Assembly (NCBI GenBank): GCA_013314715.1
Contig: JABUFC010000014.1
Coordinates: 1-58,905, forward strand
From: Bacteroidales bacterium
Lineage (GTDB): Bacteria; Bacteroidota; Bacteroidia; Bacteroidales; GWA2-32-17
Length of the DNA: 58,905 bases
Direction of reading: 5' to 3'
The position numbers and the translations under genes were made by a program. Below are positions 1-58,905 of this stretch, in pieces. Position 1 is the stretch's first letter, and the number at the start of each line of letters is the position of its first letter. The notes under the pieces are model-generated. The model did no database searches. It worked only from the letters and a program-made list of their open reading frames with translations, and had not been told where the DNA came from.

Positions 1-295
1 TAATTGCGAAAATATTCATTGCGAAAATGTTCGCAATATAAGAATTTATAATCAAACATCAAATTGATTTTCATTTTAGAATGAGTTGTTTTGGCATTTT
101 TAGTTCTGTAGTCAAATTTTTTTATCATTTTATTTTTAACTCATTTCTTTTTTTGGGTTTTTGCGATTTTTTTTTCTGTAGAACCATTGAAATGATGTGA
201 GGGGTAATAAATATTCATCATCCAATCTATTTATTAACACATCATTAATGTATATGCGTGAAGACATTCTTCGACAAGCATTGAATAAAGGCTTA
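1..295. other. Intergenic region at left edge with hairpin
   Basis: No convincing gene is seen. A perfect 8-bp inverted repeat ATTGCGAA-AATG-TTCGCAAT lies at 18-37, and its left arm plus AAT is also present directly at 3-13. A minus-strand 43-codon reading frame (136-267, starting 28 bases after the pseI stop) is possible, but its product is basic and resembles nothing I recognise, so I do not call it. The operon that ends with pseI may continue beyond the left edge. Confidence 0.5.
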
Positions 296-1321
296 TTAAT
301 CTATATCTTCCCATTTCAAGGGTGTGCCTCTTTTCAGCTCTCTTTTAGCTTTTTTACCAAGTACTTCGTAATAATATTTAGGCGAGATACCATACCCCGG
401 ACGAATGCTGCGGATGTTTTCGGGTGTAAGTTCCTGCCCTTGCGGAATATCTTTAACCACAAACAACGAACGCCCAAGTTCTTTGCTCGCTTGAGCCTTG
501 GCATCGAGCTCGTAGCTTACTTGCCCAAGTGCTTTTTCGGCTTCGCGGACGTGTTTTACCATCAGTGCGAACTCTTCTTTATCGAGCGAGAAAGCCGCAT
601 CGGGACCTCCAATGGATTTGTCTAAGATAAAATGTTTTTCGATAATACGTGCGCCCAAAGCTACTGATACCACCGGTGAAGTAATGCCGAGGGTGTGGTC
701 GCTTAATCCTACTTCGCATCCAAAACGTTGCTTCATGTCGGGTATGGTGAGCAAGTTGGCTTTATCGATGGGGGCGGGGTACGATGAGGTGCATTTTAAG
801 AGTGCAATTTGGTGATTGTTTACGCGGTAACAAGCATTTATGGCATCTCTGATATCTTCTTCGGTAGCCAATCCGGTTGATATGATCATGGGTTTGCCTA
901 ATTTGGCAGCTTTTTCTATAAGTGGAGTGTCGGATATCTCGAACGATGCTATTTTGTATGCGGGAGGATTAAATTGCTCCAGAAAATCGACTGCCGTGAA
1001 ATCGAAAGGTGTCGAGAAGCATAATAAGCCGCAGTTTTGAGCTTCGGCAAAGAGTTTTTCGTGCCATTCCCATGGTGTGTAAGCTTGTTTGTATAGATTG
1101 TAAAGTGTTTGTCCGTCCCAGATAGTTCCATGATTCAGGCGAAAATATTCGTTGTCGCAATCAATAGTAATGGTATCGGGGGTGTAGGTTTGCAATTTTA
1201 TGGCATCGGCTCCTGCTTCAGCAGCAGCACGTATGGTTTGCAACGCTACATCGAGGCTGTGGTTATGGTTTGCCGACAACTCAGCAATGATAAATACATT
1301 AGATAAAGGAAAGTTAAGCAT
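296..1321 (-). CDS. pseI: Pseudaminic acid synthase (NeuB family)
   Basis: Condenses phosphoenolpyruvate with a 6-deoxy di-N-acetylated hexose to give pseudaminic acid, a nonulosonic acid used on surface glycans. The NeuB TIM barrel fills about residues 8-245 (FIIAELSANHNH at 10-21, a KLQTYTPDT strand near 42). A C-terminal SAF/antifreeze-like domain follows at about 280-336 (GRSLFVVKDIPQG). The TIWDGQTLYNLY stretch near 66 is characteristic of PseI rather than sialic acid or legionaminic acid synthases. Length 341 is normal. The start overlaps the end of the upstream HAD gene by 8 bases, suggesting translational coupling. The gene is visibly more GC-rich than the five genes upstream. PseB, PseC and PseG are not in the window. 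Confidence 0.9.
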   Translation of the reverse strand: MLNFPLSNVFIIAELSANHNHSLDVALQTIRAAAEAGADAIKLQTYTPDTITIDCDNEYFRLNHGTIWDGQTLYNLYKQAYTPWEWHEKLFAEAQNCGLLCFSTPFDFTAVDFLEQFNPPAYKIASFEISDTPLIEKAAKLGKPMIISTGLATEEDIRDAINACYRVNNHQIALLKCTSSYPAPIDKANLLTIPDMKQRFGCEVGLSDHTLGITSPVVSVALGARIIEKHFILDKSIGGPDAAFSLDKEEFALMVKHVREAEKALGQVSYELDAKAQASKELGRSLFVVKDIPQGQELTPENIRSIRPGYGISPKYYYEVLGKKAKRELKRGTPLKWEDID

Positions 1322-1988
1322 TAGTAAGTTTGTTTAATATGTCGATATTTATTTCATCAAAATTATTAAAAGTCAAATGTGCTTCATAATCTTTATCAAG
1401 AACTATTTCAGAAAATTGACCTCTTTTTACTCGAATAGTTTTAAATCCTAGTGGTTTTATTCCGCAAAAGTCTTTGTATGGATTATCTCCAAAATATATT
1501 ATTTGAGATGGGCATAATTTTTCAAGATTTGCAATTTTTAAGAATACATGAGGCGAAGGTTTTTCGTATTTAATGCCAAATTGTCTTGTTGGATAAGCTT
1601 TTTTTATGAACTTATTTAATTTTAAAGCTTTAACTTTATTTCTTTGTACAACTTTATTTCCATCGGTTACAACGTAAATGTTAGATTTAGAATTTTTTTT
1701 TAAAAATCTTAAAGCATCATCATAAAGTTTTATATCAGGTTTATGATATCTATATGTTTTAATACAGTTAAAAACTTCTTTTTTGGAGTATAGCTTATAT
1801 TCTTTTAGAAGGATGTTAAAAACTTGGCCTCTGCCTTCTTTATTTAGTATTTTAAGGCAGTTATTAAATAATTCATCTGTTTCTAAGTTATGTTTTTTAG
1901 CTAAATATTTTGCTACAGCTTTAAAACCACTTTTGACGAAAGTTATTTCTTCGTAAAGCGTATCGTCTAAATCAAAGATTAAAAGCAT
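1314..1988 (-). CDS. HAD-superfamily phosphatase (HAD-IA like)
   Basis: A 224-residue haloacid-dehalogenase-type hydrolase. Motif I with the nucleophile is FDLDDTLY at residues 5-12. Motif II is VVTDGN near 107. The motif III lysine is in KYEKPSPHVF near 143, and motif IV is IYFGDNPYKDF near 167. A helical cap sits between motifs I and II as in YjjG or N-acylneuraminate 9-phosphatase relatives. Its position directly before pseI, with an 8-base overlap, suggests dephosphorylation of a sugar-phosphate intermediate in nonulosonic acid synthesis, but substrate cannot be read from sequence. The start codon shares one base with the previous stop (TAATG). Strongly AT-rich compared with pseI. Confidence 0.8.
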   Translation of the reverse strand: MLLIFDLDDTLYEEITFVKSGFKAVAKYLAKKHNLETDELFNNCLKILNKEGRGQVFNILLKEYKLYSKKEVFNCIKTYRYHKPDIKLYDDALRFLKKNSKSNIYVVTDGNKVVQRNKVKALKLNKFIKKAYPTRQFGIKYEKPSPHVFLKIANLEKLCPSQIIYFGDNPYKDFCGIKPLGFKTIRVKRGQFSEIVLDKDYEAHLTFNNFDEINIDILNKLTNA

Positions 1989-3439
1989 TAATACACTGCG
2001 ATTTTTTGAACAGATGTTGTATTATTATGAATAGATTTGACTAAATAAATTCCATTCAATTCAACTGGTAAATTAACTTGTTTTTCTTCAAAAGCATAGA
2101 GTTCAGTGTTCAAAATAAACTTTCCTGTAATATCTGTAATAAATAAATTTATCTTTTCGGGATATGGATTTTTTAAATAAAGACAATTATTATTTTCGGG
2201 ATTTGTAAAAACAATATGCTGGCCAGAATTATTATTTTCATTAATCCCAGTAATAAAATGAAATCCTTTGTAATAATAAAGATTCGGAAGACCTCTTTTT
2301 GCTGAAGCATCGCTTGTTAAAGGTACAGCATTTCTAACATATGTTGCATAAGGAACGACCATGTCAGGATTTTCGATTTTTGAAAGGTAAGGCACATCTG
2401 TATTTGGATTATATTCACTAACATAAACATTACCGTCTGGTCCAACTTGAATAGCTGAAGGTTCACAGCCATCAGTTAAATGTGTTAATACTTGAACATT
2501 ATTGAATGAATTAGATTGGGATAAATCAAATTGATAAATGTAATTGGTTGTTCCTAATGCTGATGATACAGTAGAAAGATAGAGTTTTGTTTGATTAGGA
2601 GAAAATTCAGCATGAGCACTTTGGTCAAATGTAACTGGAGCTTCAATGCAATTTGAAACTACTCCACTATAACGATTAAAATCACATAATTCTAGGGGCG
2701 CTCTCATTCTAACAACAGCTAATTTATTACCTTGCATATTTGCTTTCATGCCTCCAACCGCATTCATCCAACCATCATGCCAAGCATATGAAGGGTAAGC
2801 TCCACCAGAATGAACTATTCCTGAATGACTAATAACGGGTGTCGTATTTAAACCGGAGGCTGTTAAATGATACGCTAAATATGCATCAGTATTCCATTCG
2901 TGAGTTAATATCCAATATCCATTTTCTGAGCCATCTAAAACAGCTGTAACTTTTTCTGCAACAGGTGCATGAAGTAAAATGTTTTTTTGTCCACTTACAA
3001 CATCTCCCTTGCCATTATCTAAGGTCATATCAACCACACTATATCGTAATCCGTTTTGAAGATGATTTTCAACAGCATCAACAGTAAAAACATAAAACTT
3101 ATTATTATTGTTTAAATCAGGTACAATAATTGAAGATTGTGCTGCTGAATAATGTCCCAATAAACCTGAACCATTGGGCATTACTTGATGAAAGCGATTC
3201 CATATTGTTGTTCCTTCTGTATAAAATAATAAATTTCCATTTAAATCGCAAATAGTTGCAACTCCTTCTATAGTATTAGTTTGTCCACCATAAATAGCAA
3301 CAGGATGCCCCGTATTAAAAGTAATACCTGCATATTTACCAAAATACCAAATGTTACTATTATAATTATTTGCTTGAGAAAATAAGGAAACACTGAAAAT
3401 AATTCCTAATAATACAGTTAGTAATGATTTCTTTTTCAT
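1988..3439 (-). CDS. Secreted beta-propeller protein with T9SS sorting tail
   Basis: A 483-residue exported protein. Residues 1-23 form a signal peptide (MKKKSLLTVLLGIIFSVSLFSQA). The body has the NIWYFGKYAGITF opening and repeated blade-like stretches such as VATICDLNGNLLFYTEG, typical of a Bacteroidota propeller family. The last ~70 residues resemble a type A T9SS C-terminal domain (NPYPEKINLFITDITGKF, LNGIYLVKS), which targets the protein across the outer membrane and is usually cleaved. It sits between sugar-biosynthesis genes and has its own promoter (3560-3592). Its role there is unknown; it could be a cell-surface substrate for the glycan, but that is inference. Confidence 0.75.
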   Translation of the reverse strand: MKKKSLLTVLLGIIFSVSLFSQANNYNSNIWYFGKYAGITFNTGHPVAIYGGQTNTIEGVATICDLNGNLLFYTEGTTIWNRFHQVMPNGSGLLGHYSAAQSSIIVPDLNNNNKFYVFTVDAVENHLQNGLRYSVVDMTLDNGKGDVVSGQKNILLHAPVAEKVTAVLDGSENGYWILTHEWNTDAYLAYHLTASGLNTTPVISHSGIVHSGGAYPSYAWHDGWMNAVGGMKANMQGNKLAVVRMRAPLELCDFNRYSGVVSNCIEAPVTFDQSAHAEFSPNQTKLYLSTVSSALGTTNYIYQFDLSQSNSFNNVQVLTHLTDGCEPSAIQVGPDGNVYVSEYNPNTDVPYLSKIENPDMVVPYATYVRNAVPLTSDASAKRGLPNLYYYKGFHFITGINENNNSGQHIVFTNPENNNCLYLKNPYPEKINLFITDITGKFILNTELYAFEEKQVNLPVELNGIYLVKSIHNNTTSVQKIAVY

Positions 3440-3509
3440 GTGTATAAAATTTTTAAGTCGCTGATAATATTGATATTATAATTTTCGTTTTATTCATTTT
3501 CGGTTGGTC

Positions 3510-3524
3510 TCGTAAGAATTACGA
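3510..3524 (-). other. Short hairpin in 5' leader
   Basis: The perfect inverted repeat TCGTAA-GAA-TTACGA (plus-strand reading) lies within the roughly 110-base leader between the predicted promoter at 3560-3592 and the start of the T9SS protein gene. It could be an operator or leader structure; there is no T-run to make it a terminator. Confidence 0.35.
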
Positions 3525-3559
3525 TATGTGCTTTCATCTTTTATTTTTTTAAGATGTAG

Positions 3560-3592
3560 CAAATTTACAATAAAATATTATTATGATCAAAA
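3560..3592 (-). promoter_or_regulatory. Promoter of T9SS protein-HAD-pseI unit
   Basis: Read on the minus strand, TTTTG (3592-3588), a 20-base spacer and TAAATTTG (3567-3560) match the Bacteroidota -33/-7 consensus. It lies directly after the stop codon of the epimerase/ATP-grasp gene, so the last three genes of the cluster can be transcribed separately from the rest. Confidence 0.6.
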
Positions 3593-3593
3593 T

Positions 3594-5513
3594 TTATTTC
3601 ATAAAAAATATATAATCTTTGTTATATCTTATTTGTGTAGCTTTTGCATTTGAAATTTTTGAATAGTATTCAGTTATATCAACACCATTTGATTCTAATA
3701 AAAACCAATAAAATGTATCTATACCTACTGCTAATGATAATGTTGAAGCACCACCAAATCTACAATTACATTCAATTATATGAATATTTTTATTTTTGTC
3801 AATAATTGCTTGATAAACAGCATGACCGAATAAATTCAAATCATAACTTAATTTTTTGAAGAGTGTTTCGATTTCTTCGTTTTTAAATGTAGTTGTAATT
3901 TGCGATTCGCCATTAACAATCAAATCTCTTTTCCTTAAAACAACACCTTTACAAATATTTTTATTAGATATGTAAACATCAACACTAAATTCTTCTCCTT
4001 CTATGTAAGGTTGAAAAATAGGGTTAATTAGTTTTTTTGAATGATTTAGTGCGTCTTCAAAACTTACATTTATTGCAATATTTTGAGAACCTGCTCCATA
4101 ACGTTCTTTTACAACAATTTTATGATTCTTTAAATTGTTAATATTATCAGTTGTAAATATTATCGGATACTTATTTGATAATATATTGTAAAACATTAAT
4201 TTGTCAATACAAATATTAACAGTCTCAAAGTCAGATACCATTACATTAATGCCATTATTTTTTAAAATGTTTTTGTTTTTACTCCAGTAGGCTAATTCTC
4301 CATCTCTGGTAGGAATAATTGCAGTAATATTATTTTGTTTGCAATAGTTTATAACTTCTTCAATACCAAGAGTATCAATTTTGGGCATTTCCCAAAAATC
4401 ATCAACAAAATATTTTGCTATGCAATTTTTATCAACATCACCACCAAATACTTTTATTAATTTGTTGATTTTTTGAGTGGCGTCTTTTACACTTTGAACA
4501 AGCGGAACTTTTTTTGAAATACTAGTTATTAAAACATTGCAAACAGGAGTTTTAGACTCATCGTATATTCCATTTCTTTGTTTTTCAAATTCAATTATTT
4601 CAGGAATGCTTTTTTCGAGTGTGTATTTCGGTTTCCAATTTGTTATTTTAACTAATTTTGAGATATTTGCTTGTGAGGCTTCGAAAGGGATGTTTTCATT
4701 TTTTTCAATAATTTGAGCATCAGGGAAATAATTTTTTAATATGGATATTATATCTTCAACTTTACGTGATTTTCCGGTTCCGAGGTTTACTATACCATTA
4801 TAATCTGATAATGCAAGTCGAGCTAACCCTTCTGCAGTATCTTTTGCGTAAATGTAGTCGAAAATACCTTCTTTTTTATACAAGTAAATGGTTTCTTTAT
4901 TAATGAGTGATCTAATCCATCTTGATATTACATCGCGAGAATTTCTACCATATCCTCTAAATATTCTAACACTGACTGTAGAAAATTTAGTTTCTTGAAA
5001 TTGAGATAAAAAGTTCAATTCAATTTCGTGAGCTAATTTAGCCATTCCAGTTAAATTTCTTGGATTAATAGGGTGTTGTTCGCTTAGTTCAAAAGGAGTT
5101 TGCTGTGGTTCTCTAAACTGATAAAGTGATGGTTCATAAATTAAATAAGAAGAAGCAAATACAACTCTTTTTAATGATTCCAGGGGTTTTAATAAAGTCA
5201 TTAAATGATGACTTAAATTAATATTATGTTGAAAATTTTCATCCCAAAAATTATAAGTTTCGGTTGAGCGTTCAAAAGTTGCAGCTAAATGAAAAAAAAT
5301 TTCAGGTTTAAAGTCTTCTAATTCTTCTTTCGTAATGTAGTTTAAATCTCCTTGTCGATATATGATGTTTTGTGGCCATTCAATGGGGCGAGGTTTAAGA
5401 TCACCAACAAATATTATAGCATCTTGACCGTGTAAAATTTTAACTAATTCATTACCAATAACTCCATTACCGCCACTTATAAATACTCTTTTGTTTTTAA
5501 ATGTGTTTTCCAT
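3594..5513 (-). CDS. Fused NAD-dependent epimerase-like / ATP-grasp protein
   Basis: A 639-residue two-domain protein. Residues 1-310 are an extended short-chain dehydrogenase/epimerase: Rossmann motif GGNGVIG at 14-20, FHLAATFER near 72, SSYLIYEP near 121, and a C-terminal substrate lobe. The usual catalytic YxxxK is TxxxK (NLTGMAK near 153-159), so the tyrosine appears lost. Residues 325-639 are an ATP-grasp ligase: an N-terminal CarB-like lobe, VVKERYGAGSQN near 470, and the metal-binding IECNCRFGGAS near 592. ATP-grasp enzymes usually join an acyl phosphate to an amine, so it may add an amino acid or amide to a sugar (inference). It overlaps the GNAT gene by 17 bases. The pair is usually encoded separately. 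Confidence 0.75.
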   Translation of the reverse strand: MENTFKNKRVFISGGNGVIGNELVKILHGQDAIIFVGDLKPRPIEWPQNIIYRQGDLNYITKEELEDFKPEIFFHLAATFERSTETYNFWDENFQHNINLSHHLMTLLKPLESLKRVVFASSYLIYEPSLYQFREPQQTPFELSEQHPINPRNLTGMAKLAHEIELNFLSQFQETKFSTVSVRIFRGYGRNSRDVISRWIRSLINKETIYLYKKEGIFDYIYAKDTAEGLARLALSDYNGIVNLGTGKSRKVEDIISILKNYFPDAQIIEKNENIPFEASQANISKLVKITNWKPKYTLEKSIPEIIEFEKQRNGIYDESKTPVCNVLITSISKKVPLVQSVKDATQKINKLIKVFGGDVDKNCIAKYFVDDFWEMPKIDTLGIEEVINYCKQNNITAIIPTRDGELAYWSKNKNILKNNGINVMVSDFETVNICIDKLMFYNILSNKYPIIFTTDNINNLKNHKIVVKERYGAGSQNIAINVSFEDALNHSKKLINPIFQPYIEGEEFSVDVYISNKNICKGVVLRKRDLIVNGESQITTTFKNEEIETLFKKLSYDLNLFGHAVYQAIIDKNKNIHIIECNCRFGGASTLSLAVGIDTFYWFLLESNGVDITEYYSKISNAKATQIRYNKDYIFFMK

Positions 5514-6072
5514 AATCTTGACTTATTATACTATGTATATGTGAATTTATAAACTTGTTTTCGAATAAAACATTTTGTCTTAAAGTTCCTTCATAAATAA
5601 AACCATTTTCTTCAAGAATTGATATATGGTATTTTCTAAATTCGTAGGTTTCTGTAAATAATTTGTTAAAGTTAAGTTCTTCAAAACAAATTGTTTTCAT
5701 TAAAGTAATAAATATTGAAAAATCTTTTTTATAGATTGTATCATTTTTAGTTCTTTGAGTTTCTAATAAAAAAGATAATTCGGCTTTTTTATTTTCCCAG
5801 TCTAAATTCGTTAACCCGCCATATCCAATGCAAGTGTCTTTTAATAAATAACTAAATAAAATTTGTTTTGGAGTTATTTGTGAAAAAGAGGGTTCAATAT
5901 AGTTATGATAATATTGTATTTGTTCATCTTTAGTAAGTAATTTATTTTGTCTTAATACAGCAATTTGTTCATTTCTCCAATTCATTATTAAAAACATGTC
6001 TTCTGCTCTATAAGGAGAAATAGAATATTCATTTAAATTATAATAAGACCTACTTAAACAAATATATTCCAT
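5497..6072 (-). CDS. GNAT-family N-acetyltransferase, PseH-like
   Basis: A 191-residue acetyltransferase of the RimJ/PseH type. It opens with the substrate-binding MNWRNEQIAVLRQNK stretch (about 30-44) seen in PseH and other nucleotide-sugar acetyltransferases. CIGYGGLTNLDWENKKAELSF near 82-102 is the central strand pair, and the late KYHISILEENGFIYEGTLR helix-turn is typical of GNAT proteins. In pseudaminic acid synthesis PseH N-acetylates the 4-amino group of the UDP-linked altrosamine intermediate. Its place between pseF and pseI supports that role, but other amino sugars are possible. Starts 2 bases after the methyltransferase gene stop; AT-rich. Confidence 0.7.
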   Translation of the reverse strand: MEYICLSRSYYNLNEYSISPYRAEDMFLIMNWRNEQIAVLRQNKLLTKDEQIQYYHNYIEPSFSQITPKQILFSYLLKDTCIGYGGLTNLDWENKKAELSFLLETQRTKNDTIYKKDFSIFITLMKTICFEELNFNKLFTETYEFRKYHISILEENGFIYEGTLRQNVLFENKFINSHIHSIISQDYGKHI

Positions 6073-6074
6073 CT

Positions 6075-6962
6075 TTATTTAGCTTTAAAAAAACCTATTA
6101 TTTGCCTACCTAATCCTAAGTTCGCTAATGAAGAATAAAATTGTATAATAGAATCCATGTTTTTTGTGTTAAACATTAAATTTTGTATCAATATTCTTTG
6201 CAAATGAGCGTCCTTACCTTTAGTTTTATCAGATATATAATTTGAGGTATTGTTTAGCAAATTAAAATCAATAGGGAAATCACTTATGAGTAATTCTTTT
6301 GACCAGTTACAATAATTAGTAATATTAATTAATCCTTCCTTATTAAAATACGAAAGATGATCGGGATATACAATCCAAAATTGAGAATCAATAAATTTAT
6401 TTTCATAGGCATAATTTTGAAGTATTGAAAAATCGTTGGGCACTTCAATTACTAAAATAGTGTTTTTATGGCTTAATGAATATAAATTATTTAAAAGATC
6501 TACTGGTGATAATACATGTTCTAATACATTATCAAGCCAAATAATATCAAAAGTTCTGTTTTTTTTCTTAAAGTTAGCAATAATTTCCTCAATGTCTCCT
6601 TCAATGAAAAACTTTTCACAATGCTTATTATGATTTTTTATTCCAGATATTGAAAAATCAATCCCTATTATATTTTGACTTAATTGGCTAAAATAGTTTA
6701 GTACCCATCCTTCTCCACACCCAACATCTAATAAAGAAAATTTTTGAGGTAGATTAACAATTTTTTTAATAGCATGCAATTTTAATTCGATACTATTGTT
6801 TATATAATTCATTTCTTCATTAGAATATTTTTTTTGATAATTACCTTTATCAAATTGATAATATTTATTTTTATAATAATTATTCAAATCTTCTTTTGTT
6901 GGTTTATTTTTTACTTCAAAAAAACCAAAATCGTTCTTTATTATATCAATATTTTTATCCAT
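6075..6962 (-). CDS. Class I SAM-dependent methyltransferase
   Basis: A 295-residue methyltransferase. Motif I (FSLLDVGCGEGWVLNYF, about 76-92) binds S-adenosylmethionine, the IIGIDFSISGI strand follows, and FDIIWLDNVLEHVLSP near 137 is the usual motif IV with a buried active-site region. A hydrophobic C-terminal half (YPDHLSYFNKEGL near 200) matches the Methyltransf_23 group common in O-antigen clusters. It probably methylates a sugar or glycolipid precursor in the cytoplasm; the acceptor is not evident. It overlaps the pseF gene by 8 bases. Very AT-rich, unlike pseF. Confidence 0.75.
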   Translation of the reverse strand: MDKNIDIIKNDFGFFEVKNKPTKEDLNNYYKNKYYQFDKGNYQKKYSNEEMNYINNSIELKLHAIKKIVNLPQKFSLLDVGCGEGWVLNYFSQLSQNIIGIDFSISGIKNHNKHCEKFFIEGDIEEIIANFKKKNRTFDIIWLDNVLEHVLSPVDLLNNLYSLSHKNTILVIEVPNDFSILQNYAYENKFIDSQFWIVYPDHLSYFNKEGLINITNYCNWSKELLISDFPIDFNLLNNTSNYISDKTKGKDAHLQRILIQNLMFNTKNMDSIIQFYSSLANLGLGRQIIGFFKAK

Positions 6963-7644
6963 TTTTTAAAATTCTATATTTCATTTCAGCTATTTTCCAG
7001 TCTTCTTCGGTGTCGATGTCTTGCACTTCGCTTTCGGGGAGGATAATGGCTCCGGCGTTTTGTGCAAAGAAGCGTTTTTGTTTCATGAACTCGGATACAC
7101 GCATCCAGTAAAATTGTCCGCTATCGTGGTAGGCTGGTTCAAGGTCTTGCGAGCGTTTAGTGAAGTTCTCGGGCTGAAACATCGAAACTTTGCCATTAGA
7201 TAGTTTTAGTGCACGCTGGATGGGGTACGAAAAACGTACAATAGGGAAAACCGCTTCAAACGATTGATGGAGCATTAAATCGTATGCTTCTTTTATGCGT
7301 TTAGCATTTATAAACGGAGCGGTTGCCAATATACAGCATACATTATCGAATGTAATTCCCTTATTTTTGTAAGTGATTAGCACCTCTTCAACTACATCGC
7401 CAATATTGGCATAATCGTTAGCCGTTTGGGGTGATCGAAAGAAAGGCACTTGAGCACCATATTGCTTTGCTATTTGTGCAATTTCGGTATCATCGGTCGA
7501 GACCATGATTTCTGTGAATAGACCTGTTTGTTGAGCCGCCTCAATGGAATAGGCGATAATGGGTTTACCCAGAAAAGGTTTAATGTTTTTTCGAGGGATG
7601 CGTTTACTTCCTCCTCTTGCTGGTATAATGGCAATATTATTCAT
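6955..7644 (-). CDS. pseF: Pseudaminic acid cytidylyltransferase
   Basis: Activates pseudaminic acid with CTP to CMP-pseudaminic acid, the donor for glycosyltransferases. The 229-residue protein starts with the CMP-sugar synthetase signature [19 protein letters not shown] (residues 5-23), followed by [12 protein letters not shown] and the STDDTEIA loop. The [12 protein letters not shown] stretch near 176 and the length favour PseF over sialic acid NeuA. Its presence with pseI implies the pathway reaches an activated nonulosonic acid. The start overlaps the fcl stop by 8 bases. More GC-rich than the downstream methyltransferase gene. Confidence 0.9.
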
Positions 7645-8569
7645 GTTTTTGGGCTAAAAAATCGTTGTATGCGATGGCAATTCCTTGACGCAATGGAGTT
7701 TTGTGTCTCCACCCCAAGCTATGAAGCTTAGATACATCTAAAAGCTTACGGGGAGTGCCGTCGGGTTTAGTTGTATCGAAGGTGAGTTTACCTTGATAGC
7801 CCACAACTTCTTTAACCAATTGTGCGAGTTCGGCAATGCTAACTTCTTCGCCGCTACCAATATTTACCCAACCGTAATCACTATAATTTTGCATTAGAAA
7901 TACACAGGCATCGGCTAAATCGTCGGCAAAAAGAAACTCACGCTTGGGCGAACCGGTGCCCCAAACCACAACTTCGGGGGCTTGCTTTATTTTAGCTTCG
8001 TGAAAGCGACGTATAAGTGCCGGCAAAACATGCGAGTTTTCGGGATGATAATTGTCGTTTAAACCGTATAAGTTAGTAGGCATAACACTAATAAAGTCGC
8101 AACCATATTGATAACGATATGTGTCGCACAATTTTAGTCCGGCTATTTTGGCAATGGCATATCCTTCGTTGGTGGGTTCGAGTTCGCCGGTGAGTAGGTA
8201 TTCTTCTTTCATAGGTTGCGGGGCAAATTTAGGATAAATGCACGAAGAGCCGAGAAACATTAACTTTTTAACTCCCGCAAGATAAGCTGCATGTATGGTA
8301 TTGGCAGCTATCATTAAATTTTCGTATAAGAATTGAGCTTTGTAAGTATTATTGGCTAAAATGCCTCCAACTTTAGCCGCTGCAACAAAAACATAGTCGG
8401 GCTTTTGGGTTTTAAAAAAACGCTCAACTTGTTGTTGTTGAAGCAAATCAAGTTCTTGATGGCTTGCGGTAATGATATTATTATAACCTAATGCTTGTAA
8501 TTTTCTGACAATAGCACTTCCAACCATGCCACGGTGTCCGGCGACATATATTTTTTCGTGTTTTTCCAT
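7637..8569 (-). CDS. fcl: GDP-L-fucose synthase
   Basis: NADPH-dependent epimerase-reductase that converts GDP-4-keto-6-deoxymannose to GDP-L-fucose. In the 310-residue sequence the cofactor motif is [11 protein letters not shown] (10-20). The signature [14 protein letters not shown] is near 62-75, SSCIYPK near 107, and the catalytic YAIAK near 136. The N-terminal half continues with [12 protein letters not shown] in the place usual for this family. The partner GDP-mannose 4,6-dehydratase (gmd) is not in the window. First biosynthetic gene after the NusG-like regulator, and its stop overlaps the pseF start by 8 bases. Confidence 0.93.
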
Positions 8570-8584
8570 TCACTTTTATTTAAA

Positions 8585-8614
8585 GCTCCGCCCTTTCAGT
8601 TACATGTTTGTAAC
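8585..8614 (-). promoter_or_regulatory. Intercistronic hairpin plus ops-like GC block
   Basis: In the 72-base gap between the NusG-like gene and fcl the transcript would contain GTTAC-AAACAT-GTAAC (8614-8599), then GGCGGAGC (8592-8585), the only GC-rich block in this gap. Specialised NusG paralogs act through a leader signal near the start of their operon; the block resembles but does not match the enterobacterial ops core. Function is inference. Confidence 0.3.
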
Positions 8615-8641
8615 CTACTTGGGCACTGTATCTATTTTATA

Positions 8642-9133
8642 TTAAAGCACTTGCAGGTAATTTTTAGGTATTTGAACCACCAACGAAACAGGTAGTTCGG
8701 TAATCCTAAATAAAACCTTGTGCTTACCTTTCAACTCAATTACTTCGCCTTCGTAGCCCGAAAAAATGCCTTTTGTAACTTTTACTTTTTGACCAATTTC
8801 GATAGGAGTGGGGTAAGAGTTAAAAGAGTACGAAGAACTTGTAATAGCCTTGATCATATCCATTTCTTCGGGACTTATAATGGCAGGTTTGCCATCGAAC
8901 CAAACATATTTAACAACTCCGGATATGAAAAGACACTCATGATAAGTCTTAGGGGTAACACGAACAAAACAATAGGAACGAAATAGAGGCTCTTGTACCC
9001 ATTTTTTACGGTCTTTCCATTGGCGAAGTGTTTTTTGCAATGGCAAATAAGCTTCTATTCCTTTTTCGGTTAGAGCTGTAAATACTTTTTTTTCAAATCT
9101 CGAACGCACATACAAAGTGTGCCACTCTGCCAT
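8642..9133 (-). CDS. NusG-like transcription antiterminator (UpxY type)
   Basis: A specialised NusG paralog that binds RNA polymerase and promotes elongation through long polysaccharide operons. The NGN domain spans about residues 2-95 (MAEWHTLYVRSRFEKKV, then EAYLPLQKTLRQWKDRKKWVQ). A KOW domain follows at about 110-160 (GQKVKVTKGIFSGYEGEVIEL). I prefer the ATG at 9133 because it aligns with family starts; an in-frame ATG at 9178 would add 15 residues. It is the first gene of the sugar cluster, as UpxY proteins are in Bacteroides capsule loci, so it likely controls fcl through pseI. Confidence 0.85.
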   Translation of the reverse strand: MAEWHTLYVRSRFEKKVFTALTEKGIEAYLPLQKTLRQWKDRKKWVQEPLFRSYCFVRVTPKTYHECLFISGVVKYVWFDGKPAIISPEEMDMIKAITSSSYSFNSYPTPIEIGQKVKVTKGIFSGYEGEVIELKGKHKVLFRITELPVSLVVQIPKNYLQVL

Positions 9134-9264
9134 TGTTTTAACTTTTAAAGTTGCAGTAAAATTACTGAAAATTTTCATTTTTTAATATGACACTAAAATG
9201 GGTTATTAGGTTTCCCATGTTGAAAAGTTTTTGTATAACAATGTTTGAAATCTATAAATGCAAA

Positions 9265-9294
9265 TTTTGATATGAAATATTTAATGTACATTTG
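9265..9294 (+). promoter_or_regulatory. Promoter of fabD
   Basis: TTTTG at 9265-9269 and TACATTTG at 9287-9294, with a 17-base spacer, match the Bacteroidota -33/-7 pattern slightly short-spaced. The start codon is at 9320, leaving a leader of roughly 20 bases. Confidence 0.55.
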
Positions 9295-9319
9295 TGTCAA
9301 TTTTTAAAAAGTATTTTAT

Positions 9320-10189
9320 ATGAAAGCTTATGTATTTCCTGGTCAAGGTGCACAATTTCCTGGAATGGGTAAAGATTTATATGAAAATCATTCTTTAGCC
9401 AAAGAACTGTTCGAAAAGGCGAATGAAATTCTTGGTTTTCGCATTACCGATATTATGTTTAACGGTACCGAAGAAGAATTAAAGCAAACTAAAGTTACTC
9501 AGCCTGCAATTTTTTTGCATTCGGTCATATTAGCTAAAACCATGGGCGATGCGTTTAAACCCGAAATGGTGGCGGGTCATTCTTTAGGAGAATTTTCTGC
9601 ATTGGTTGCAGCCGATGCCATGACTTTTGAAGATGGATTACAATTGGTAGCTGCTCGTGCTATGGCTATGCAAAAAGCGTGCGAAAAAGAACCTTCAACA
9701 ATGGCTGCTATTCTCGGTATGGATGATGCTGTTGTTGAAGAAGTTTGTGCTTCAATAGATGACGTTGTTGTACCAGCTAATTATAATAGTCCTGGACAAT
9801 TAGTAATTTCTGGCAGCATATCGGGTATCGACAAAGCCATTGCTGCATTACAACAACGTGGAGCTAAACGTGCTTTAAAGTTGGTTGTTGGTGGTGCTTT
9901 CCATTCTCCTCTAATGGAACCTGCACGTGTTGAATTGGCTGCTGCTATTGAAAAAACAAATATAAAGGTTCCAATTTGCCCTATTTATCAAAATGTTACA
10001 GCCCTACCTGAAACTCAACCCGAAAAAATAAAAGCAAACTTAATAGCTCAGCTAACCGCACCTGTTCGCTGGACCCAAACCATACAAAACATGATTAAAG
10101 ACGGTGCTACCAGTTTTACTGAAGTTGGACCTGGACAAGTTTTGCAAGGATTGATTAAGAAAATAGACCGTAACGCTGTTATTGCTTAG
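9320..10189 (+). CDS. fabD: Malonyl-CoA:ACP transacylase
   Basis: Transfers malonyl groups from CoA to acyl carrier protein for fatty acid chain elongation. The 289-residue protein has the N-terminal FPGQGAQFPGMG (residues 6-17), the nucleophile elbow GHSLGEFSALV near 86-96 with the active serine, and the catalytic histidine in GAFHSPLMEPA near 193. The closing TEVGPGQVLQGLIKKI is typical. Length is normal. It has its own promoter and is followed by a strong terminator, so it is probably monocistronic, away from the usual fab cluster. Confidence 0.96.
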   Translation: MKAYVFPGQGAQFPGMGKDLYENHSLAKELFEKANEILGFRITDIMFNGTEEELKQTKVTQPAIFLHSVILAKTMGDAFKPEMVAGHSLGEFSALVAADAMTFEDGLQLVAARAMAMQKACEKEPSTMAAILGMDDAVVEEVCASIDDVVVPANYNSPGQLVISGSISGIDKAIAALQQRGAKRALKLVVGGAFHSPLMEPARVELAAAIEKTNIKVPICPIYQNVTALPETQPEKIKANLIAQLTAPVRWTQTIQNMIKDGATSFTEVGPGQVLQGLIKKIDRNAVIA

Positions 10190-10210
10190 TATTTCAGCAA
10201 AAAAGTATAG

Positions 10211-10247
10211 AAAATAGCAATGGACAAAAAACATTGCTATTTTTTTA
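10211..10247 (+). terminator. Rho-independent terminator after fabD
   Basis: A perfect 12-bp stem, AAAATAGCAATG (10211-10222) against CATTGCTATTTT (10232-10243), with a 9-base loop and a T-run. It lies 21 bases after the fabD stop. Confidence 0.85.
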
Positions 10248-10391
10248 TTCTGCCTAAAAAGAATTTAAATTTTAAAAACAAGCTTTTGTTTTATGGCATT
10301 GCCGTTTAAAGCTATATTTAAAAGCAGAAATGAATTTGCAAAAACAAATAAGTATAATTAAATTTTTTGTAGATTTGAGAAAAAAGTTGTT

Positions 10392-11915
10392 ATGTACATT
10401 TTATTGACCATTGTTATTGTTTTGTTGTTGATAATCATTGTATTAATATTTACTAAAAAAGAACAACAACAACCTGAAATTACCTCTAAACTTGAAATGT
10501 TAGATAAAGATTTGCAACGGTTAGAAAACCTGATACGCGATGAATTTACTCGTAATCGCGAGGAATCTCAAAAGTCATTCAAAGACAATCGCACGGAATT
10601 ATCTCAAACACTAACCAACTTTAGTGATTTGCTTACCAAATCGGTTGGCAACATGAATAATACCCAGAAGGAACAATTTGAACAATTTTCAAATCGCATA
10701 AAAGAACTTAGCGACATTTTCAACGAACGATTTAAATCGTTTCAAGAACAAATGAATGTTCAACTCAAAGAAAATAAAGAAGATTTAACCCGAAGTTTAA
10801 AAGTATTTCAAGAGAGCTTTAATCAAAGTGTTAAAGACTTCAACGATATCCAGATTCAAAAATTCAGCGACCTTAGTCTTAAGCAAGAGCAATTAAAACA
10901 AGAAACCGAACAAAAGCTCGATAAAATACGCGAAGTAGTAGAAAAGAAACTTGAAAGTATTCAACAAGAAAACACAAAGAAACTCGACGAAATGCGTGCA
11001 ACAGTGGATGAAAAACTCCAAACCACACTCGAAAAACGCTTGAGTGAATCGTTTAAATTGGTGAGCAATCGCTTAGAGCAAGTTCATAAAGGGCTTGGCG
11101 AAATGCAAAGCCTTGCTTCGGATGTAGGTGACCTCAAAAAGGTTCTTACGAATGTAAAACAGCGTGGTGTAATTGGCGAAATACAATTGGCATCTATTTT
11201 GGAAAACATATTATCGCCCGGTCAATACCAGAAAAATGTTAAAACCAAACAAAATTCGACCGAATATGTTGAATTTGCTATTGTTCTGCCCGGCAAAGAC
11301 GAAAATGGTAAACCCGTATACCTCCCAATTGACTCAAAATTTCCCAACGAAGATTACATACATTTAGTAGATGCTTACGAAAACGCCAATACCGACGAAA
11401 TAAAAAACTATACCATACGCTTGCAGAACGCTATACGCAAATCGGCAAAAGACATACACGACAAATATATAGAACCTCCTAATACCACTGATTTTGGCAT
11501 TTTGTTCTTGCCGACCGAAGGGCTTTATGCCGAGGTAGTTCGTCAAGTAGGGCTTATCGAAGAATTGAATCGCACTTATAAAATCATTATTGCAGGACCA
11601 ACTACATTAGCTGCCCTTTTAAATAGCCTACAAATGGGATTTAGAACTTTAGCTATAGAAAAGCGCAGTAGCGAAGTATGGAAAGTGCTTCAAGCCGTAA
11701 AAACTGAGTTCGGAAATTACAAAGATGTACTTATAAAAGCTAAGAAAAACATTGAAAAAGCTGGCGAAGAAATAGAAAAATTAGTAACCACACGAACCAA
11801 TAAGATACAACAAAAACTAAGAGATGTTACAGAACTGCCCGAAGAAGAAGCAAAAAACATTTTAGATACAACCAACGTAGAAAGCTTTGACGAAATATCT
11901 GAAGATGAAAATTAA
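10392..11915 (+). CDS. rmuC: DNA recombination protein RmuC
   Basis: RmuC limits DNA inversion and recombination between short inverted repeats in E. coli; its nuclease-like core is related to restriction endonucleases. In this 507-residue protein a single membrane anchor covers residues 1-22. A long coiled coil runs to about 250 with repeated charged heptads, and the conserved RmuC core occupies about 255-450 (VGEIQLASILENIL, LPIDSKFPNEDY, FLPTEGLYAEV). The start of the next gene lies inside its last codons. A TAGATTTG -7 box sits at 10370-10377, though I see no good -33 box. Confidence 0.92.
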   Translation: MYILLTIVIVLLLIIIVLIFTKKEQQQPEITSKLEMLDKDLQRLENLIRDEFTRNREESQKSFKDNRTELSQTLTNFSDLLTKSVGNMNNTQKEQFEQFSNRIKELSDIFNERFKSFQEQMNVQLKENKEDLTRSLKVFQESFNQSVKDFNDIQIQKFSDLSLKQEQLKQETEQKLDKIREVVEKKLESIQQENTKKLDEMRATVDEKLQTTLEKRLSESFKLVSNRLEQVHKGLGEMQSLASDVGDLKKVLTNVKQRGVIGEIQLASILENILSPGQYQKNVKTKQNSTEYVEFAIVLPGKDENGKPVYLPIDSKFPNEDYIHLVDAYENANTDEIKNYTIRLQNAIRKSAKDIHDKYIEPPNTTDFGILFLPTEGLYAEVVRQVGLIEELNRTYKIIIAGPTTLAALLNSLQMGFRTLAIEKRSSEVWKVLQAVKTEFGNYKDVLIKAKKNIEKAGEEIEKLVTTRTNKIQQKLRDVTELPEEEAKNILDTTNVESFDEISEDEN

Positions 11916-14169
11916 ATACCTCTTTTATTTTTTTCTACTTTCGATAATTCCCGCTAAAGCACAATCTGTGCTTGATTCCTTAACTCAATTAGTTCACAAT
12001 GCTTCGCATGATACTACTCGATGTCAATATCTACTTGAAATTGGTGACTTATATGAAAATCAAATTCCTGACAGTGCAATTTATTTTTATCAGCAAGCCG
12101 AAAAACTTTCGTGGAAAAATTTATTAAAAGTTAAGCTATTAAGCTCATCTGTTGCTAAAACTTTTGCCAACTTACATGCTAAAGCGCTTCGTTATAGGGC
12201 TATTGTACTGTTAAACAACAATAAAAAAGGACCTATAGTAGAATTACTTAATCGTTCGCTACTGTTTGAGAGGATAACGAAGAATAAAAAAGGCGAATCA
12301 GCCTGTTATTCTAACATAGGCGTTTTTTATCAAAACAGGGCTTTATACGAAAAGGCATTAGAATATTATTACAAAGCACTTTATTTAAGCGAACAAATAC
12401 AAGACAAAAAAGGATGCGCCAATCTTTATAATAATATTGCCAATATTCATAATTATCAATACGAAAACAAAAAAGCTCAAAGTTATTATTTGAAAGCAAT
12501 AAAACTATATAAAGAGCTTAATAACGATTATTTAGTGGCTCAAGGATACAATAATTTAGGTATTACATATAAAAATCAAAAAAAATATGGTATAGCAACT
12601 TCGTTGTTGAATCAAGCGTTGAATATTTACAAACAGTTTGAAGATATGGCAAGACAAGCTTCTTGCTATACCAATTTAGGAGTAATACAATACGAACAAA
12701 ATCATTACGATTCAGCTATTGTTTATTACACAAAAGCCATAAGATTGTATGAATTGAAAAAAGATAGCGAGGGATTGTTATTAAATTATGTGAATATTTC
12801 CGAATGTCTTATTGCTAAATACGATTCTCTAACAATCAAAAATCAAGAACTCCTATTTTTAGCAAAAGATTATTGTAATAAGGCTTTAAAATTAGCATAT
12901 AATAATTATTACATAAATGCAATTAGTTATTCGTTGATGAAAATATATGAACGGTTAAATAATAAATTAAAGGCATATGAATATGCAAAAATATACATAG
13001 CAACCAAAGACAGTCTTTTTTCTGAAGATAAAACCAAAGCTTTGGCACAAGCAGAGGCATTGTATAAAAACGAGAAACAACGATACATAATTGAAAAGTT
13101 TAATGCACAAAAAGCATTAAGCCAAAAAACGCTCGAAGCTCAACAAGCAACTAATGAAAAACAACGAACCATTATTGTTTCGGTCATAATAGGTCTTATT
13201 TTAGTAGGTGTGTTGTTGTTTGTTGTTGTATATTTTCTTCGTCTTAATCAAATTGCCAACCGAAAACTAACCATTAAAAATCATCAAATTACCAAACAAA
13301 AAGAAGAAATCGCTATTCAACGCGACGAAATAGCAAGCCAACGCGACATAGTAATGCAACAAAAAGCTCAAATTGAAGCTTATCATAAAGCATTAAAAGA
13401 TAGTATTTATTATGCCGAAAATATACAAAAAGCAACTTTACCTGGAGAAAATCATTTAAATCAATTACTTAAAAATTATTTTGTTCTTTATTTGCCGCGT
13501 GATATTGTTAGTGGCGACTTTTATTGGTCTTTTTCTAAAAACAATTTTATTTACTTGGCTGTTGCCGATTGTACTGGGCATGGGGTTCCTGGATCTTTGA
13601 TGAGTATGATGGCCATTTCTTACCTGAACGAGTTGATGCATTCGAAAGAGCAATTGCAAACCAACGAAATTTTAGATTTGCTTAGATCGCACATTATAAA
13701 ATCGTTTGGAAAGAGCGAAAATTCGGATAAAATGAAAGATGGACTCGACATTGTTCTTATAGCAGTGGATAGAAGCAAAAAAATTTTATACTTTTCGGGA
13801 GCCAATAATCCTCTTTACATAGTTAAGACAAATAAAAATTCTTCATTTGTAACCCATCAACTTATTGAACTCATTCCAGACAAAATGCCAGTGGGTTTTC
13901 ATACCCTTATGAAGCCATTTAGTCAACAAACCTATTTACTTGAAGACGGTGATATGCTTTATTTATCAACCGATGGATTTTCTGACCAATTTGGAGGACA
14001 AGAGGGTAAAAAACTTATGCGCAAACGTTTTAAAGAATTGCTACTAGAAACGGCCACTTTACCAATTACTGAGCAATGCAATTTTTTGAGACGAAAACTC
14101 TTAGATTGGAAAGGAAATTATCCTCAAACTGATGATATAACTGTTTTAGCATGGAAAATAAATGAATAG
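11905..14169 (+). CDS. TPR sensor with PP2C/SpoIIE phosphatase domain
   Basis: A signal peptide (MKIKYLFYFFLLSIIPAKA) is followed by about seven tetratricopeptide repeats to roughly residue 400 (for example NIGVFYQNRALYEKALEYYYKAL). Then come a transmembrane helix near 425-447, a short coiled coil, and a SpoIIE/PP2C-type serine phosphatase domain at about 520-750 (YLPRDIVSGDFYW, VADCTGHGVPGSLMSMM, YLSTDGFSDQFGG with metal-binding aspartates). The periplasmic TPRs probably sense or scaffold, while the cytoplasmic phosphatase acts on an anti-sigma antagonist-like protein. I chose the ATG at 11905, which overlaps rmuC by 11 bases and begins the signal peptide; an upstream start at 11887 would spoil it. 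Confidence 0.88.
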   Translation: MKIKYLFYFFLLSIIPAKAQSVLDSLTQLVHNASHDTTRCQYLLEIGDLYENQIPDSAIYFYQQAEKLSWKNLLKVKLLSSSVAKTFANLHAKALRYRAIVLLNNNKKGPIVELLNRSLLFERITKNKKGESACYSNIGVFYQNRALYEKALEYYYKALYLSEQIQDKKGCANLYNNIANIHNYQYENKKAQSYYLKAIKLYKELNNDYLVAQGYNNLGITYKNQKKYGIATSLLNQALNIYKQFEDMARQASCYTNLGVIQYEQNHYDSAIVYYTKAIRLYELKKDSEGLLLNYVNISECLIAKYDSLTIKNQELLFLAKDYCNKALKLAYNNYYINAISYSLMKIYERLNNKLKAYEYAKIYIATKDSLFSEDKTKALAQAEALYKNEKQRYIIEKFNAQKALSQKTLEAQQATNEKQRTIIVSVIIGLILVGVLLFVVVYFLRLNQIANRKLTIKNHQITKQKEEIAIQRDEIASQRDIVMQQKAQIEAYHKALKDSIYYAENIQKATLPGENHLNQLLKNYFVLYLPRDIVSGDFYWSFSKNNFIYLAVADCTGHGVPGSLMSMMAISYLNELMHSKEQLQTNEILDLLRSHIIKSFGKSENSDKMKDGLDIVLIAVDRSKKILYFSGANNPLYIVKTNKNSSFVTHQLIELIPDKMPVGFHTLMKPFSQQTYLLEDGDMLYLSTDGFSDQFGGQEGKKLMRKRFKELLLETATLPITEQCNFLRRKLLDWKGNYPQTDDITVLAWKINE

Positions 14170-14185
14170 TTTAAATATCAATAAT

Positions 14186-16192
14186 TTAGTTATTATAACC
14201 GAGCAATTTGAGGTTTTTATAAATAAAAATTAAGTCGTTAATTATTTTGTAATCTTTTGCGTACATAAAATTATATTCTTCGGCTTTGTTGGCATCAAAA
14301 CTTATGGGGAGTACCGATTTCTTAATTTGTGGAAGTATATTGCTTTGTGGTTGGGCATAACCGACCCATGTTTTTAAGCCTAATAAAACGGCAAAAATAT
14401 TTTTAACAAAACCGGCTTTTTGCTTAATGAAAAAGATAAAAATTGGTAAAAACAGCAAGAAAAATAAACCAATTGTAATATCGAGCAAACGTTTATTTCG
14501 CTTATTTATAGGTTGCGAAATAGAATTAATATAAATATCGAAAGTAGGTTCTTCTGAAAAGACTGTTTTGCTGCCAATGATAGCATCGCCTACAATTTTA
14601 AAGTCGAGATTATGGCTAGCAAAATACGCCATCTGTTCAATTATATTTTTAGGTGATATATCTTTAGAACAAAAAACAATTTCGTTTATTTTATGTATGC
14701 GAATAACTTCAGGCAAGTCATTTAAATTTCCAACTATTTCACTGCTTTTTTCATTATTTGGACTTACCCAAAGGATGGTATCGTACGATAACGAATTTTT
14801 TAGCAAAGATGATGTTCGAATATACTCGTCTTTGCTTCCAATTATTACAGCTCTTTTTCGTATATTTTGTCCGATATAAAAAAGTGGAATACGGCTATGT
14901 TTTAATAACCATCGGATTGCCGGGAATAGGGTAAACGAACCCATAATTCCCAAAAGTACAATAGCTCTTGAATATCTTAAATCTTCACTTAAAAGTGCAT
15001 AAAGGCTTAATAGCAATAGACTACCTAAGGTTAATCCTTTAAAAAGACTCGACCAACGAGGTCGTTGAGCATACAAGCCAGAGTAATATAAAGCAAAGAC
15101 TAACAACAGAGAATATACAGGTAAAACATATAATATAAACTTTTCGGGATATACACCCTCGTTGCCATATTTAATCTGTTCCCAAATTTGTGTAATAGCA
15201 TACAGCAATCCAAAAAAGAAAATAAAATCAAACAGTGGTATTGCAATTAGTATAATGACACGTTTTAGCAATGATAAAAAAGCTCGAAGCCAAATCGCTA
15301 TTTGAATAAAAAACGACATAATAATGCTTTGGTTTGAGCGAAAGTGTTTATTTGCAAAAATGGCCATTGCCGAATAAAACATACGTACATAATTAATACT
15401 TCCTTTTTTTGTGCTTTCGCCTTTGTAATGAATAATTGTTGTTCCGGGGAAATAATAATTCTTATAACCTGCTTGTTTTATGCGGAAAGATAAATCAACA
15501 TCTTCGCCATACATAAAAAAAGTTTCGTCGAGTAAGCCAATACTATTAAGAACACTTTTTCGTAATAACATAAATGCACCCGATAAAACATCGACTTCAT
15601 GGATAGAAAATTCGTCTAAATATCCTAAGTGATATTGATTAAAAAAAGGCGATTTTGGAAATAGTTTAGATAAGCCAGTAATTTTAAAAAATGCAACTTT
15701 AGGTGTAGGAAGCCCACGCTTCGATTCGGGTAGAAAATTGCCTTTGCCATCAATCATCCTAACGCCTAAACCTCCTGCGTCGAGACGATTGTCCATAAAA
15801 GTAATTACTTTTGATAAAGTGTCTTGTTCTAAAACGGTATCGGGATTTAAAAGTAAAATATATTCGCCTTTTGCTTGACTAATGGCTTGATTGTTTGCTT
15901 TAGAAAAACCAACATTGGTTTTATTTTCTATTAGTTTAACCCATGGAAATTGTTCTTTTATTAAGTAACAGGAACCATCAACCGAATGATTATCAACAAC
16001 AAAAACCTCAACCGGTTGCCCCAAATTATCAATGGCCAATTTTAGCGAATGGAGGCATTGCGACAAAAAAAACTTAACGTTGTAATTGACTATAACTACA
16101 CTTAGTTTCAAACTAAAAAAATTTATCGTAAAAGTATAGAAAAAAAGCAAAACAATTAACGTTCTAAAACCAGAAAATATTTTACAAACCAA
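14186..16192 (-). CDS. GT2 glycosyltransferase fused to membrane/sugar-transferase-like region
   Basis: Residues ~29-275 form a family 2 glycosyltransferase of the rhamnosyltransferase (WbbL) kind: SVVIVNYNVKFFLSQCL, VVDNHSVDGSC, LLLNPDTVLEQDTL and MYGEDVDLSFRIKQAGY. Several membrane helices follow (about 290-430). Next comes a CoA-binding-like fold (KRAVIIGSKDEYIR) and a region resembling polyprenyl sugar transferases (NKRLLDITIGLFFLLFLPIFIFF, LGLKTWVGY), but without the full catalytic motif set. It probably builds lipid-linked surface glycan. The true start is uncertain: the family begins at about residue 28 (LKLSVVIV), where the codon is TTG. Convergent with the TPR gene. Confidence 0.8.
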   Translation of the reverse strand: MVCKIFSGFRTLIVLLFFYTFTINFFSLKLSVVIVNYNVKFFLSQCLHSLKLAIDNLGQPVEVFVVDNHSVDGSCYLIKEQFPWVKLIENKTNVGFSKANNQAISQAKGEYILLLNPDTVLEQDTLSKVITFMDNRLDAGGLGVRMIDGKGNFLPESKRGLPTPKVAFFKITGLSKLFPKSPFFNQYHLGYLDEFSIHEVDVLSGAFMLLRKSVLNSIGLLDETFFMYGEDVDLSFRIKQAGYKNYYFPGTTIIHYKGESTKKGSINYVRMFYSAMAIFANKHFRSNQSIIMSFFIQIAIWLRAFLSLLKRVIILIAIPLFDFIFFFGLLYAITQIWEQIKYGNEGVYPEKFILYVLPVYSLLLVFALYYSGLYAQRPRWSSLFKGLTLGSLLLLSLYALLSEDLRYSRAIVLLGIMGSFTLFPAIRWLLKHSRIPLFYIGQNIRKRAVIIGSKDEYIRTSSLLKNSLSYDTILWVSPNNEKSSEIVGNLNDLPEVIRIHKINEIVFCSKDISPKNIIEQMAYFASHNLDFKIVGDAIIGSKTVFSEEPTFDIYINSISQPINKRNKRLLDITIGLFFLLFLPIFIFFIKQKAGFVKNIFAVLLGLKTWVGYAQPQSNILPQIKKSVLPISFDANKAEEYNFMYAKDYKIINDLIFIYKNLKLLGYNN

Positions 16193-16211
16193 TTTAAATT
16201 TATTATTTCAA

Positions 16212-16242
16212 TTGCAAGAGTTAAAAAAATTATCTATGTTTG
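16212..16242 (+). promoter_or_regulatory. Promoter of metallopeptidase gene
   Basis: TTG at 16212-16214, a 20-base spacer and TATGTTTG at 16235-16242 fit the Bacteroidota consensus; the ATG follows at 16268. Confidence 0.6.
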
Positions 16243-16267
16243 ACCGAGAAATTTAAATTTATAAACT

Positions 16268-18328
16268 ATGAATAAACACTATTTTTTGCTAATTATGTTA
16301 TTTTCAGCTTTGTTTTTAACCCATTGCAAATTAGAGAAAAAAGGAGAAATTATGAGTAAAAAAGCATTGTCTGAACAAATTATACAACAAACGATTGATA
16401 CGTTGTCGGCATATTGTGGAAACGATAAAAATAGGTTGTCGTTGATTGAAAAAGGAGTTAAACAAGCAGCTGCCTTGTGGGATACTACTGATGGAAATGA
16501 TGCTGTTTTTTTTGATTTTTGCAAAAACAATTATGCAAAAGACGACTTTGCGAGAAAAGTTTTATTCGAAAAAATTTCACACAATCTCGAAGTTTTGTAT
16601 GGCAATTTTAATCGAATTACCATTGAATTATTAAAGCCTTTACATTTATCGGGGCATGATATTCAGCCAATTGATGAAATGTTTGGGTCTTATAACGTAG
16701 GCGCTCACCTGACCGACGATTTATTTGCTAACAAAGTAGCTTTTATTACCATACTCAACTTTCCAAATTTTACACTTAAAGAAAAAAATGAATTAGGACA
16801 ACAATGGTCAAGACTCGAATGGGCTTATGCAAGATTAGGCGATGTCTTTACAAGTCGTGTGCCTTCGCATATATTACAACATATGAACAATGTGCTTACC
16901 AAAGCCGATACATATATTAGCGAATATAATATATACATGGGTAAGGTAATTGATAATAACAAACAGCATCTTTTTACACCAGATATGAAACTAATTACTC
17001 ATTGGGGACTACGCGACGAACTAAAGTCGAATTATGCCGATAAAGAAAAGGGATTAAATAAACAAAAAATAATTTATGAAATAATGAAACACATTGTTTA
17101 TCAAGATATCCCTCAAGAAGTTATAAATAACGATCAATATGATTGGAATCCTTTCGAAAATAAAATATACGCTGGAAATACAATGATTAATTCAAAAGCA
17201 GAACCAAATACTCGTTATGAACATTTGCTAAATATATTCCATGCTATGCAAATGATCGATCCTTATAGTCCACAATATCCTACCTATATTCAACGAAAAT
17301 TTGAAGGTGAAATGGAAATGCCACAAGAAGAAGTCGAACAATTATTTATTAATTTTATTACATCGCCACAAATAAAACAAGTAGCCGAACTCATTTCAAA
17401 ACGTCTAGGACGCTCGTTAGAGCCATTCGATATCTGGTACGATGGATTTAAATCGCGTAGTGCCATTTCAGAAGATATTTTAACCGAAAAAACTCGCAAA
17501 CTATTTCCTAATACAACCGCTGTACAAAATTACCTGCCTACTATTTTAACTAAATTAGGCTTTGACAAAAACAAAGCACAAGAAATAGTTTCGCATATAA
17601 CTGTTGATGCTTCTAGGGGAGCAGGCCATGCATGGGGAAGTGAAATGAGAGGCGATAATGCACGCTTACGAACTCGTATTGGCGAAAAAGGGATGGATTA
17701 CAAAGGATATAATATTGCAGTTCATGAATTTGGTCATAATGTTGAACAAACTTTGTCGTTGTACGATGTCGATTATTACATGTTAAAAGGGATACCCAAT
17801 ACAGCATTTACAGAAGCTTTAGCATTTATTTTCCAAAAACGCGATTTAGATTTATTAGATATGAAAGACAATAGCCAAGAAAAATTTTCAATGATGACCT
17901 TAGATAATGTCTGGGCTTGTTACGAAATTATGGGTGTCTCGTTAGTAGATATGAATGTTTGGAAATGGTTGTATGCTCATCCTAATGCTACAAAAGAAGA
18001 TTTAAAAAATCAAGTAATAACAATAGCAAAAGACATATGGAATAAATATTATGCACCCATTTTTGGCAAGAAAGATGAACCCATATTAGCTATATATTCT
18101 CATATGATTGATGCTCCTTTATATTTATCGGCCTATCCAATTGGGCATGTTATCGATTTTCAGATAGAATCATACATTAAAGATAAATCGTTTGCAAAAG
18201 AAATAACACGCATTTATACGCAAGGACGATTAACTCCCGATATTTGGATGAAAAAAGCGGTTGGACAACCCATATCAACAGACCCAATGTTAAAAGCTGC
18301 TGACGAAGCTTTAAAAATTATTAAATAA
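16268..18328 (+). CDS. Gluzincin-type metallopeptidase lipoprotein
   Basis: A 686-residue protein exported as a lipoprotein: hydrophobic leader and lipobox LTHC with the cysteine near residue 20. A zinc site of the HExxH plus E type is visible: VHEFGHNVEQ (histidines 486 and 490) and the third ligand candidate E516 in FTEALAF. This spacing resembles M3-like oligopeptidases, but the rest of the sequence, mostly helical, does not let me name a family. It likely degrades peptides in the periplasm or at the outer membrane surface. It has its own promoter at 16212-16242. Confidence 0.7.
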   Translation: MNKHYFLLIMLFSALFLTHCKLEKKGEIMSKKALSEQIIQQTIDTLSAYCGNDKNRLSLIEKGVKQAAALWDTTDGNDAVFFDFCKNNYAKDDFARKVLFEKISHNLEVLYGNFNRITIELLKPLHLSGHDIQPIDEMFGSYNVGAHLTDDLFANKVAFITILNFPNFTLKEKNELGQQWSRLEWAYARLGDVFTSRVPSHILQHMNNVLTKADTYISEYNIYMGKVIDNNKQHLFTPDMKLITHWGLRDELKSNYADKEKGLNKQKIIYEIMKHIVYQDIPQEVINNDQYDWNPFENKIYAGNTMINSKAEPNTRYEHLLNIFHAMQMIDPYSPQYPTYIQRKFEGEMEMPQEEVEQLFINFITSPQIKQVAELISKRLGRSLEPFDIWYDGFKSRSAISEDILTEKTRKLFPNTTAVQNYLPTILTKLGFDKNKAQEIVSHITVDASRGAGHAWGSEMRGDNARLRTRIGEKGMDYKGYNIAVHEFGHNVEQTLSLYDVDYYMLKGIPNTAFTEALAFIFQKRDLDLLDMKDNSQEKFSMMTLDNVWACYEIMGVSLVDMNVWKWLYAHPNATKEDLKNQVITIAKDIWNKYYAPIFGKKDEPILAIYSHMIDAPLYLSAYPIGHVIDFQIESYIKDKSFAKEITRIYTQGRLTPDIWMKKAVGQPISTDPMLKAADEALKIIK

Positions 18329-18418
18329 CCATAATGCAATTGTTTTTCTTGCTCAAATTTATTTTATTTGTATTAACAGTAATGGTCTGCGTTAGCTTGT
18401 TTTCAATATTTTAAAAAT

Positions 18419-18997
18419 ATGATCAAATATAGTGTTTTTCTATTCCTGTCTTTTACAATGGTGTTGACTGCATGTACTCAAAACATTACCGTAAGTATTG
18501 ATGCTATAGAAACCAAAGATAATATTGCATACCTCAAAGGGTCTGATCTACCTTTTACAGGAAAAGCAATGGCTTATTTTCCAGATGGGAAACCATCATT
18601 AGAGATAAGTTATGTTAATGGGAAAGAGACCGGTATAAGTAGAATATGGTATGCCAATGGAAATTTGCGAACTGAAAGCGAAATGTTTGAAGGAAAAATT
18701 CATGGTAAATACATTGAATACTATGAAAATGGTAAAATAGCAGCTGAAGTTACTTACGATAACGACTATATGAATGGACCTTGTACACGCTATTACGAAA
18801 ATGGAAAGATAAAAGAACAAGGACAATATGAACATTGTAGAGAACACGGATGGTGGATTTATTATTTTGAGAATGGTCAAAAGCAAGCAGAGGGAGAATA
18901 TGATCGTGCAAATAAAGTTGGAGAATGGAAAGAGTGGGATGAAAAAGGTCAACTAAAAACTCCAAACTCTGAAAAGTCAATAGGTCCAAAATCTTAA
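18419..18997 (+). CDS. MORN-repeat lipoprotein (YwqK-like)
   Basis: A 192-residue lipoprotein with signal and lipobox MVLTAC (cysteine at 19). Residues 45-180 contain about six MORN-variant repeats of roughly 22 residues, with the pattern YYENGKIxxEGxYxxGxxxGxWxxY. Examples are WYANGNLRTESEMFEGKIHGKY and YYENGKIKEQGQYEHCREHGWW. Such repeats form a beta-hairpin ladder. YwqK proteins are sometimes listed as antitoxin-like, but no toxin gene is adjacent here, so I infer only a cell-envelope protein. Downstream of the metallopeptidase by 90 bases. Confidence 0.8.
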   Translation: MIKYSVFLFLSFTMVLTACTQNITVSIDAIETKDNIAYLKGSDLPFTGKAMAYFPDGKPSLEISYVNGKETGISRIWYANGNLRTESEMFEGKIHGKYIEYYENGKIAAEVTYDNDYMNGPCTRYYENGKIKEQGQYEHCREHGWWIYYFENGQKQAEGEYDRANKVGEWKEWDEKGQLKTPNSEKSIGPKS

Positions 18998-19127
18998 TCA
19001 TAGATACGCTTACTTAACATAATCATACAGCGTTAATACCATCTAAATTCCTTGTAAATAGCCAAAAAATACCAAAGTTATTAACAAATAGCTGATTTTA
19101 TTAACAAAATTGCATTTTTTTTGATAA

Positions 19128-19172
19128 AAGGTATTGCAAATCAAAATAATACGATTATATTTGCAATACCTT
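19128..19172 (+). promoter_or_regulatory. HU gene promoter inside a 14-bp palindrome
   Basis: TTG (19134-19136), 19 bases and TATATTTG (19156-19163) form a near-ideal Bacteroidota promoter. Both boxes sit in the arms of a perfect inverted repeat, AAGGTATTGCAAAT (19128-19141) and ATTTGCAATACCTT (19159-19172), whose arm centres are 31 bases apart. This could be an operator controlling HU expression. Confidence 0.7.
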
Positions 19173-19210
19173 AATTAATTTAATCATTAACCCTTAAAAA
19201 ATTAAAGTGT

Positions 19211-19483
19211 ATGAACAAAGCACAATTAATTGATGCCATTGCTGGTGAAGCTAAAATCACCAAAGCTGATGCAAAAAAAGCATTAGATGCTTTCATTACA
19301 GCTACAACAAAAGCCCTCAAAAAAGGTGATCGCGTAGCTTTAGTAGGTTTTGGTACTTTCGGTGTTACAAAACGTAGCGCTCGTAAAGGTCGCAATCCAC
19401 AAACAGGAAAAGAAATTAACATTCCTGCTAAAAAAGTGGTACGATTCAGACCAGGTAGCGAATTAAGTGGCACAATTAAGTAA
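19211..19483 (+). CDS. HU-family DNA-binding protein
   Basis: A 90-residue histone-like protein that bends and compacts DNA as a dimer. It starts [20 protein letters not shown], has the central [11 protein letters not shown] (about 42-52), and the DNA-binding arm [19 protein letters not shown] with the intercalating proline of the RNPQTG motif. It ends [14 protein letters not shown]. Length and motifs are standard for HU. It has a strong promoter with a striking palindrome and is followed by a strong terminator, consistent with a highly expressed single gene. Confidence 0.96.
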
Positions 19484-19502
19484 GAACACCTTGCTTAAGG
19501 GA

Positions 19503-19527
19503 AAAGGGAGTAGTAATACTCCCTTTT
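19503..19527 (+). terminator. Terminator after HU gene
   Basis: A perfect 10-bp stem, AAAGGGAGTA/TACTCCCTTT, with a GTAA loop and a T-run, 20 bases after the stop codon. Confidence 0.9.
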
Positions 19528-19567
19528 TTTATTTTTATAATTGACCTATTTTTGTACGATTTTTTCT

Positions 19568-20242
19568 ATGAACAATATCGAAATAATACATCAACTAAAA
19601 GAATTTGTTACTGATTCTCGTTTTAAGTTATTCGAAAAGATACTTAATGAGCGGACTAATTATATTAGTTTGTTAATAGAAAATGTTTATCAATCGCATA
19701 ATGCCAGTGCCATTGTTAGAACAGCCGAAGCTTTAGGTTTACAAGAGTTGTATGTTTATGAGCGAAAAAATTCTTTCTCGCCTAACGAAGAAATTAGCCT
19801 AGGTGCTCAAAAATGGTTAGATATTTATAGATACAAAGAATCTGAAATTACGACTGCTGAACTTTTTTATCAATTAAAAAGCAAAGGTTATCGTATTATT
19901 GCTACAACACTTCATGAAAAAGCTATAAGTCTTGAGCAAATTAATTTAGAAAAGGGTAAAATGTTGTTTTTGTTTGGAACCGAAAAAGAGGGACTTACAG
20001 ATGAATTTAAATCGAATGCAGACGAATTTTTAAAAATACCTATCTACGGATTTACCGAAAGTTTCAATGTGTCGGTATCGGTTGGCATAATATTATATCA
20101 AATAATAAGCAAATTAAGACAAACCCATATTTCTTATTTTTTATCGAACGAAGAAAAAAATAAAATCATGATAGATTGGTTAGTAAAATCGATACCTATG
20201 GGCGAAAAAGTATTAGAAAGAATTATAAAAAAAGGAGCCTGA
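19568..20242 (+). CDS. trmH: TrmH-family tRNA/rRNA 2'-O-methyltransferase
   Basis: A SpoU/TrmH-fold methyltransferase, likely forming Gm18 in tRNA. It has the three SPOUT motifs: NVYQSHNASAIVRTAEALGL (motif 1, about 38-57), MLFLFGTEKEGLTDEF (motif 2 near 136) and IPIYGFTESFNVSVSVGIILY (motif 3 near 158), with a trefoil knot at the C-terminus. The length of 224 fits TrmH. I chose the ATG at 19568 because it aligns with family starts (MNNIEIIHQLKEFV); an alternative start 27 bases upstream adds an unlikely hydrophobic peptide. Its stop codon lies in the terminator stem shared with ferritin. Confidence 0.85.
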   Translation: MNNIEIIHQLKEFVTDSRFKLFEKILNERTNYISLLIENVYQSHNASAIVRTAEALGLQELYVYERKNSFSPNEEISLGAQKWLDIYRYKESEITTAELFYQLKSKGYRIIATTLHEKAISLEQINLEKGKMLFLFGTEKEGLTDEFKSNADEFLKIPIYGFTESFNVSVSVGIILYQIISKLRQTHISYFLSNEEKNKIMIDWLVKSIPMGEKVLERIIKKGA

Positions 20243-20251
20243 GGGCTCCTT
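20232..20251. terminator. Bidirectional terminator between trmH and ferritin
   Basis: Perfect 8-bp stem AAGGAGCC/GGCTCCTT with a TGAG loop, overlapping the trmH stop and just past the ferritin stop. A-rich on one side and T-containing on the other, so it can serve both convergent genes. Confidence 0.65.
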
Positions 20252-20256
20252 AAATT

Positions 20257-20775
20257 TTATGCTTGAGTATTTTGGGTAATTGGAGTAAAAACTCTCGTTT
20301 TTAACTCTCTGTCCATCATAAAGAGTGGCGCACCTTTGCCTTCAAATAATTTTAATTGCTCTAATATTTCGGTAGCATTAGCTTCTTCTTCAACTTGTTC
20401 GTTTACAAACCATTGTAACATGTTGTTCGCAGCAAAATCTTTTTCGTCCATAGCTACTTGAACAAGATTATTTATAAGATCAGTAACATGTTTTTCGTGT
20501 TTTAAAACATTTTCGAATACATCAATTATGTTTTTCCATTTAGCTACTGGGGCTTCAATTTTCTTTAACGTTACATTGCCACCACGTTCTAATACATAAT
20601 CGAAAAACTTCATGGCATGTGCAGTCTCTTCTTGATACTGAACTCTTAACCAATTGGCAAAACCTTTTAAGTTTTGACTTTCGCACCATGCAGACATAGA
20701 TAAGTATAAATAAGCGGAGTATAATTCTGCATTAATTTGTTCGTTTATTGCAGTTTCCATTTTTTTAGTGATCAT
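20257..20775 (-). CDS. ftnA: Ferritin (non-heme, bacterial)
   Basis: Stores iron as a ferric core in a 24-subunit shell. The 172-residue four-helix protein keeps the ferroxidase residues: E in QINAELYSAYLYLS (near 17), E and H in QYQEETAHAMKFF (near 50-53), and the glutamates and glutamine on the later helices (NEQVEEEANATEIL). No heme-ligand methionine typical of bacterioferritin is evident in the expected position. Length and start (MITKKMETAINEQ) fit bacterial ferritin. A promoter match lies upstream at 20802-20832. Convergent with trmH, sharing a terminator. Confidence 0.95.
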   Translation of the reverse strand: MITKKMETAINEQINAELYSAYLYLSMSAWCESQNLKGFANWLRVQYQEETAHAMKFFDYVLERGGNVTLKKIEAPVAKWKNIIDVFENVLKHEKHVTDLINNLVQVAMDEKDFAANNMLQWFVNEQVEEEANATEILEQLKLFEGKGAPLFMMDRELKTRVFTPITQNTQA

Positions 20776-20801
20776 AAATATTCAATTTTATAATTTGTTT
20801 T

Positions 20802-20832
20802 CAAAGTTACAATTTTATTTTAGTTTAAACAA
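20802..20832 (-). promoter_or_regulatory. Promoter of ferritin gene
   Basis: On the minus strand TTG (20832-20830), a 20-base spacer and TAACTTTG (20809-20802) match the Bacteroidota consensus, about 27 bases before the ATG at 20775. Confidence 0.6.
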
Positions 20833-20916
20833 TATATAGAACTAAATAAGGATGTTAAATAATAATAAAATAATTTGCTTAACGTTTCGATTTTTATTAC
20901 TAATTTCGTAAAAAAA

Positions 20917-21480
20917 ATGCTTATGAAAACGTATGTTTTATCGTTTACCTTAATTTTATTAAGTACATTGATAATCAATGCACAAAAAGAAGAGTATAAA
21001 GAACCGGTTCTGCCTATTGACAGTAATACAAAAATGATTATGTACTCTAAAACCTTATCTGTAAACCTAACTAAAGATTCTTTATACAAGAAGGTTAAGA
21101 GTTGGTTTTTTGCTTACTATAAAAATCCTACGGGTGTTATACGTCAAGATGATGCCGCTAATGGACAAATTATTGGGAAACATCAAATTAAGGTTTTGAA
21201 TCCACCCGATAAAAAAGGCATACAAACCATGAGAGGAATTGTTCAATATACCATTACAACCCAATTTAAAGACAATAAAGTTCGAATTGTTTTGAATGAA
21301 TTGAATTTAAAAGAAACATCTTATACTCCTATTGAAAAATGGCTTGATAAAACTGCACCCGGTTTTACTACTAAAAATTATTTCTATTTAGAACAAATTG
21401 ACAAAGAAATGAAAGCAACCATCAATCATTTTGAAAATTATATAACAAAGTCACAAAGCACCAATAAAAACGAATGGTAG
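20917..21480 (+). CDS. DUF4468 domain secreted protein
   Basis: A 187-residue exported protein with a signal peptide (MLMKTYVLSFTLILLSTLIINA). Residues ~45-170 carry the DUF4468 pattern: TKDSLYKKVKSWFFAYYKNP, then RQDDAANGQIIGKHQIKV, a TBP-like mixed fold found mainly in Bacteroidota envelope proteins of unknown function. I chose the ATG at 20917 because the signal peptide begins there; the longer frame from 20875 adds an unrelated hydrophobic stretch. The next gene starts inside its last codons (7-base overlap), so the two are probably co-expressed. Confidence 0.7.
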   Translation: MLMKTYVLSFTLILLSTLIINAQKEEYKEPVLPIDSNTKMIMYSKTLSVNLTKDSLYKKVKSWFFAYYKNPTGVIRQDDAANGQIIGKHQIKVLNPPDKKGIQTMRGIVQYTITTQFKDNKVRIVLNELNLKETSYTPIEKWLDKTAPGFTTKNYFYLEQIDKEMKATINHFENYITKSQSTNKNEW

Positions 21481-22244
21481 CGGGCAATACATTAAGCAAA
21501 GCACAAATTAAACTTTTTCGTTCGCTGGAAATAAAAAAATACCGTAACGAAACTAAATTATTTTTTGTAGAAGGCACAAAAGCAGTAAAAGAATTTTTAA
21601 AGTATGGGTGGGAAGTGTATGCTCTAATTGCTACTGAAAGATGGGTAAAAGAAAATCTTGCCGAAATTTCATTTAAAACATACATAGTTAGTAAGACTGA
21701 AATTAATAAAATATCGTTACAAAAAACACCTCAAGAGGTATTGGCCATTTTTAAACAAAAAGAGCCTAAGTTTCCAGAAATGATCGAAAACAAATTGGGT
21801 TTAGCACTCGATACACTTCAGGATGCAGGAAATGTTGGAACCATCATTCGATTATCGCTTTGGTTTGGCTTCGATTATGTGTTTTTTAGTGAAGGAACCG
21901 TCGATCCATATAACCCCAAAGTAATTCAAGCTACCATGGGAGCTTTAGCAAAAACTATTTTTTATAGAGGCTCTTTAGCATTATTTCTTGCTGATAATAA
22001 AGGAAAGACAAATATTTATGGAACATTTATGGATGGCGAAAATATTTATAAGGCTCAACTTAGTCGGCATGGTATTGTTGTGCTTGGAAATGAAGGCAAT
22101 GGAATTTCAAAACAAGTAGCAAACTTAATTGACCGTAAGCTAGCGATCCCTCCATTTCCACAAGATGCATACCCGCTAGATTCTTTAAATGTAGCAACTG
22201 CAGCCGCTATAGTATGTTCAGAATTCAGAAGAAGAAATAGTTGA
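21474..22244 (+). CDS. SpoU/TrmH-family RNA methyltransferase (RlmB-like)
   Basis: A 256-residue 2'-O-ribose methyltransferase with an N-terminal L30e-like substrate-binding domain (residues 1-100, FRSLEIKKYRNETKLFFVEGTKAVKEFL). A C-terminal SPOUT domain follows: LALDTLQDAGNVGTIIRLSLWFG near 108, IVVLGNEGNGISKQV near 195 and LDSLNVATAAAIVCSEFRRR at the end. It belongs to the RlmB/TsnR-like group, and the target nucleotide is not determinable from sequence. It is the second SPOUT methyltransferase within 2 kb, but the two are distinct subfamilies, not a recent duplication. Confidence 0.85.
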   Translation: MVAGNTLSKAQIKLFRSLEIKKYRNETKLFFVEGTKAVKEFLKYGWEVYALIATERWVKENLAEISFKTYIVSKTEINKISLQKTPQEVLAIFKQKEPKFPEMIENKLGLALDTLQDAGNVGTIIRLSLWFGFDYVFFSEGTVDPYNPKVIQATMGALAKTIFYRGSLALFLADNKGKTNIYGTFMDGENIYKAQLSRHGIVVLGNEGNGISKQVANLIDRKLAIPPFPQDAYPLDSLNVATAAAIVCSEFRRRNS

Positions 22245-22251
22245 AAAAACA

Positions 22252-22283
22252 TTTGCATAAATTAGCAAAATTATTTATTTTTG
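22252..22283 (+). promoter_or_regulatory. Promoter of tRNA-Ala
   Basis: TTTG (22252-22255), 20 bases, and TATTTTTG (22276-22283), 13 bases before the first base of the tRNA. Confidence 0.6.
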
Positions 22284-22295
22284 CAAAGGTTATTT

Positions 22296-22369
<74 letters not shown>

Positions 22370-22429
22370 CCTGGACGAGTTTAGTTATTTTTATCATATT
22401 CTTTAAAGTTCTGATATTTAGCCTGATAG

Positions 22430-22489
22430 ATTTTCACTTGTATATTAAAAATTTGTTTTTTTGCAAGGTTTGTTTAACCAAGTGAAAAT
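22430..22489. repeat. Inverted repeat between tRNA-Ala and integrase remnant
   Basis: Perfect 11-bp arms ATTTTCACTTG (22430-22440) and CAAGTGAAAAT (22479-22489) around a 38-base spacer. No T-run follows, so it is not a normal terminator; it may be an integrase arm site or operator left from an integrated element. Confidence 0.5.
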
Positions 22490-22547
22490 ATTAAAGTTGT
22501 TACGATATCGTTTCATTTTAAAGTAATATTGTTAATAGACCAAATAA

Positions 22548-22835
22548 ATGACATTTTTTTATGATATTTTACCTCAAATACCAATTTTGAGAACATTTAC
22601 CAATCAGGCTACCAATCGTATGCTTAAGCGTATTGCTATATTGGCACAAATTAAAAAGAATTTAACATTTCACGTTGACCGACATACCTTTGCTACAATT
22701 AGCATAAATTTAAATATTCCATTAGAAGTTATACGTGAATTGATGGGACATCGTGATGTAAAGACGACACTTATATATGCTATAATTTTAGATTCGACTA
22801 AAGAAAAAGAGATAGCAAAATGGAATATATTTTAA
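22548..22835 (+). pseudogene. Tyrosine recombinase C-terminal fragment
   Basis: The 95-residue frame holds only the last third of a Bacteroidota-type phage integrase: FHVDRHTFATISINLNIPLEVIRELMGHRDVKTTLIYA. These are the HxxR-box, the GH box and the catalytic tyrosine. The N-terminal DNA-binding domains and the first catalytic arginine are missing, and the segment upstream to the tRNA does not encode them. A full protein would be about 300-400 residues. It starts about 180 bases after tRNA-Ala, a common integration site, which marks the spot as a decayed island boundary. Its 3' end overlaps the next, convergent gene by 4 bases. Confidence 0.75.
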
Positions 22836-23290
22836 AACAATTTTTCCCAGCATTTTAATTCTTCCTGGTCGAAATATTTTTTGCTGACCCAACCAGGGTT
22901 AACCCAAGCACTTATAGGCGAGTATGCTTTAACTTCGCCTGTTTTATCAATATATACATTAGTACCGCTACGTAGTTTATAAACTTTTCCTGGATATTTG
23001 CCTGTATTTATGCCATCGGCTCCTGTTGGTATACTGGTAAGTTTTTTAGGCTCGCAACCTTCTTCAGGTTTATATTTAACTTCACCGTCGAATTGTTTTT
23101 CTAAAATTAAACCTGGTGTATGTTTAGCTTTATTAAAAAAAATATAAGCAATAATTACTAATATAAAAACTAACCAAAAATAATATTTATTACCAGTTTT
23201 GATTGCAATGAATCCCGGTATAATAGATAAAGCAAGGGTTATACTTGCAACTGTTATCGGGTCTAACCATTTTATTTGCTTGCGTATCAT
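22832..23290 (-). CDS. Small membrane protein of unknown function
   Basis: Not recognised. The 152-residue protein begins with a short cytoplasmic stretch, then two hydrophobic helices at about 12-30 and 36-52 (SITLALSIIPGFIAI, YYFWLVFILVIIAYIFF), then a soluble C-terminal domain of about 95 residues with two cysteines (EEGCEPKK, LKCWEKLF) and a KLRSGTNVYIDKTGEVKAY strand pair. It is convergent with the integrase fragment and next to inverted repeats, so it may be cargo left by the lost element. Confidence 0.5.
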   Translation of the reverse strand: MIRKQIKWLDPITVASITLALSIIPGFIAIKTGNKYYFWLVFILVIIAYIFFNKAKHTPGLILEKQFDGEVKYKPEEGCEPKKLTSIPTGADGINTGKYPGKVYKLRSGTNVYIDKTGEVKAYSPISAWVNPGWVSKKYFDQEELKCWEKLF

Positions 23291-23359
23291 TTTTTTAAGA
23301 TTAAAATTACAAACAATAATATTAACGCAAAAATCAGATATTTATTGAGTTTATTGGGT

Positions 23360-23711
23360 TCATTTTTCCCGACTTCGCCACTTTTTAGGCTTAAGTAATC
23401 GATATACAAATACATAAAAAATCATGTAGGCACTACACGATTTTACAAGTAATTATATTTCAATACTATATTTAATCATAGATGTAATATTTGATATTGT
23501 TTTACTTTATTTCTATAACGCACATTCTAAACTATATGAACGGCTTTTTTGGGCGAATTGGGTGATGTTTTAATTCGTACAAACATGTTGCAAATATAAA
23601 TTAGGTACTACAAACGCGATTTTTGAAAAAAATGTTTCTTATTGATAATTAAATATTTAACATTTTGAAAAATTAAAAATTGATTAAAAGTGGCGAAGTC
23701 AGTAAAAATGA
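23360..23711. repeat. 352-bp element with 26-bp terminal inverted repeats
   Basis: The left end 23360-23385 (TCATTTTT-CCC-GACTTCGCC-ACTTTT) and the reverse complement of 23686-23711 agree at about 24 of 26 bases; the differences lie in the CCC/ACT triplet. There is no coding capacity between them and no obvious flanking direct repeat. It could be a MITE or an IS remnant. Confidence 0.55.
23418..23444. repeat. 27-bp imperfect palindrome
   Basis: AAAATC-A-TGTAG-GCA-CTACA-C-GATTTT: 11 of 12 arm positions pair around a 3-base centre. It could be a recombination core or a regulatory site inside the larger element. Confidence 0.5.
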
Positions 23712-23922
23712 GCTTCGATTTGGTCTTGGATTTTTTGTAAAATTTACACAACATCAATTAAATAATAGACCTAGAAAAAATTAAATTTTAAAACACCTAA
23801 TGAAATATTTTGTAGATTTGTAGCATAAAGTTGCATTTATAACTTGAATCTACCATAATTTATTTGTATTTTTCTAATAAGTAAACTATCTTAGATACCT
23901 TTTTTGCGAAAGCAACAATTGT

Positions 23923-26900
23923 ATGATTACTAACGAGTATAATCGGCTTTTGGAGAGGCTAAACGGCTTTATTGCGAAATATTACCATAATGAAATTCGT
24001 AAGGGATTGCTATTACTTTTAGTCATTTTGGGTGTTACTACGTTGCTAATATTTTTACTTGAGTATTTTGGACATTTTTCTGCATCGATTAGAACCATTA
24101 TGTTTTATACATGTTTGTTGCTTTATACTTTTGTCTTTGTTCGGTTTATTATTTTCCCCTTAGCTTCGTTATTTAAGATACGCAATGGATTAAGCTACAC
24201 TCAGGCGGCCGATATTATTTCAAATTATTTTCCTGAGCTACAAGATAAACTACGAAATACATTAGAACTAGCAGAACTAACTGACGAACAACGTTATTCA
24301 TTAGCTCTTATTCATGCTAGTATCGATCAAAGAGCTCGGTTATTGCAACCGTTTCCATTTCATTTAGCTATTGATGTAAAAGTAAATTTTCGTTTGTTAA
24401 AATATCTTGTTGCTGTTATTATTTTGTATTTATCTATATGGTTATATAAACCAATTATAATAAAAGAAGGATCGGAACGGATATTGCATCATAGAACAGC
24501 CTTTGCATTACCTGCACCTTTTCGCTTTGAATTGCAAAATAAGACGCTAAATGTAGCTCAAGGCGAAGATTTAGAAATAAAGGTAATGGTAAAGGGGAAA
24601 TATGTACCATCTCATGTATATCTTATTGTTGGTACAACCCGTTTGTTATTAAACAATATTGATAAATCAACATTTAATTATTTAATTAAAGGCGTTAATC
24701 AATCATTCGATTTTTACTTCGAAGCCGATGAAGTTTTTTCGGAGACCCATCATGTAAATGTTTTATTTCCTCCGCAGATATTAGATTTTAAAATTGAAAT
24801 TATTCCGCCTCAATATACCGGCATGGCTTCATTTATAGTTGATAATACAGGCGATATTTCGATTCCTTGTGGTAGTTTTGTGAAATGGGTATTTAATACA
24901 TCGCATACAGATACATTATGGATGAATGTGAATGATTCGATAAAAGTTAAATCGCAAAAAGAAAACAATACTTTTATTATAAAGCAACGATTACTTAATT
25001 CAATTCATTATTCGTTATTTCCTGCCAATAAAGAAATGATTAATAAAAAAACAATGTCTTATACAGTTGATGTAATACCAGATCATTACCCTTCAATAAC
25101 GGCCGATTTTGTTACAGATAGTAGCATGTGGGGAATGTATTATTTTAAAGGAAGTGTTACCGACGATTATGGGTTTAAAAAGTTATTGTTTGTGTTAAAA
25201 TATAACCATGATTCTATAAAACAAATAAACATCCCTATTCAAAATAATTTATTAAATCAAGAATTTTATTTTGCTTACGATTTTTCTTCTTTAAAAAATT
25301 TAAATGGTAATGTAGAATATTATTTTAAAGTATGGGACAACGATGCCATTCACGGCAGTAAATCGTCAAAATCCGAAATAAAAACAATAACAATTCCCTC
25401 CAAAAAAGAAATCGAAAACATAAAAAATGAAGTAAATAAAAACATAATAGACCAACTTCAAGCTTCCGAGAAAGTTACAAGCGAATTAGAAAAAGAGCTT
25501 AAACAATTACAAAAAAATATTTCTAATTCAAATAGCGTTTCGTGGGAACATACGCAAAAATTTCAACAAATACTCGAAAAACAACAAACTTTAGAACAAA
25601 CATTAAAGAAAATAGCAGAACAGAATAAGCAAAAAAATAATTTGGTGAACACCTTTTCTGAACAAGATTTACAAATGATCGAAAAACAAAAACAAATTCA
25701 AGAATTGCTCGAAAATATAATGGATGATGAACTCAAAAAACTCATCGATCAACTTAAAGAAATGATGAAAAACGTAGATAAAAGCAAAATAAATGAAATG
25801 ACACAAGAGCTCAAGATAGAAACCGAAGACTTAAACAAGGAACTAGACCGGACACTTGAATTACTCAAAAAAATGAACGTTGAAGAAAAAATAAACGATC
25901 TTACAAAAGATTTTGATAAGTTAGCACAAGAACAAGAAGAATTGGCCGAACTCAATAACGACAAAAAAATACCTCTAGATTCTTTAAAGAAAATGCAGCA
26001 AGAGCAAAAACAACAATTTAAGCAACTTCAAGAAAAATATCAGCAGTTAATGAAAGAAAATAACCAGCTTTTAGAACCTTTTAACATGCTACCTTTTAAC
26101 GAAGAACAACAACAAATTGAACAAGAGTTTCAACAAGGCGAACAAGAAATACAAAAAAATAATCGTAAACAAGCTTCTAAACATCAGAAAAACAACTCAA
26201 ACCAATTGAAACAACTTAGCCAGCAAATACAAAAAATGATGCAACAAAACCAACAAGAAGCCAATGCCGAAGATGAAGAAAGTTTAAAAATGACTCTCGA
26301 AAACATAAAAAACCTATCATTTGCACAAGAAGAGCTTCTGTTGCAGACAAAACAGATAAAATCGTACGATCCTAAATACCCACAATTAAGCGAAAAACAA
26401 GTTCGTATAAAAGACAACATTAAAGTAATTGAAGATTCGCTAAATGCCTTGGCTATGCGAAATCCTATCATTAAACCCACCGTCAAAAAACATTTGAAAA
26501 ATATTAAAAGCTACAATCGTCAGGTTTTAAAAGCCTTTGACGAACGAAATGTTGTTCAGGCAGCAACAAAACAGCAATTGATAATGACTGAAGCAAATGA
26601 GTTAGCATTGCTTATGAGCGAAATAATAAAACAAATGCAACAAGCAGCTTCGCAGCAAATGTGCAGTGGTAGCCAATGTAAAAAGCCGGGCAAAGGTAAG
26701 CCCAAACCTAGTTATCAACAAATGAAAAATATGCAGCAGCAAATAAAACAACAATTGCAATCGATACTTAATGAACTAAAACAAGGACAAAAAAAAGAGG
26801 GAAAAGGTCAAATGTCTGAACAAATTGGAAAAATGATATCGATGCAAGATAAAATGAGTCAAATGCTCAATGAAATGATGCAACAAGACGGAATAAGCCC

Positions 26901-27234
26901 CGAATCGGCCAAAAAACTACAAGAAATAAAGAATCTTATGAACGATGTACAAAAAGATATTGCAAACAAAAATATTACGAATCAAACGATACAGCGGCAA
27001 GAACAAATTTTAACTCGTTTGTTAGAAGCAGAAAAGGCTGATAATGAGAGGGAAACGGAAAATAAACGTGAGTCGCAAACAGGTAAAAATGATAAAATTA
27101 GTAACCCAAATGAATTTTTTCAGTATAAAGGTAAAAAAAGCAATTATGATGAATTATTATTTCAAAGTAATATATCGCTTAAAAAATATTATCAAGAACT
27201 ATATCGAAAATATATGATTAACCTAAATAAATAG
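23923..27234 (+). CDS. DUF4175 family membrane protein with long coiled coil
   Basis: A 1103-residue protein of a Bacteroidota DUF4175 family. Three N-terminal membrane helices lie at about 28-48, 60-85 and 160-180, separated by a helical segment. An extracytoplasmic beta-rich region spans about 200-490. From about 495 to 1000 the sequence is a glutamine- and lysine-rich coiled coil with many heptad-like QQ and EQ runs. The terminal segment (SGSQCKKPGKGKPKPSYQQ near 908) is basic. The function is unknown; the location and size match family members placed upstream of an RsbW-like ATPase and ybeY. Base composition is like its neighbours. Confidence 0.8.
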   Translation: MITNEYNRLLERLNGFIAKYYHNEIRKGLLLLLVILGVTTLLIFLLEYFGHFSASIRTIMFYTCLLLYTFVFVRFIIFPLASLFKIRNGLSYTQAADIISNYFPELQDKLRNTLELAELTDEQRYSLALIHASIDQRARLLQPFPFHLAIDVKVNFRLLKYLVAVIILYLSIWLYKPIIIKEGSERILHHRTAFALPAPFRFELQNKTLNVAQGEDLEIKVMVKGKYVPSHVYLIVGTTRLLLNNIDKSTFNYLIKGVNQSFDFYFEADEVFSETHHVNVLFPPQILDFKIEIIPPQYTGMASFIVDNTGDISIPCGSFVKWVFNTSHTDTLWMNVNDSIKVKSQKENNTFIIKQRLLNSIHYSLFPANKEMINKKTMSYTVDVIPDHYPSITADFVTDSSMWGMYYFKGSVTDDYGFKKLLFVLKYNHDSIKQINIPIQNNLLNQEFYFAYDFSSLKNLNGNVEYYFKVWDNDAIHGSKSSKSEIKTITIPSKKEIENIKNEVNKNIIDQLQASEKVTSELEKELKQLQKNISNSNSVSWEHTQKFQQILEKQQTLEQTLKKIAEQNKQKNNLVNTFSEQDLQMIEKQKQIQELLENIMDDELKKLIDQLKEMMKNVDKSKINEMTQELKIETEDLNKELDRTLELLKKMNVEEKINDLTKDFDKLAQEQEELAELNNDKKIPLDSLKKMQQEQKQQFKQLQEKYQQLMKENNQLLEPFNMLPFNEEQQQIEQEFQQGEQEIQKNNRKQASKHQKNNSNQLKQLSQQIQKMMQQNQQEANAEDEESLKMTLENIKNLSFAQEELLLQTKQIKSYDPKYPQLSEKQVRIKDNIKVIEDSLNALAMRNPIIKPTVKKHLKNIKSYNRQVLKAFDERNVVQAATKQQLIMTEANELALLMSEIIKQMQQAASQQMCSGSQCKKPGKGKPKPSYQQMKNMQQQIKQQLQSILNELKQGQKKEGKGQMSEQIGKMISMQDKMSQMLNEMMQQDGISPESAKKLQEIKNLMNDVQKDIANKNITNQTIQRQEQILTRLLEAEKADNERETENKRESQTGKNDKISNPNEFFQYKGKKSNYDELLFQSNISLKKYYQELYRKYMINLNK

Positions 27235-27238
27235 GTCT

Positions 27239-27643
27239 ATGAAAAACAATATTCAATTCCCATCAAAAATAGAAAATATAAGCATCATTGAACGTTTGGT
27301 TGACGAGCTTACACAACAATATCAGATTAACAGCGAAATATATGGTAATATGCTTGTTTCAATGGTCGAAGCAGTTAACAATGCCATTATTCACGGTAAT
27401 AAACTCGACGAAACAAAAACTGTAAAAGTAGAATATGAAATCGAAAATGATGTTTTTTCTTTTTCTATAAAAGATGAAGGTAATGGCTTCGATTACAAAA
27501 ATTTGCCAGATCCTACTGCACCTGAAAATATCGAAAAACCACACGGAAGAGGTATTTTTTTGATTTCTCATTTAGTAGATGAACTTCATTTCGAAGACAA
27601 TGGTAGTAAATTGTGTGTTAAAATTAACATCAAACCTCGATAA
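27239..27643 (+). CDS. RsbW-like ATP-binding protein (HATPase_c_2)
   Basis: A 134-residue GHKL ATPase domain of the anti-sigma-factor kinase (RsbW/SpoIIAB) group. The N-box is VEAVNNAIIHGNKLD (about 43-57), the G1 box is SIKDEGNGFD (near 77), and the G2 box with the ATP lid is PHGRGIFLISHLVDEL near 100. It has no other domain. It may phosphorylate an anti-sigma antagonist that a SpoIIE phosphatase (such as the TPR/PP2C protein at 11.9 kb) would dephosphorylate; this partnership is inference. It starts 4 bases after the DUF4175 stop and is followed by ybeY, likely one operon. Confidence 0.88.
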   Translation: MKNNIQFPSKIENISIIERLVDELTQQYQINSEIYGNMLVSMVEAVNNAIIHGNKLDETKTVKVEYEIENDVFSFSIKDEGNGFDYKNLPDPTAPENIEKPHGRGIFLISHLVDELHFEDNGSKLCVKINIKPR

Positions 27644-27649
27644 CCAATT

Positions 27650-28081
27650 ATGTCTTTATTATTTCATTTGGCCGATATTAAAACAGATCCTATAAAGGGC
27701 AAGAAAAATAAACTTAAAAAATGGATAAGTCTAGTTTCTACCGAATTTAAGAAAGAAGTGGGAGATATTAATATCATTTTTTGTTCAAATGAATATTTAT
27801 TAAAAATAAATCAACAATTCTTGAATCATCATTATTATACCGATGTTATTACTTTCTCGTATAATGAAAATAATGTTTTGGCGGGCGATATATTTATAAG
27901 CATTGATCAAGTTGCCGCAAATGCTCAACAATTTAAGGCATCGTTTGACGAAGAGTTATTTAGAGTTATGATTCATGGCATATTACATTTAATAGGTTTT
28001 GACGACGATACAGACCATAAACGCATGCACATGCATGTACTCGAAGATGAGGCATTAGAAAAATTAAATTTAAGTAAATAA
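27650..28081 (+). CDS. ybeY: Endoribonuclease YbeY (rRNA maturation factor)
   Basis: A zinc endoribonuclease for 16S rRNA 3' maturation and ribosome quality control. The 143-residue protein has the three-histidine zinc motif HGILHLIGFDDDTDH (about 104-118) and the upstream DVITFSYNENNVLAGDIFIS strand typical of the family. The expected downstream MxxxE helix is KRMHMHVLEDEALEKL. Length and motif are normal. It is 6 bases after the RsbW-like gene and tail-to-tail with the GT39-like gene on the other strand. Confidence 0.95.
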   Translation: MSLLFHLADIKTDPIKGKKNKLKKWISLVSTEFKKEVGDINIIFCSNEYLLKINQQFLNHHYYTDVITFSYNENNVLAGDIFISIDQVAANAQQFKASFDEELFRVMIHGILHLIGFDDDTDHKRMHMHVLEDEALEKLNLSK

Positions 28082-28090
28082 GTTTAATAA

Positions 28091-30190
28091 CTATAAATGC
28101 TCAATATTTACGATTTTTAATTTTAGATCGTCGATCCACACAGTCGAACTATCATTATTCCACAAATAAATTTTTAAATGGTGTTTGAGTGTTTCTGTTT
28201 TAGGTTCATAGCTCATATTATGCTTACATTTTTGCCAGCAATTACAAGAACGAATTAGCTCTTTTATAGGTTTGCCAAGCCAGAATATAGTTTTACCGGT
28301 AGTATCTTCTATTGACATAACAAGGTTGGTAAAATTATTGTTTTGAGCCCAAATTGCAACTTCAATTTCTATTTCAATTTTTGATGACATTGAAGAAATA
28401 ATGTGTGACATTGGAATATTTAAAGTTGGAGAAAATCCTTGAGGAACAAGCTTATAACTATATTTCCCATTAAAAACTTGTGTAGAATCTTTATAAAAAT
28501 TGTTACACGAAAACATTGGGATGTAAGCCCATTCCATATCGTTTGTAAATTGATATTGACTTACTGGACGATTCATTTTTTCGGGTAATATAACTTTATA
28601 TAATACATTTCCATTGATGCTATCTATAAGTTTTATATTAGGTTTATGATAATACCACATAATCATTGAACCACCTTTTTTGATACCCGTTAACCACCAT
28701 GTTAAATCATTATGATAAATATAATACTCATGAGCTTCATGACGATAGGGTATAAGTGGACTACGTTCATTAATAAATCTTACTTTAGAACTATCCCAAT
28801 GCATTTGATAATCGGCAATTCTTTTCATAACAGGGTCGGTGAGCACTATGGCAGTTGTATTTATTTTTTTAAAGTGTTTATCAAAAAAGGGCTCAATGTT
28901 ATTATACCCATTTTTATTGTCATAGTACATTTGTGTTATGGGTACAATAAGCCATGAGGCTAAAAAAATAATCCAAATGGTTGTTTTCAAGCGAGGATGA
29001 GTTAATACTTTAGCTATAAGAAAAACAACAAAAATGCAAATATAAAAAACAAAGATAGCTTTTAAAGGAATTTTGAATAAGTTGAAATAAAGCCACAAAA
29101 GCATCAATCCGTTAAATATCACAATAAACCACGATTTTCTAATCGAAAAAAAGTAACGAACAATAAATGGAGCTGTTGTTACCGATAATATTGGAACGAG
29201 AAATAAATAATGGCGAATGTCGGTACACATAGGAGAGTATGCGCTGTAATTTTTAGTCATAAAATTAGCAGAAAGCAACAATGTAATACTGATTAACCCC
29301 CAAAATGATTCAGGTTTATTAAACGTCCATTTTCTTTTATAAAAAAAGACAGGCAACAAAAATGCACCCAAAACCATGAATCCATTCAATGTAAATTCAA
29401 ACCAAAGTTCATAACCTATTCGCTTTAAAGTATAAATAAAAGGCAAATATTCGTAACTACATGGGTTTAGATAGGCATTATATGCTATTGCCAGGTAACG
29501 CGAAAAAGGATTTCCTGTTTTATATGCTATCCAAACATGATATAAAAGCAATGCTAATATGCCCAATATGACTGAAAATGCCCAGAATTTTAGGTGTCGC
29601 TGTTTTATAATGTCAGATATTAAAAGAATGGTGAGTGTTGGTAAGACTAAAACGACAACTTCTTTGGTAATAAAAGCAAACAATAATCCTGTAACAAATA
29701 TTGATGCCCATAATATAGCGTTGGTTTTAAAGTTAAATCGATACAAATAAAGAGCAAAAAAACTAATTAAAATTCCCAAAGCAACATAAAGGTCTGCCAT
29801 TATTTTATCGGTATAAAATAGAAAAGCAGGCACTGTGGTACATAATAATAAACCTGTAACAACAATTCGTGTATCGCGTTGTTTTAGTGTTAAGTAAACC
29901 AGAAAAAGTATAATCATGCTTATTATTAAAGCAGGCAATGCTGAGGAAAATTCGTTGATTCCAAAATATTTATAGATAAATCCAGTAAAAATAATAATGG
30001 GCAATCTATACGAAAAATGATTGTTTGATAAATGAAAAGTACCATTAGCCCACTGATGCGAAAGATGGGCATATTCCATATCGTCCCATCCAAAATGTCC
30101 CCCAAAGCCTATAAAATGATGAATAAACAAAAATACATAGAGTAGAAATATAAAAATATATTCAATTTTTTTGTTTTTGTACATTTTCAA
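28091..30190 (-). CDS. GT39/ArnT-like membrane glycosyltransferase
   Basis: A 699-residue integral membrane protein with about 11-12 hydrophobic helices in residues 10-430. The first periplasmic loop carries the acidic pair GWDDMEY (D36, D37, E39), the catalytic position of GT-C enzymes such as ArnT and protein O-mannosyltransferases. The C-terminal third (about 440-699) is a periplasmic beta-rich domain (WVDDLKLKIV end). It would transfer a sugar from a polyprenyl phosphate carrier to lipid or protein; the donor is unknown. It is the last gene of the minus-strand row, 15 bases after the histidine kinase gene. Confidence 0.75.
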   Translation of the reverse strand: MKMYKNKKIEYIFIFLLYVFLFIHHFIGFGGHFGWDDMEYAHLSHQWANGTFHLSNNHFSYRLPIIIFTGFIYKYFGINEFSSALPALIISMIILFLVYLTLKQRDTRIVVTGLLLCTTVPAFLFYTDKIMADLYVALGILISFFALYLYRFNFKTNAILWASIFVTGLLFAFITKEVVVLVLPTLTILLISDIIKQRHLKFWAFSVILGILALLLYHVWIAYKTGNPFSRYLAIAYNAYLNPCSYEYLPFIYTLKRIGYELWFEFTLNGFMVLGAFLLPVFFYKRKWTFNKPESFWGLISITLLLSANFMTKNYSAYSPMCTDIRHYLFLVPILSVTTAPFIVRYFFSIRKSWFIVIFNGLMLLWLYFNLFKIPLKAIFVFYICIFVVFLIAKVLTHPRLKTTIWIIFLASWLIVPITQMYYDNKNGYNNIEPFFDKHFKKINTTAIVLTDPVMKRIADYQMHWDSSKVRFINERSPLIPYRHEAHEYYIYHNDLTWWLTGIKKGGSMIMWYYHKPNIKLIDSINGNVLYKVILPEKMNRPVSQYQFTNDMEWAYIPMFSCNNFYKDSTQVFNGKYSYKLVPQGFSPTLNIPMSHIISSMSSKIEIEIEVAIWAQNNNFTNLVMSIEDTTGKTIFWLGKPIKELIRSCNCWQKCKHNMSYEPKTETLKHHLKIYLWNNDSSTVWIDDLKLKIVNIEHL

Positions 30191-30205
30191 TGATTTAAGA
30201 AAGAA

Positions 30206-32164
30206 TTATTCTTGTGATAAAGTATTATTAACCAGCTTATGCATGAGTTCGTTGAGTTCATTGAAATTGATGGGTTTTACAACAAAATTATTAATGCCTG
30301 CGTTTTTGCATAGGTTTTGCATTTCGGGTGTTGCATGTGCTGTAAGTGCAATAATTGGTACATTTATATGTCCAACTTCTTCGGGATGATTTCTAATAAA
30401 TTTAGCTGCTTCTATTCCATCCATTTCGGGCATTTCAATATCCATTAAGATGATATCAAAATGATCATTTTTCATAAGCGAAATAACTTGTTTGCCCGAT
30501 TGGGCTATACTTATTTCATGCTTAAATTTCTCAAGTGAGCGTAATGCTACTTTTACATTTAGTTCGTTGTCTTCTGCTAATAAAATGTGGAAATGTTCTT
30601 TTTTATATTTCTCACTATTAGCATTTTCGGGGATGAGTGGCAATTCTTCGGGATTCTTATTTACAGTACCAACACCTAAAGCCACTCTTAAATAAAAATC
30701 AGTTCCTTTATTTTTTTCGCTTTTAAACCAAATAGAAGCATTTAACATTTTAGCAAGATGCTTGCTAAGAGTTAATCCTAATCCTAGTCCTGATGATTTG
30801 TTTATAAGTTGACCATCGTCGTTAAGTGCTTTTAAGATTTTTCGTTGTTGTTCTTCGTCTATTCCAATACCAGTGTCAGAAATTTTAAATAAAACTACAA
30901 TTTTATTATCGTTAGGGTTTATCTCATCAAATGTAACATTAATGTGAATATTTCCTTTTTCTGTAAATTTTATAGCATTGTTAATAAGGTTAAATAAAAT
31001 TTGACGCAAAAAGCTAACATCGCCAACGAGGTGAGTTGGAATTTGTTCGTCTATTTCATAGGTTAAATTAATTTTTTTATGTCGTAATGCACTTGAAAAT
31101 TGATTAATTAACTGCATTAATAAGTCGTTAATTTCAAAAAGACTTAATTCTAAATTTATTCGCTCGGGTTGTGAGTAATATACTTGCATTGCTTCTTCGA
31201 TAAGTTTTACTATTTGAATAGCAGCATTATTTATGGTTTGACAATAGTCTTTTTGTTCATCGTTAAGTTTTGTTTGAAATAATAATGTATTAATGCCAAT
31301 AATTACATTTAAAGGAGTTCTTAATTCGTGACTTATAGTTGTAATTAAATTTGTTTTTGAATTTAATGCTTCTTGAGCTTTTTGAGCAAATTCTTCCTTT
31401 TCTTGTAATGCTTTTTCTAATTTTATGGTAGTTTGACTATTTTCAACGAGTTTATTGGAAAGCTCAGCCGTTTGTTCATCAATTTGTTTTTTTAAAGAAT
31501 TTGTTATTTTTTTATCAATACGTATTACTTGTACTAATGTGGGTATAAAAAGCAAAGTAAGAATGATACCCGATAAAATAAGATAAAATAATTCTTGTGA
31601 TAATTTATCTTCGATATAACTAATATCCATATCGGCTCCTGCAATATAGATATTGCCACCGGGAGAGTAGAGTGGTTTTAAAGCAGATCGAAAAGTTCCC
31701 CATCTGTCTGAGGTTGTTTCAAAAAGTATTTTATTGGATATGGGCAGCTTTTTTAGTTTATCAGAGGCTTCGGTGTATTCTGTAAAATAACGAACAGTTG
31801 TTTTATGTTGTATCTCTTGATTATTAGTTGAGCAAGAAGTAAAATAAACCTTACCATTACGAATAATAAGTGTATAAAGAAACGATACATCAAATTGTTT
31901 AGCTAGTTTTGTAAGTCTTTTTATGTTATCCCAGTCTTCGATGGGTGAAATCGAAAGCGAATCGGTGGCTCTATCGTGAAAATCTTTTAGAAGCGAAATC
32001 GGAATTATATCTAATGTTCGAGAAAGTTTGTTATCTACTTCTTTTAATAATGAATGTTTTTTTTCTTGGTAAATTATAGTCAAAAGAATGCTTATTCCAA
32101 CGAAATAAAATAAAATGGGAATGGCAAATTTACTAATAATCGATATGAAACGATTTTCTTGCAA
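30206..32164 (-). CDS. Hybrid sensor histidine kinase with receiver domain
   Basis: A 652-residue phosphorelay sensor. Membrane helices at about 10-30 and 190-212 enclose an extracytoplasmic sensor of ~160 residues. A coiled coil leads to the HisKA domain with H in TTISHELRTPLNVI near 278, the ATPase domain follows (NLINNAIKFTEKGNI, FKISDTGIGIDEEQ, SSGLGLGLTLSKHLA), then a receiver domain at about 525-645 with the phosphoacceptor aspartate in DIILMDIEMPEMDG near 574 and the lysine in FVVKPINF. No DNA-binding output follows, so it signals to a separate partner. It lies 3 bases after YfhO in the same row. Confidence 0.92.
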   Translation of the reverse strand: MQENRFISIISKFAIPILFYFVGISILLTIIYQEKKHSLLKEVDNKLSRTLDIIPISLLKDFHDRATDSLSISPIEDWDNIKRLTKLAKQFDVSFLYTLIIRNGKVYFTSCSTNNQEIQHKTTVRYFTEYTEASDKLKKLPISNKILFETTSDRWGTFRSALKPLYSPGGNIYIAGADMDISYIEDKLSQELFYLILSGIILTLLFIPTLVQVIRIDKKITNSLKKQIDEQTAELSNKLVENSQTTIKLEKALQEKEEFAQKAQEALNSKTNLITTISHELRTPLNVIIGINTLLFQTKLNDEQKDYCQTINNAAIQIVKLIEEAMQVYYSQPERINLELSLFEINDLLMQLINQFSSALRHKKINLTYEIDEQIPTHLVGDVSFLRQILFNLINNAIKFTEKGNIHINVTFDEINPNDNKIVVLFKISDTGIGIDEEQQRKILKALNDDGQLINKSSGLGLGLTLSKHLAKMLNASIWFKSEKNKGTDFYLRVALGVGTVNKNPEELPLIPENANSEKYKKEHFHILLAEDNELNVKVALRSLEKFKHEISIAQSGKQVISLMKNDHFDIILMDIEMPEMDGIEAAKFIRNHPEEVGHINVPIIALTAHATPEMQNLCKNAGINNFVVKPINFNELNELMHKLVNNTLSQE

Positions 32165-32167
32165 TGT

Positions 32168-34588
32168 TTATTTTTCTTTAAAAAACTCTTTGTAAAAAGC
32201 AAAGATAGCTAATAATAGCAAAATAATGGAACTTGCAAGCGAAATTTTTTCTCCAATAAAATACGATGAAGGTTCAAATATAAAATCAATCTGATGTTGA
32301 CCTGAAGGGAGAATGGCTGCACGTAAAACATAATTTACACGAAAATATTTTGATTTTTGACCATCTATATAAAGATTCCATCCTTTATCGTAATAAATAT
32401 CAGAAAAAACGGTAAATTGTGGCGTTTGTGCATTATATGAATACGAAAGCTTATTCGGTGAGTAATAAGTAAGTTTTATTTTTGCTGTTGAATCGGGTTG
32501 AAATTTAAAATCTTTTAATTCGTTGGCAAATCGTTTGTCAATAATGGCTATCGAATCGGCTTTGAAGTTGGTTAAAGCTGCTATTTCGCTATCGGCATTT
32601 TCGACTATTTTATATGCTTTTACAAACCAAGCATTGCCCAGAGCTTCTGGGTTGTATTGAGCCACAGGTTCTTGATTTTGTCCTTTAAAAATAATGTATT
32701 TGGTATTGAGCATATTTAATACTTGGAAGTTATTTTTCGAAATTTGATTTTCGATTAATTCTTGATATCGTTTCATTTTTGCACCATGATATCCCCCAAT
32801 CGATTTATGAAAATATGATGTGCTGGCGTCATTAAAAGTATTCACTGTTACATTCAGCACACGATAGTAAGGATCGGGGTCTTGTAAAATTTGTAAATCG
32901 GCATTGGTGGGTTTAAATGGATCTTTTGCTTTGCTTGCTTCAACAAACATTTCGTCGTGAACATAACGTTTATTTACAGGCCAAAGATCTATTAAAAATA
33001 GTAAAGCAAAAGCAACGATTGCCCATTTAGTTTTTATTTTATCTTTAAAGATTAAAAATACTACTAGGGCAGTAATTAAGATAAATATCAACGAGCGAAA
33101 TGCGTCGGTTCTAAACATACTTTCACGGTCGGAGATAATATCTGATAAAGGATAACCCGCTTTTGCTAGGTCGTTATCGATACCAGCATTAAAATTGAAA
33201 AACATTCCGGGCATAATAAGCAAGATAAGACATATACCGCCAAGTATTCCAACCGACCATTTAAGCGATTTATATAAACGACTTTTATCGATAGGTTGCG
33301 TTAATAAATCATATAAAGTATAAATGGCTAAAAATGGCATGGTAAACTCGGCTATAACTAATATCATCGAAACAGTTCTAAATTTATCGTATCCGGGAAA
33401 ATGGTCAAAGAAAAAGTTAGTTAAGGGCATAAAATTTTTTCCCCATGCAAGCATAATAGAGAAAAGTGTAGCAATAAACATCCACCATTTAATCCACCCT
33501 TTTAGATAAAACATGCCTAATAAAAATAAGAAAAACACAACGGCACCAATATATACAGGTCCACTGGTAAATGGCTGAGTGCCCCAGTAAGTAGGGATTT
33601 GTTGACAGATTTGGTCGGCTTGAGCACTTCCGTATTGATTTTTAAAATATTCGTAAGTGTTACTTCCTTCGTCTAATTTTGTGTATGATGCTCCTCCTTT
33701 GGCGTTGGGAATTAGAAGGGTAAGCGTTTCGTCAACTCCATAACTCCATGCAGTAGCGTAGTCTTTATCGAGACCGGTTGTTTTGTTTTCTTTATTGGTA
33801 GTTAGTTCCGATGGACCTCGGGTTGAATATTTCCCGTATTCGTATGTTAACCAAAGATTTGTTGCATTGCTTCCAATGGCTAAGGCTGTAGCAATGCCCA
33901 ATATAGCCGATGTTTTTATAAAATGTTTATATGTTTTGGTTCGAATAACCGAAATTAGTTCGAAAAGCAAAAAAACTAAGATAATTAAAAAGGTGTAATA
34001 AGTAATTTGTAGGTGGTTTACCATTAATTGCATAGTAAGAAAAATACCAAAAATAATAGACCCGATTATGGGTTTTGATTTGTAAGCTACATATATGGAA
34101 GCTACAATTACCGGAAGATATCCAATTGCCAAAGCTTTTGTAATGTGTCCTGGTTCGAGAATAATAAGAAAATACGAAGAAAATGCATAGGCAAGTGAGC
34201 CAGCAAAGCTAAGGAATGGTTTAAAACCAAGCATTAAGAGGGCGATATAAAATCCAAGCAAATATAAAAATAACATTCCAACGGGTTTGAAGCCATTGAG
34301 TGAGCATACTTGATGTAAATATTTCCATATATTATTTTGAGCAACATTGATAATAAGGTATGTAGGCATTCCGCCAAACATGCTATTTGTCCATAAGGCT
34401 ACTTCGCCTGTTTTTTCGTAATAATCGTTAGCTTCTTTGGCCATGCCATAGTAGTTTGCAACGTCGCTTTGTTGTAAGCGTTTTCCTTGTAAAATAGGCG
34501 AAAAATAAGCAAACGATAAAATTAAAAACGCAATAATAGGCAATAAATACTTACCAAACTGATTTAATGATATTTTGTTCATAAGCAA
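32168..34588 (-). CDS. YfhO-like membrane glycosyltransferase family protein
   Basis: An 806-residue membrane protein of the YfhO family, with about 12-13 helices in residues 10-540. A conserved extracytoplasmic segment near 53-75 (NDYYEKTGEVALWTNSMFGGMPTYLI) is typical of the family. A C-terminal beta-domain follows at about 690-780 (VFSDIYYDKGWNLYIDGQ, VNYVLRAAILPSGQHQIDF). In Gram-positive bacteria YfhO glycosylates lipoteichoic acid; the Bacteroidota homologs are thought to be GT-C transferases of surface polymers, here in a gene row with GT2 and GT39-like genes. Confidence 0.85.
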   Translation of the reverse strand: MLMNKISLNQFGKYLLPIIAFLILSFAYFSPILQGKRLQQSDVANYYGMAKEANDYYEKTGEVALWTNSMFGGMPTYLIINVAQNNIWKYLHQVCSLNGFKPVGMLFLYLLGFYIALLMLGFKPFLSFAGSLAYAFSSYFLIILEPGHITKALAIGYLPVIVASIYVAYKSKPIIGSIIFGIFLTMQLMVNHLQITYYTFLIILVFLLFELISVIRTKTYKHFIKTSAILGIATALAIGSNATNLWLTYEYGKYSTRGPSELTTNKENKTTGLDKDYATAWSYGVDETLTLLIPNAKGGASYTKLDEGSNTYEYFKNQYGSAQADQICQQIPTYWGTQPFTSGPVYIGAVVFFLFLLGMFYLKGWIKWWMFIATLFSIMLAWGKNFMPLTNFFFDHFPGYDKFRTVSMILVIAEFTMPFLAIYTLYDLLTQPIDKSRLYKSLKWSVGILGGICLILLIMPGMFFNFNAGIDNDLAKAGYPLSDIISDRESMFRTDAFRSLIFILITALVVFLIFKDKIKTKWAIVAFALLFLIDLWPVNKRYVHDEMFVEASKAKDPFKPTNADLQILQDPDPYYRVLNVTVNTFNDASTSYFHKSIGGYHGAKMKRYQELIENQISKNNFQVLNMLNTKYIIFKGQNQEPVAQYNPEALGNAWFVKAYKIVENADSEIAALTNFKADSIAIIDKRFANELKDFKFQPDSTAKIKLTYYSPNKLSYSYNAQTPQFTVFSDIYYDKGWNLYIDGQKSKYFRVNYVLRAAILPSGQHQIDFIFEPSSYFIGEKISLASSIILLLLAIFAFYKEFFKEK

Positions 34589-34617
34589 AAATTTTTCAAA
34601 TGTAGTTAATTTTTATA

Positions 34618-35238
34618 TTAATGATTTAAAAGGTTTGTTTTTAGCCAAACAATCTTTTTGGTTTCGAAAAAGGGAATAGGTATTTTATCGTAAATATTAA
34701 AGATTTGAATTTTATCTTTAAACAGAGTAAGTTCTTGCAACAAATCGCCCCCTTTTAAATAAATAATTCCTCCGTATGGGTTATATGATAAATTTTTTCG
34801 TGTTATAGCCACAAATTCGTTAAAATTGCATACAGCTCTGCTAACAATATAATCGTAGGTTTGTTTATGTTCTTTTACGTTGATATGTAGGGTTTTGACA
34901 TTTGTAAGTTTTAATGAATTAGAAATTTGTTCTACTACTTTAATTTTTTTTCCGATAGAATCAACTAAAGTAAATTGACAGTGAGGAAACATAATAGCCA
35001 AAGGAATACCAGGAAATCCTCCACCTGTACCCACATCGAGTATAGTATGATTAGAGAAATCAAAAAAAGCAGCAATTGTTAATGAATGTAAAATATGATG
35101 TTCGTATAAGTGGTCAATATCTTTGCGCGAAATGACATTTATTTTAGCATTCCATTCTTTATATAAAGGATCTAATTGTTTAAACTGCTCAATTTGGTAT
35201 GAGTTTAAATTTGGGAAAAACTGTAAAAGTTTATCCAT
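34618..35238 (-). CDS. rsmG: 16S rRNA (guanine-527-N7)-methyltransferase RsmG
   Basis: Methylates G527 in the 530 loop of 16S rRNA. The 206-residue protein has the GidB signature: YKEWNAKINVISRKDIDHLYEHHILHS (about 27-53), the SAM motif ILDVGTGGGFPGIPLAIMFP (near 66) and YDYIVSRAVCNFNEFV near 128. Length is normal. It is 29 bases downstream of the preceding minus-strand gene start region and lies 6 bases after the sigma factor gene. Usually next to parA or mnmG, so this location in a glycan and signalling row is unusual. Confidence 0.94.
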   Translation of the reverse strand: MDKLLQFFPNLNSYQIEQFKQLDPLYKEWNAKINVISRKDIDHLYEHHILHSLTIAAFFDFSNHTILDVGTGGGFPGIPLAIMFPHCQFTLVDSIGKKIKVVEQISNSLKLTNVKTLHINVKEHKQTYDYIVSRAVCNFNEFVAITRKNLSYNPYGGIIYLKGGDLLQELTLFKDKIQIFNIYDKIPIPFFETKKIVWLKTNLLNH

Positions 35239-35244
35239 ATAGGA

Positions 35245-35850
35245 TTAAATCTTGTCTTTAGATTTTTTTATAATGAGATACAGCAATTCGCGTGCGCGGA
35301 AAAGTTGTGCTTTAACTGTTCCTATAGGAATTTCGAGTTCGGCAGCGATTTCTTCGTATGAGTATTCTTTAAAATACCTTAATTCAATGAGCATTCGATA
35401 ACGTGGCTTTAGTTTTTCGACTACATCGCGCATTAGTATAAACTTTTGTTCTCGAATAAGTTCTTCTTCGGGGTCTAAAGTATCGGATGGCAATGAAATA
35501 GATGAATCTTGGTCACTTCCTTCGGCGGGAGGTCCATCAATAGAAACAAGGTCGGTTTTCTTTTTACGTAAAAAATCGATGCAGTTGTTGGTTGCGATTT
35601 TAAACAACCATGTACTAAAAGCAAAACTTGGAGAATATTGTGATAAATTACGAAAAGCTTTTGTAAACGCTTCGATGGTTAAATCTTCGGCATCTACTTT
35701 ATTGGCAACCATTTTGAGTAACATAAAGTAGATAGAATCGCGGTAGCGACCCATAAGTTCAGCAAACGATTTTTCGTCGCCTTTGATAGCTTGTTGTACA
35801 AGCACATAATCTTGAAGGGCTTTATTGCTTAGGTTAGGGCTTATTTCCAT
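35245..35850 (-). CDS. ECF-type RNA polymerase sigma factor
   Basis: A 201-residue ECF sigma factor. Region 2 occupies about 15-85, with LMGRYRDSIYFMLLKMV and the -10 recognition stretch DLTIEAFTKAFRNLSQYSPSFAFSTWLFKIATNNCIDFLRKKK. A linker with an acidic stretch leads to region 4 at about 130-195 (LKPRYRMLIELRYFKEYSYEEIAAELEIPIGTVKAQLFRARELL), a helix-turn-helix for the -35 box. No adjacent anti-sigma gene is seen. It overlaps the GT2 gene by 10 bases and probably shares its operon. Confidence 0.94.
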   Translation of the reverse strand: MEISPNLSNKALQDYVLVQQAIKGDEKSFAELMGRYRDSIYFMLLKMVANKVDAEDLTIEAFTKAFRNLSQYSPSFAFSTWLFKIATNNCIDFLRKKKTDLVSIDGPPAEGSDQDSSISLPSDTLDPEEELIREQKFILMRDVVEKLKPRYRMLIELRYFKEYSYEEIAAELEIPIGTVKAQLFRARELLYLIIKKSKDKI

Positions 35851-36965
35851 GTTCGCTGCTGATGTGGGTTTTTGGTTAATTTAATTATTAAATCATTGAT
35901 TAAATACAACATATCAAACAGCGGCGAAAATAATAATAAATCTTGTTCTTTCAAAGTTTTTGACGAAAAATAATATGCGATGATTAAAAAAATTAGCCGG
36001 AGAATAAAAATGGATACAATTATTGGAAGGGTGCGAATGTCTAAAATTAAAAGAACTGGTATTAAAAGATAAAATAACCAACGGCTCAATGGTTCGAGAC
36101 TTAGCAATATTTTGTGTTTGTTTTTATATAATTTAAAAGTACTTTGATGTCGTTTTTTTTGAATTATCCATGAAAAATAATCGGTTTTAGCACTTGAACG
36201 GGTGTGAGCAAGGGTGTTGACAGCTACGTTTTGAGAGGTTGCATGTTCGTTAACAAAGAGATCGTCATCGCCCGAAAATAGCATGGCATGATTAGCAAAA
36301 CCTTTGTTTTTAAAGAATAACGATTTTTTGTAAGAGAGATTTCGTCCAACGCCCATATAAGGGATATGTGCTTTTGCAAATCCCATATATTGCATGGCAA
36401 TAAACAAGGTGTCGAACCGTATGAATTTATTGAGAAATCCTTTTGTTTTAAAATATCCGCCATAACCAAGTACGATATCGGTTTTTTCGGAGTATGTGCT
36501 CATCATTTGACGAATCCAATTACTCGAAACGCATTCACAATCGGCATCAGTAAATAACAGGTATTCGTTCGAAGCAGCTTTTATGCCAATGGTTAATGCC
36601 AATTTTTTACCATGATTAAATTTTTCATCTTTTTTTATGGTAGATATTTTTAAATGTGGATAAATTTTGGAAAAATCTTCAAGTACCCAGTGGCTATCGT
36701 CTTCTGAAGCGTCGTTTACAACAATGACTTCGTAGTTTGGATAGTTTTGTGTTAATACAGAAGGTAAAAAACGCTTTAAGTTTTCTTCTTCGTTACGCGC
36801 ACATATGACAACTGACACAGGAGGGGTAAAATTAGGGTTTAATTTTGTTTTTTTGTTGAATCGTAGGTAAAAAAATAGATAATAAAATAACTGTATTAGG
36901 CTGAAAAAAAGCCAGATTATACCTATTATAATCACAATTTCTGAAAAATGAAAATTTAATGTCAT
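35841..36965 (-). CDS. GT2 glycosyltransferase with membrane helices
   Basis: A 374-residue family 2 glycosyltransferase. A membrane helix at about 8-30 precedes the GT-A domain: PVSVVICARNEEENLKRFLPSVLTQNYPNYEVIVVNDASEDDS (about 48-90), the metal-binding LFTDADCECVSS near 132, and GDDDLFVNEHA near 232 in place of the usual acidic base region. Two or three helices follow after 285 (WLFYLLIPVLLILDI). Such proteins elongate polysaccharides or glycolipids at the inner membrane. It leads the minus-strand row from 36965 to 28091, in which gaps are 3-29 bases or overlaps. Confidence 0.88.
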   Translation of the reverse strand: MTLNFHFSEIVIIIGIIWLFFSLIQLFYYLFFYLRFNKKTKLNPNFTPPVSVVICARNEEENLKRFLPSVLTQNYPNYEVIVVNDASEDDSHWVLEDFSKIYPHLKISTIKKDEKFNHGKKLALTIGIKAASNEYLLFTDADCECVSSNWIRQMMSTYSEKTDIVLGYGGYFKTKGFLNKFIRFDTLFIAMQYMGFAKAHIPYMGVGRNLSYKKSLFFKNKGFANHAMLFSGDDDLFVNEHATSQNVAVNTLAHTRSSAKTDYFSWIIQKKRHQSTFKLYKNKHKILLSLEPLSRWLFYLLIPVLLILDIRTLPIIVSIFILRLIFLIIAYYFSSKTLKEQDLLLFSPLFDMLYLINDLIIKLTKNPHQQRTWK

Positions 36966-37596
36966 AGCGGCTGCAATATTACAAATAGTAAATTTACAAT
37001 TCTAAAATATGTAAAAAAAATATTTAACGAAATTATTCACCGTATAAAATTTTCAATTTCTGCGTGTTATGATTTTTGGGCTGTTTATTAGTTAACCTAA
37101 TTTGTTTTAGGTTTGTATTTTAAAAATTGAGCCCTTTGCAAAACTAAAAAACGTACTCGTTTATTGTGATAAAAATTTCAAACTTATTTTAATTATTTGT
37201 ATTGCTTTTTATCTATATATTAGAACAATCTAAATGATAAAAAGAAGCAATGTGTAACTCTCACGTCATGGCAAGCGAACGCATCCCCTTATCGTCAATA
37301 CGATTCTTCTCTTAAAAAAGAGAAGAAGAAGCTATCTCCACCACACACACAACACAATTGTAACGAGCATCGGGAATATTGCTTCTCCCTATTTCTCGGG
37401 ATCAAAACAACATGCCAACCCTTCATTCGCAATAACGGGAAGGGATGGCAATTACAAAAAAGAGTTTTGCAAAGGTCTTAATTATGATAATTATGAATGG
37501 TTGAAATTTGATAAGTTTATTGCAACAAAATATAAGTAACATTCATGCGATATTTCTTCGTCTTATAATTATTTTGTGCAGGATATGTTTTAATAC
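36966..37596. other. Intergenic region with a MITE-like element
   Basis: No gene is seen in these 631 bases. Most of it is the 353-bp inverted-repeat element at 37128-37480. The flanks (36966-37127 and 37481-37596) are AT-rich and carry no recognisable signal; a promoter for the GT2 row must lie within the right part of the upstream flank but no clean consensus is visible. Confidence 0.6.
37128..37480. mobile_element. 353-bp MITE-like element with 18-bp inverted repeats
   Basis: Left end 37128-37145 (TGAGCCCTTTGCAAAACT) and the reverse complement of 37463-37480 agree at 16 of 18 bases. No transposase is inside. The interior has a perfect 10-bp stem (37304-37327) and a segment from 37263 resembling degenerate dispersed repeats (ACGTCATGGCAAGCGAACGCATC). 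The end sequence also occurs at 58781-58796 at the edge of a probable IS, suggesting that transposase could mobilise this element. Confidence 0.6.
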
Positions 37597-39396
37597 TTAC
37601 ATATTTTCGCCAAATTGAGCTCTATACTTTTTAATTAATTCTTCGGCTTCTTTAAGTTGAGTTATTTCCATAATGTTTCCGACTATATAAATACCGTTTT
37701 CAGAGGAAATAATTTGATACTTGTCGTTAAGCCATTTGTAGGTGCCATTTTTATGTTTAAATCGATATTCTACTGTAAATTCATTTTCGTTTTCGTTAAC
37801 ATTACTAATCATTTTAGCTACGATGTTATTAGCTTTTTGAATATCGTCGGGATGTAGAAGCGATTTAATTTCTTCAGCTGACATTCGGTAAAACTCATCG
37901 GGTGTGTATCCAAGTATGTGGTATAGTGCAAAGCTTATGTATTCGTAATTACCTGTTTCAACATTTAGTTTGTATAATATTTGACGCGAGTTTTCTAATA
38001 TTTCTTTAAAGTAACTTTCTTGTTTGTGATAAGCACTAAGTAAGAGTTTCTTTTCAGTAATATCTTCGAATACAATTAGATAATCGATAGAGTTTTCATC
38101 TTTTTTAAAGTGTGATATATAAACCGATAATGAAAGTGTTTTATTATAAGGCAAAAGCGATAATTCTATATGAACATGATGTTGAATTGTATTGTTGCCC
38201 TGAAAATTAGTAGCTAATAATTCTATAAAACGTTGGGTATTATTGCTATCTTCAGCTACATTTAATATTTTTTTAGCAGCTGGGTTTAATGTAACTGGAG
38301 TTAATTCGCTATTAAGGTGAATAATACCTAATGGGATGTTGTCATATAAAAGTTTAAAACTTTCTTCTTTTTCTTTTAGTGTATTAATAATTGTTTTGCG
38401 TGTGCTAATATCGCGAACTACTGCCAAAACATAGTCTTCGTTTTCAAAAGTAAATTTACTTAGCGAAATTTCAGCAGGGAAAGGATTTTTTCCATTGCGT
38501 AAGTGTATCCACTCAAATTGCTGAGGTATGCCTTTTAAAGCAGCTTGAATTTTTTCTCGTGCTAGTTCACGCGAAGATTTGCCATTGGGTTGAGTAAGGG
38601 GGCTAAAACGATAATGAAAAGGAGTATGCATAATTAATTCTTCGAGCGTACATTCATATATTTCTAATATTCGTTTGTTGCAATCAATAAATTTATCGTC
38701 TTTCAAAACTAAAAAACCATCTGATATAGATTCAAAAATTGTTTGGTATTTTTTTTCGCGTTCATTAAGTTCAAGTTCTATTAATTTATGTTTCGTTATG
38801 TTTTTTGCAATTCCTTCAATATAAGCAATTTCACCTTTATCATTAAAAATGGCAATTTCTTTTATTTCGAGATAACAGATATTGTTTTTGTTCGTTTTTA
38901 CTTGTAGTTCTAATTTAGGAGAAGGTAATTTTTCGGTTAAATAAAATTGGTGTCTTTCGAATGTGCCTTCATATATTGCTGCAGCGCCGATGTTTTTATA
39001 GTTTATAATAAAATCTGCCTTGGGGTAGCCTAGAACATTTGTAACAGATGAGCTTAAATAAACAAAAGGTTTACCGGGTTCGTGTCGATAGAAAAAATAA
39101 TCGTCAATAAGGTTATCAACAATTAGACGGTAGTTTTTATAAACCGATTCGTAACTTTCTTGTGTTATGCGATAGTTTTTAAAGGGTTTTCGAAGCATTT
39201 TAAATAAAAAAAGTGTGAGTATAAATGGTATAATAATCCATCGATATATTTGAATTTTATACCAAAGTACAGTGTTTTGAACAATGGCATCAATTACAAA
39301 GTCAGAAAATAAAAATATTACTAAAATTGAAACAAAGAAAAAAACAATAAGTTTTAAAGCAAGTGAACGTTGATATATTTGCAAAAAACGACGCAT
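37597..39396 (-). CDS. Membrane protein with four PAS domains, no output domain
   Basis: A 599-residue sensor-like protein. Two membrane helices lie at about 13-33 and 44-64. Four PAS/PAC units follow at roughly 80-210, 215-335, 338-455 and 465-592, recognisable by PAC ends such as YIEGIAKNITKHKLIE, YVLAVVRDISTRKTI, YLIVFEDITEKKLLL and YIVGNIMEITQLKEAEEL. It ends a few residues after the last PAC (KKYRAQFGENM), with no HisKA, HATPase, GGDEF or receiver domain. The sequence downstream does not encode one in any frame I read. It could signal through a partner protein. It is 5 bases after the DUF4293 gene. Confidence 0.85.
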   Translation of the reverse strand: MRRFLQIYQRSLALKLIVFFFVSILVIFLFSDFVIDAIVQNTVLWYKIQIYRWIIIPFILTLFLFKMLRKPFKNYRITQESYESVYKNYRLIVDNLIDDYFFYRHEPGKPFVYLSSSVTNVLGYPKADFIINYKNIGAAAIYEGTFERHQFYLTEKLPSPKLELQVKTNKNNICYLEIKEIAIFNDKGEIAYIEGIAKNITKHKLIELELNEREKKYQTIFESISDGFLVLKDDKFIDCNKRILEIYECTLEELIMHTPFHYRFSPLTQPNGKSSRELAREKIQAALKGIPQQFEWIHLRNGKNPFPAEISLSKFTFENEDYVLAVVRDISTRKTIINTLKEKEESFKLLYDNIPLGIIHLNSELTPVTLNPAAKKILNVAEDSNNTQRFIELLATNFQGNNTIQHHVHIELSLLPYNKTLSLSVYISHFKKDENSIDYLIVFEDITEKKLLLSAYHKQESYFKEILENSRQILYKLNVETGNYEYISFALYHILGYTPDEFYRMSAEEIKSLLHPDDIQKANNIVAKMISNVNENENEFTVEYRFKHKNGTYKWLNDKYQIISSENGIYIVGNIMEITQLKEAEELIKKYRAQFGENM

Positions 39397-39401
39397 AAGT
39401 T

Positions 39402-39851
39402 TTATCTTATTCTGTCTGCCGATCTAACAAGTTCTTCGTCTCGTTTTATATATTTGAAAGCTAAAAGGTGCAATATGGCTATTATGATTGGTAAAATAGA
39501 GGCATATTGTAAAAATATTTCTGCGTTTAATTGATGTGCTGTTTCATATATGATATATGCAACAATTCCTTGTAAACCAATTAACAGTATGGTATTGTAT
39601 ATGTTAAAACGCATTTGAAGAATACGATTTTTGTATAAGAAAATAATAATTAAATTAAGTAAAATCGTGATAATGTTAAATATTAAAAGCGAATAAGAAT
39701 ACTGAATTTGATCGTTAAAAACATAACCTTTAATATAGATTTCGTAAAAAGTAGCATCGTTTATTTGTAAAATAGCTAATGGTTGAAAAAACATCATTAT
39801 TTGTAAAACAAATGCTATCAATAAAAACAATGTTTGTATTCTTTGAATCAT
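39402..39851 (-). CDS. DUF4293 family membrane protein
   Basis: A 149-residue protein with four hydrophobic helices at about 5-27, 52-73, 82-103 and 112-131. It starts MIQRIQTLFLLIAFVLQIMMFF and ends with the conserved charged tail YIKRDEELVRSADRIR, both characteristic of Bacteroidota DUF4293 proteins. The function is unknown. It is divergent from the ClC gene with a 54-66 base gap and upstream of the PAS protein gene, probably in one transcript with it. Confidence 0.85.
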   Translation of the reverse strand: MIQRIQTLFLLIAFVLQIMMFFQPLAILQINDATFYEIYIKGYVFNDQIQYSYSLLIFNIITILLNLIIIFLYKNRILQMRFNIYNTILLIGLQGIVAYIIYETAHQLNAEIFLQYASILPIIIAILHLLAFKYIKRDEELVRSADRIR

Positions 39852-39917
39852 TATTAAAAAAGTTTAGCTCAAAGGTAATGTATTTTCTTTAAATTTACTT
39901 ACTTTGTGCCTAAGTTT

Positions 39918-41705
39918 ATGCAAAGTTTTCTGTTCAAATTAAAAAAAGCTCTGAATGCCATATTATTATGGCGTTTAAAGCATATAAACGATCAACAATA
40001 CATTATTATTATTGCAATTTTAGTGGGTTTATTTTCGGGCTTAGTTGCTGTGTTAATAAAAAATACAGTACACCTTGTGCAGTGGACATTAACTTTTTTC
40101 TTTGTGTCGCGCTATCAAAATATAATGTTGCTCTTTTATCCAATGATAGGTATTGGTATTGTTTTTTTGCTTATTCGCTTTGTTTTTCGTAGATTGCCCA
40201 AAGCAGAAATTCCCGATGTTTTATATGCCATTCATCGCGAAAAAGGTAAAATAAAACCTTCAAATACCTGGATAACCATGATTCTGAGTTCTATAACAGT
40301 AGGTTTTGGGGGATCGGTAGGGTTAGAAGGTCCATCAGCAACTGCAGGTGCTTCTTTGGGATCGGCTGTAGCTCAGTTTTTACGTCTCAATAAAAAACAA
40401 ACCATACTTTTGATTAGTTGTGCCGGAGCTGGTGCTATTGCTTCGCTATTTAAAGCACCTATTGCAGGGGTTGTTTTTGCATTGGAGATTTTTATGCTCG
40501 ATTTAACCATGTCGTCTATACTCCCACTTCTTATATCGGCTACTGTTGGGGCTATTACTTCCTATCTTTTTTTTGGTAACGATGTTTTATACGATTTTCA
40601 TATTGTAATTAAACCATCATGGAGCGAAATTCCTTTTTTTATTATTTTAGGAATACTTACAGGCGTGTTTTCTATATATTTTATAAAAATTAAAGAATTT
40701 TCGCATAAAATATTTTCCCGACTAGATAAACATTGGAAAAAATGGTTGTTGGGTGGTTTATCGCTTGGGATGATGATTTTTTTTATGCCACCTCTATTCG
40801 GTGAAGGCTATTCAACCGTTAATTCATGTTTACATGGCGATTATAGTTTTTTGTTTTTAAACAGTCCTTTTTACGATTATAAAGACAGTATTTATGCCGT
40901 ACTCTTAATGTTTTTTTCACTTATTATTTTAAAATCGTTTGCAACTTTTTTTACTTTAGAAGCAGGTGGAATTGGTGGTATTTTTGCCCCTATCTTGTTT
41001 TTAGGTTCTAGTATCGGTTTTTTTATAGCTATTTTACTTAACTTGTTTGGTGTTTATGTGGTTCCTAGTAACTTTGCTATGGTTGCCATGGCGGGTATGT
41101 TGTCGGGTGTTATGTTTGCACCATTGACTGGAATTTTTTTGATTGCAGAAGTTACAAATGGTTACGATCTTATTATTCCTCTTATGATTGTTAGTTCTGC
41201 ATCGTATGGAATGGTTCGTATGGTATTTAAGCATTCTATTTATAATCAAAGTTTAGCTCAAAAAGGTATTTTATTCGGACACAATAAAACTAAAAATGTC
41301 TTAGCATCGATGAAAGTGTCTGACTTTTTAGAAACTAATTTTTTGCCTGTCCATCCTAACGATTCGTTAAGAAAGCTTACAGAAATAATTAGCAAGTCGA
41401 GCAGAAATATTTACCCTGTTGTTGATCATGAGGGAATGTTTTTAGGATTGGTTTTTCTCGACCATATTAAACATCTTATTTTTAAAAGTGAATATTACGA
41501 TACGTTAAAAGTTTCAGATTTAAGTTATATGCCGAACGGTATAGTAAATTTAAACGATCCTATGATAGAAGTTATTAAAATATTTCACAATACAGGAAAT
41601 TTTAACCTACCCGTACTTGATAAAGGAAAATATGTAGGCTTTATATCGAGAGCTCAAATATTTAGCGCCTTTCAGCAAGAAATGGACTATTTATCAGATG
41701 AATAA
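39918..41705 (+). CDS. ClC-family chloride channel or transporter with CBS pair
   Basis: A voltage-gated chloride channel/antiporter family member. The selectivity sequences are present: GGSVGLEGPSA (near 130-140), a later GIGGIFAPILFLGSSIGFF (near 350) and AGMLSGVMFAPLTGIFLIAEV near 385. About 10-12 membrane helices occupy residues 25-440, and two CBS domains form the C-terminus (about 465-590). The glutamate in the GLEGP motif is the gating/proton-coupling position region. I chose the ATG at 39918; an in-frame GTG at 39906 would add four residues. Divergently transcribed from the DUF4293 gene. Confidence 0.93.
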   Translation: MQSFLFKLKKALNAILLWRLKHINDQQYIIIIAILVGLFSGLVAVLIKNTVHLVQWTLTFFFVSRYQNIMLLFYPMIGIGIVFLLIRFVFRRLPKAEIPDVLYAIHREKGKIKPSNTWITMILSSITVGFGGSVGLEGPSATAGASLGSAVAQFLRLNKKQTILLISCAGAGAIASLFKAPIAGVVFALEIFMLDLTMSSILPLLISATVGAITSYLFFGNDVLYDFHIVIKPSWSEIPFFIILGILTGVFSIYFIKIKEFSHKIFSRLDKHWKKWLLGGLSLGMMIFFMPPLFGEGYSTVNSCLHGDYSFLFLNSPFYDYKDSIYAVLLMFFSLIILKSFATFFTLEAGGIGGIFAPILFLGSSIGFFIAILLNLFGVYVVPSNFAMVAMAGMLSGVMFAPLTGIFLIAEVTNGYDLIIPLMIVSSASYGMVRMVFKHSIYNQSLAQKGILFGHNKTKNVLASMKVSDFLETNFLPVHPNDSLRKLTEIISKSSRNIYPVVDHEGMFLGLVFLDHIKHLIFKSEYYDTLKVSDLSYMPNGIVNLNDPMIEVIKIFHNTGNFNLPVLDKGKYVGFISRAQIFSAFQQEMDYLSDE

Positions 41706-41759
41706 ACAAGTAAATTTAATTAATGTTCTAGATACAAATAAAATTTTTTTTTCAAATTA

Positions 41760-41783
41760 ATATTTCGTAATTTTGCGAAATAT
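41760..41783 (+). promoter_or_regulatory. Operator/promoter of the arsenical operon
   Basis: A perfect inverted repeat, ATATTTCG (41760-41767) and CGAAATAT (41776-41783), brackets TAATTTTG (41768-41775), an exact TAnnTTTG -7 box. A repressor bound here would cover the promoter. The arsR gene is the second gene downstream, so autoregulation is likely. No strong -33 box is visible. Confidence 0.7.
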
Positions 41784-41807
41784 AAAACTAAGGTAAAAAT
41801 TTAAATT

Positions 41808-42047
41808 ATGGAAATAAAAGTATTAGGAACCGGTTGTGCTAAGTGCCGTCAATTAGAGCAAATAGTAATCGAAGCAATTAAAGACATGGAAGTAAAGCCA
41901 ACGGTAGTTAAAGAAGAAGATATTACTCGTATTATGAGTTACGGAGTTATGCGAACACCTGCTTTGGTTATTAACGAAAAACTTGTGTTAAGTGGAAGAG
42001 TGCCTTCCGTAAAAGAAGTTACAGAGCTGATTGAAAAAAATAAATAA
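41808..42047 (+). CDS. Small thioredoxin-like protein (ArsE-like)
   Basis: A 79-residue redox protein of the redox-active disulfide protein 2 family. The CxxC site is C10-C13 in LGTGCAKCRQLE, followed by the cis-proline region MRTPALVINEKLVLSGRVP near 49-67, completing a minimal thioredoxin fold. In arsenical operons this position can be occupied by ArsE, proposed to work with ArsF as a reductase of nitrophenyl-arsenicals; the cytoplasmic location agrees (no signal peptide). It is the first gene of the operon, 24 bases after the operator palindrome and 3 bases before arsR. Confidence 0.75.
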   Translation: MEIKVLGTGCAKCRQLEQIVIEAIKDMEVKPTVVKEEDITRIMSYGVMRTPALVINEKLVLSGRVPSVKEVTELIEKNK

Positions 42048-42050
42048 ACA

Positions 42051-42380
42051 ATGGCCGATAAAAAAGATTTTACTGAAAAACAAAAACAAATAGCTCGAAT
42101 AGCAAAAGCACTTAGCCATCCGGCAAGGGTATATATTATACAGCGATTGCTCGCCGAAAATCGGTGCAATGGTATTGGTTGCTGTACCAGTGGCGAAATG
42201 ATTGACGATATTCCTATTGCTCGCTCTACTTTATCGCAACATTTAAAAGAGCTTAAATATGCAGGTTTGATACAAGGCGAAATTGAACCACCCAAGATTA
42301 AATATTGTCTTAATTTGGAAAACTGGCAATTGGCTCAACAATATTTTAATGAATTGTTTAATGAAAAAAAAGATTTTTGA
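42051..42380 (+). CDS. arsR: ArsR-family repressor
   Basis: A 109-residue winged-helix repressor (ArsR/SmtB family) that releases its operator when it binds a trivalent metalloid. The HTH spans about 20-85 (ALSHPARVYIIQRLLAE, SGEMIDDIPIARSTLSQHLKELKYAGLI). Three cysteines (C39, C44, C45 in RCNGIGCCTSGEM) sit near the recognition helix and could form the As(III)/organoarsenical site. The operator palindrome at 41760-41783 is the likely target. It starts 3 bases after the ArsE-like gene. Confidence 0.88.
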   Translation: MADKKDFTEKQKQIARIAKALSHPARVYIIQRLLAENRCNGIGCCTSGEMIDDIPIARSTLSQHLKELKYAGLIQGEIEPPKIKYCLNLENWQLAQQYFNELFNEKKDF

Positions 42381-42510
42381 TATAGCCATAGGAACCAATG
42401 CACACGAACTGAAAATGAAATTATCACTCATCCATAAATGGATTATTCCATCTCGTCATACTGGCGAGACAAGTTCTGATGTTTACTGAAAAAATAAAAA
42501 ATAATTAAAG
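42381..42510. other. Gap in ars operon
   Basis: 130 bases between arsR and the first arsF-like gene. A short frame (42360-42489) could be read through it, but its product is not convincing. It contains the inverted repeat TCTCG-TCATACTGG-CGAGA (about 42449-42467) without a T-run, possibly mRNA structure that adjusts expression of the permease part. Confidence 0.35.
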
Positions 42511-42978
42511 ATGAAAAAGATAAGTTTTGTGTTTATTTTAATAGGTCTGATGTTTTTAGTTGCTTGTCAACAAAATGGCGATAATAAGGCAAAAAACAGC
42601 GTCAGCACATCGGTTGTAACGATAGATTCTAATACTACAACCCCCATTGTTTTGGTATATAATTTTTATAGTACGCATCGCTGTCCATCTTGTATCGCTA
42701 TTGAAAATGCAACTATTAAAACTTTAGATAGTTTATATACCGAACAAGTTAAAAATGGTATTATAAAACGTTTTAGTATAAATATAGACGATGCGGCTAA
42801 TGCGAAACTTTGTGAAAAATATCAAGCTTTTGGCTCTGGAATTTTTGTTACTCAAATATTAAAAGGTAAAGAAACAACTATTGACTTAACGGGTGATGGC
42901 TTTAAATTTGCTATGAATAAAGAAGAAAAGTTTATAGAAATTCTAAAATCGAAAATTGACGAATTTTTAAAACAATAA
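42511..42978 (+). CDS. arsF: ArsF-like thioredoxin-fold lipoprotein, copy 1
   Basis: A 155-residue lipoprotein: signal and lipobox LVAC with the lipidated cysteine at 19. After a linker, a thioredoxin-like domain carries HRCPSC (C58, C61) at the start of the fold. It matches a family named nitrophenyl-compound nitroreductase subunit ArsF, found with ArsE and ArsG in organoarsenical resistance. It would sit on the periplasmic side and deliver electrons or reduce aromatic arsenicals (role by homology). Unlike copy 2 it has the lipid anchor. Confidence 0.72.
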   Translation: MKKISFVFILIGLMFLVACQQNGDNKAKNSVSTSVVTIDSNTTTPIVLVYNFYSTHRCPSCIAIENATIKTLDSLYTEQVKNGIIKRFSINIDDAANAKLCEKYQAFGSGIFVTQILKGKETTIDLTGDGFKFAMNKEEKFIEILKSKIDEFLKQ

Positions 42979-42982
42979 AATC

Positions 42983-43399
42983 ATGAACAAACTTTTATTA
43001 TTAACCACGGTATTAGTTTTTAGTCTAAATTTTTATGGACAAGATATTAAAAAACCTACTGCCAGAACCAAATTATTAGTTTATTATTTTCATCTAACCC
43101 ATCGTTGCAATACGTGTCAAAGTATTGAGGCAACTACCAAAAAGGTACTCGAAACTTATTATGCTAATGAATTGAAAAATGGTACTATTATTTTTCAAAC
43201 TTTTAATTGTGAATTGCCAGAAAATAAAGTTTTAGTAGACAAATACCAAGCTTATGGTGCTACGCTTGCATTTACACCCATTGTAAAAGGAAAGGAGGCT
43301 GGAATTGACGACCAAACCAATTTTGCTTTTTCGAAAATTCATAACGAAGAAGTTTTTATTAAAGGATTACAAGAAAAAATAAATAGCTACTTAAGATAA
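42983..43399 (+). CDS. arsF: ArsF-like thioredoxin-fold protein, copy 2
   Basis: A 138-residue paralog of the preceding gene. A signal peptide covers residues 1-18 (MNKLLLLTTVLVFSLNFYG) with no lipobox, so it is probably soluble in the periplasm. The redox motif is HRCNTC (C42, C45), and the rest aligns along the whole fold (YYANELKNGTIIFQTFNCELPENKVLVDKYQAYGA). The pair starts 4 bases apart and probably arose by tandem duplication, later diverging strongly. Both precede the ArsG gene by 2 bases. Confidence 0.7.
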   Translation: MNKLLLLTTVLVFSLNFYGQDIKKPTARTKLLVYYFHLTHRCNTCQSIEATTKKVLETYYANELKNGTIIFQTFNCELPENKVLVDKYQAYGATLAFTPIVKGKEAGIDDQTNFAFSKIHNEEVFIKGLQEKINSYLR

Positions 43400-43401
43400 A
43401 T

Positions 43402-44106
43402 ATGGAAGTCTTGCAACAATGGCTCGATTCGAGCAATGCCCCTATGCTATCTGCTCTTATTTTGGGCATTATGACAGCAATAAGTCCATGTCCCCTTGCC
43501 ACTAACATTACAGCAATAGGATTTATTAGCAAAGATATAGAAAATCGACGTCGTATTTTTTTTAACGGACTTTGGTATACTTTAGGGCGTGCAATAAGTT
43601 ATACTGCAATAGCAACAATATTATTTTTGGGAGCTAGTACATTTCATATTGCCCGATTTTTTCAGAGCAATGGTGAAAAATTTCTTGGACCATTGCTGAT
43701 TTTAATCGGAATTTTTATGCTTGATATTATTAAAATTAATTTCCCAGCTTTAACAAATCTTACTGAACGTTTTGAAAAAAAAGATAATAAAAACAATGGC
43801 TGGAGGGCTTTATTGTTAGGGATGATTTTTGCATTAGCATTTTGTCCATATAGTGGGGCATTATATTTTGGCATGCTTATACCACTTACCATTAGTAGTT
43901 CATCGGGTTTAGTGTTACCTGTTATTTTTGCTATTGCTACCGGATTGCCAGTTGTTATTGTTGCTTATTTACTAGCTTTTAGCATTTCTAGCTTAGGTAA
44001 TTTTTATAAAAATGTAAAAATATTTGAAAAATGGTTTAGGATCATTGTAGCTATTGTATTCATTTTTGTTGGAATTTATTATGTTTATATGTTTTACTTA
44101 GTATAA
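43402..44106 (+). CDS. arsG: ArsG-like efflux permease (CcdA fold)
   Basis: A 234-residue membrane protein of the CcdA/DsbD transmembrane superfamily with six helices. It has the paired TAISPCPLATNITAIGF (near 27-43) and ALAFCPYSGALYFGM (near 146-160) repeats, each with a cysteine-proline at the half-helix break, as in thiol-electron transporters. In the ArsEFG arrangement it exports aromatic aminobenzyl-type arsenicals or passes electrons to the periplasmic ArsF proteins. It is 13 bases upstream of the ArsP-like gene. Confidence 0.75.
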   Translation: MEVLQQWLDSSNAPMLSALILGIMTAISPCPLATNITAIGFISKDIENRRRIFFNGLWYTLGRAISYTAIATILFLGASTFHIARFFQSNGEKFLGPLLILIGIFMLDIIKINFPALTNLTERFEKKDNKNNGWRALLLGMIFALAFCPYSGALYFGMLIPLTISSSSGLVLPVIFAIATGLPVVIVAYLLAFSISSLGNFYKNVKIFEKWFRIIVAIVFIFVGIYYVYMFYLV

Positions 44107-44119
44107 TTTAATTTTTCTT

Positions 44120-45460
44120 ATGGAAACTAAAAAAGAGATAAAAATCCTGTTGTGGATGATAGTAATATTTACTGCTGCTTTCTTTCTTCCTATTGAAAGC
44201 GATCGATTTAATACAGCAGTAGCAGCAACTTTCGATTTAATAAAATGGTACGCTCGCGAACATGTTATTTTGTGTTTGTTACCTGCATTTTTTATTGCAG
44301 GTGTGATTTCAGTGTTTGTAAGTCAAGGTTCAGTATTACGTTATTTTGGGGCCAATGCAAAAAAATGGTTAGCATATTCGGTAGCTGCCATTTCGGGAAC
44401 TATTTTAGCTGTTTGTAGTTGTACTATATTGCCTCTTTTTTCGAGTATTCATAAGCGGGGTGCTGGATTAGGTCCTGCTATCGCTTTTTTATATTCAGGT
44501 CCTGCTATTAATATTCTCGCGATTATTCTTACTGCACGTATTTTAGGTTTTGAAATGGGCGTTGCTCGTACTATTAGTGCTATTAGTTTTAGCATAATTA
44601 TTGGTTTAATAATGGCGTTTATTTATCGTAAGGAAGAAAAAATAAAGGCAGAAGAACAAATGAATATAATTCCACCTGCTGAAAAACGTCCAATTTGGCA
44701 AACATCATTTCACTTTTTCACATTAGTGTTTATTCTTGTATTTGCAAATTGGGGAAAGCCTGTTTCTGACGATGTATCGAGCCTATGGTATTATATTTGG
44801 ACATACAAATGGTATATTACTGGTTTTTTTGCGTTATTGCTTTGCTATTCTTTAATTAAAATTTTAAAAATAAAATGGCAATGGGTTTTAGGAGCGTTTT
44901 TGGTAACAATATTATCCGTATGGAGTGCATATTTTATTGAAAACCCTAAATTAGCACCGCTTTTACCTATGATTGTAGGCATTGCATCGCTAAGCATTAT
45001 TACTTTAAAAGATAAGCAAGATGATGAAAATAAAGAATGGACAATTGCCTCGTGGGGATTTGCAAAGCAAATTCTTCCTTTATTAGCTGTTGGAGTTATT
45101 ACTGCTGGCTTTTTACTTGGTTCTACTCACGATGGGAGAACGATTGCTGGAGTAATTCCTAATGAATGGATACAATGGGCAGTTGGCGGCAATTCGATTA
45201 TTTCAAACCTTTTTGCATCAATTGTTGGTGCTTTTATGTATTTTGCCACTCTTACCGAAGTTCCAATTTTACAAGGTCTTATTGCTGCCGGTATGGGTAA
45301 AGGACCAGCGTTAGCTTTGTTATTGGCAGGACCTTCCTTGTCTTTGCCCAATATGTTAGTTATTCGTGGAGTTCTTGGTACTAAGAAAACAGTAGTTTAT
45401 GTAAGTTTAGTTATTGTAATGGCTACCATTACTGGAATCATTTATGGTTCTATTTTTTAA
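44120..45460 (+). CDS. arsP: ArsP-like organoarsenical permease (DUF318)
   Basis: A 446-residue permease with about 9-11 helices. The DUF318 permease signature is VCSCTILPLFSSIHKRGAGLGPAIAF (about residues 93-118), including the CSC pair, and its inverted counterpart is FATLTEVPILQGLIAAGMGKGPALALLLAGPSLSLPN near 373-408. ArsP exports trivalent organoarsenicals such as methylarsenite or roxarsone(III). Between helix groups the protein has a longer insertion (about 185-235) than classic short ArsP. The cysteines and operon context support the arsenical assignment, though the permease family is broad. Confidence 0.78.
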   Translation: METKKEIKILLWMIVIFTAAFFLPIESDRFNTAVAATFDLIKWYAREHVILCLLPAFFIAGVISVFVSQGSVLRYFGANAKKWLAYSVAAISGTILAVCSCTILPLFSSIHKRGAGLGPAIAFLYSGPAINILAIILTARILGFEMGVARTISAISFSIIIGLIMAFIYRKEEKIKAEEQMNIIPPAEKRPIWQTSFHFFTLVFILVFANWGKPVSDDVSSLWYYIWTYKWYITGFFALLLCYSLIKILKIKWQWVLGAFLVTILSVWSAYFIENPKLAPLLPMIVGIASLSIITLKDKQDDENKEWTIASWGFAKQILPLLAVGVITAGFLLGSTHDGRTIAGVIPNEWIQWAVGGNSIISNLFASIVGAFMYFATLTEVPILQGLIAAGMGKGPALALLLAGPSLSLPNMLVIRGVLGTKKTVVYVSLVIVMATITGIIYGSIF

Positions 45461-45472
45461 AATAGTTAAAAT

Positions 45473-45700
45473 ATGAAAATTTCAAGAAAAAATGAAATGA
45501 AAATAACATTGGTTATAATGGTATTTATTATGACCTTAGTTGTTTCGTTTGTTAATGTTGTTTTTAATTTTGGTCTTTCAAACGAATTTCTTATTAAATG
45601 GTTAAAAATGTGGGCGTTGGCTTTTGTTATTGCATTGCCCGTTGTAATGATAATTATGCCAATAATTAAAAAAGTAATATCTAGATATATAAACGATTAG
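45473..45700 (+). CDS. DUF2798 small membrane protein
   Basis: A 75-residue protein with two helices at about 9-32 and 44-65 and positively charged ends. It has the DUF2798 features MTLVVSFVNVVFNFGLSNEFLIKWLKMWALAFVIALPVVM. Family function is unknown; it starts 13 bases after the ArsP-like gene and probably shares its transcript, so it may be an accessory subunit of the permease. Confidence 0.75.
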   Translation: MKISRKNEMKITLVIMVFIMTLVVSFVNVVFNFGLSNEFLIKWLKMWALAFVIALPVVMIIMPIIKKVISRYIND

Positions 45701-45813
45701 CATATTAATAGAAGTCCTTTTTATAGTAAAGGAAATAGAATAAGCTACTTTGTTTAATAAAAGTTAAGAGTTATCATAATTTTCTTTATCTTTATACCAT
45801 AAAATCAATATAC

Positions 45814-48597
45814 ATGAAAAAAGTTTTCTTTCTTGATGCTTATGCATTAATATTCAGAGCATATTATGCTTTTATTAAAAATCCACGTATCAATTCAAAG
45901 GGAATCAATACTTCAGCAATTTTTGGTTTTATGAATTCTCTTTTAGATGTTATTCAAAAAGAAAAACCAACACATTTGGCCATTGTATTCGATTCGTCTG
46001 CAAAAACCTTTCGCCACGATCTATTCCCGGCATACAAGGCTACTCGCGAAGCTACACCTGAAGATATTAAAAATTCTATCCCATACATTAAACAAATAAT
46101 AGAAGCACTCGAAATACCTGTTTTTGAAGTTCCTGGATATGAGGCAGATGATGTTATCGGAACTTTAGCTAAAGATTTTGCTCGTAAAGATTACATGGTA
46201 TTTATGATGACACCCGACAAAGATTTTTGCCAGTTAGTCGATAAAAATATTTTTATATATAAACCATCACGTTCGGGAAGCGATGTAGAAATCTGGGGAA
46301 TTCCAGAAGTTCAACGTCAATTTGAAGTTCAATATCCCTTGCAGGTTATAGATGTATTAGGTCTTTGGGGTGATGCCTCCGATAATGTGCCCGGTGCTCC
46401 AGGCATTGGCGAAAAAACAGCAAAAAAGCTTATAAAAGAATTTGGATCTATTGAGTCATTGTTGCAACAAACCGATAAACTCAGTGGAAAAATTAAAGAA
46501 AACCTCGAAAAATATAAAGATCAAATACTTTTATCTAAAAAACTTGTAACTATTTATACGTCTGTTCCACTAGAAATTTACGAAGACAATATACGTTTAA
46601 CTAAACCCGATATTTCTAAAATAACTCCCATATTTGATGAATTAGAATTTAAAAATTTATTACGTCGTTTTTATGAGTGGAGCAAAGGGATTGTATTACC
46701 TTCGTCGCACCCAGAAGTTAATATGGATGAACCCAATTTATTTAATCAAAACCCCGAATTAGTTACCAATATTATTTCACCGCATAAAAAAATAAACGAT
46801 GTGCCTCATCAATATACACTACTAAAAGAAGAAAGTCAGTTTTTAGCATTGATCGAAGAAATTAAAACGCAAAAAAAATTTGCATTCGATACCGAAACTA
46901 CATCTTTAGATACTATTGCACCCGAAATAGTAGGAATATCGTTTTGCACTGAGCCTCATAAGGCTTATTATATTAATTTACCAATAAACAAACAAGAAAG
47001 CAAAGACATACTTCAATTATTTAAGCCTATTTTTGAAAATTCTGAAATATTGAAAATAGCCCATAATTTAAAATTTGATTATCAAGTATTAAAAGCCTAC
47101 GATATTCATGTTACTATGCCATATTTTGACACCATGGTGGCACACTATCTTTTAGAACCTGAGCAACGTCATGGTTTAGATTATTTATCGCAAGCTTATT
47201 TAGATTATATACCGATTCCAATAGAATCGCTTATTGGCGAAAAAAAAGCAAAACAAATAAGCTTACGTTTAGTAGAAGTTGATAAAGTAAAAGAATATTG
47301 CTGCGAAGATAGCGATGTAGCATATCAGTTATATCAAACTTTTAAGCCATTGCTTTTACGGGATAGCTTATTAGATTTGTTTGAAAAGATAGAGATGCCT
47401 TTGGTCGAAGTATTAGCAGAAATGGAATTAGCAGGCATTCGGCTTAACGAAAAGGCACTTATAGAACAATCAAAAAATATTTTGAACGATTTGCAAAATT
47501 TAGAACAAGATATATATCAACTTGCAGGGACAAATTTTAATATTAACTCGCCCCGACAATTGGGCGATGTGTTGTTTGAAAAACTATCTATCGATGCGAA
47601 TGCTAAAAAAACAAAAACAAAACAATATGCTACCGGAGAAGAAGAACTTTTAAAGTATGTTGACAAACATCCCATCATTCAAAAAATTTTAGATTATAGA
47701 ACGTTGCAAAAGTTATTAAGCACTTATATTGAATCATTACCACAATTAGTTCATCATAAAACTAAACGTTTGCATACTTCGTATAGTCAGGTTACAACAG
47801 CCACCGGTCGTTTAAGTAGTCTTAACCCTAATTTGCAAAATATTCCAATTCGCGAAGAGCGAGGACGCGAAATTCGTAAGGCATTTGTGCCATCAGAAAA
47901 ACACCAGTATATTTTATCGGCCGATTATTCACAAATAGAACTTCGAATTATGGCTCACTTAAGCCAAGATGAGCATTTAATGGCAGCTTTTAAACATAAT
48001 ATAGATATTCATACTGCAACAGCATCGCGAATATTTGGTGTTTCAACCGAACAAGTTACGCGTGAAATGCGTTCTAAAGCTAAAGTGGCTAATTTTGGTA
48101 TTATTTATGGAATATCGGCATTTGGCTTATCACAACGCTTACATATTAGCCGAACAGAAGCAAAACAACTTATCGATCAGTATTTTGAAAAATATCCAGG
48201 TGTAAAAAAATACATGAATCATCAAATAGAATTAGCACGCGAATTGGGTTATGTCGAAACTTTACTTAAACGACGCCGTTATTTGCCCGATATTAATTCG
48301 CGTAATGCAACTGTTCGCGGTTTTGCAGAGCGAAATGCTATTAATGCTCCTATTCAAGGCTCATCGGCCGATATTATTAAAATAGCAATGAATAAAGTTT
48401 TTGCAGCTTTTAATGAACATAAACTAAAAAGCCGTCTGCTTTTGCAAGTACATGACGAATTAGTGTTTGAGGTTACAATAGAAGAACTCGATATAGTTAA
48501 GCAAATAGTAAAACAGCAAATGGAAAATGCTATTCCACTAAGTATACCCCTTCTAGTAGAGATTGGTTATGGTGCTAATTGGCTCGAAGCTCATTAA
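45814..48597 (+). CDS. polA: DNA polymerase I
   Basis: Repairs DNA and removes RNA primers. The 927-residue protein has all three domains. The 5' nuclease spans about 1-290 (FLDAYALIFRAYYAF, EADDVIGTLA, GDASDNVPGAPGIGEKTA). The 3'-5' exonuclease at about 340-525 keeps its DxE acid residues (FDTETTSLD near 358, YCCEDSDVAYQL), so proofreading appears active. The polymerase at about 545-927 has motif A DYSQIELR near 703, motif B RSKAKVANFGIIYG near 755, and motif C VHDEL near 880. Length is normal. It is flanked by two resistance operons. Confidence 0.97.
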   Translation: MKKVFFLDAYALIFRAYYAFIKNPRINSKGINTSAIFGFMNSLLDVIQKEKPTHLAIVFDSSAKTFRHDLFPAYKATREATPEDIKNSIPYIKQIIEALEIPVFEVPGYEADDVIGTLAKDFARKDYMVFMMTPDKDFCQLVDKNIFIYKPSRSGSDVEIWGIPEVQRQFEVQYPLQVIDVLGLWGDASDNVPGAPGIGEKTAKKLIKEFGSIESLLQQTDKLSGKIKENLEKYKDQILLSKKLVTIYTSVPLEIYEDNIRLTKPDISKITPIFDELEFKNLLRRFYEWSKGIVLPSSHPEVNMDEPNLFNQNPELVTNIISPHKKINDVPHQYTLLKEESQFLALIEEIKTQKKFAFDTETTSLDTIAPEIVGISFCTEPHKAYYINLPINKQESKDILQLFKPIFENSEILKIAHNLKFDYQVLKAYDIHVTMPYFDTMVAHYLLEPEQRHGLDYLSQAYLDYIPIPIESLIGEKKAKQISLRLVEVDKVKEYCCEDSDVAYQLYQTFKPLLLRDSLLDLFEKIEMPLVEVLAEMELAGIRLNEKALIEQSKNILNDLQNLEQDIYQLAGTNFNINSPRQLGDVLFEKLSIDANAKKTKTKQYATGEEELLKYVDKHPIIQKILDYRTLQKLLSTYIESLPQLVHHKTKRLHTSYSQVTTATGRLSSLNPNLQNIPIREERGREIRKAFVPSEKHQYILSADYSQIELRIMAHLSQDEHLMAAFKHNIDIHTATASRIFGVSTEQVTREMRSKAKVANFGIIYGISAFGLSQRLHISRTEAKQLIDQYFEKYPGVKKYMNHQIELARELGYVETLLKRRRYLPDINSRNATVRGFAERNAINAPIQGSSADIIKIAMNKVFAAFNEHKLKSRLLLQVHDELVFEVTIEELDIVKQIVKQQMENAIPLSIPLLVEIGYGANWLEAH

Positions 48598-48712
48598 AAA
48601 ATGAACGCTTTTGTATATTCTAATTTTAAAAGATAAGATATTGTAAATTAGTACAGAGCCTTCTTCTAATAGACTTTTTTAAGCCTATTGTTAATTATTG
48701 TTAAAAAATTAG

Positions 48713-48742
48713 AAAACTATTTTTGTGTTAAAAGTTTTTTAT
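48713..48742 (+). promoter_or_regulatory. TetR operator site 1 and -33 region
   Basis: A 30-base unit, AAAACTATT...TAAAAGTTTT, with inverted ends AAAACT and AGTTTT. It matches the second unit (48753-48782) at 27 of 30 positions and begins exactly 40 bases earlier, about four helical turns. The -33 box TTTTG (48721-48725) lies inside it. Confidence 0.7.
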
Positions 48743-48751
48743 TTACATTTG
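48721..48751 (+). promoter_or_regulatory. Promoter of efflux operon
   Basis: TTTTG (48721-48725), an 18-base spacer and TACATTTG (48744-48751) form a Bacteroidota promoter. It is flanked and partly covered by the two operator repeats. Confidence 0.7.
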
Positions 48752-48752
48752 C

Positions 48753-48782
48753 AAAACTATTATAGTGTTAAAAGTTTTCTAT
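48753..48782 (+). promoter_or_regulatory. TetR operator site 2
   Basis: Second copy of the 30-base operator unit, ending at the AT of the tetR start codon at 48781, so a bound repressor would block the transcription start. Differs from site 1 at only three positions. Confidence 0.7.
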
Positions 48783-49395
48783 GGCATCAACCGATTATAT
48801 TATTCAACAAACCCTTTCGTTATTTAAGAAAATGGGGATTCGTAGTGTAACAATGGATTTAATTGCCGAACATTTAGGTATGTCTAAACGTACCTTATAT
48901 GAATTATTTCCCAATAAAGACGATTTAGTAAAAGCCTGTTTAAATTTGGCTTTAAATGAACGAAAACAAAAGTCGCAGGAAATTATAGCAAAAAGTGAAC
49001 ATATTATCGAGACTTTTATTCTTTTTATGCAAATGCATATAAATGAACTCAAACAAGTAAACCCTCTTTTTTTATACGATTTAAAAAAGTATCATCCCGA
49101 AGTATCGTGCCAAAAAACAGCCGAATTTACAAGTACAATGCAAGAAAATATTTCAAGATTTATTGAAATGGGTAAGGAACAAGAACTATTTAGAGCCGAT
49201 GTTGACTCTGATATTCATGCAAAACTTATTTACGAACAAGTAAATATTATTCAAAATTCCGATATTTTTCCTCCAGAAAAATATAGCGCATCGAAAATAT
49301 TTGAACAAGCCACTTTTACATTTATTCGTGGAATATCTACTGAAAAAGGGTTAACTATTATAGATAAATATTATAAAAAACATAAAAACGATTAA
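48781..49395 (+). CDS. TetR-family transcriptional repressor
   Basis: A 204-residue regulator. The N-terminal HTH is residues ~8-55 (IIQQTLSLFKKMGIRSVTMDLIAEHLGMSKRTLYELFPNKDDLVKACLNLA), matching TetR_N; the remaining helical ligand-binding region shows no recognisable effector class. It is the first gene of the efflux operon and is likely autoregulated through the two repeats in front of it, with a drug or bile-like inducer (inference). The tolC gene begins 2 bases after its stop. Confidence 0.92.
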   Translation: MASTDYIIQQTLSLFKKMGIRSVTMDLIAEHLGMSKRTLYELFPNKDDLVKACLNLALNERKQKSQEIIAKSEHIIETFILFMQMHINELKQVNPLFLYDLKKYHPEVSCQKTAEFTSTMQENISRFIEMGKEQELFRADVDSDIHAKLIYEQVNIIQNSDIFPPEKYSASKIFEQATFTFIRGISTEKGLTIIDKYYKKHKND

Positions 49396-49397
49396 AT

Positions 49398-50717
49398 ATG
49401 ATACTGAATTATTATAGGAAAATCGCAGTATTAATTGCAAGCTTGCCATTAATGGTTTTAGGGCAGACCAGCACAATTAATTTAACCCTACAACAAGCTA
49501 TAGAGTTAGGAATAAAACAAAACCTTATGAGGCAGGTCTCGCAATTAGAAGTAGAAAAGAAACAAGCTAAAGTAAACGAATACATGGCAAGTCTTTTCCC
49601 TAACATAAAAGCTTCAGGGAGCTATAATCGTAATATTGACCGACCGGTAATATTTATGCCCGCAGGTCCACCATTTTTTGGAAATGTTTTAAAAATGGGT
49701 TCGGATAATAGTTATACAGGTGGTGTTAGCTTTGGATTGCCTTTATTTAACATGGCTATTTATGAATCGATTGCACTTGGCAAAAAAGACCTTGCTTTAA
49801 CAAAAGAAAAATTACGCGAAAACGAAATTCAACTTACGACTAATATTAAAAAAACTTATTATAATTTGTTGCTTTTAAAAGAATCGTATCGAGTAATGAA
49901 CAAAAGCTATCATCATGCTTTAGAAAATGTTAAAAACATAACTCAAATGAACCAACAGGGAATGGTCTCTGATTACGATAAAATACGAGCACAGGTTCAA
50001 GTAGAAAATATAAAACCTAATTTAATTCAACTTCAGAAAAGTTACGATAATGTAATGCGAATGTTTAAACTTTTATTAAATATTGATGACAGTATTCAAG
50101 TTTTAATAGATACTACACTTATATACGATCAAAACATTATTGAAAATATATCATACGATAGTATTCAATACGAAAATAATACTACCTTACAGCAACTGCA
50201 ATTGCAAAAAAGCTTAATTAAAAGCCAATTGCGTTTAACAAAGAGTAATATGTTTCCAACACTTATGGCAATTGGCAATTATCAATATCAAACACAAGCC
50301 GATAATTTTAAATTTAATGAATATAAATGGGTTAAAACTTCTATTTTGGGCTTACAATTAAATATTCCCTTATTTGCCGGATTGAGTGTTCATCGCCAAA
50401 TAAAACAAGTAAATATTACGGCAAAAGAACTGGAATTGCAAGAACAGTTTACGCGTAAAAACATAGAAAGCCAAATTAATACAGCATTAAATAATATGCA
50501 AATAGCACAAGAAAAGCTAACATGGTCAAAACAAAATATGCAATTAGCCGAACAAGGTTATAATATTGCTAAGACTCGTTATAATACAGGTCAAAGTACA
50601 TTACTTGAGCTCAATGATGCCGATAATGCACTAACTCAAGCGATGTTAAATCATATTCAGGCAAAGTTTGAATATTTAAATGCAAAATTTGATTTAGAAC
50701 AATTGATAACTAAGTAA
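49398..50717 (+). CDS. TolC-like outer membrane efflux protein
   Basis: A 439-residue outer membrane factor that forms the exit duct of a tripartite efflux pump. The signal peptide spans residues 1-22. Two repeated helical and beta units follow, with LTLQQAIELGIKQNLMRQVSQLEVEKKQAKVNEYMASLFPNIKASGSYNR at the start and QGYNIAKTRYNTGQSTLLELNDADNALTQAMLNHIQAKFEYLNAKFDLEQL at the end, which are classic TolC (OEP) motifs. It lies between tetR and the adaptor gene. Confidence 0.93.
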   Translation: MILNYYRKIAVLIASLPLMVLGQTSTINLTLQQAIELGIKQNLMRQVSQLEVEKKQAKVNEYMASLFPNIKASGSYNRNIDRPVIFMPAGPPFFGNVLKMGSDNSYTGGVSFGLPLFNMAIYESIALGKKDLALTKEKLRENEIQLTTNIKKTYYNLLLLKESYRVMNKSYHHALENVKNITQMNQQGMVSDYDKIRAQVQVENIKPNLIQLQKSYDNVMRMFKLLLNIDDSIQVLIDTTLIYDQNIIENISYDSIQYENNTTLQQLQLQKSLIKSQLRLTKSNMFPTLMAIGNYQYQTQADNFKFNEYKWVKTSILGLQLNIPLFAGLSVHRQIKQVNITAKELELQEQFTRKNIESQINTALNNMQIAQEKLTWSKQNMQLAEQGYNIAKTRYNTGQSTLLELNDADNALTQAMLNHIQAKFEYLNAKFDLEQLITK

Positions 50718-50736
50718 AAATTAAAAAACAAATCAT

Positions 50737-51768
50737 ATGAAAAAGGCTTCTTTAATTTTTATTCTTGCAATGGTGATCGTGTTTTCATCTTGCAATCAAA
50801 AACAGACCGAAGAAAAAAAGGTTGAAAACGAAATTCCTATTGTAAAAACGATGTTGGTTCAAAAGAAAAATATAGAACGAACCATTACTTATTCGGCTAA
50901 CATCATGGCATACCAAGAGAACCATTTGGCACCTGCTGCTGCTGGTAGAGTAGAAAAAATATTGGTCGATGTAGGCGATATAGTTACAAAAGGGCAGACT
51001 TTAGTACTGCTCGACAGAACCAATTACAATCAAAGCAAAATACAATTCGAAAAACTAAAATTAGATTTAATGCGAATGGATTCTCTTTATAAAGTAGGTG
51101 GTGTATCTAAACAACAATACGAACAAATAAAAATGCAATACGATGTAACTAAAAACACCCTCGATTTTCTCGAAGAAAATACAACACTAAAATCACCTAT
51201 AAACGGTGTTATTACTGGAAAATATTTAAACGACGGTGAGATGTTTGCTATGAGTCCAGTACCTTCAATAGGTAAACCGGCTATAATATCCATTATGAAC
51301 TTAAGTACTGTTAAGCTTTTAGTTGCAATACCTGAAGCCTATTTTCCTGCTGTAAAAAAAGGAATGGTTAGTACGATTATGCTCGATATTTATCCCGATA
51401 AAAAATTTAAAGGGAAGATTGATAAAATATATCCTACTATCGATAATATGACAAAAACCTTTACGGTAGAGATAGTTATACCTAATCCGAACCAACTATT
51501 ACGACCAGGTATGTTTGCCAGAGCAGAACTAAACTTTGGTCAAGTGGATGCTTTACTGGTACCCGCTTATGCTGTACTAAAACAAACAGGATCTAACGAA
51601 CGCTTTGTTTTTATTTATAAAGATGGAATTGCAAAACGAAAAGTTGTTCAAATTGGAAGTGTTATTGACGATATGCTTGAAATTGTGAATGGCATTCAAG
51701 AAGGCGAAGAACTAATTTATCAGGGACATACATCATTGCTCGATGGTATGCAAGTAAAAAAACAATAA
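50737..51768 (+). CDS. RND efflux periplasmic adaptor (membrane fusion protein)
   Basis: A 343-residue adaptor linking the inner-membrane pump to TolC. A lipobox (VFSSC, cysteine near 19) anchors it. The biotinyl-lipoyl-like half appears as APAAAGRVEKILVDVGDIVTKGQTLVLLDRTNYNQSKIQFEKL (about 66-110), and a short alpha-hairpin at 100-140 is followed by LKSPINGVITGKYLNDGEMF. The beta-barrel domain (VKLLVAIPEAYFPAVKKGM) and membrane-proximal end are normal. It is 20 bases upstream of the RND gene. Confidence 0.94.
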   Translation: MKKASLIFILAMVIVFSSCNQKQTEEKKVENEIPIVKTMLVQKKNIERTITYSANIMAYQENHLAPAAAGRVEKILVDVGDIVTKGQTLVLLDRTNYNQSKIQFEKLKLDLMRMDSLYKVGGVSKQQYEQIKMQYDVTKNTLDFLEENTTLKSPINGVITGKYLNDGEMFAMSPVPSIGKPAIISIMNLSTVKLLVAIPEAYFPAVKKGMVSTIMLDIYPDKKFKGKIDKIYPTIDNMTKTFTVEIVIPNPNQLLRPGMFARAELNFGQVDALLVPAYAVLKQTGSNERFVFIYKDGIAKRKVVQIGSVIDDMLEIVNGIQEGEELIYQGHTSLLDGMQVKKQ

Positions 51769-51788
51769 TAAACTTAATTTAGAATATT

Positions 51789-54700
51789 ATGAGTTTATAT
51801 AGTAGTTCAGTAAAGAGTCCGGTAACCACCATAATGATATTTATTGGTGTTATTATATTTGGTTTATATTCCTTAACCAAAGTACCGGTCGATTTAATGC
51901 CTAAAGTCGAAACACCAACCCTTTCAGTTATTACATTTTATCAAGGTGCCAATGCTATTGATATTGAAGAGAATGTAACTAAACCACTCGAAAACCAGTT
52001 AGGTTCACTCCAAGGACTTAAAAAATTAACATCGTCCAGTAAAGACAATGTTTCGTTAATACAAATTGAATTTGAATACGGTACTAATATCGACGAGTCG
52101 AGCAATAGTGTTCGTGATGCTATTAGCATGGTCGATCGATTATTGCCAGAAGGATGTGAAAAGCCACTTATTTTTAAGTTTAGTACTGACATGATACCCG
52201 TTGTTATATATGGGGTTATGGCAAACGAAAGTTACCCTGCGCTAAAGAAAATACTTCAAGATAGATTAGTTGATAAACTGAGCCGAATTGATGGTGTAGG
52301 AACTGTGAGCATTGTGGGTGCTCCTATTCGTGCGGTACAAGTAAAGTGCGATCCGCGTAAACTCGATGCATACAATATTTCGATAGAACAAATTGGAAAT
52401 GCCATTCGAGCTGAAAATATATCGCTACCGTCTGGAAATATTGAAACAGGTTCACTCGATTTGTCTGTTCGCGTTAATGGCGATTTTGTTACAAGCGATA
52501 TGGTTAAAAATATAATCGTTGCGAATCAGAACAACAAAATAATTAAAGTTAGCGATGTTGCCTTTGTTGCCGATACACTTAAAAAATCGACCGTCGACGA
52601 GCGTGTAAATGGTGAGCATGGAGTTCGATTCTTAGTTCAAAAACAGTCGGGATCAAATACCGTAAAAGTGGCAAAACTTGTTAAAGCAAAACTTGAAGAA
52701 ATTAAAAAAGATCTTCCACCCGATGTGAAGTTTATAGAATTACTTGATACATCTAAGTTTATCAACGATTCAGTAAGTAGTTTAGAAGAAACATTATTAT
52801 ATGCATTTATTTTTGTAGTATTTGTGGTTTTAATTTTTTTAGCACGATGGAGAGCAAGTTTTATAATATTGCTAACGATTCCGGTTTCGTTAATTAGTGC
52901 ATTTATATATTTATATTTATCAGGCAATTCAATTAACATTATATCGCTATCTGCTCTTGCTATTGCAATTGGTATGGTGGTAGATGATGCTATTGTTGTA
53001 CTCGAAAATATTACCAAGCATATTGAGCGAGGTAGTAGCCCACGCGAAGCTGCTATATACGCTACTAACGAAATAGGCTTAGCTATAGTAGCATCAACAC
53101 TTACCATATTAGCAGTATTTTTGCCTCTTACCATGATAACCGGATTAACAGGAGTCTTTTTTAGACAATTAGGGTGGATTGTTTCTATTACCATGTTTGT
53201 TTCGTTAATCACCGCTCTAACACTTACGCCAATGTTAGCTTCGCAAATGCTAAAAGGAAATCTTTATTACAAGTACAAACCTAATCGCTTTGTTGATAAA
53301 GTGAATAAATTTTGGGGCTTTTTTGACGATTTTTATGTTAAATCTTTACAATTTTCGCTTAAACATAAAACATTAGTAATTGTTTCGTCTATTGTTATTT
53401 TTGTTGGTAGTTTAATGTTATTTAAGTTTATTGGCAAAGAATTTATGCCAGCATCCGATAATGGACGTATCAATGCGTCTATTGAATTGCCTCAAGGAAT
53501 TAGAATCAGTGAAACACGCCAATTAGCCGATACTATAGAAAAAATAATAAAAACGAAATATCCCGAAATAACGGGAATTGCAACTAGTATTGGAACAGGC
53601 GAAGGTGGCAATCTTATGACAGCTCTTACCAAATCAGCATCGTATATTATTAACTTTACAATGGTATTAAGTGAAGCGTCGAAACGCCAACGTGATATTT
53701 TTGAAATTGGCGAATTGTTGCGAAACGATATCAAACAGTTTCCGCAGATAGCCACCTTTATTGTCGATCCAGGCGCATCACGTAGCATGGGATCATCTAT
53801 GATGATGGGGGGAGGTGGAAGTAATTTAGAAGTTAAGGTGTTTGGATACGATTTTGACCAAACCAATAAAATATCAGAAGAATTAACGCAATTCTTAAAA
53901 ACACAATCGGGTTTTAAAGATATAACAGTGAGCCGCGATAAGGATAAAGCCGAAATACAAATTATTCCTGATAGAAATAAATTATCCCAACTTGGATTAA
54001 ACACCTCTATTTTAGCATCATCGGTTAGAAATAGAATTTTAGGTTATACTGCCAGTAAGTATAAAGAAGATGGTACAGAATACGATATTATTGTAAAGTA
54101 CGATGATAATTTTCTAACAACAGTTAAAGATATTGAAAATATGTCTATAATAGGTCCACGTGGTAATACTGTAAAACTTAAAGATATAGCACAAATAAAA
54201 CAAATGTACACTACACCTAATGTTGAACACGAAAATAAAATACGTGTTAACAAAATTGTTACGACTCTTCAAGGTCGAGATTTAGGTTCTGCTGTAGATA
54301 TTATCAACAAACACTTAAAAGAGATGAATATGCCTAAAAACATATTTGTTGAAGTAGGCGGTGCAGCTAAAGACATGCAAGATTCGTTTAAAGACATTGC
54401 AATGTTGTTTGTTCTTATCATACTATTGGTATATATAGTAATGGCATCTCAGTTTGAGTCGTTGCGTGAACCTTTTATTATTATGTTTTCAGTTCCTTTT
54501 GCTGTAACTGGTGTTTTTCTTTCGTTATTTATTACAGGTACCACGCTTAATTTAATATCTGGAATTGCAATAGTTATGCTAGTGGGTATTGTAGTTAAGA
54601 ATTCTATTGTTTTAATCGATTTTACCAATATTCTTCGCAATAGGGGTATGTCTATTTCAAAAGCCATAGCTGCAAGTGGTAAATCGCGTTTAAGACCTAT

Positions 54701-54914
54701 ATTAATGACATCGCTCACAACTATTTTAGGTATGTTTCCATTGGCTTTAAGTACGGGCGAGGGGGCTACTATGTGGCAACCAATGGGGATCGCTATGATT
54801 GGAGGTATGGTATTTTCGTTGATTATATCGTTAATATTGGTGCCTGTTATTTATAGTATATTCGGAAATATGAAAATTAAACGAGTTCGCAACGAAATTC
54901 GTAGAAAATTATAA
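51789..54914 (+). CDS. RND multidrug efflux transporter (HAE1 type)
   Basis: A 1041-residue proton-driven inner-membrane pump. It opens SVKSPVTTIMIFIGVIIFGLYSLTKVPVDLMPKVETPTLSVIT and has the 12-helix layout with two large periplasmic loops. The proton-relay aspartates are in IAIGMVVDDAIVVLENITKHIERG near 393-416 (DD at about 399-400), and the second-half helix has GIAIVMLVGIVVKNSIVLIDF near 930 with its lysine. A glycine- and methionine-rich SMGSSMMMGGGGSN loop near 666 is unusual. Substrates cannot be read; its cluster resembles drug or bile-acid efflux. Confidence 0.95.
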   Translation: MSLYSSSVKSPVTTIMIFIGVIIFGLYSLTKVPVDLMPKVETPTLSVITFYQGANAIDIEENVTKPLENQLGSLQGLKKLTSSSKDNVSLIQIEFEYGTNIDESSNSVRDAISMVDRLLPEGCEKPLIFKFSTDMIPVVIYGVMANESYPALKKILQDRLVDKLSRIDGVGTVSIVGAPIRAVQVKCDPRKLDAYNISIEQIGNAIRAENISLPSGNIETGSLDLSVRVNGDFVTSDMVKNIIVANQNNKIIKVSDVAFVADTLKKSTVDERVNGEHGVRFLVQKQSGSNTVKVAKLVKAKLEEIKKDLPPDVKFIELLDTSKFINDSVSSLEETLLYAFIFVVFVVLIFLARWRASFIILLTIPVSLISAFIYLYLSGNSINIISLSALAIAIGMVVDDAIVVLENITKHIERGSSPREAAIYATNEIGLAIVASTLTILAVFLPLTMITGLTGVFFRQLGWIVSITMFVSLITALTLTPMLASQMLKGNLYYKYKPNRFVDKVNKFWGFFDDFYVKSLQFSLKHKTLVIVSSIVIFVGSLMLFKFIGKEFMPASDNGRINASIELPQGIRISETRQLADTIEKIIKTKYPEITGIATSIGTGEGGNLMTALTKSASYIINFTMVLSEASKRQRDIFEIGELLRNDIKQFPQIATFIVDPGASRSMGSSMMMGGGGSNLEVKVFGYDFDQTNKISEELTQFLKTQSGFKDITVSRDKDKAEIQIIPDRNKLSQLGLNTSILASSVRNRILGYTASKYKEDGTEYDIIVKYDDNFLTTVKDIENMSIIGPRGNTVKLKDIAQIKQMYTTPNVEHENKIRVNKIVTTLQGRDLGSAVDIINKHLKEMNMPKNIFVEVGGAAKDMQDSFKDIAMLFVLIILLVYIVMASQFESLREPFIIMFSVPFAVTGVFLSLFITGTTLNLISGIAIVMLVGIVVKNSIVLIDFTNILRNRGMSISKAIAASGKSRLRPILMTSLTTILGMFPLALSTGEGATMWQPMGIAMIGGMVFSLIISLILVPVIYSIFGNMKIKRVRNEIRRKL

Positions 54915-55012
54915 TAATGAAATTTGAATTGCAAATAGAAATAAGGAAAATTACTATGGTGGCATTTTAATTATTGGCATCAAATCGATTTTCATCAATA
55001 AAAAAATAAAAT

Positions 55013-55306
55013 ATGAAAGCAGTATTTATTGTGTATAATCAGGCTTTAACTGAACAAGTTGAACAAGCACTCGTCTCACTTAGCATTAGAGGTTACAGTA
55101 AATGGGAAGAAATGCAAGGAGCAGGGAGTAAAAACGGTGAGCCACACCTAGGTACTCATACATGGCCTACTATGAATTCTGGTATTATTACCATAATTGC
55201 AGACGAACTTGTACCAAAATTGTTAGTTAAAGTTAATGAAATAAATAAAGTTGCCGAAATGCAAGGGATTCATGCATTTGTGTGGAATATTGAAACAATG
55301 ATATAA
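55013..55306 (+). CDS. PG0541-like PII-related transporter-associated protein
   Basis: A 97-residue protein of the PG0541 family, with a PII-like ferredoxin fold. Conserved features are MKAVFIVYNQALTEQVEQALVSLSIRGYSKWEEMQGAGSKNGEPHLGTHTWPTMNSGIITIIADE and the end IHAFVWNIETMI. In Bacteroidota it follows RND or similar efflux genes, as here (98 bases after the pump stop), and may act as a metabolite sensor for the transporter. No T-loop uridylylation tyrosine as in GlnB is evident. Confidence 0.75.
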   Translation: MKAVFIVYNQALTEQVEQALVSLSIRGYSKWEEMQGAGSKNGEPHLGTHTWPTMNSGIITIIADELVPKLLVKVNEINKVAEMQGIHAFVWNIETMI

Positions 55307-55311
55307 AAATA

Positions 55312-55343
55312 TTTGGAAATTTGAATTTGCAATTGTAAATTTG
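55312..55343 (+). promoter_or_regulatory. Promoter of tRNA-Met
   Basis: TTTG (55312-55315), 20 bases, and TAAATTTG (55336-55343), 12 bases before the tRNA. Confidence 0.6.
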
Positions 55344-55355
55344 CAGTCCAATTTT

Positions 55356-55429
55356 GGGCCCATAGCTCAGTAGGTTAGAGCACCTGACTCATAATCAGGG
55401 GGTCGTAGGATCGTGCCCTACTGGGCCCA
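55356..55429 (+). tRNA. tRNA-Met(CAT) with altered T-loop
   Basis: A 74-base cloverleaf: acceptor GGGCCCA/TGGGCCC, D-stem GCTC/GAGC, anticodon stem CCTGA/TCAGG with loop CTCATAA (anticodon CAT at 55390-55392), T-stem GTAGG/CCTAC. The T-loop is ATCGTGC rather than TTCGAGC: positions 54 and 58 are A and T instead of T and A, a paired swap. The acceptor start suggests elongator Met; a CAT tRNA could also be Ile2 after lysidine modification. Its 3' part is repeated at 55740-55798. Confidence 0.9.
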
Positions 55430-55434
55430 CAAAG

Positions 55435-55457
55435 AACACCTTTAGGGGTGTTTTTTT
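55435..55457 (+). terminator. Terminator after tRNA-Met
   Basis: Stem AACACCT/GGGTGTT with a TTAG loop (one T-G pair) and seven T. It ends just before the GIY-YIG reading frame and differs from the terminator after the second copy. Confidence 0.75.
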
Positions 55458-55461
55458 GTTT

Positions 55462-55755
55462 ATGCACTATTGTTATATATTGTATAGCAAAAAAATAGAT
55501 CGTTTTTACATAGGCGAGACAGAAGATTTTGTTCGCAGATATCAAGAACATTTAAGTGGTTATTTTAAGCATTCATTTACATCTCGAACGGATGATTGGG
55601 AATTATATATGTTAATAGAATGTTCGAATCGTTTTGAAGCGAGAAAGCTAGAAAATTTTCTAAAACGGATGAAGAGTAGAACTTTTATACAACGTTTAAA
55701 AAGCGATCCCTTTTTACTTGATGAAATAATGCAACATCAAATCAGGGGGTCGTAG
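55462..55755 (+). CDS. GIY-YIG endonuclease (tRNA-linked)
   Basis: A 97-residue single-domain nuclease. The GIY-YIG core is at residues 4-19 (CYILYSKKIDRFYIGE), the catalytic arginine is in FVRRYQEH, and the metal-binding glutamate is in FEARKLENFLKRMKSR near 62. It belongs to the small UvrC-like GIY-YIG family frequent in Bacteroidota. I chose the ATG at 55462; a TTG start six bases earlier has no support. The last residues, HQIRGS, and the stop TAG are read out of the duplicated tRNA segment, so the gene ends inside the second tRNA copy. It likely works as a homing-type element. Confidence 0.88.
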   Translation: MHYCYILYSKKIDRFYIGETEDFVRRYQEHLSGYFKHSFTSRTDDWELYMLIECSNRFEARKLENFLKRMKSRTFIQRLKSDPFLLDEIMQHQIRGS

Positions 55756-55798
55756 TCCCGATTTATCGGGACGTGCCCTACTGGGCCCACAAAGAACA
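55740..55798 (+). repeat. Second copy of the tRNA-Met 3' part with hairpin insert
   Basis: AATCAGGGGGTCGTAG at 55740-55755 repeats 55393-55408, and 55773-55798 repeats 55413-55438 (26 bases, identical). Between them the tRNA has GATC, whereas here there is TCCCGAT-TT-ATCGGGA plus C. The copy cannot form a T-loop, so it is a non-functional tRNA half and marks the right end of the inserted GIY-YIG unit. Confidence 0.85.
55755..55772 (+). repeat. 18-nt palindrome in duplicated T-loop
   Basis: GTCCCGAT-TT-ATCGGGAC, a perfect 8-bp stem, occupies the place of the T-loop in the second tRNA copy. It could be the mark or recognition site of the nuclease, or an inserted hairpin. Confidence 0.7.
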
Positions 55799-55800
55799 AC

Positions 55801-55837
55801 AAGGGTTTCAGACGTTTTAAGTTTGAAGCCCTTTTTT
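55801..55837 (+). terminator. Terminator after second tRNA copy
   Basis: AAGGGTTTCA (55801-55810) pairs with TGAAGCCCTT (55823-55832; one G-T) and a T-run follows. It is probably the original tRNA-Met terminator, now separated from the functional gene. Confidence 0.7.
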
Positions 55838-55850
55838 AATTTGCACACAA

Positions 55851-55882
55851 TTTGCATTTAAGTAAAAAAGCACTTAAATTTG
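55851..55882 (+). promoter_or_regulatory. Promoter of superoxide dismutase gene
   Basis: TTTG (55851-55854), 20 bases, TAAATTTG (55875-55882); the ATG at 55907 follows after a short leader, which supports that start. Confidence 0.6.
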
Positions 55883-55906
55883 CTCAAACAAAAAAATAAA
55901 AAATTT

Positions 55907-56485
55907 ATGAAACACGAATTACCGGTATTGCCTTATGCTCCTAATGCTTTGGAGCCTGTAATTAGCCAAAAAACCATCGAATTTCATTATGGTAAACATC
56001 ATCAGGCTTATGTTAATAATTTAAACAACTTGATTCCCGGAACCAAATTCGAAAATGCTGATTTGTTAACCATCATTAAAGAAGCCGACGGCGGGATTTA
56101 CAATAACGGAGCTCAGGTTTGGAACCATACATTTTATTTCGAAGCATTTTCGCCTAAGCCTAAATCGATGCCCGAAGGAAAATTGTTAGCCGCAATTGAG
56201 CAAAAATTTGGAAGTTTTAATGCATTTAAAGAAGCATTTCAAAAAGCTGCAGTTACTTTATTTGGCTCGGGGTGGGCTTGGTTGGTAGTAAACAAAGAAG
56301 GTCAACTCGATATAATACAAACTTCTAATGCAGCTAATCCTATTCGTGATGGTCATAAACCCTTGCTTACTTGCGATGTTTGGGAACATGCTTATTACCT
56401 CGATTATCAAAATCGTCGTCCCGATTATATTAGTGAGTTTTGGAAAATAGTTGATTGGGCTGTAATTGAAAAACGATTTGCTTAA
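55907..56485 (+). CDS. sod: Iron/manganese superoxide dismutase
   Basis: Converts superoxide to peroxide and oxygen. The 192-residue protein begins MKHELPVLPYAPNALEPVISQ and carries the metal ligands: H in FHYGKHHQAYVNNLN, H in VWNHTFYFE near 72, and D and H in CDVWEHAYYLDY near 157-161. GSGWAWLV precedes them. The overall form suggests an iron-type or cambialistic enzyme; the metal cannot be fixed from sequence alone. I chose the ATG at 55907, the family start just downstream of the promoter; a nine-codon TTG extension is unlikely. Convergent with the M48 gene (4-base overlap). Confidence 0.95.
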   Translation: MKHELPVLPYAPNALEPVISQKTIEFHYGKHHQAYVNNLNNLIPGTKFENADLLTIIKEADGGIYNNGAQVWNHTFYFEAFSPKPKSMPEGKLLAAIEQKFGSFNAFKEAFQKAAVTLFGSGWAWLVVNKEGQLDIIQTSNAANPIRDGHKPLLTCDVWEHAYYLDYQNRRPDYISEFWKIVDWAVIEKRFA

Positions 56486-57273
56486 TTAGCTTTATAGTAT
56501 TTCATTGCTATAGGCAGGAATTTTTTCATCTCTTTAATCCGATTTTCGTCCGAAGGGTGGGTGCTTAAGAACTGTGGTACAGAACTACTACTCTTTTGGC
56601 TCATACGCTCCCAAAAAACAATGGCTTTTTCGGGGTTATAGCCAGCTTTTGCCATAATAACTAAACCAATTTTATCGGCTTCGTATTCATGTTTACGCGA
56701 ATAAGCCAACGCACCAAGCGTAGCACTGATTCCATAAAGTGATTTGAAAATCTCTTTAGTTTCCTCAGGTTTTTGTTGCAAGGCAACATCAAGGGTAATT
56801 CCGCCCATCATAATAGCCATTTGCTGGCTCATACGTTCATTACCATGTTTGGCAATGGCATGAGCCATTTCGTGCCCCATGACTACAGCGATACCATCAT
56901 CGTCTAGTGTGTATGGAAAAATTCCCGAATAAAAAACAATTTTTCCGCCCGGCATACACCATGCATTAACTGTGGGGTTTTCTACTACATGAAATTCCCA
57001 TTTTTGGCTTCTGATGCGATCTTTATATTTTGAATTAGCAAAAAGTGCATTAACGGCATTCACCATCCTGTTTCCAACATTTTCTAGTTGCTGACTTCTT
57101 TTATCGCTTGATGGAACTACCTGACTTTTCGAAATAAATTCCTGATAGCTGGTAAGAGCTAAACTAGTTACCATAACATCAGGTAAAAGTCGTATTTGAT
57201 TTCGATTGGTAATAGGAACTTTATAACAGGCAACTAAGAAAAATAAAGCAAATAAGAAAGATAATGCCTTCAT
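56482..57273 (-). CDS. M48-family metallopeptidase lipoprotein
   Basis: A 263-residue membrane-anchored zinc peptidase, resembling LoiP/BepA-type M48 proteins that help quality control of outer-membrane proteins. Lipobox LVAC with the cysteine at 16. The zinc site is GHEMAH at 133-138 with the third ligand in EYEADKIGL near 197-205. The domain is only the peptidase (about 60-260), with no TPR region as in BepA. A divergent promoter pair lies between it and the MazG-like gene. Confidence 0.9.
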   Translation of the reverse strand: MKALSFLFALFFLVACYKVPITNRNQIRLLPDVMVTSLALTSYQEFISKSQVVPSSDKRSQQLENVGNRMVNAVNALFANSKYKDRIRSQKWEFHVVENPTVNAWCMPGGKIVFYSGIFPYTLDDDGIAVVMGHEMAHAIAKHGNERMSQQMAIMMGGITLDVALQQKPEETKEIFKSLYGISATLGALAYSRKHEYEADKIGLVIMAKAGYNPEKAIVFWERMSQKSSSSVPQFLSTHPSDENRIKEMKKFLPIAMKYYKAN

Positions 57274-57293
57274 AAATTTACGTTTTTTTAATG

Positions 57294-57322
57294 CAAATAT
57301 AAAACGATTTCATGTAACTTTG
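57294..57322. promoter_or_regulatory. Divergent -7 boxes for M48 and MazG-like genes
   Basis: TATATTTG on the minus strand (57301-57294) and TAACTTTG on the plus strand (57315-57322) lie 13 bases apart. Their -33 boxes are weak, and the promoters overlap, so use of one may affect the other. Confidence 0.45.
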
Positions 57323-57338
57323 CCATATATTTTTTTTT

Positions 57339-57680
57339 ATGGAAGATAAAGAATATACATTAAAGGAGCTTCAAAACATTACCGATCATTGGATAAAATC
57401 GGTGGGTGTACGATACTTTAACGAATTAACCAATACGGTTATATTAATGGAAGAAGTTGGGGAGTTCGCTCGAATTATGGCCCGAACTTATGGAGAACAA
57501 TCGTTTAAAGAGAGTGATAAAAATAGTAGTATCGAAGAAGAAATGGCCGATATTTTATGGGTATTGATTTGTTTAGCTAATCAAACAGGGGTAGATCTCA
57601 ATCAGGCGTTTATTCAAAAGTATAATAAACGTTCAATTCGCGATAAAGAAAGGCATCAAAATAATAATAAACTTAAATGA
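57339..57680 (+). CDS. MazG-like nucleotide pyrophosphohydrolase
   Basis: A 113-residue all-alpha NTP pyrophosphohydrolase that removes unusual nucleotides. The metal-binding pattern ExxE is in LMEEVGEFARIMARTYGE (about 50-67), and the second pair is EEEMADILWVLICLANQTGVDL near 86-106. The size fits single-domain MazG-like/MazG2 proteins, not the two-domain E. coli MazG. Its stop overlaps the lplA start by 4 bases (ATGA), so the two are translationally coupled. Confidence 0.82.
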   Translation: MEDKEYTLKELQNITDHWIKSVGVRYFNELTNTVILMEEVGEFARIMARTYGEQSFKESDKNSSIEEEMADILWVLICLANQTGVDLNQAFIQKYNKRSIRDKERHQNNNKLK

Positions 57681-58630
57681 TAGCCATTTTAAGCCCAAGT
57701 TATGATCCTTATTTTAATGTTGCATTAGAATATTATTTATTGCATTTTTTTGACGATGAGGTTTTGCTCTTATATCGTAATGAAACATCTGTTATTGTTG
57801 GCAAACATCAAAACGCCTTTGCCGAAGCCAACCAAAATTTTCTTCGACAGCATCAAATTCCACTTATTAGAAGAATATCGGGAGGAGGTACGGTTTATCA
57901 CGATTTAGGTAATATAAATATAACACTTATTAGAGAAGGTAAACTCGATTTTAATGTTTTTTTGTCTCCTCTTATTAAATCATTAGCATTGTTTAATTTG
58001 AATGTTGAGCAAAACTTAAAAAATGACTTATTGTTGGGTGGCAAAAAAATTACCGGTACTGCGGCACATGTATATAAAAATAAAACCCTTCATCATGGCA
58101 CATTGCTTTTTGATGCCGATCAACATTTACTTCATCTGGCTTTGAGTGGTAATAAATCTTTGTTTGAGGATAATAGTGTAAAATCAAAACCTTCGCCTAC
58201 AACGAATATTAAACAATATTTGAATGATTTAAAAAATGCAGAAGCCTTTACAAAAGAAATATATGAACAGTTAAAAAATAGTTATAAAATAAAGCATGAT
58301 TATTCATTGTTAAAAAACGATATTAAAAATATAAACGATTGGATAAAATATCGCTTTAAAACATGGGATTGGAATTATGGTTATTCGCCTGCGTTTGAAT
58401 TTGTAAATACAATTTTTGAAAAAGAATCCGAAATTAAGCTAAAGTTTTTTGTTAAAAGTGGTATGATAGAAAAGGCATCCATTAGTATTAATAATGAAAT
58501 TATTTTATTAGAATTTTTGCATCATAGCCAATTTATTCAGGATAATATCATAGACAAACTTTTATCGTGGAGCAAAAAAAACTGCCCAACACTTACGTTG
58601 GACAGTTTTGAAAAACTGTTAGATTTTTAG
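57677..58630 (+). CDS. lplA: Lipoate-protein ligase A
   Basis: Attaches lipoate to the lipoyl domains of 2-oxoacid dehydrogenases and GcvH. The 317-residue protein has the ligase core SYDPYFNVALEYYLL (about 8-22), the lipoate-binding RRISGGGTVYHDLGNINITLI (near 67-87), GGKKITGTAAHVYKNKTLHHGTLLF (near 124) and a C-terminal accessory domain to 317, so it is the full-length single-chain form. Its last 17 codons overlap the terminator of the opposite TM2-domain gene. Confidence 0.92.
   Translation: MIAILSPSYDPYFNVALEYYLLHFFDDEVLLLYRNETSVIVGKHQNAFAEANQNFLRQHQIPLIRRISGGGTVYHDLGNINITLIREGKLDFNVFLSPLIKSLALFNLNVEQNLKNDLLLGGKKITGTAAHVYKNKTLHHGTLLFDADQHLLHLALSGNKSLFEDNSVKSKPSPTTNIKQYLNDLKNAEAFTKEIYEQLKNSYKIKHDYSLLKNDIKNINDWIKYRFKTWDWNYGYSPAFEFVNTIFEKESEIKLKFFVKSGMIEKASISINNEIILLEFLHHSQFIQDNIIDKLLSWSKKNCPTLTLDSFEKLLDF
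58574..58607 (-). terminator. Terminator of the TM2 gene inside lplA coding region
   Basis: On the minus strand AACTGTCCAAC-GTAAGT-GTTGGGCAGTT (58607-58580, one T-G pair) is followed by a T-run (58580-58574). It is placed after the TM2-domain gene stop (58635) but embedded in the final codons of lplA on the other strand. Confidence 0.7.
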
Positions 58631-58634
58631 TTGA

Positions 58635-58780
58635 TTACCATCCTGGACCTAAATCGCCAATAATAAGACGAATAAAATCAATTAAAACCCAAATACTTAA
58701 TGCTACTAAAATAACATAACCAATAATAAACCAAATCGTTAGAATACCAACTAAAAACATTACAAGTTGCCAAATACCCT
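58635..58780 (-). pseudogene. TM2-domain protein, truncated by insertion
   Basis: The minus strand encodes the last ~48 residues of a TM2-domain protein: KGIWQLVMFLVGILTI, then a second helix and WVLIDFIRLIIGDLGPGW. These are the second helix and aromatic end typical of TM2 proteins. Reading upstream, the frame enters the repeat at 58781 and meets a stop a few codons later, so no start remains. The insertion therefore disrupts the gene. It has its terminator inside lplA. Confidence 0.7.
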
Positions 58781-58905
58781 TGAGACCTTTGCAAAATTAT
58801 ATTATTTTTTTGATATATCAAAAATATTTGCCTAAAATTGAATTTTTAAGGTAATGATTCAAATTGCAGGACGATTTTATTCAAAAAAACATCTTTTTTA
58901 AAGCC
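58781..58905 (-). mobile_element. End of a probable insertion sequence
   Basis: TGAGACCTTTGCAAAA at 58781-58796 matches the inverted repeats of the 353-bp element at 37 kb. Beyond it the minus strand has a frame open from the window edge to a stop at 58846-58848 (peptide FKKDVFLNKIVLQFESLP), placed as the C-terminal end of a transposase would be. The IS continues past the window, so family and direct repeat cannot be settled. Confidence 0.55.

Follow-up and report, generated by a model that had tools for sequence, protein, structure and literature searches.

A contig of a Bacteroidales bacterium encodes a rare two-part enzyme in which an extended-SDR (epimerase-type) domain is joined, in a single frame, to a PylC-like/ATP-grasp ligase. 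The window, by which we mean the whole 58,905-nucleotide stretch that was analyzed, carries the gene for this fusion on the minus strand within a run that includes genes for the biosynthesis of pseudaminic acid (Pse), a sugar of bacterial cell surfaces. Based on the protein sequence and its gene context, we propose, with moderate confidence, that the fusion serves as a tailoring enzyme in a variant Pse pathway, where it would carry out the ATP-dependent N-acylation of a Pse precursor. The features discussed below are collected in Table 1.

Table 1. Fusion protein, its two halves, and the genes of the surrounding run
Feature	Coordinates	Strand	Basis or remark
Fusion ORF, SDR + PylC-like/ATP-grasp	3594..5513	minus	639 aa, ATG start, without internal stop
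Extended-SDR (epimerase-type) half, aa 1-315	4569..5513	minus	PF01370 (1.6e-19), alignments, AF2 model
Ligase half, PylC-like N domain + ATP-grasp, aa 326-639	3597..4538	minus	PF21360, PF02655, 2pn1 match
UpxY-type antiterminator, head of the run	8642..9178	minus	NF033644, 154.2 bits (cut-off 100)
GDP-L-fucose synthase (Fcl), different sugar	7637..8569	minus	NF047922, 520.5 bits (cut-off 500)
PseF cytidylyltransferase	6955..7644	minus	TIGR03584, 314.2 bits (cut-off 205.7)
Class I SAM methyltransferase (Methyltransf_23)	6075..6962	minus	Pfam
GNAT acetyltransferase	5497..6072	minus	Pfam; weak PseH match; 17-base overlap with the fusion start
T9SS-sorted secreted protein	1988..3439	minus	TIGR04183, 25.0 bits (cut-off 23)
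HAD phosphatase	1314..1988	minus	Nearest NCBIfam TIGR02253, 91 bits, below the cut-off of 169.75
PseI pseudaminic acid synthase	296..1321	minus	TIGR03586, 511.6 bits (cut-off 340.25)

The domain assignments of the fusion all exceed their Pfam cut-offs. Epimerase (PF01370) covers aa 10-245 (E 1.6e-19, 70.7 bits against 20.9), PylC-like_N (PF21360) covers aa 327-424 (E 1.9e-13, 50.8 bits against 27), and ATP-grasp_3 (PF02655) covers aa 435-588 (E 3.1e-14, 53.8 bits against 23.2). This agrees with a first-pass annotation of the same DNA, which had described one frame joining an epimerase-like domain to an ATP-grasp ligase and had proposed a search for proteins of the same domain order. The search returned 10 further fused homologs, all in the phylum of the window, and the position of the YxxxK motif reads TxxxK in each of the 11 proteins. 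Because 10 other genomes encode the same fusion (48-60% identity), again with TxxxK, the protein is not the product of chance or of assembly, and the 11 homologous fusions without internal stops likewise rule out a frameshift.

To define the distribution of the fusion, it was searched against six overlapping sets of 60, 395, 393, 349, 321, and 323 genomes, with E limits of 1e-3 for the first, 1e-20 for the second, and 1e-30 for the last four. By taxonomy, the first of the 10 fused homologs belongs to the genus of the window, a second to the same family, and a third to the same order outside that family. Six others come from a single genus in a different order of the class, and the last is from a different class of the phylum, which places the fusion in four families and two classes. 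Two relatives are without the SDR half. In G338, a genome of the same phylum, the ATP-grasp ligase is fused to a GNAT instead, and in G786 (locus L013), a gammaproteobacterial MAG, an unfused ligase lies between PseG and a HAD, next to PseI-PseG. In a search of 349 genomes from the phylum of this MAG, no other match reached E ≤ 1e-30, and the genome-contig scan likewise gave this ligase as its single relative. A GNAT profile, run on ORFs of at least 80 aa with those nested in longer ORFs excluded, found no GNAT within about 34 kb of it, and the Pfam scan covered 10 of the 30 ORFs at the locus. The SDR, ligase, HAD, and GNAT are separable parts, given that G786 has the ligase and HAD, along with PseG, and neither an SDR nor a detected GNAT. 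Spread by plasmids or viruses was rejected, as no plasmid match was found at E ≤ 1e-20 and none of the 87 stretches matched in a viral-contig scan (alignment A1) was a relative. A role in anti-phage defense was also rejected, as neither the fusion nor the HAD matched PADLOC at E ≤ 0.001.

Across the 11 fused proteins, the SDR half is the more conserved part, with a mean pairwise identity of 66% versus 52% for the ligase half and with 112 invariant columns out of 315 versus 63 out of 314. The linker between them is short, has a mean pairwise identity of 21%, and contains zero invariant columns. These linker properties could indicate that the halves serve unrelated functions and share a frame only for co-expression, and the occurrence of the ligase without an SDR half in G338 and G786 points the same way. 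We regard this as improbable, since the fusion has been maintained over the taxonomic breadth described above, and the unfused SDR matches are remote, with an E of 8e-22 at best, and mostly have Tyr at the altered position where checked.

The ligase half contains the motifs KERYGAGS (from aa 469), GEEFSVD (from aa 506), and ECNCRFGG (from aa 581). Within and around these, K469, E508, Q568, E581, and N583, which we take to be ATP/metal-type residues, are invariant in all 11 fused homologs. Together with the PylC-like_N and ATP-grasp domains, these residues define an ATP-grasp ligase whose predicted site is intact, and the first-pass description of this half as a complete ligase holds. The second half of the fusion also matches PDB 2pn1 (E 3.5e-10), a member of the PRK12767/PylC-like ATP-grasp proteins ("carbamoyl phosphate synthase-like"), which resemble the ligase half in domain order and conserved motifs. 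The fusion differs from these proteins in that it carries an SDR, belongs to a clade of its own, and falls below every NCBIfam PRK12767 cut-off, the best score being 158.6 bits against an equivalog cut-off of 390. With scores this far below the cut-offs, no function can be transferred from PRK12767. In a phylogenetic tree, the 13 ligases form one clade (support 100/100) that is separate from seven generic ATP-grasp relatives. The inner order of this tree is without resolution, and the program issued a long-branch warning; the topology is compatible with a single origin of the fusion as well as with loss in G338 and G786.

By its PF01370 profile and GalE-type fold, the first half of the fusion falls among the extended SDRs. 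It keeps the motifs of the NAD site, namely GGxGxxG (GGNGVIG, aa 14-20), D38, GDL (GDLN), and HLAA. When aligned with ordinary extended SDRs, the sequence NLTGMAK (aa 153-159) has T155 opposite the catalytic Tyr and K159 opposite the Lys, which confirms the first-pass observation that GGNGVIG is kept and that TxxxK stands where the catalytic YxxxK is expected. Residues E81, R82, S122, Y123, T155, K159, R186, and F218 are identical in 11 of 11 fused proteins. Among 10 unfused SDR relatives (E < 1e-10), column 155 holds Tyr in nine and a gap in one, and column 123 holds Ser in nine, Arg in one, and Tyr in none. Eight weaker matches (E > 1e-10) were excluded from this set. At column 155 these have Tyr (three), Ser, Pro, or a gap, with two lacking coverage; the Pro is from a GDP-fucose synthase whose own motif, YAIAK, shows that it is misaligned. 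At column 123, the weaker unfused SDRs that align there have Ser, Asp, Asn, or Ala, and never Tyr.

The PDB matches of the SDR half are the GalE-type epimerases 6dnt and 4zrm. Structural modeling, which had been suggested as a check in the first-pass annotation, gave a partial answer. The AF2 model of aa 1-318 has a pTM of 0.77 and a good core, and it adopts a GalE-type fold (Z 25.5-28.6 among the 50 matches listed), with the 6pmh structure aligning over 292 residues (Z 28.6, rmsd 3.1). However, residues 79-89 and 124-157 are poorly modeled, the latter with pLDDT below 50, which leaves Tyr123 and T155 without a reliable spatial placement, and in the model of the full-length fusion (mean pLDDT 55.7) both the active-site loop and most of the ligase are poor. 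The UDP-GlcNAc/MurNAc-type 4-epimerases 6dnt and Mth375 (6pmh/6pnl), as well as WbmF (2q1u), share with the fused proteins the fold, the GGxGxxG motif, and the Ser and Lys of the triad, whereas Thr155, Tyr123, R186, and F218 mark all 11 fused proteins as different. Taken together, the alignments and the model describe the first half as an extended-SDR fold with a fixed S122-Y123...T155xxxK159 site. The loss of Tyr is not decay: T155 and K159 never vary among the fused proteins, and conservation is higher in the SDR half than in the ligase half, a difference that also ruled out a decaying epimerase. As read from the alignment, the loss is an old, fixed, and maintained trait of a constrained domain. 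An SDR with a fixed loss of Tyr amid such strong conservation is a good test of catalytic rewiring in this fold.

The loss of Tyr had led the first-pass annotation to suggest that the SDR half acts purely as a sugar-binding lobe and would present its substrate to the ligase without redox catalysis. Consistent with this suggestion, Thr replaces Tyr in every fused protein, at a position where the unfused relatives have Tyr in nine cases of 10 and a gap in the other. In addition, GalE-type enzymes bind the nucleotide sugar (substrate and diphosphate) through the Asn of an R-x-x-N motif and a later Arg, positions that are taken by R186 and F218 in the fused proteins. We do not regard an absence of redox catalysis as shown, because position 123 is presumably that of the catalytic acid residue in 4,6-dehydratases and because some active dehydratases have Met instead of the catalytic Tyr. 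Altered triads also occur in active extended SDRs of the PglF/WbpM type. Moreover, the fused proteins keep the NAD motifs, their SDR half is the more conserved one, and the invariant Tyr123, which lies beside Ser122, might substitute for the lost Tyr. We therefore consider a pure sugar-binding lobe doubtful. A second possibility, which we entertain tentatively, is that the SDR half remains catalytically active, with its acid/base moved to Tyr123, and would carry out an epimerization, dehydration, or redox step on the same sugar before ligation. The invariance of S122, Y123, T155, and K159, the absence of Tyr123 from the unfused relatives, the presumed correspondence to the catalytic acid of 4,6-dehydratases, and the similarity to GalE-type folds, with the Z scores given above among the 50 matches listed, are in line with such an enzyme. 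On the other hand, the low confidence of loop 124-157 provides no model of the Tyr123 geometry, and G338 and G786 manage without an SDR domain.

The genes in the run are ordered, on the minus strand, as UpxY, Fcl, PseF, methyltransferase, GNAT, fusion, T9SS-sorted protein, HAD, and PseI. The intergenic spacing is -17 to 72 bases, with the exception of 154 bases below the fusion. The first-pass annotation had called this a pseudaminic acid cluster, and the assignment stands for PseI and PseF, which exceed their cut-offs (Table 1), but not for the GNAT, which scored 22.9 bits against the NCBIfam PseH model (cut-off 93.1). The GNATs of four further loci gave no PseH match at E ≤ 1e-5 (4/4). By the NCBIfam standard, the GNATs scored beside the fusion are thus predicted not to be PseH. 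Each of the 11 fused loci (the window, L024, L025, L032, L060, L026, and L061-L065) has a methyltransferase, a GNAT, and a HAD around the fusion; the methyltransferase is also present in the G338 locus and the HAD in the G338 and G786 loci. DLDDTLY and the other HAD motifs are kept across 12 aligned rows. The T9SS-sorted protein probably lies outside the module, as no match to it was found between the fusion and the HAD in the other ten fused loci. In G1532, PseB-PseC-methyltransferase-GNAT-fusion-HAD-PseI-PseF form one unbroken run. From these gene contexts, methyltransferase-GNAT-fusion-HAD is a fixed module of genomes that have PseB and PseC, and it is usually located beside PseI.

The canonical Pse pathway was then assessed gene by gene. 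PseB, PseC, PseI, and PseF are all over cut-off in the genome of the window, in which PseB and PseC adjoin each other on another contig. PseB and PseC are over cut-off in seven of seven genomes tested, and in the other six they were matched beside the fusion. The PseI of the window is the only PseI match at E ≤ 1e-60 in its genome. PseI lies in the fetched stretch of 8 of the 11 fused loci and of both unfused loci; in G002 it lies beside PseB/PseC on another contig, and in G568 and G1349 it is outside the stretches fetched. Six of six further genomes tested have PseI at 473-514 bits (cut-off 340.25), and these are therefore true PseI proteins by the NCBIfam standard; this check covered 7 of the 13 ligase genomes, all of which passed. 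PseF or SpsF is usually near the fusion.

As judged by one profile (TIGR03590, cut-off 153.55), PseG is absent from 12 of the 12 genomes of the phylum that have the ligase (11 fused and G338), a set in which six genomes are of one genus and which includes the single-contig genome G1400. Stray matches in G000 (19.5 bits, a 389-aa glycosyltransferase-like ORF) and G568 (24.3 bits, a 385-aa ORF that is MurG by eye) were discarded. As a control, 65 evenly sampled genomes from the phylum were searched. Any PseI match at E ≤ 1e-60 was found in 30 of these, mostly to other synthases, and PseI was over cut-off in five, namely the genome of the window and four others. In those four, which have no ligase, PseG is located 0.6-1.3 kb from PseI without exception (4/4), three with scores of 140.8-151.9 bits, just under the cut-off, and one with 211.9 bits. 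The remaining 25 genomes have PseI matches below the cut-off (the best four at 274-303 bits) and no PseG above 31 bits, and because they too are without PseG, the control is limited to genomes with PseI over the cut-off. Fisher's test for the association of PseG absence with the ligase gave 0.0005 by genome and 0.005 by genus, values that ignore relatedness. In G786, which has the unfused ligase, PseG is present (192.6 bits). In the genomes with the module, the sugar would have to be released from UDP by some other enzyme, unless the pathway takes a different course. The missing PseG is a gap in the pathway that could be resolved by a small in vitro reconstitution.

One way to fill this gap would be for the module itself to replace PseG, with the fusion and the HAD, with or without the methyltransferase, freeing the sugar from UDP before PseI acts. 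The absence of PseG from all 12 ligase genomes, including a single-contig one, its presence near PseI in the four sampled genomes with PseI and no ligase, and the single PseI in the genome of the window are what such a replacement would produce. However, no domain of the module is a known UDP-sugar hydrolase, and G786 has PseG in addition to the ligase and the HAD. G338 is without PseG and also without the SDR half, and the SDR half therefore cannot be a general PseG substitute. Considering also that the absence is called by a single profile and that half of the genomes are of one genus, we view the replacement of PseG as unlikely. A broader version, in which the fusion together with the HAD, GNAT, and methyltransferase would both install a new acyl group and release the sugar from UDP, appears unlikely to a similar degree. 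Release could, for example, proceed by NAD-dependent oxidation/elimination at the SDR site that lacks Tyr or, alternatively, through a phosphorylated intermediate that is cleared by the HAD. No nonulosonate pathway is known to work in this manner.

We return to the N-acylation of a Pse precursor, which is the reading that we favor. The ATP-grasp half would activate a carboxylic acid, either an amino or a hydroxy acid and perhaps a phosphorylated one, as an acyl phosphate. The acyl group would then be handed on to an amine; the likeliest acceptor is the amine at C4 of the PseC product, the later N7 of Pse. Either the acyl group or the sugar could subsequently be trimmed by the methyltransferase and GNAT and relieved of a phosphate by the HAD phosphatase. 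Within the same reaction sequence, the SDR half would bind NAD and the sugar (or the acid), where it may hold the substrate or take part in catalysis through another acid/base such as Tyr123. We arrive at N-acylation because the GNAT-ligase fusion of G338 and the locus of G786, with no GNAT detected, both fit an acylation in the place of PseH. If the GNAT were to acetylate C4 as PseH does, the ligase would need another amine or a different order of steps. The first-pass annotation had likewise proposed that an amino acid or similar group is attached to the sugar, and ligation of an acid to an amine is the likeliest chemistry.

The same annotation had regarded such a tailoring step as undescribed, a view that the literature does not support (PMC3068675, PMC6388019, PMC5207246, PMC3765264, PMC4000134). 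The idea is not new, since Pse substituted with amino or hydroxy acids and ATP-grasp genes in glycan clusters have both been published, and chemistry of this kind is already known or foreseen. Among the literature matches listed, none describes an SDR-ATP-grasp fusion in its title or the start of its abstract. As far as these matches reach, three features look new: the fusion itself, its fixed combination of TxxxK and Tyr123, and the association with an absence of PseG. Pse with N-acetylglutamine or di-O-methylglyceroyl groups is described in PMC3068675. In Tannerella, which makes the glyceroyl-bearing Pse5Am7Gra, the available text lists pseBCFHGI as present and assigns no gene to Gra (PMC6388019, PMC6120980), and it calls knowledge of NulO-modifying enzymes scarce (PMC6388019). 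The enzymes that add unusual acyl groups to bacterial sialic-acid-like sugars are mostly unassigned, and the module offers concrete candidate genes.

Three systems with ATP-grasp genes can be compared to the module, as far as the available text of the respective papers goes. In Clostridioides difficile, a mutant in the ATP-grasp gene loses the terminal peptidylamido-sugar of flagellin, and the authors left the precise role of the enzyme open (PMC5207246); the structure of this sugar is given in PMC5207245. The type B genes CDR20291_0244-0247 resemble the fusion in that an ATP-grasp gene is tied to an amino-acid-bearing amino sugar (PMC5207246, PMC5207245), but the sugar is Fuc3N and not Pse, an SDR fusion is not mentioned in the available text, and the mutant is without the whole terminal sugar. 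In Shewanella oneidensis, the sfmABCDE operon has NeuB-like, reductase (SDR-type), methyltransferase, and ATP-grasp genes for a Pse-like sugar whose substituent is methylated and probably nitrogen-free (PMC3765264). Deletion of its ATP-grasp gene shifts the flagellin mass, slightly less than the other deletions do, and the cells swim (PMC3765264). This operon differs from the module in its separate genes, the ATP-grasp_4 type of the ligase, and a TPP enzyme (PMC3765264). A parallel in gene content, by description only, is the sugar cluster CA_C2186-2199 of Clostridium acetobutylicum, which comprises a NeuB-type synthase, SpsF, an ATP-grasp "amino acyl ligase", an epimerase, a methyltransferase, a GNAT, and a GNAT+HAD protein (PMC4000134). 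In contrast to the module, these are separate genes and are accompanied by a DUF4910 peptidase-like protein and an ACP (PMC4000134). This C. acetobutylicum strain has been predicted to have each component of the Pse pathway (PMC13317340).

The genes of the methyltransferase–GNAT–fusion–HAD module are not always combined in the same way. In one genome, G338, the GNAT-ligase protein joins module neighbours in another combination than SDR plus ligase. A TylF-like second methyltransferase is located between the methyltransferase and GNAT genes in seven of the 11 fused loci (L025, L026, and L061-L065). At locus L061 of genome G1349, two extra ORFs are positioned between PseC and the SpsF-like gene, and SpsF diverges more (38-39%). 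With the same fusion, this locus may produce a different nonulosonate.

Several Pse loci are adjoined by related T9SS-type secreted proteins (26-28% identity), which are possibly glycan carriers or else neighbours by chance. For the 668-aa protein of the window, Pfam returned GT2-type domains only, and its C-terminal part looks by eye like a shortened sugar-phosphate transferase.

Features of the Pse loci and their surroundings
Feature	Location	Strand	Genome
GNAT + ATP-grasp ligase fusion, 517 aa, SDR absent from protein	L027 9417-10970	-	G338
Additional SDR-like and aldo/keto-reductase-like ORFs (by eye)	L061 13604-15306	-	G1349
TylF-like methyltransferase	L026 12128-12880	-	
TylF-like methyltransferase	L025 8129-8875	+	
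T9SS-type secreted protein	window 1988-3439	-	
T9SS-type secreted protein	L025 13103-16413		
T9SS-type secreted protein	L032 4728-7541		
T9SS-type secreted protein	L065 15933-18173		
668-aa protein, N-terminal GT2 domain, apparent membrane segments	window 14186-16192	-	

PseG matches in four genomes (contigs G078:C24, G093:C32, G094:C21, and G106:C32) lie within open frames of 480-507 aa, far longer than the 280 positions of the PseG model, and PseG may be joined to a further domain in these genomes.
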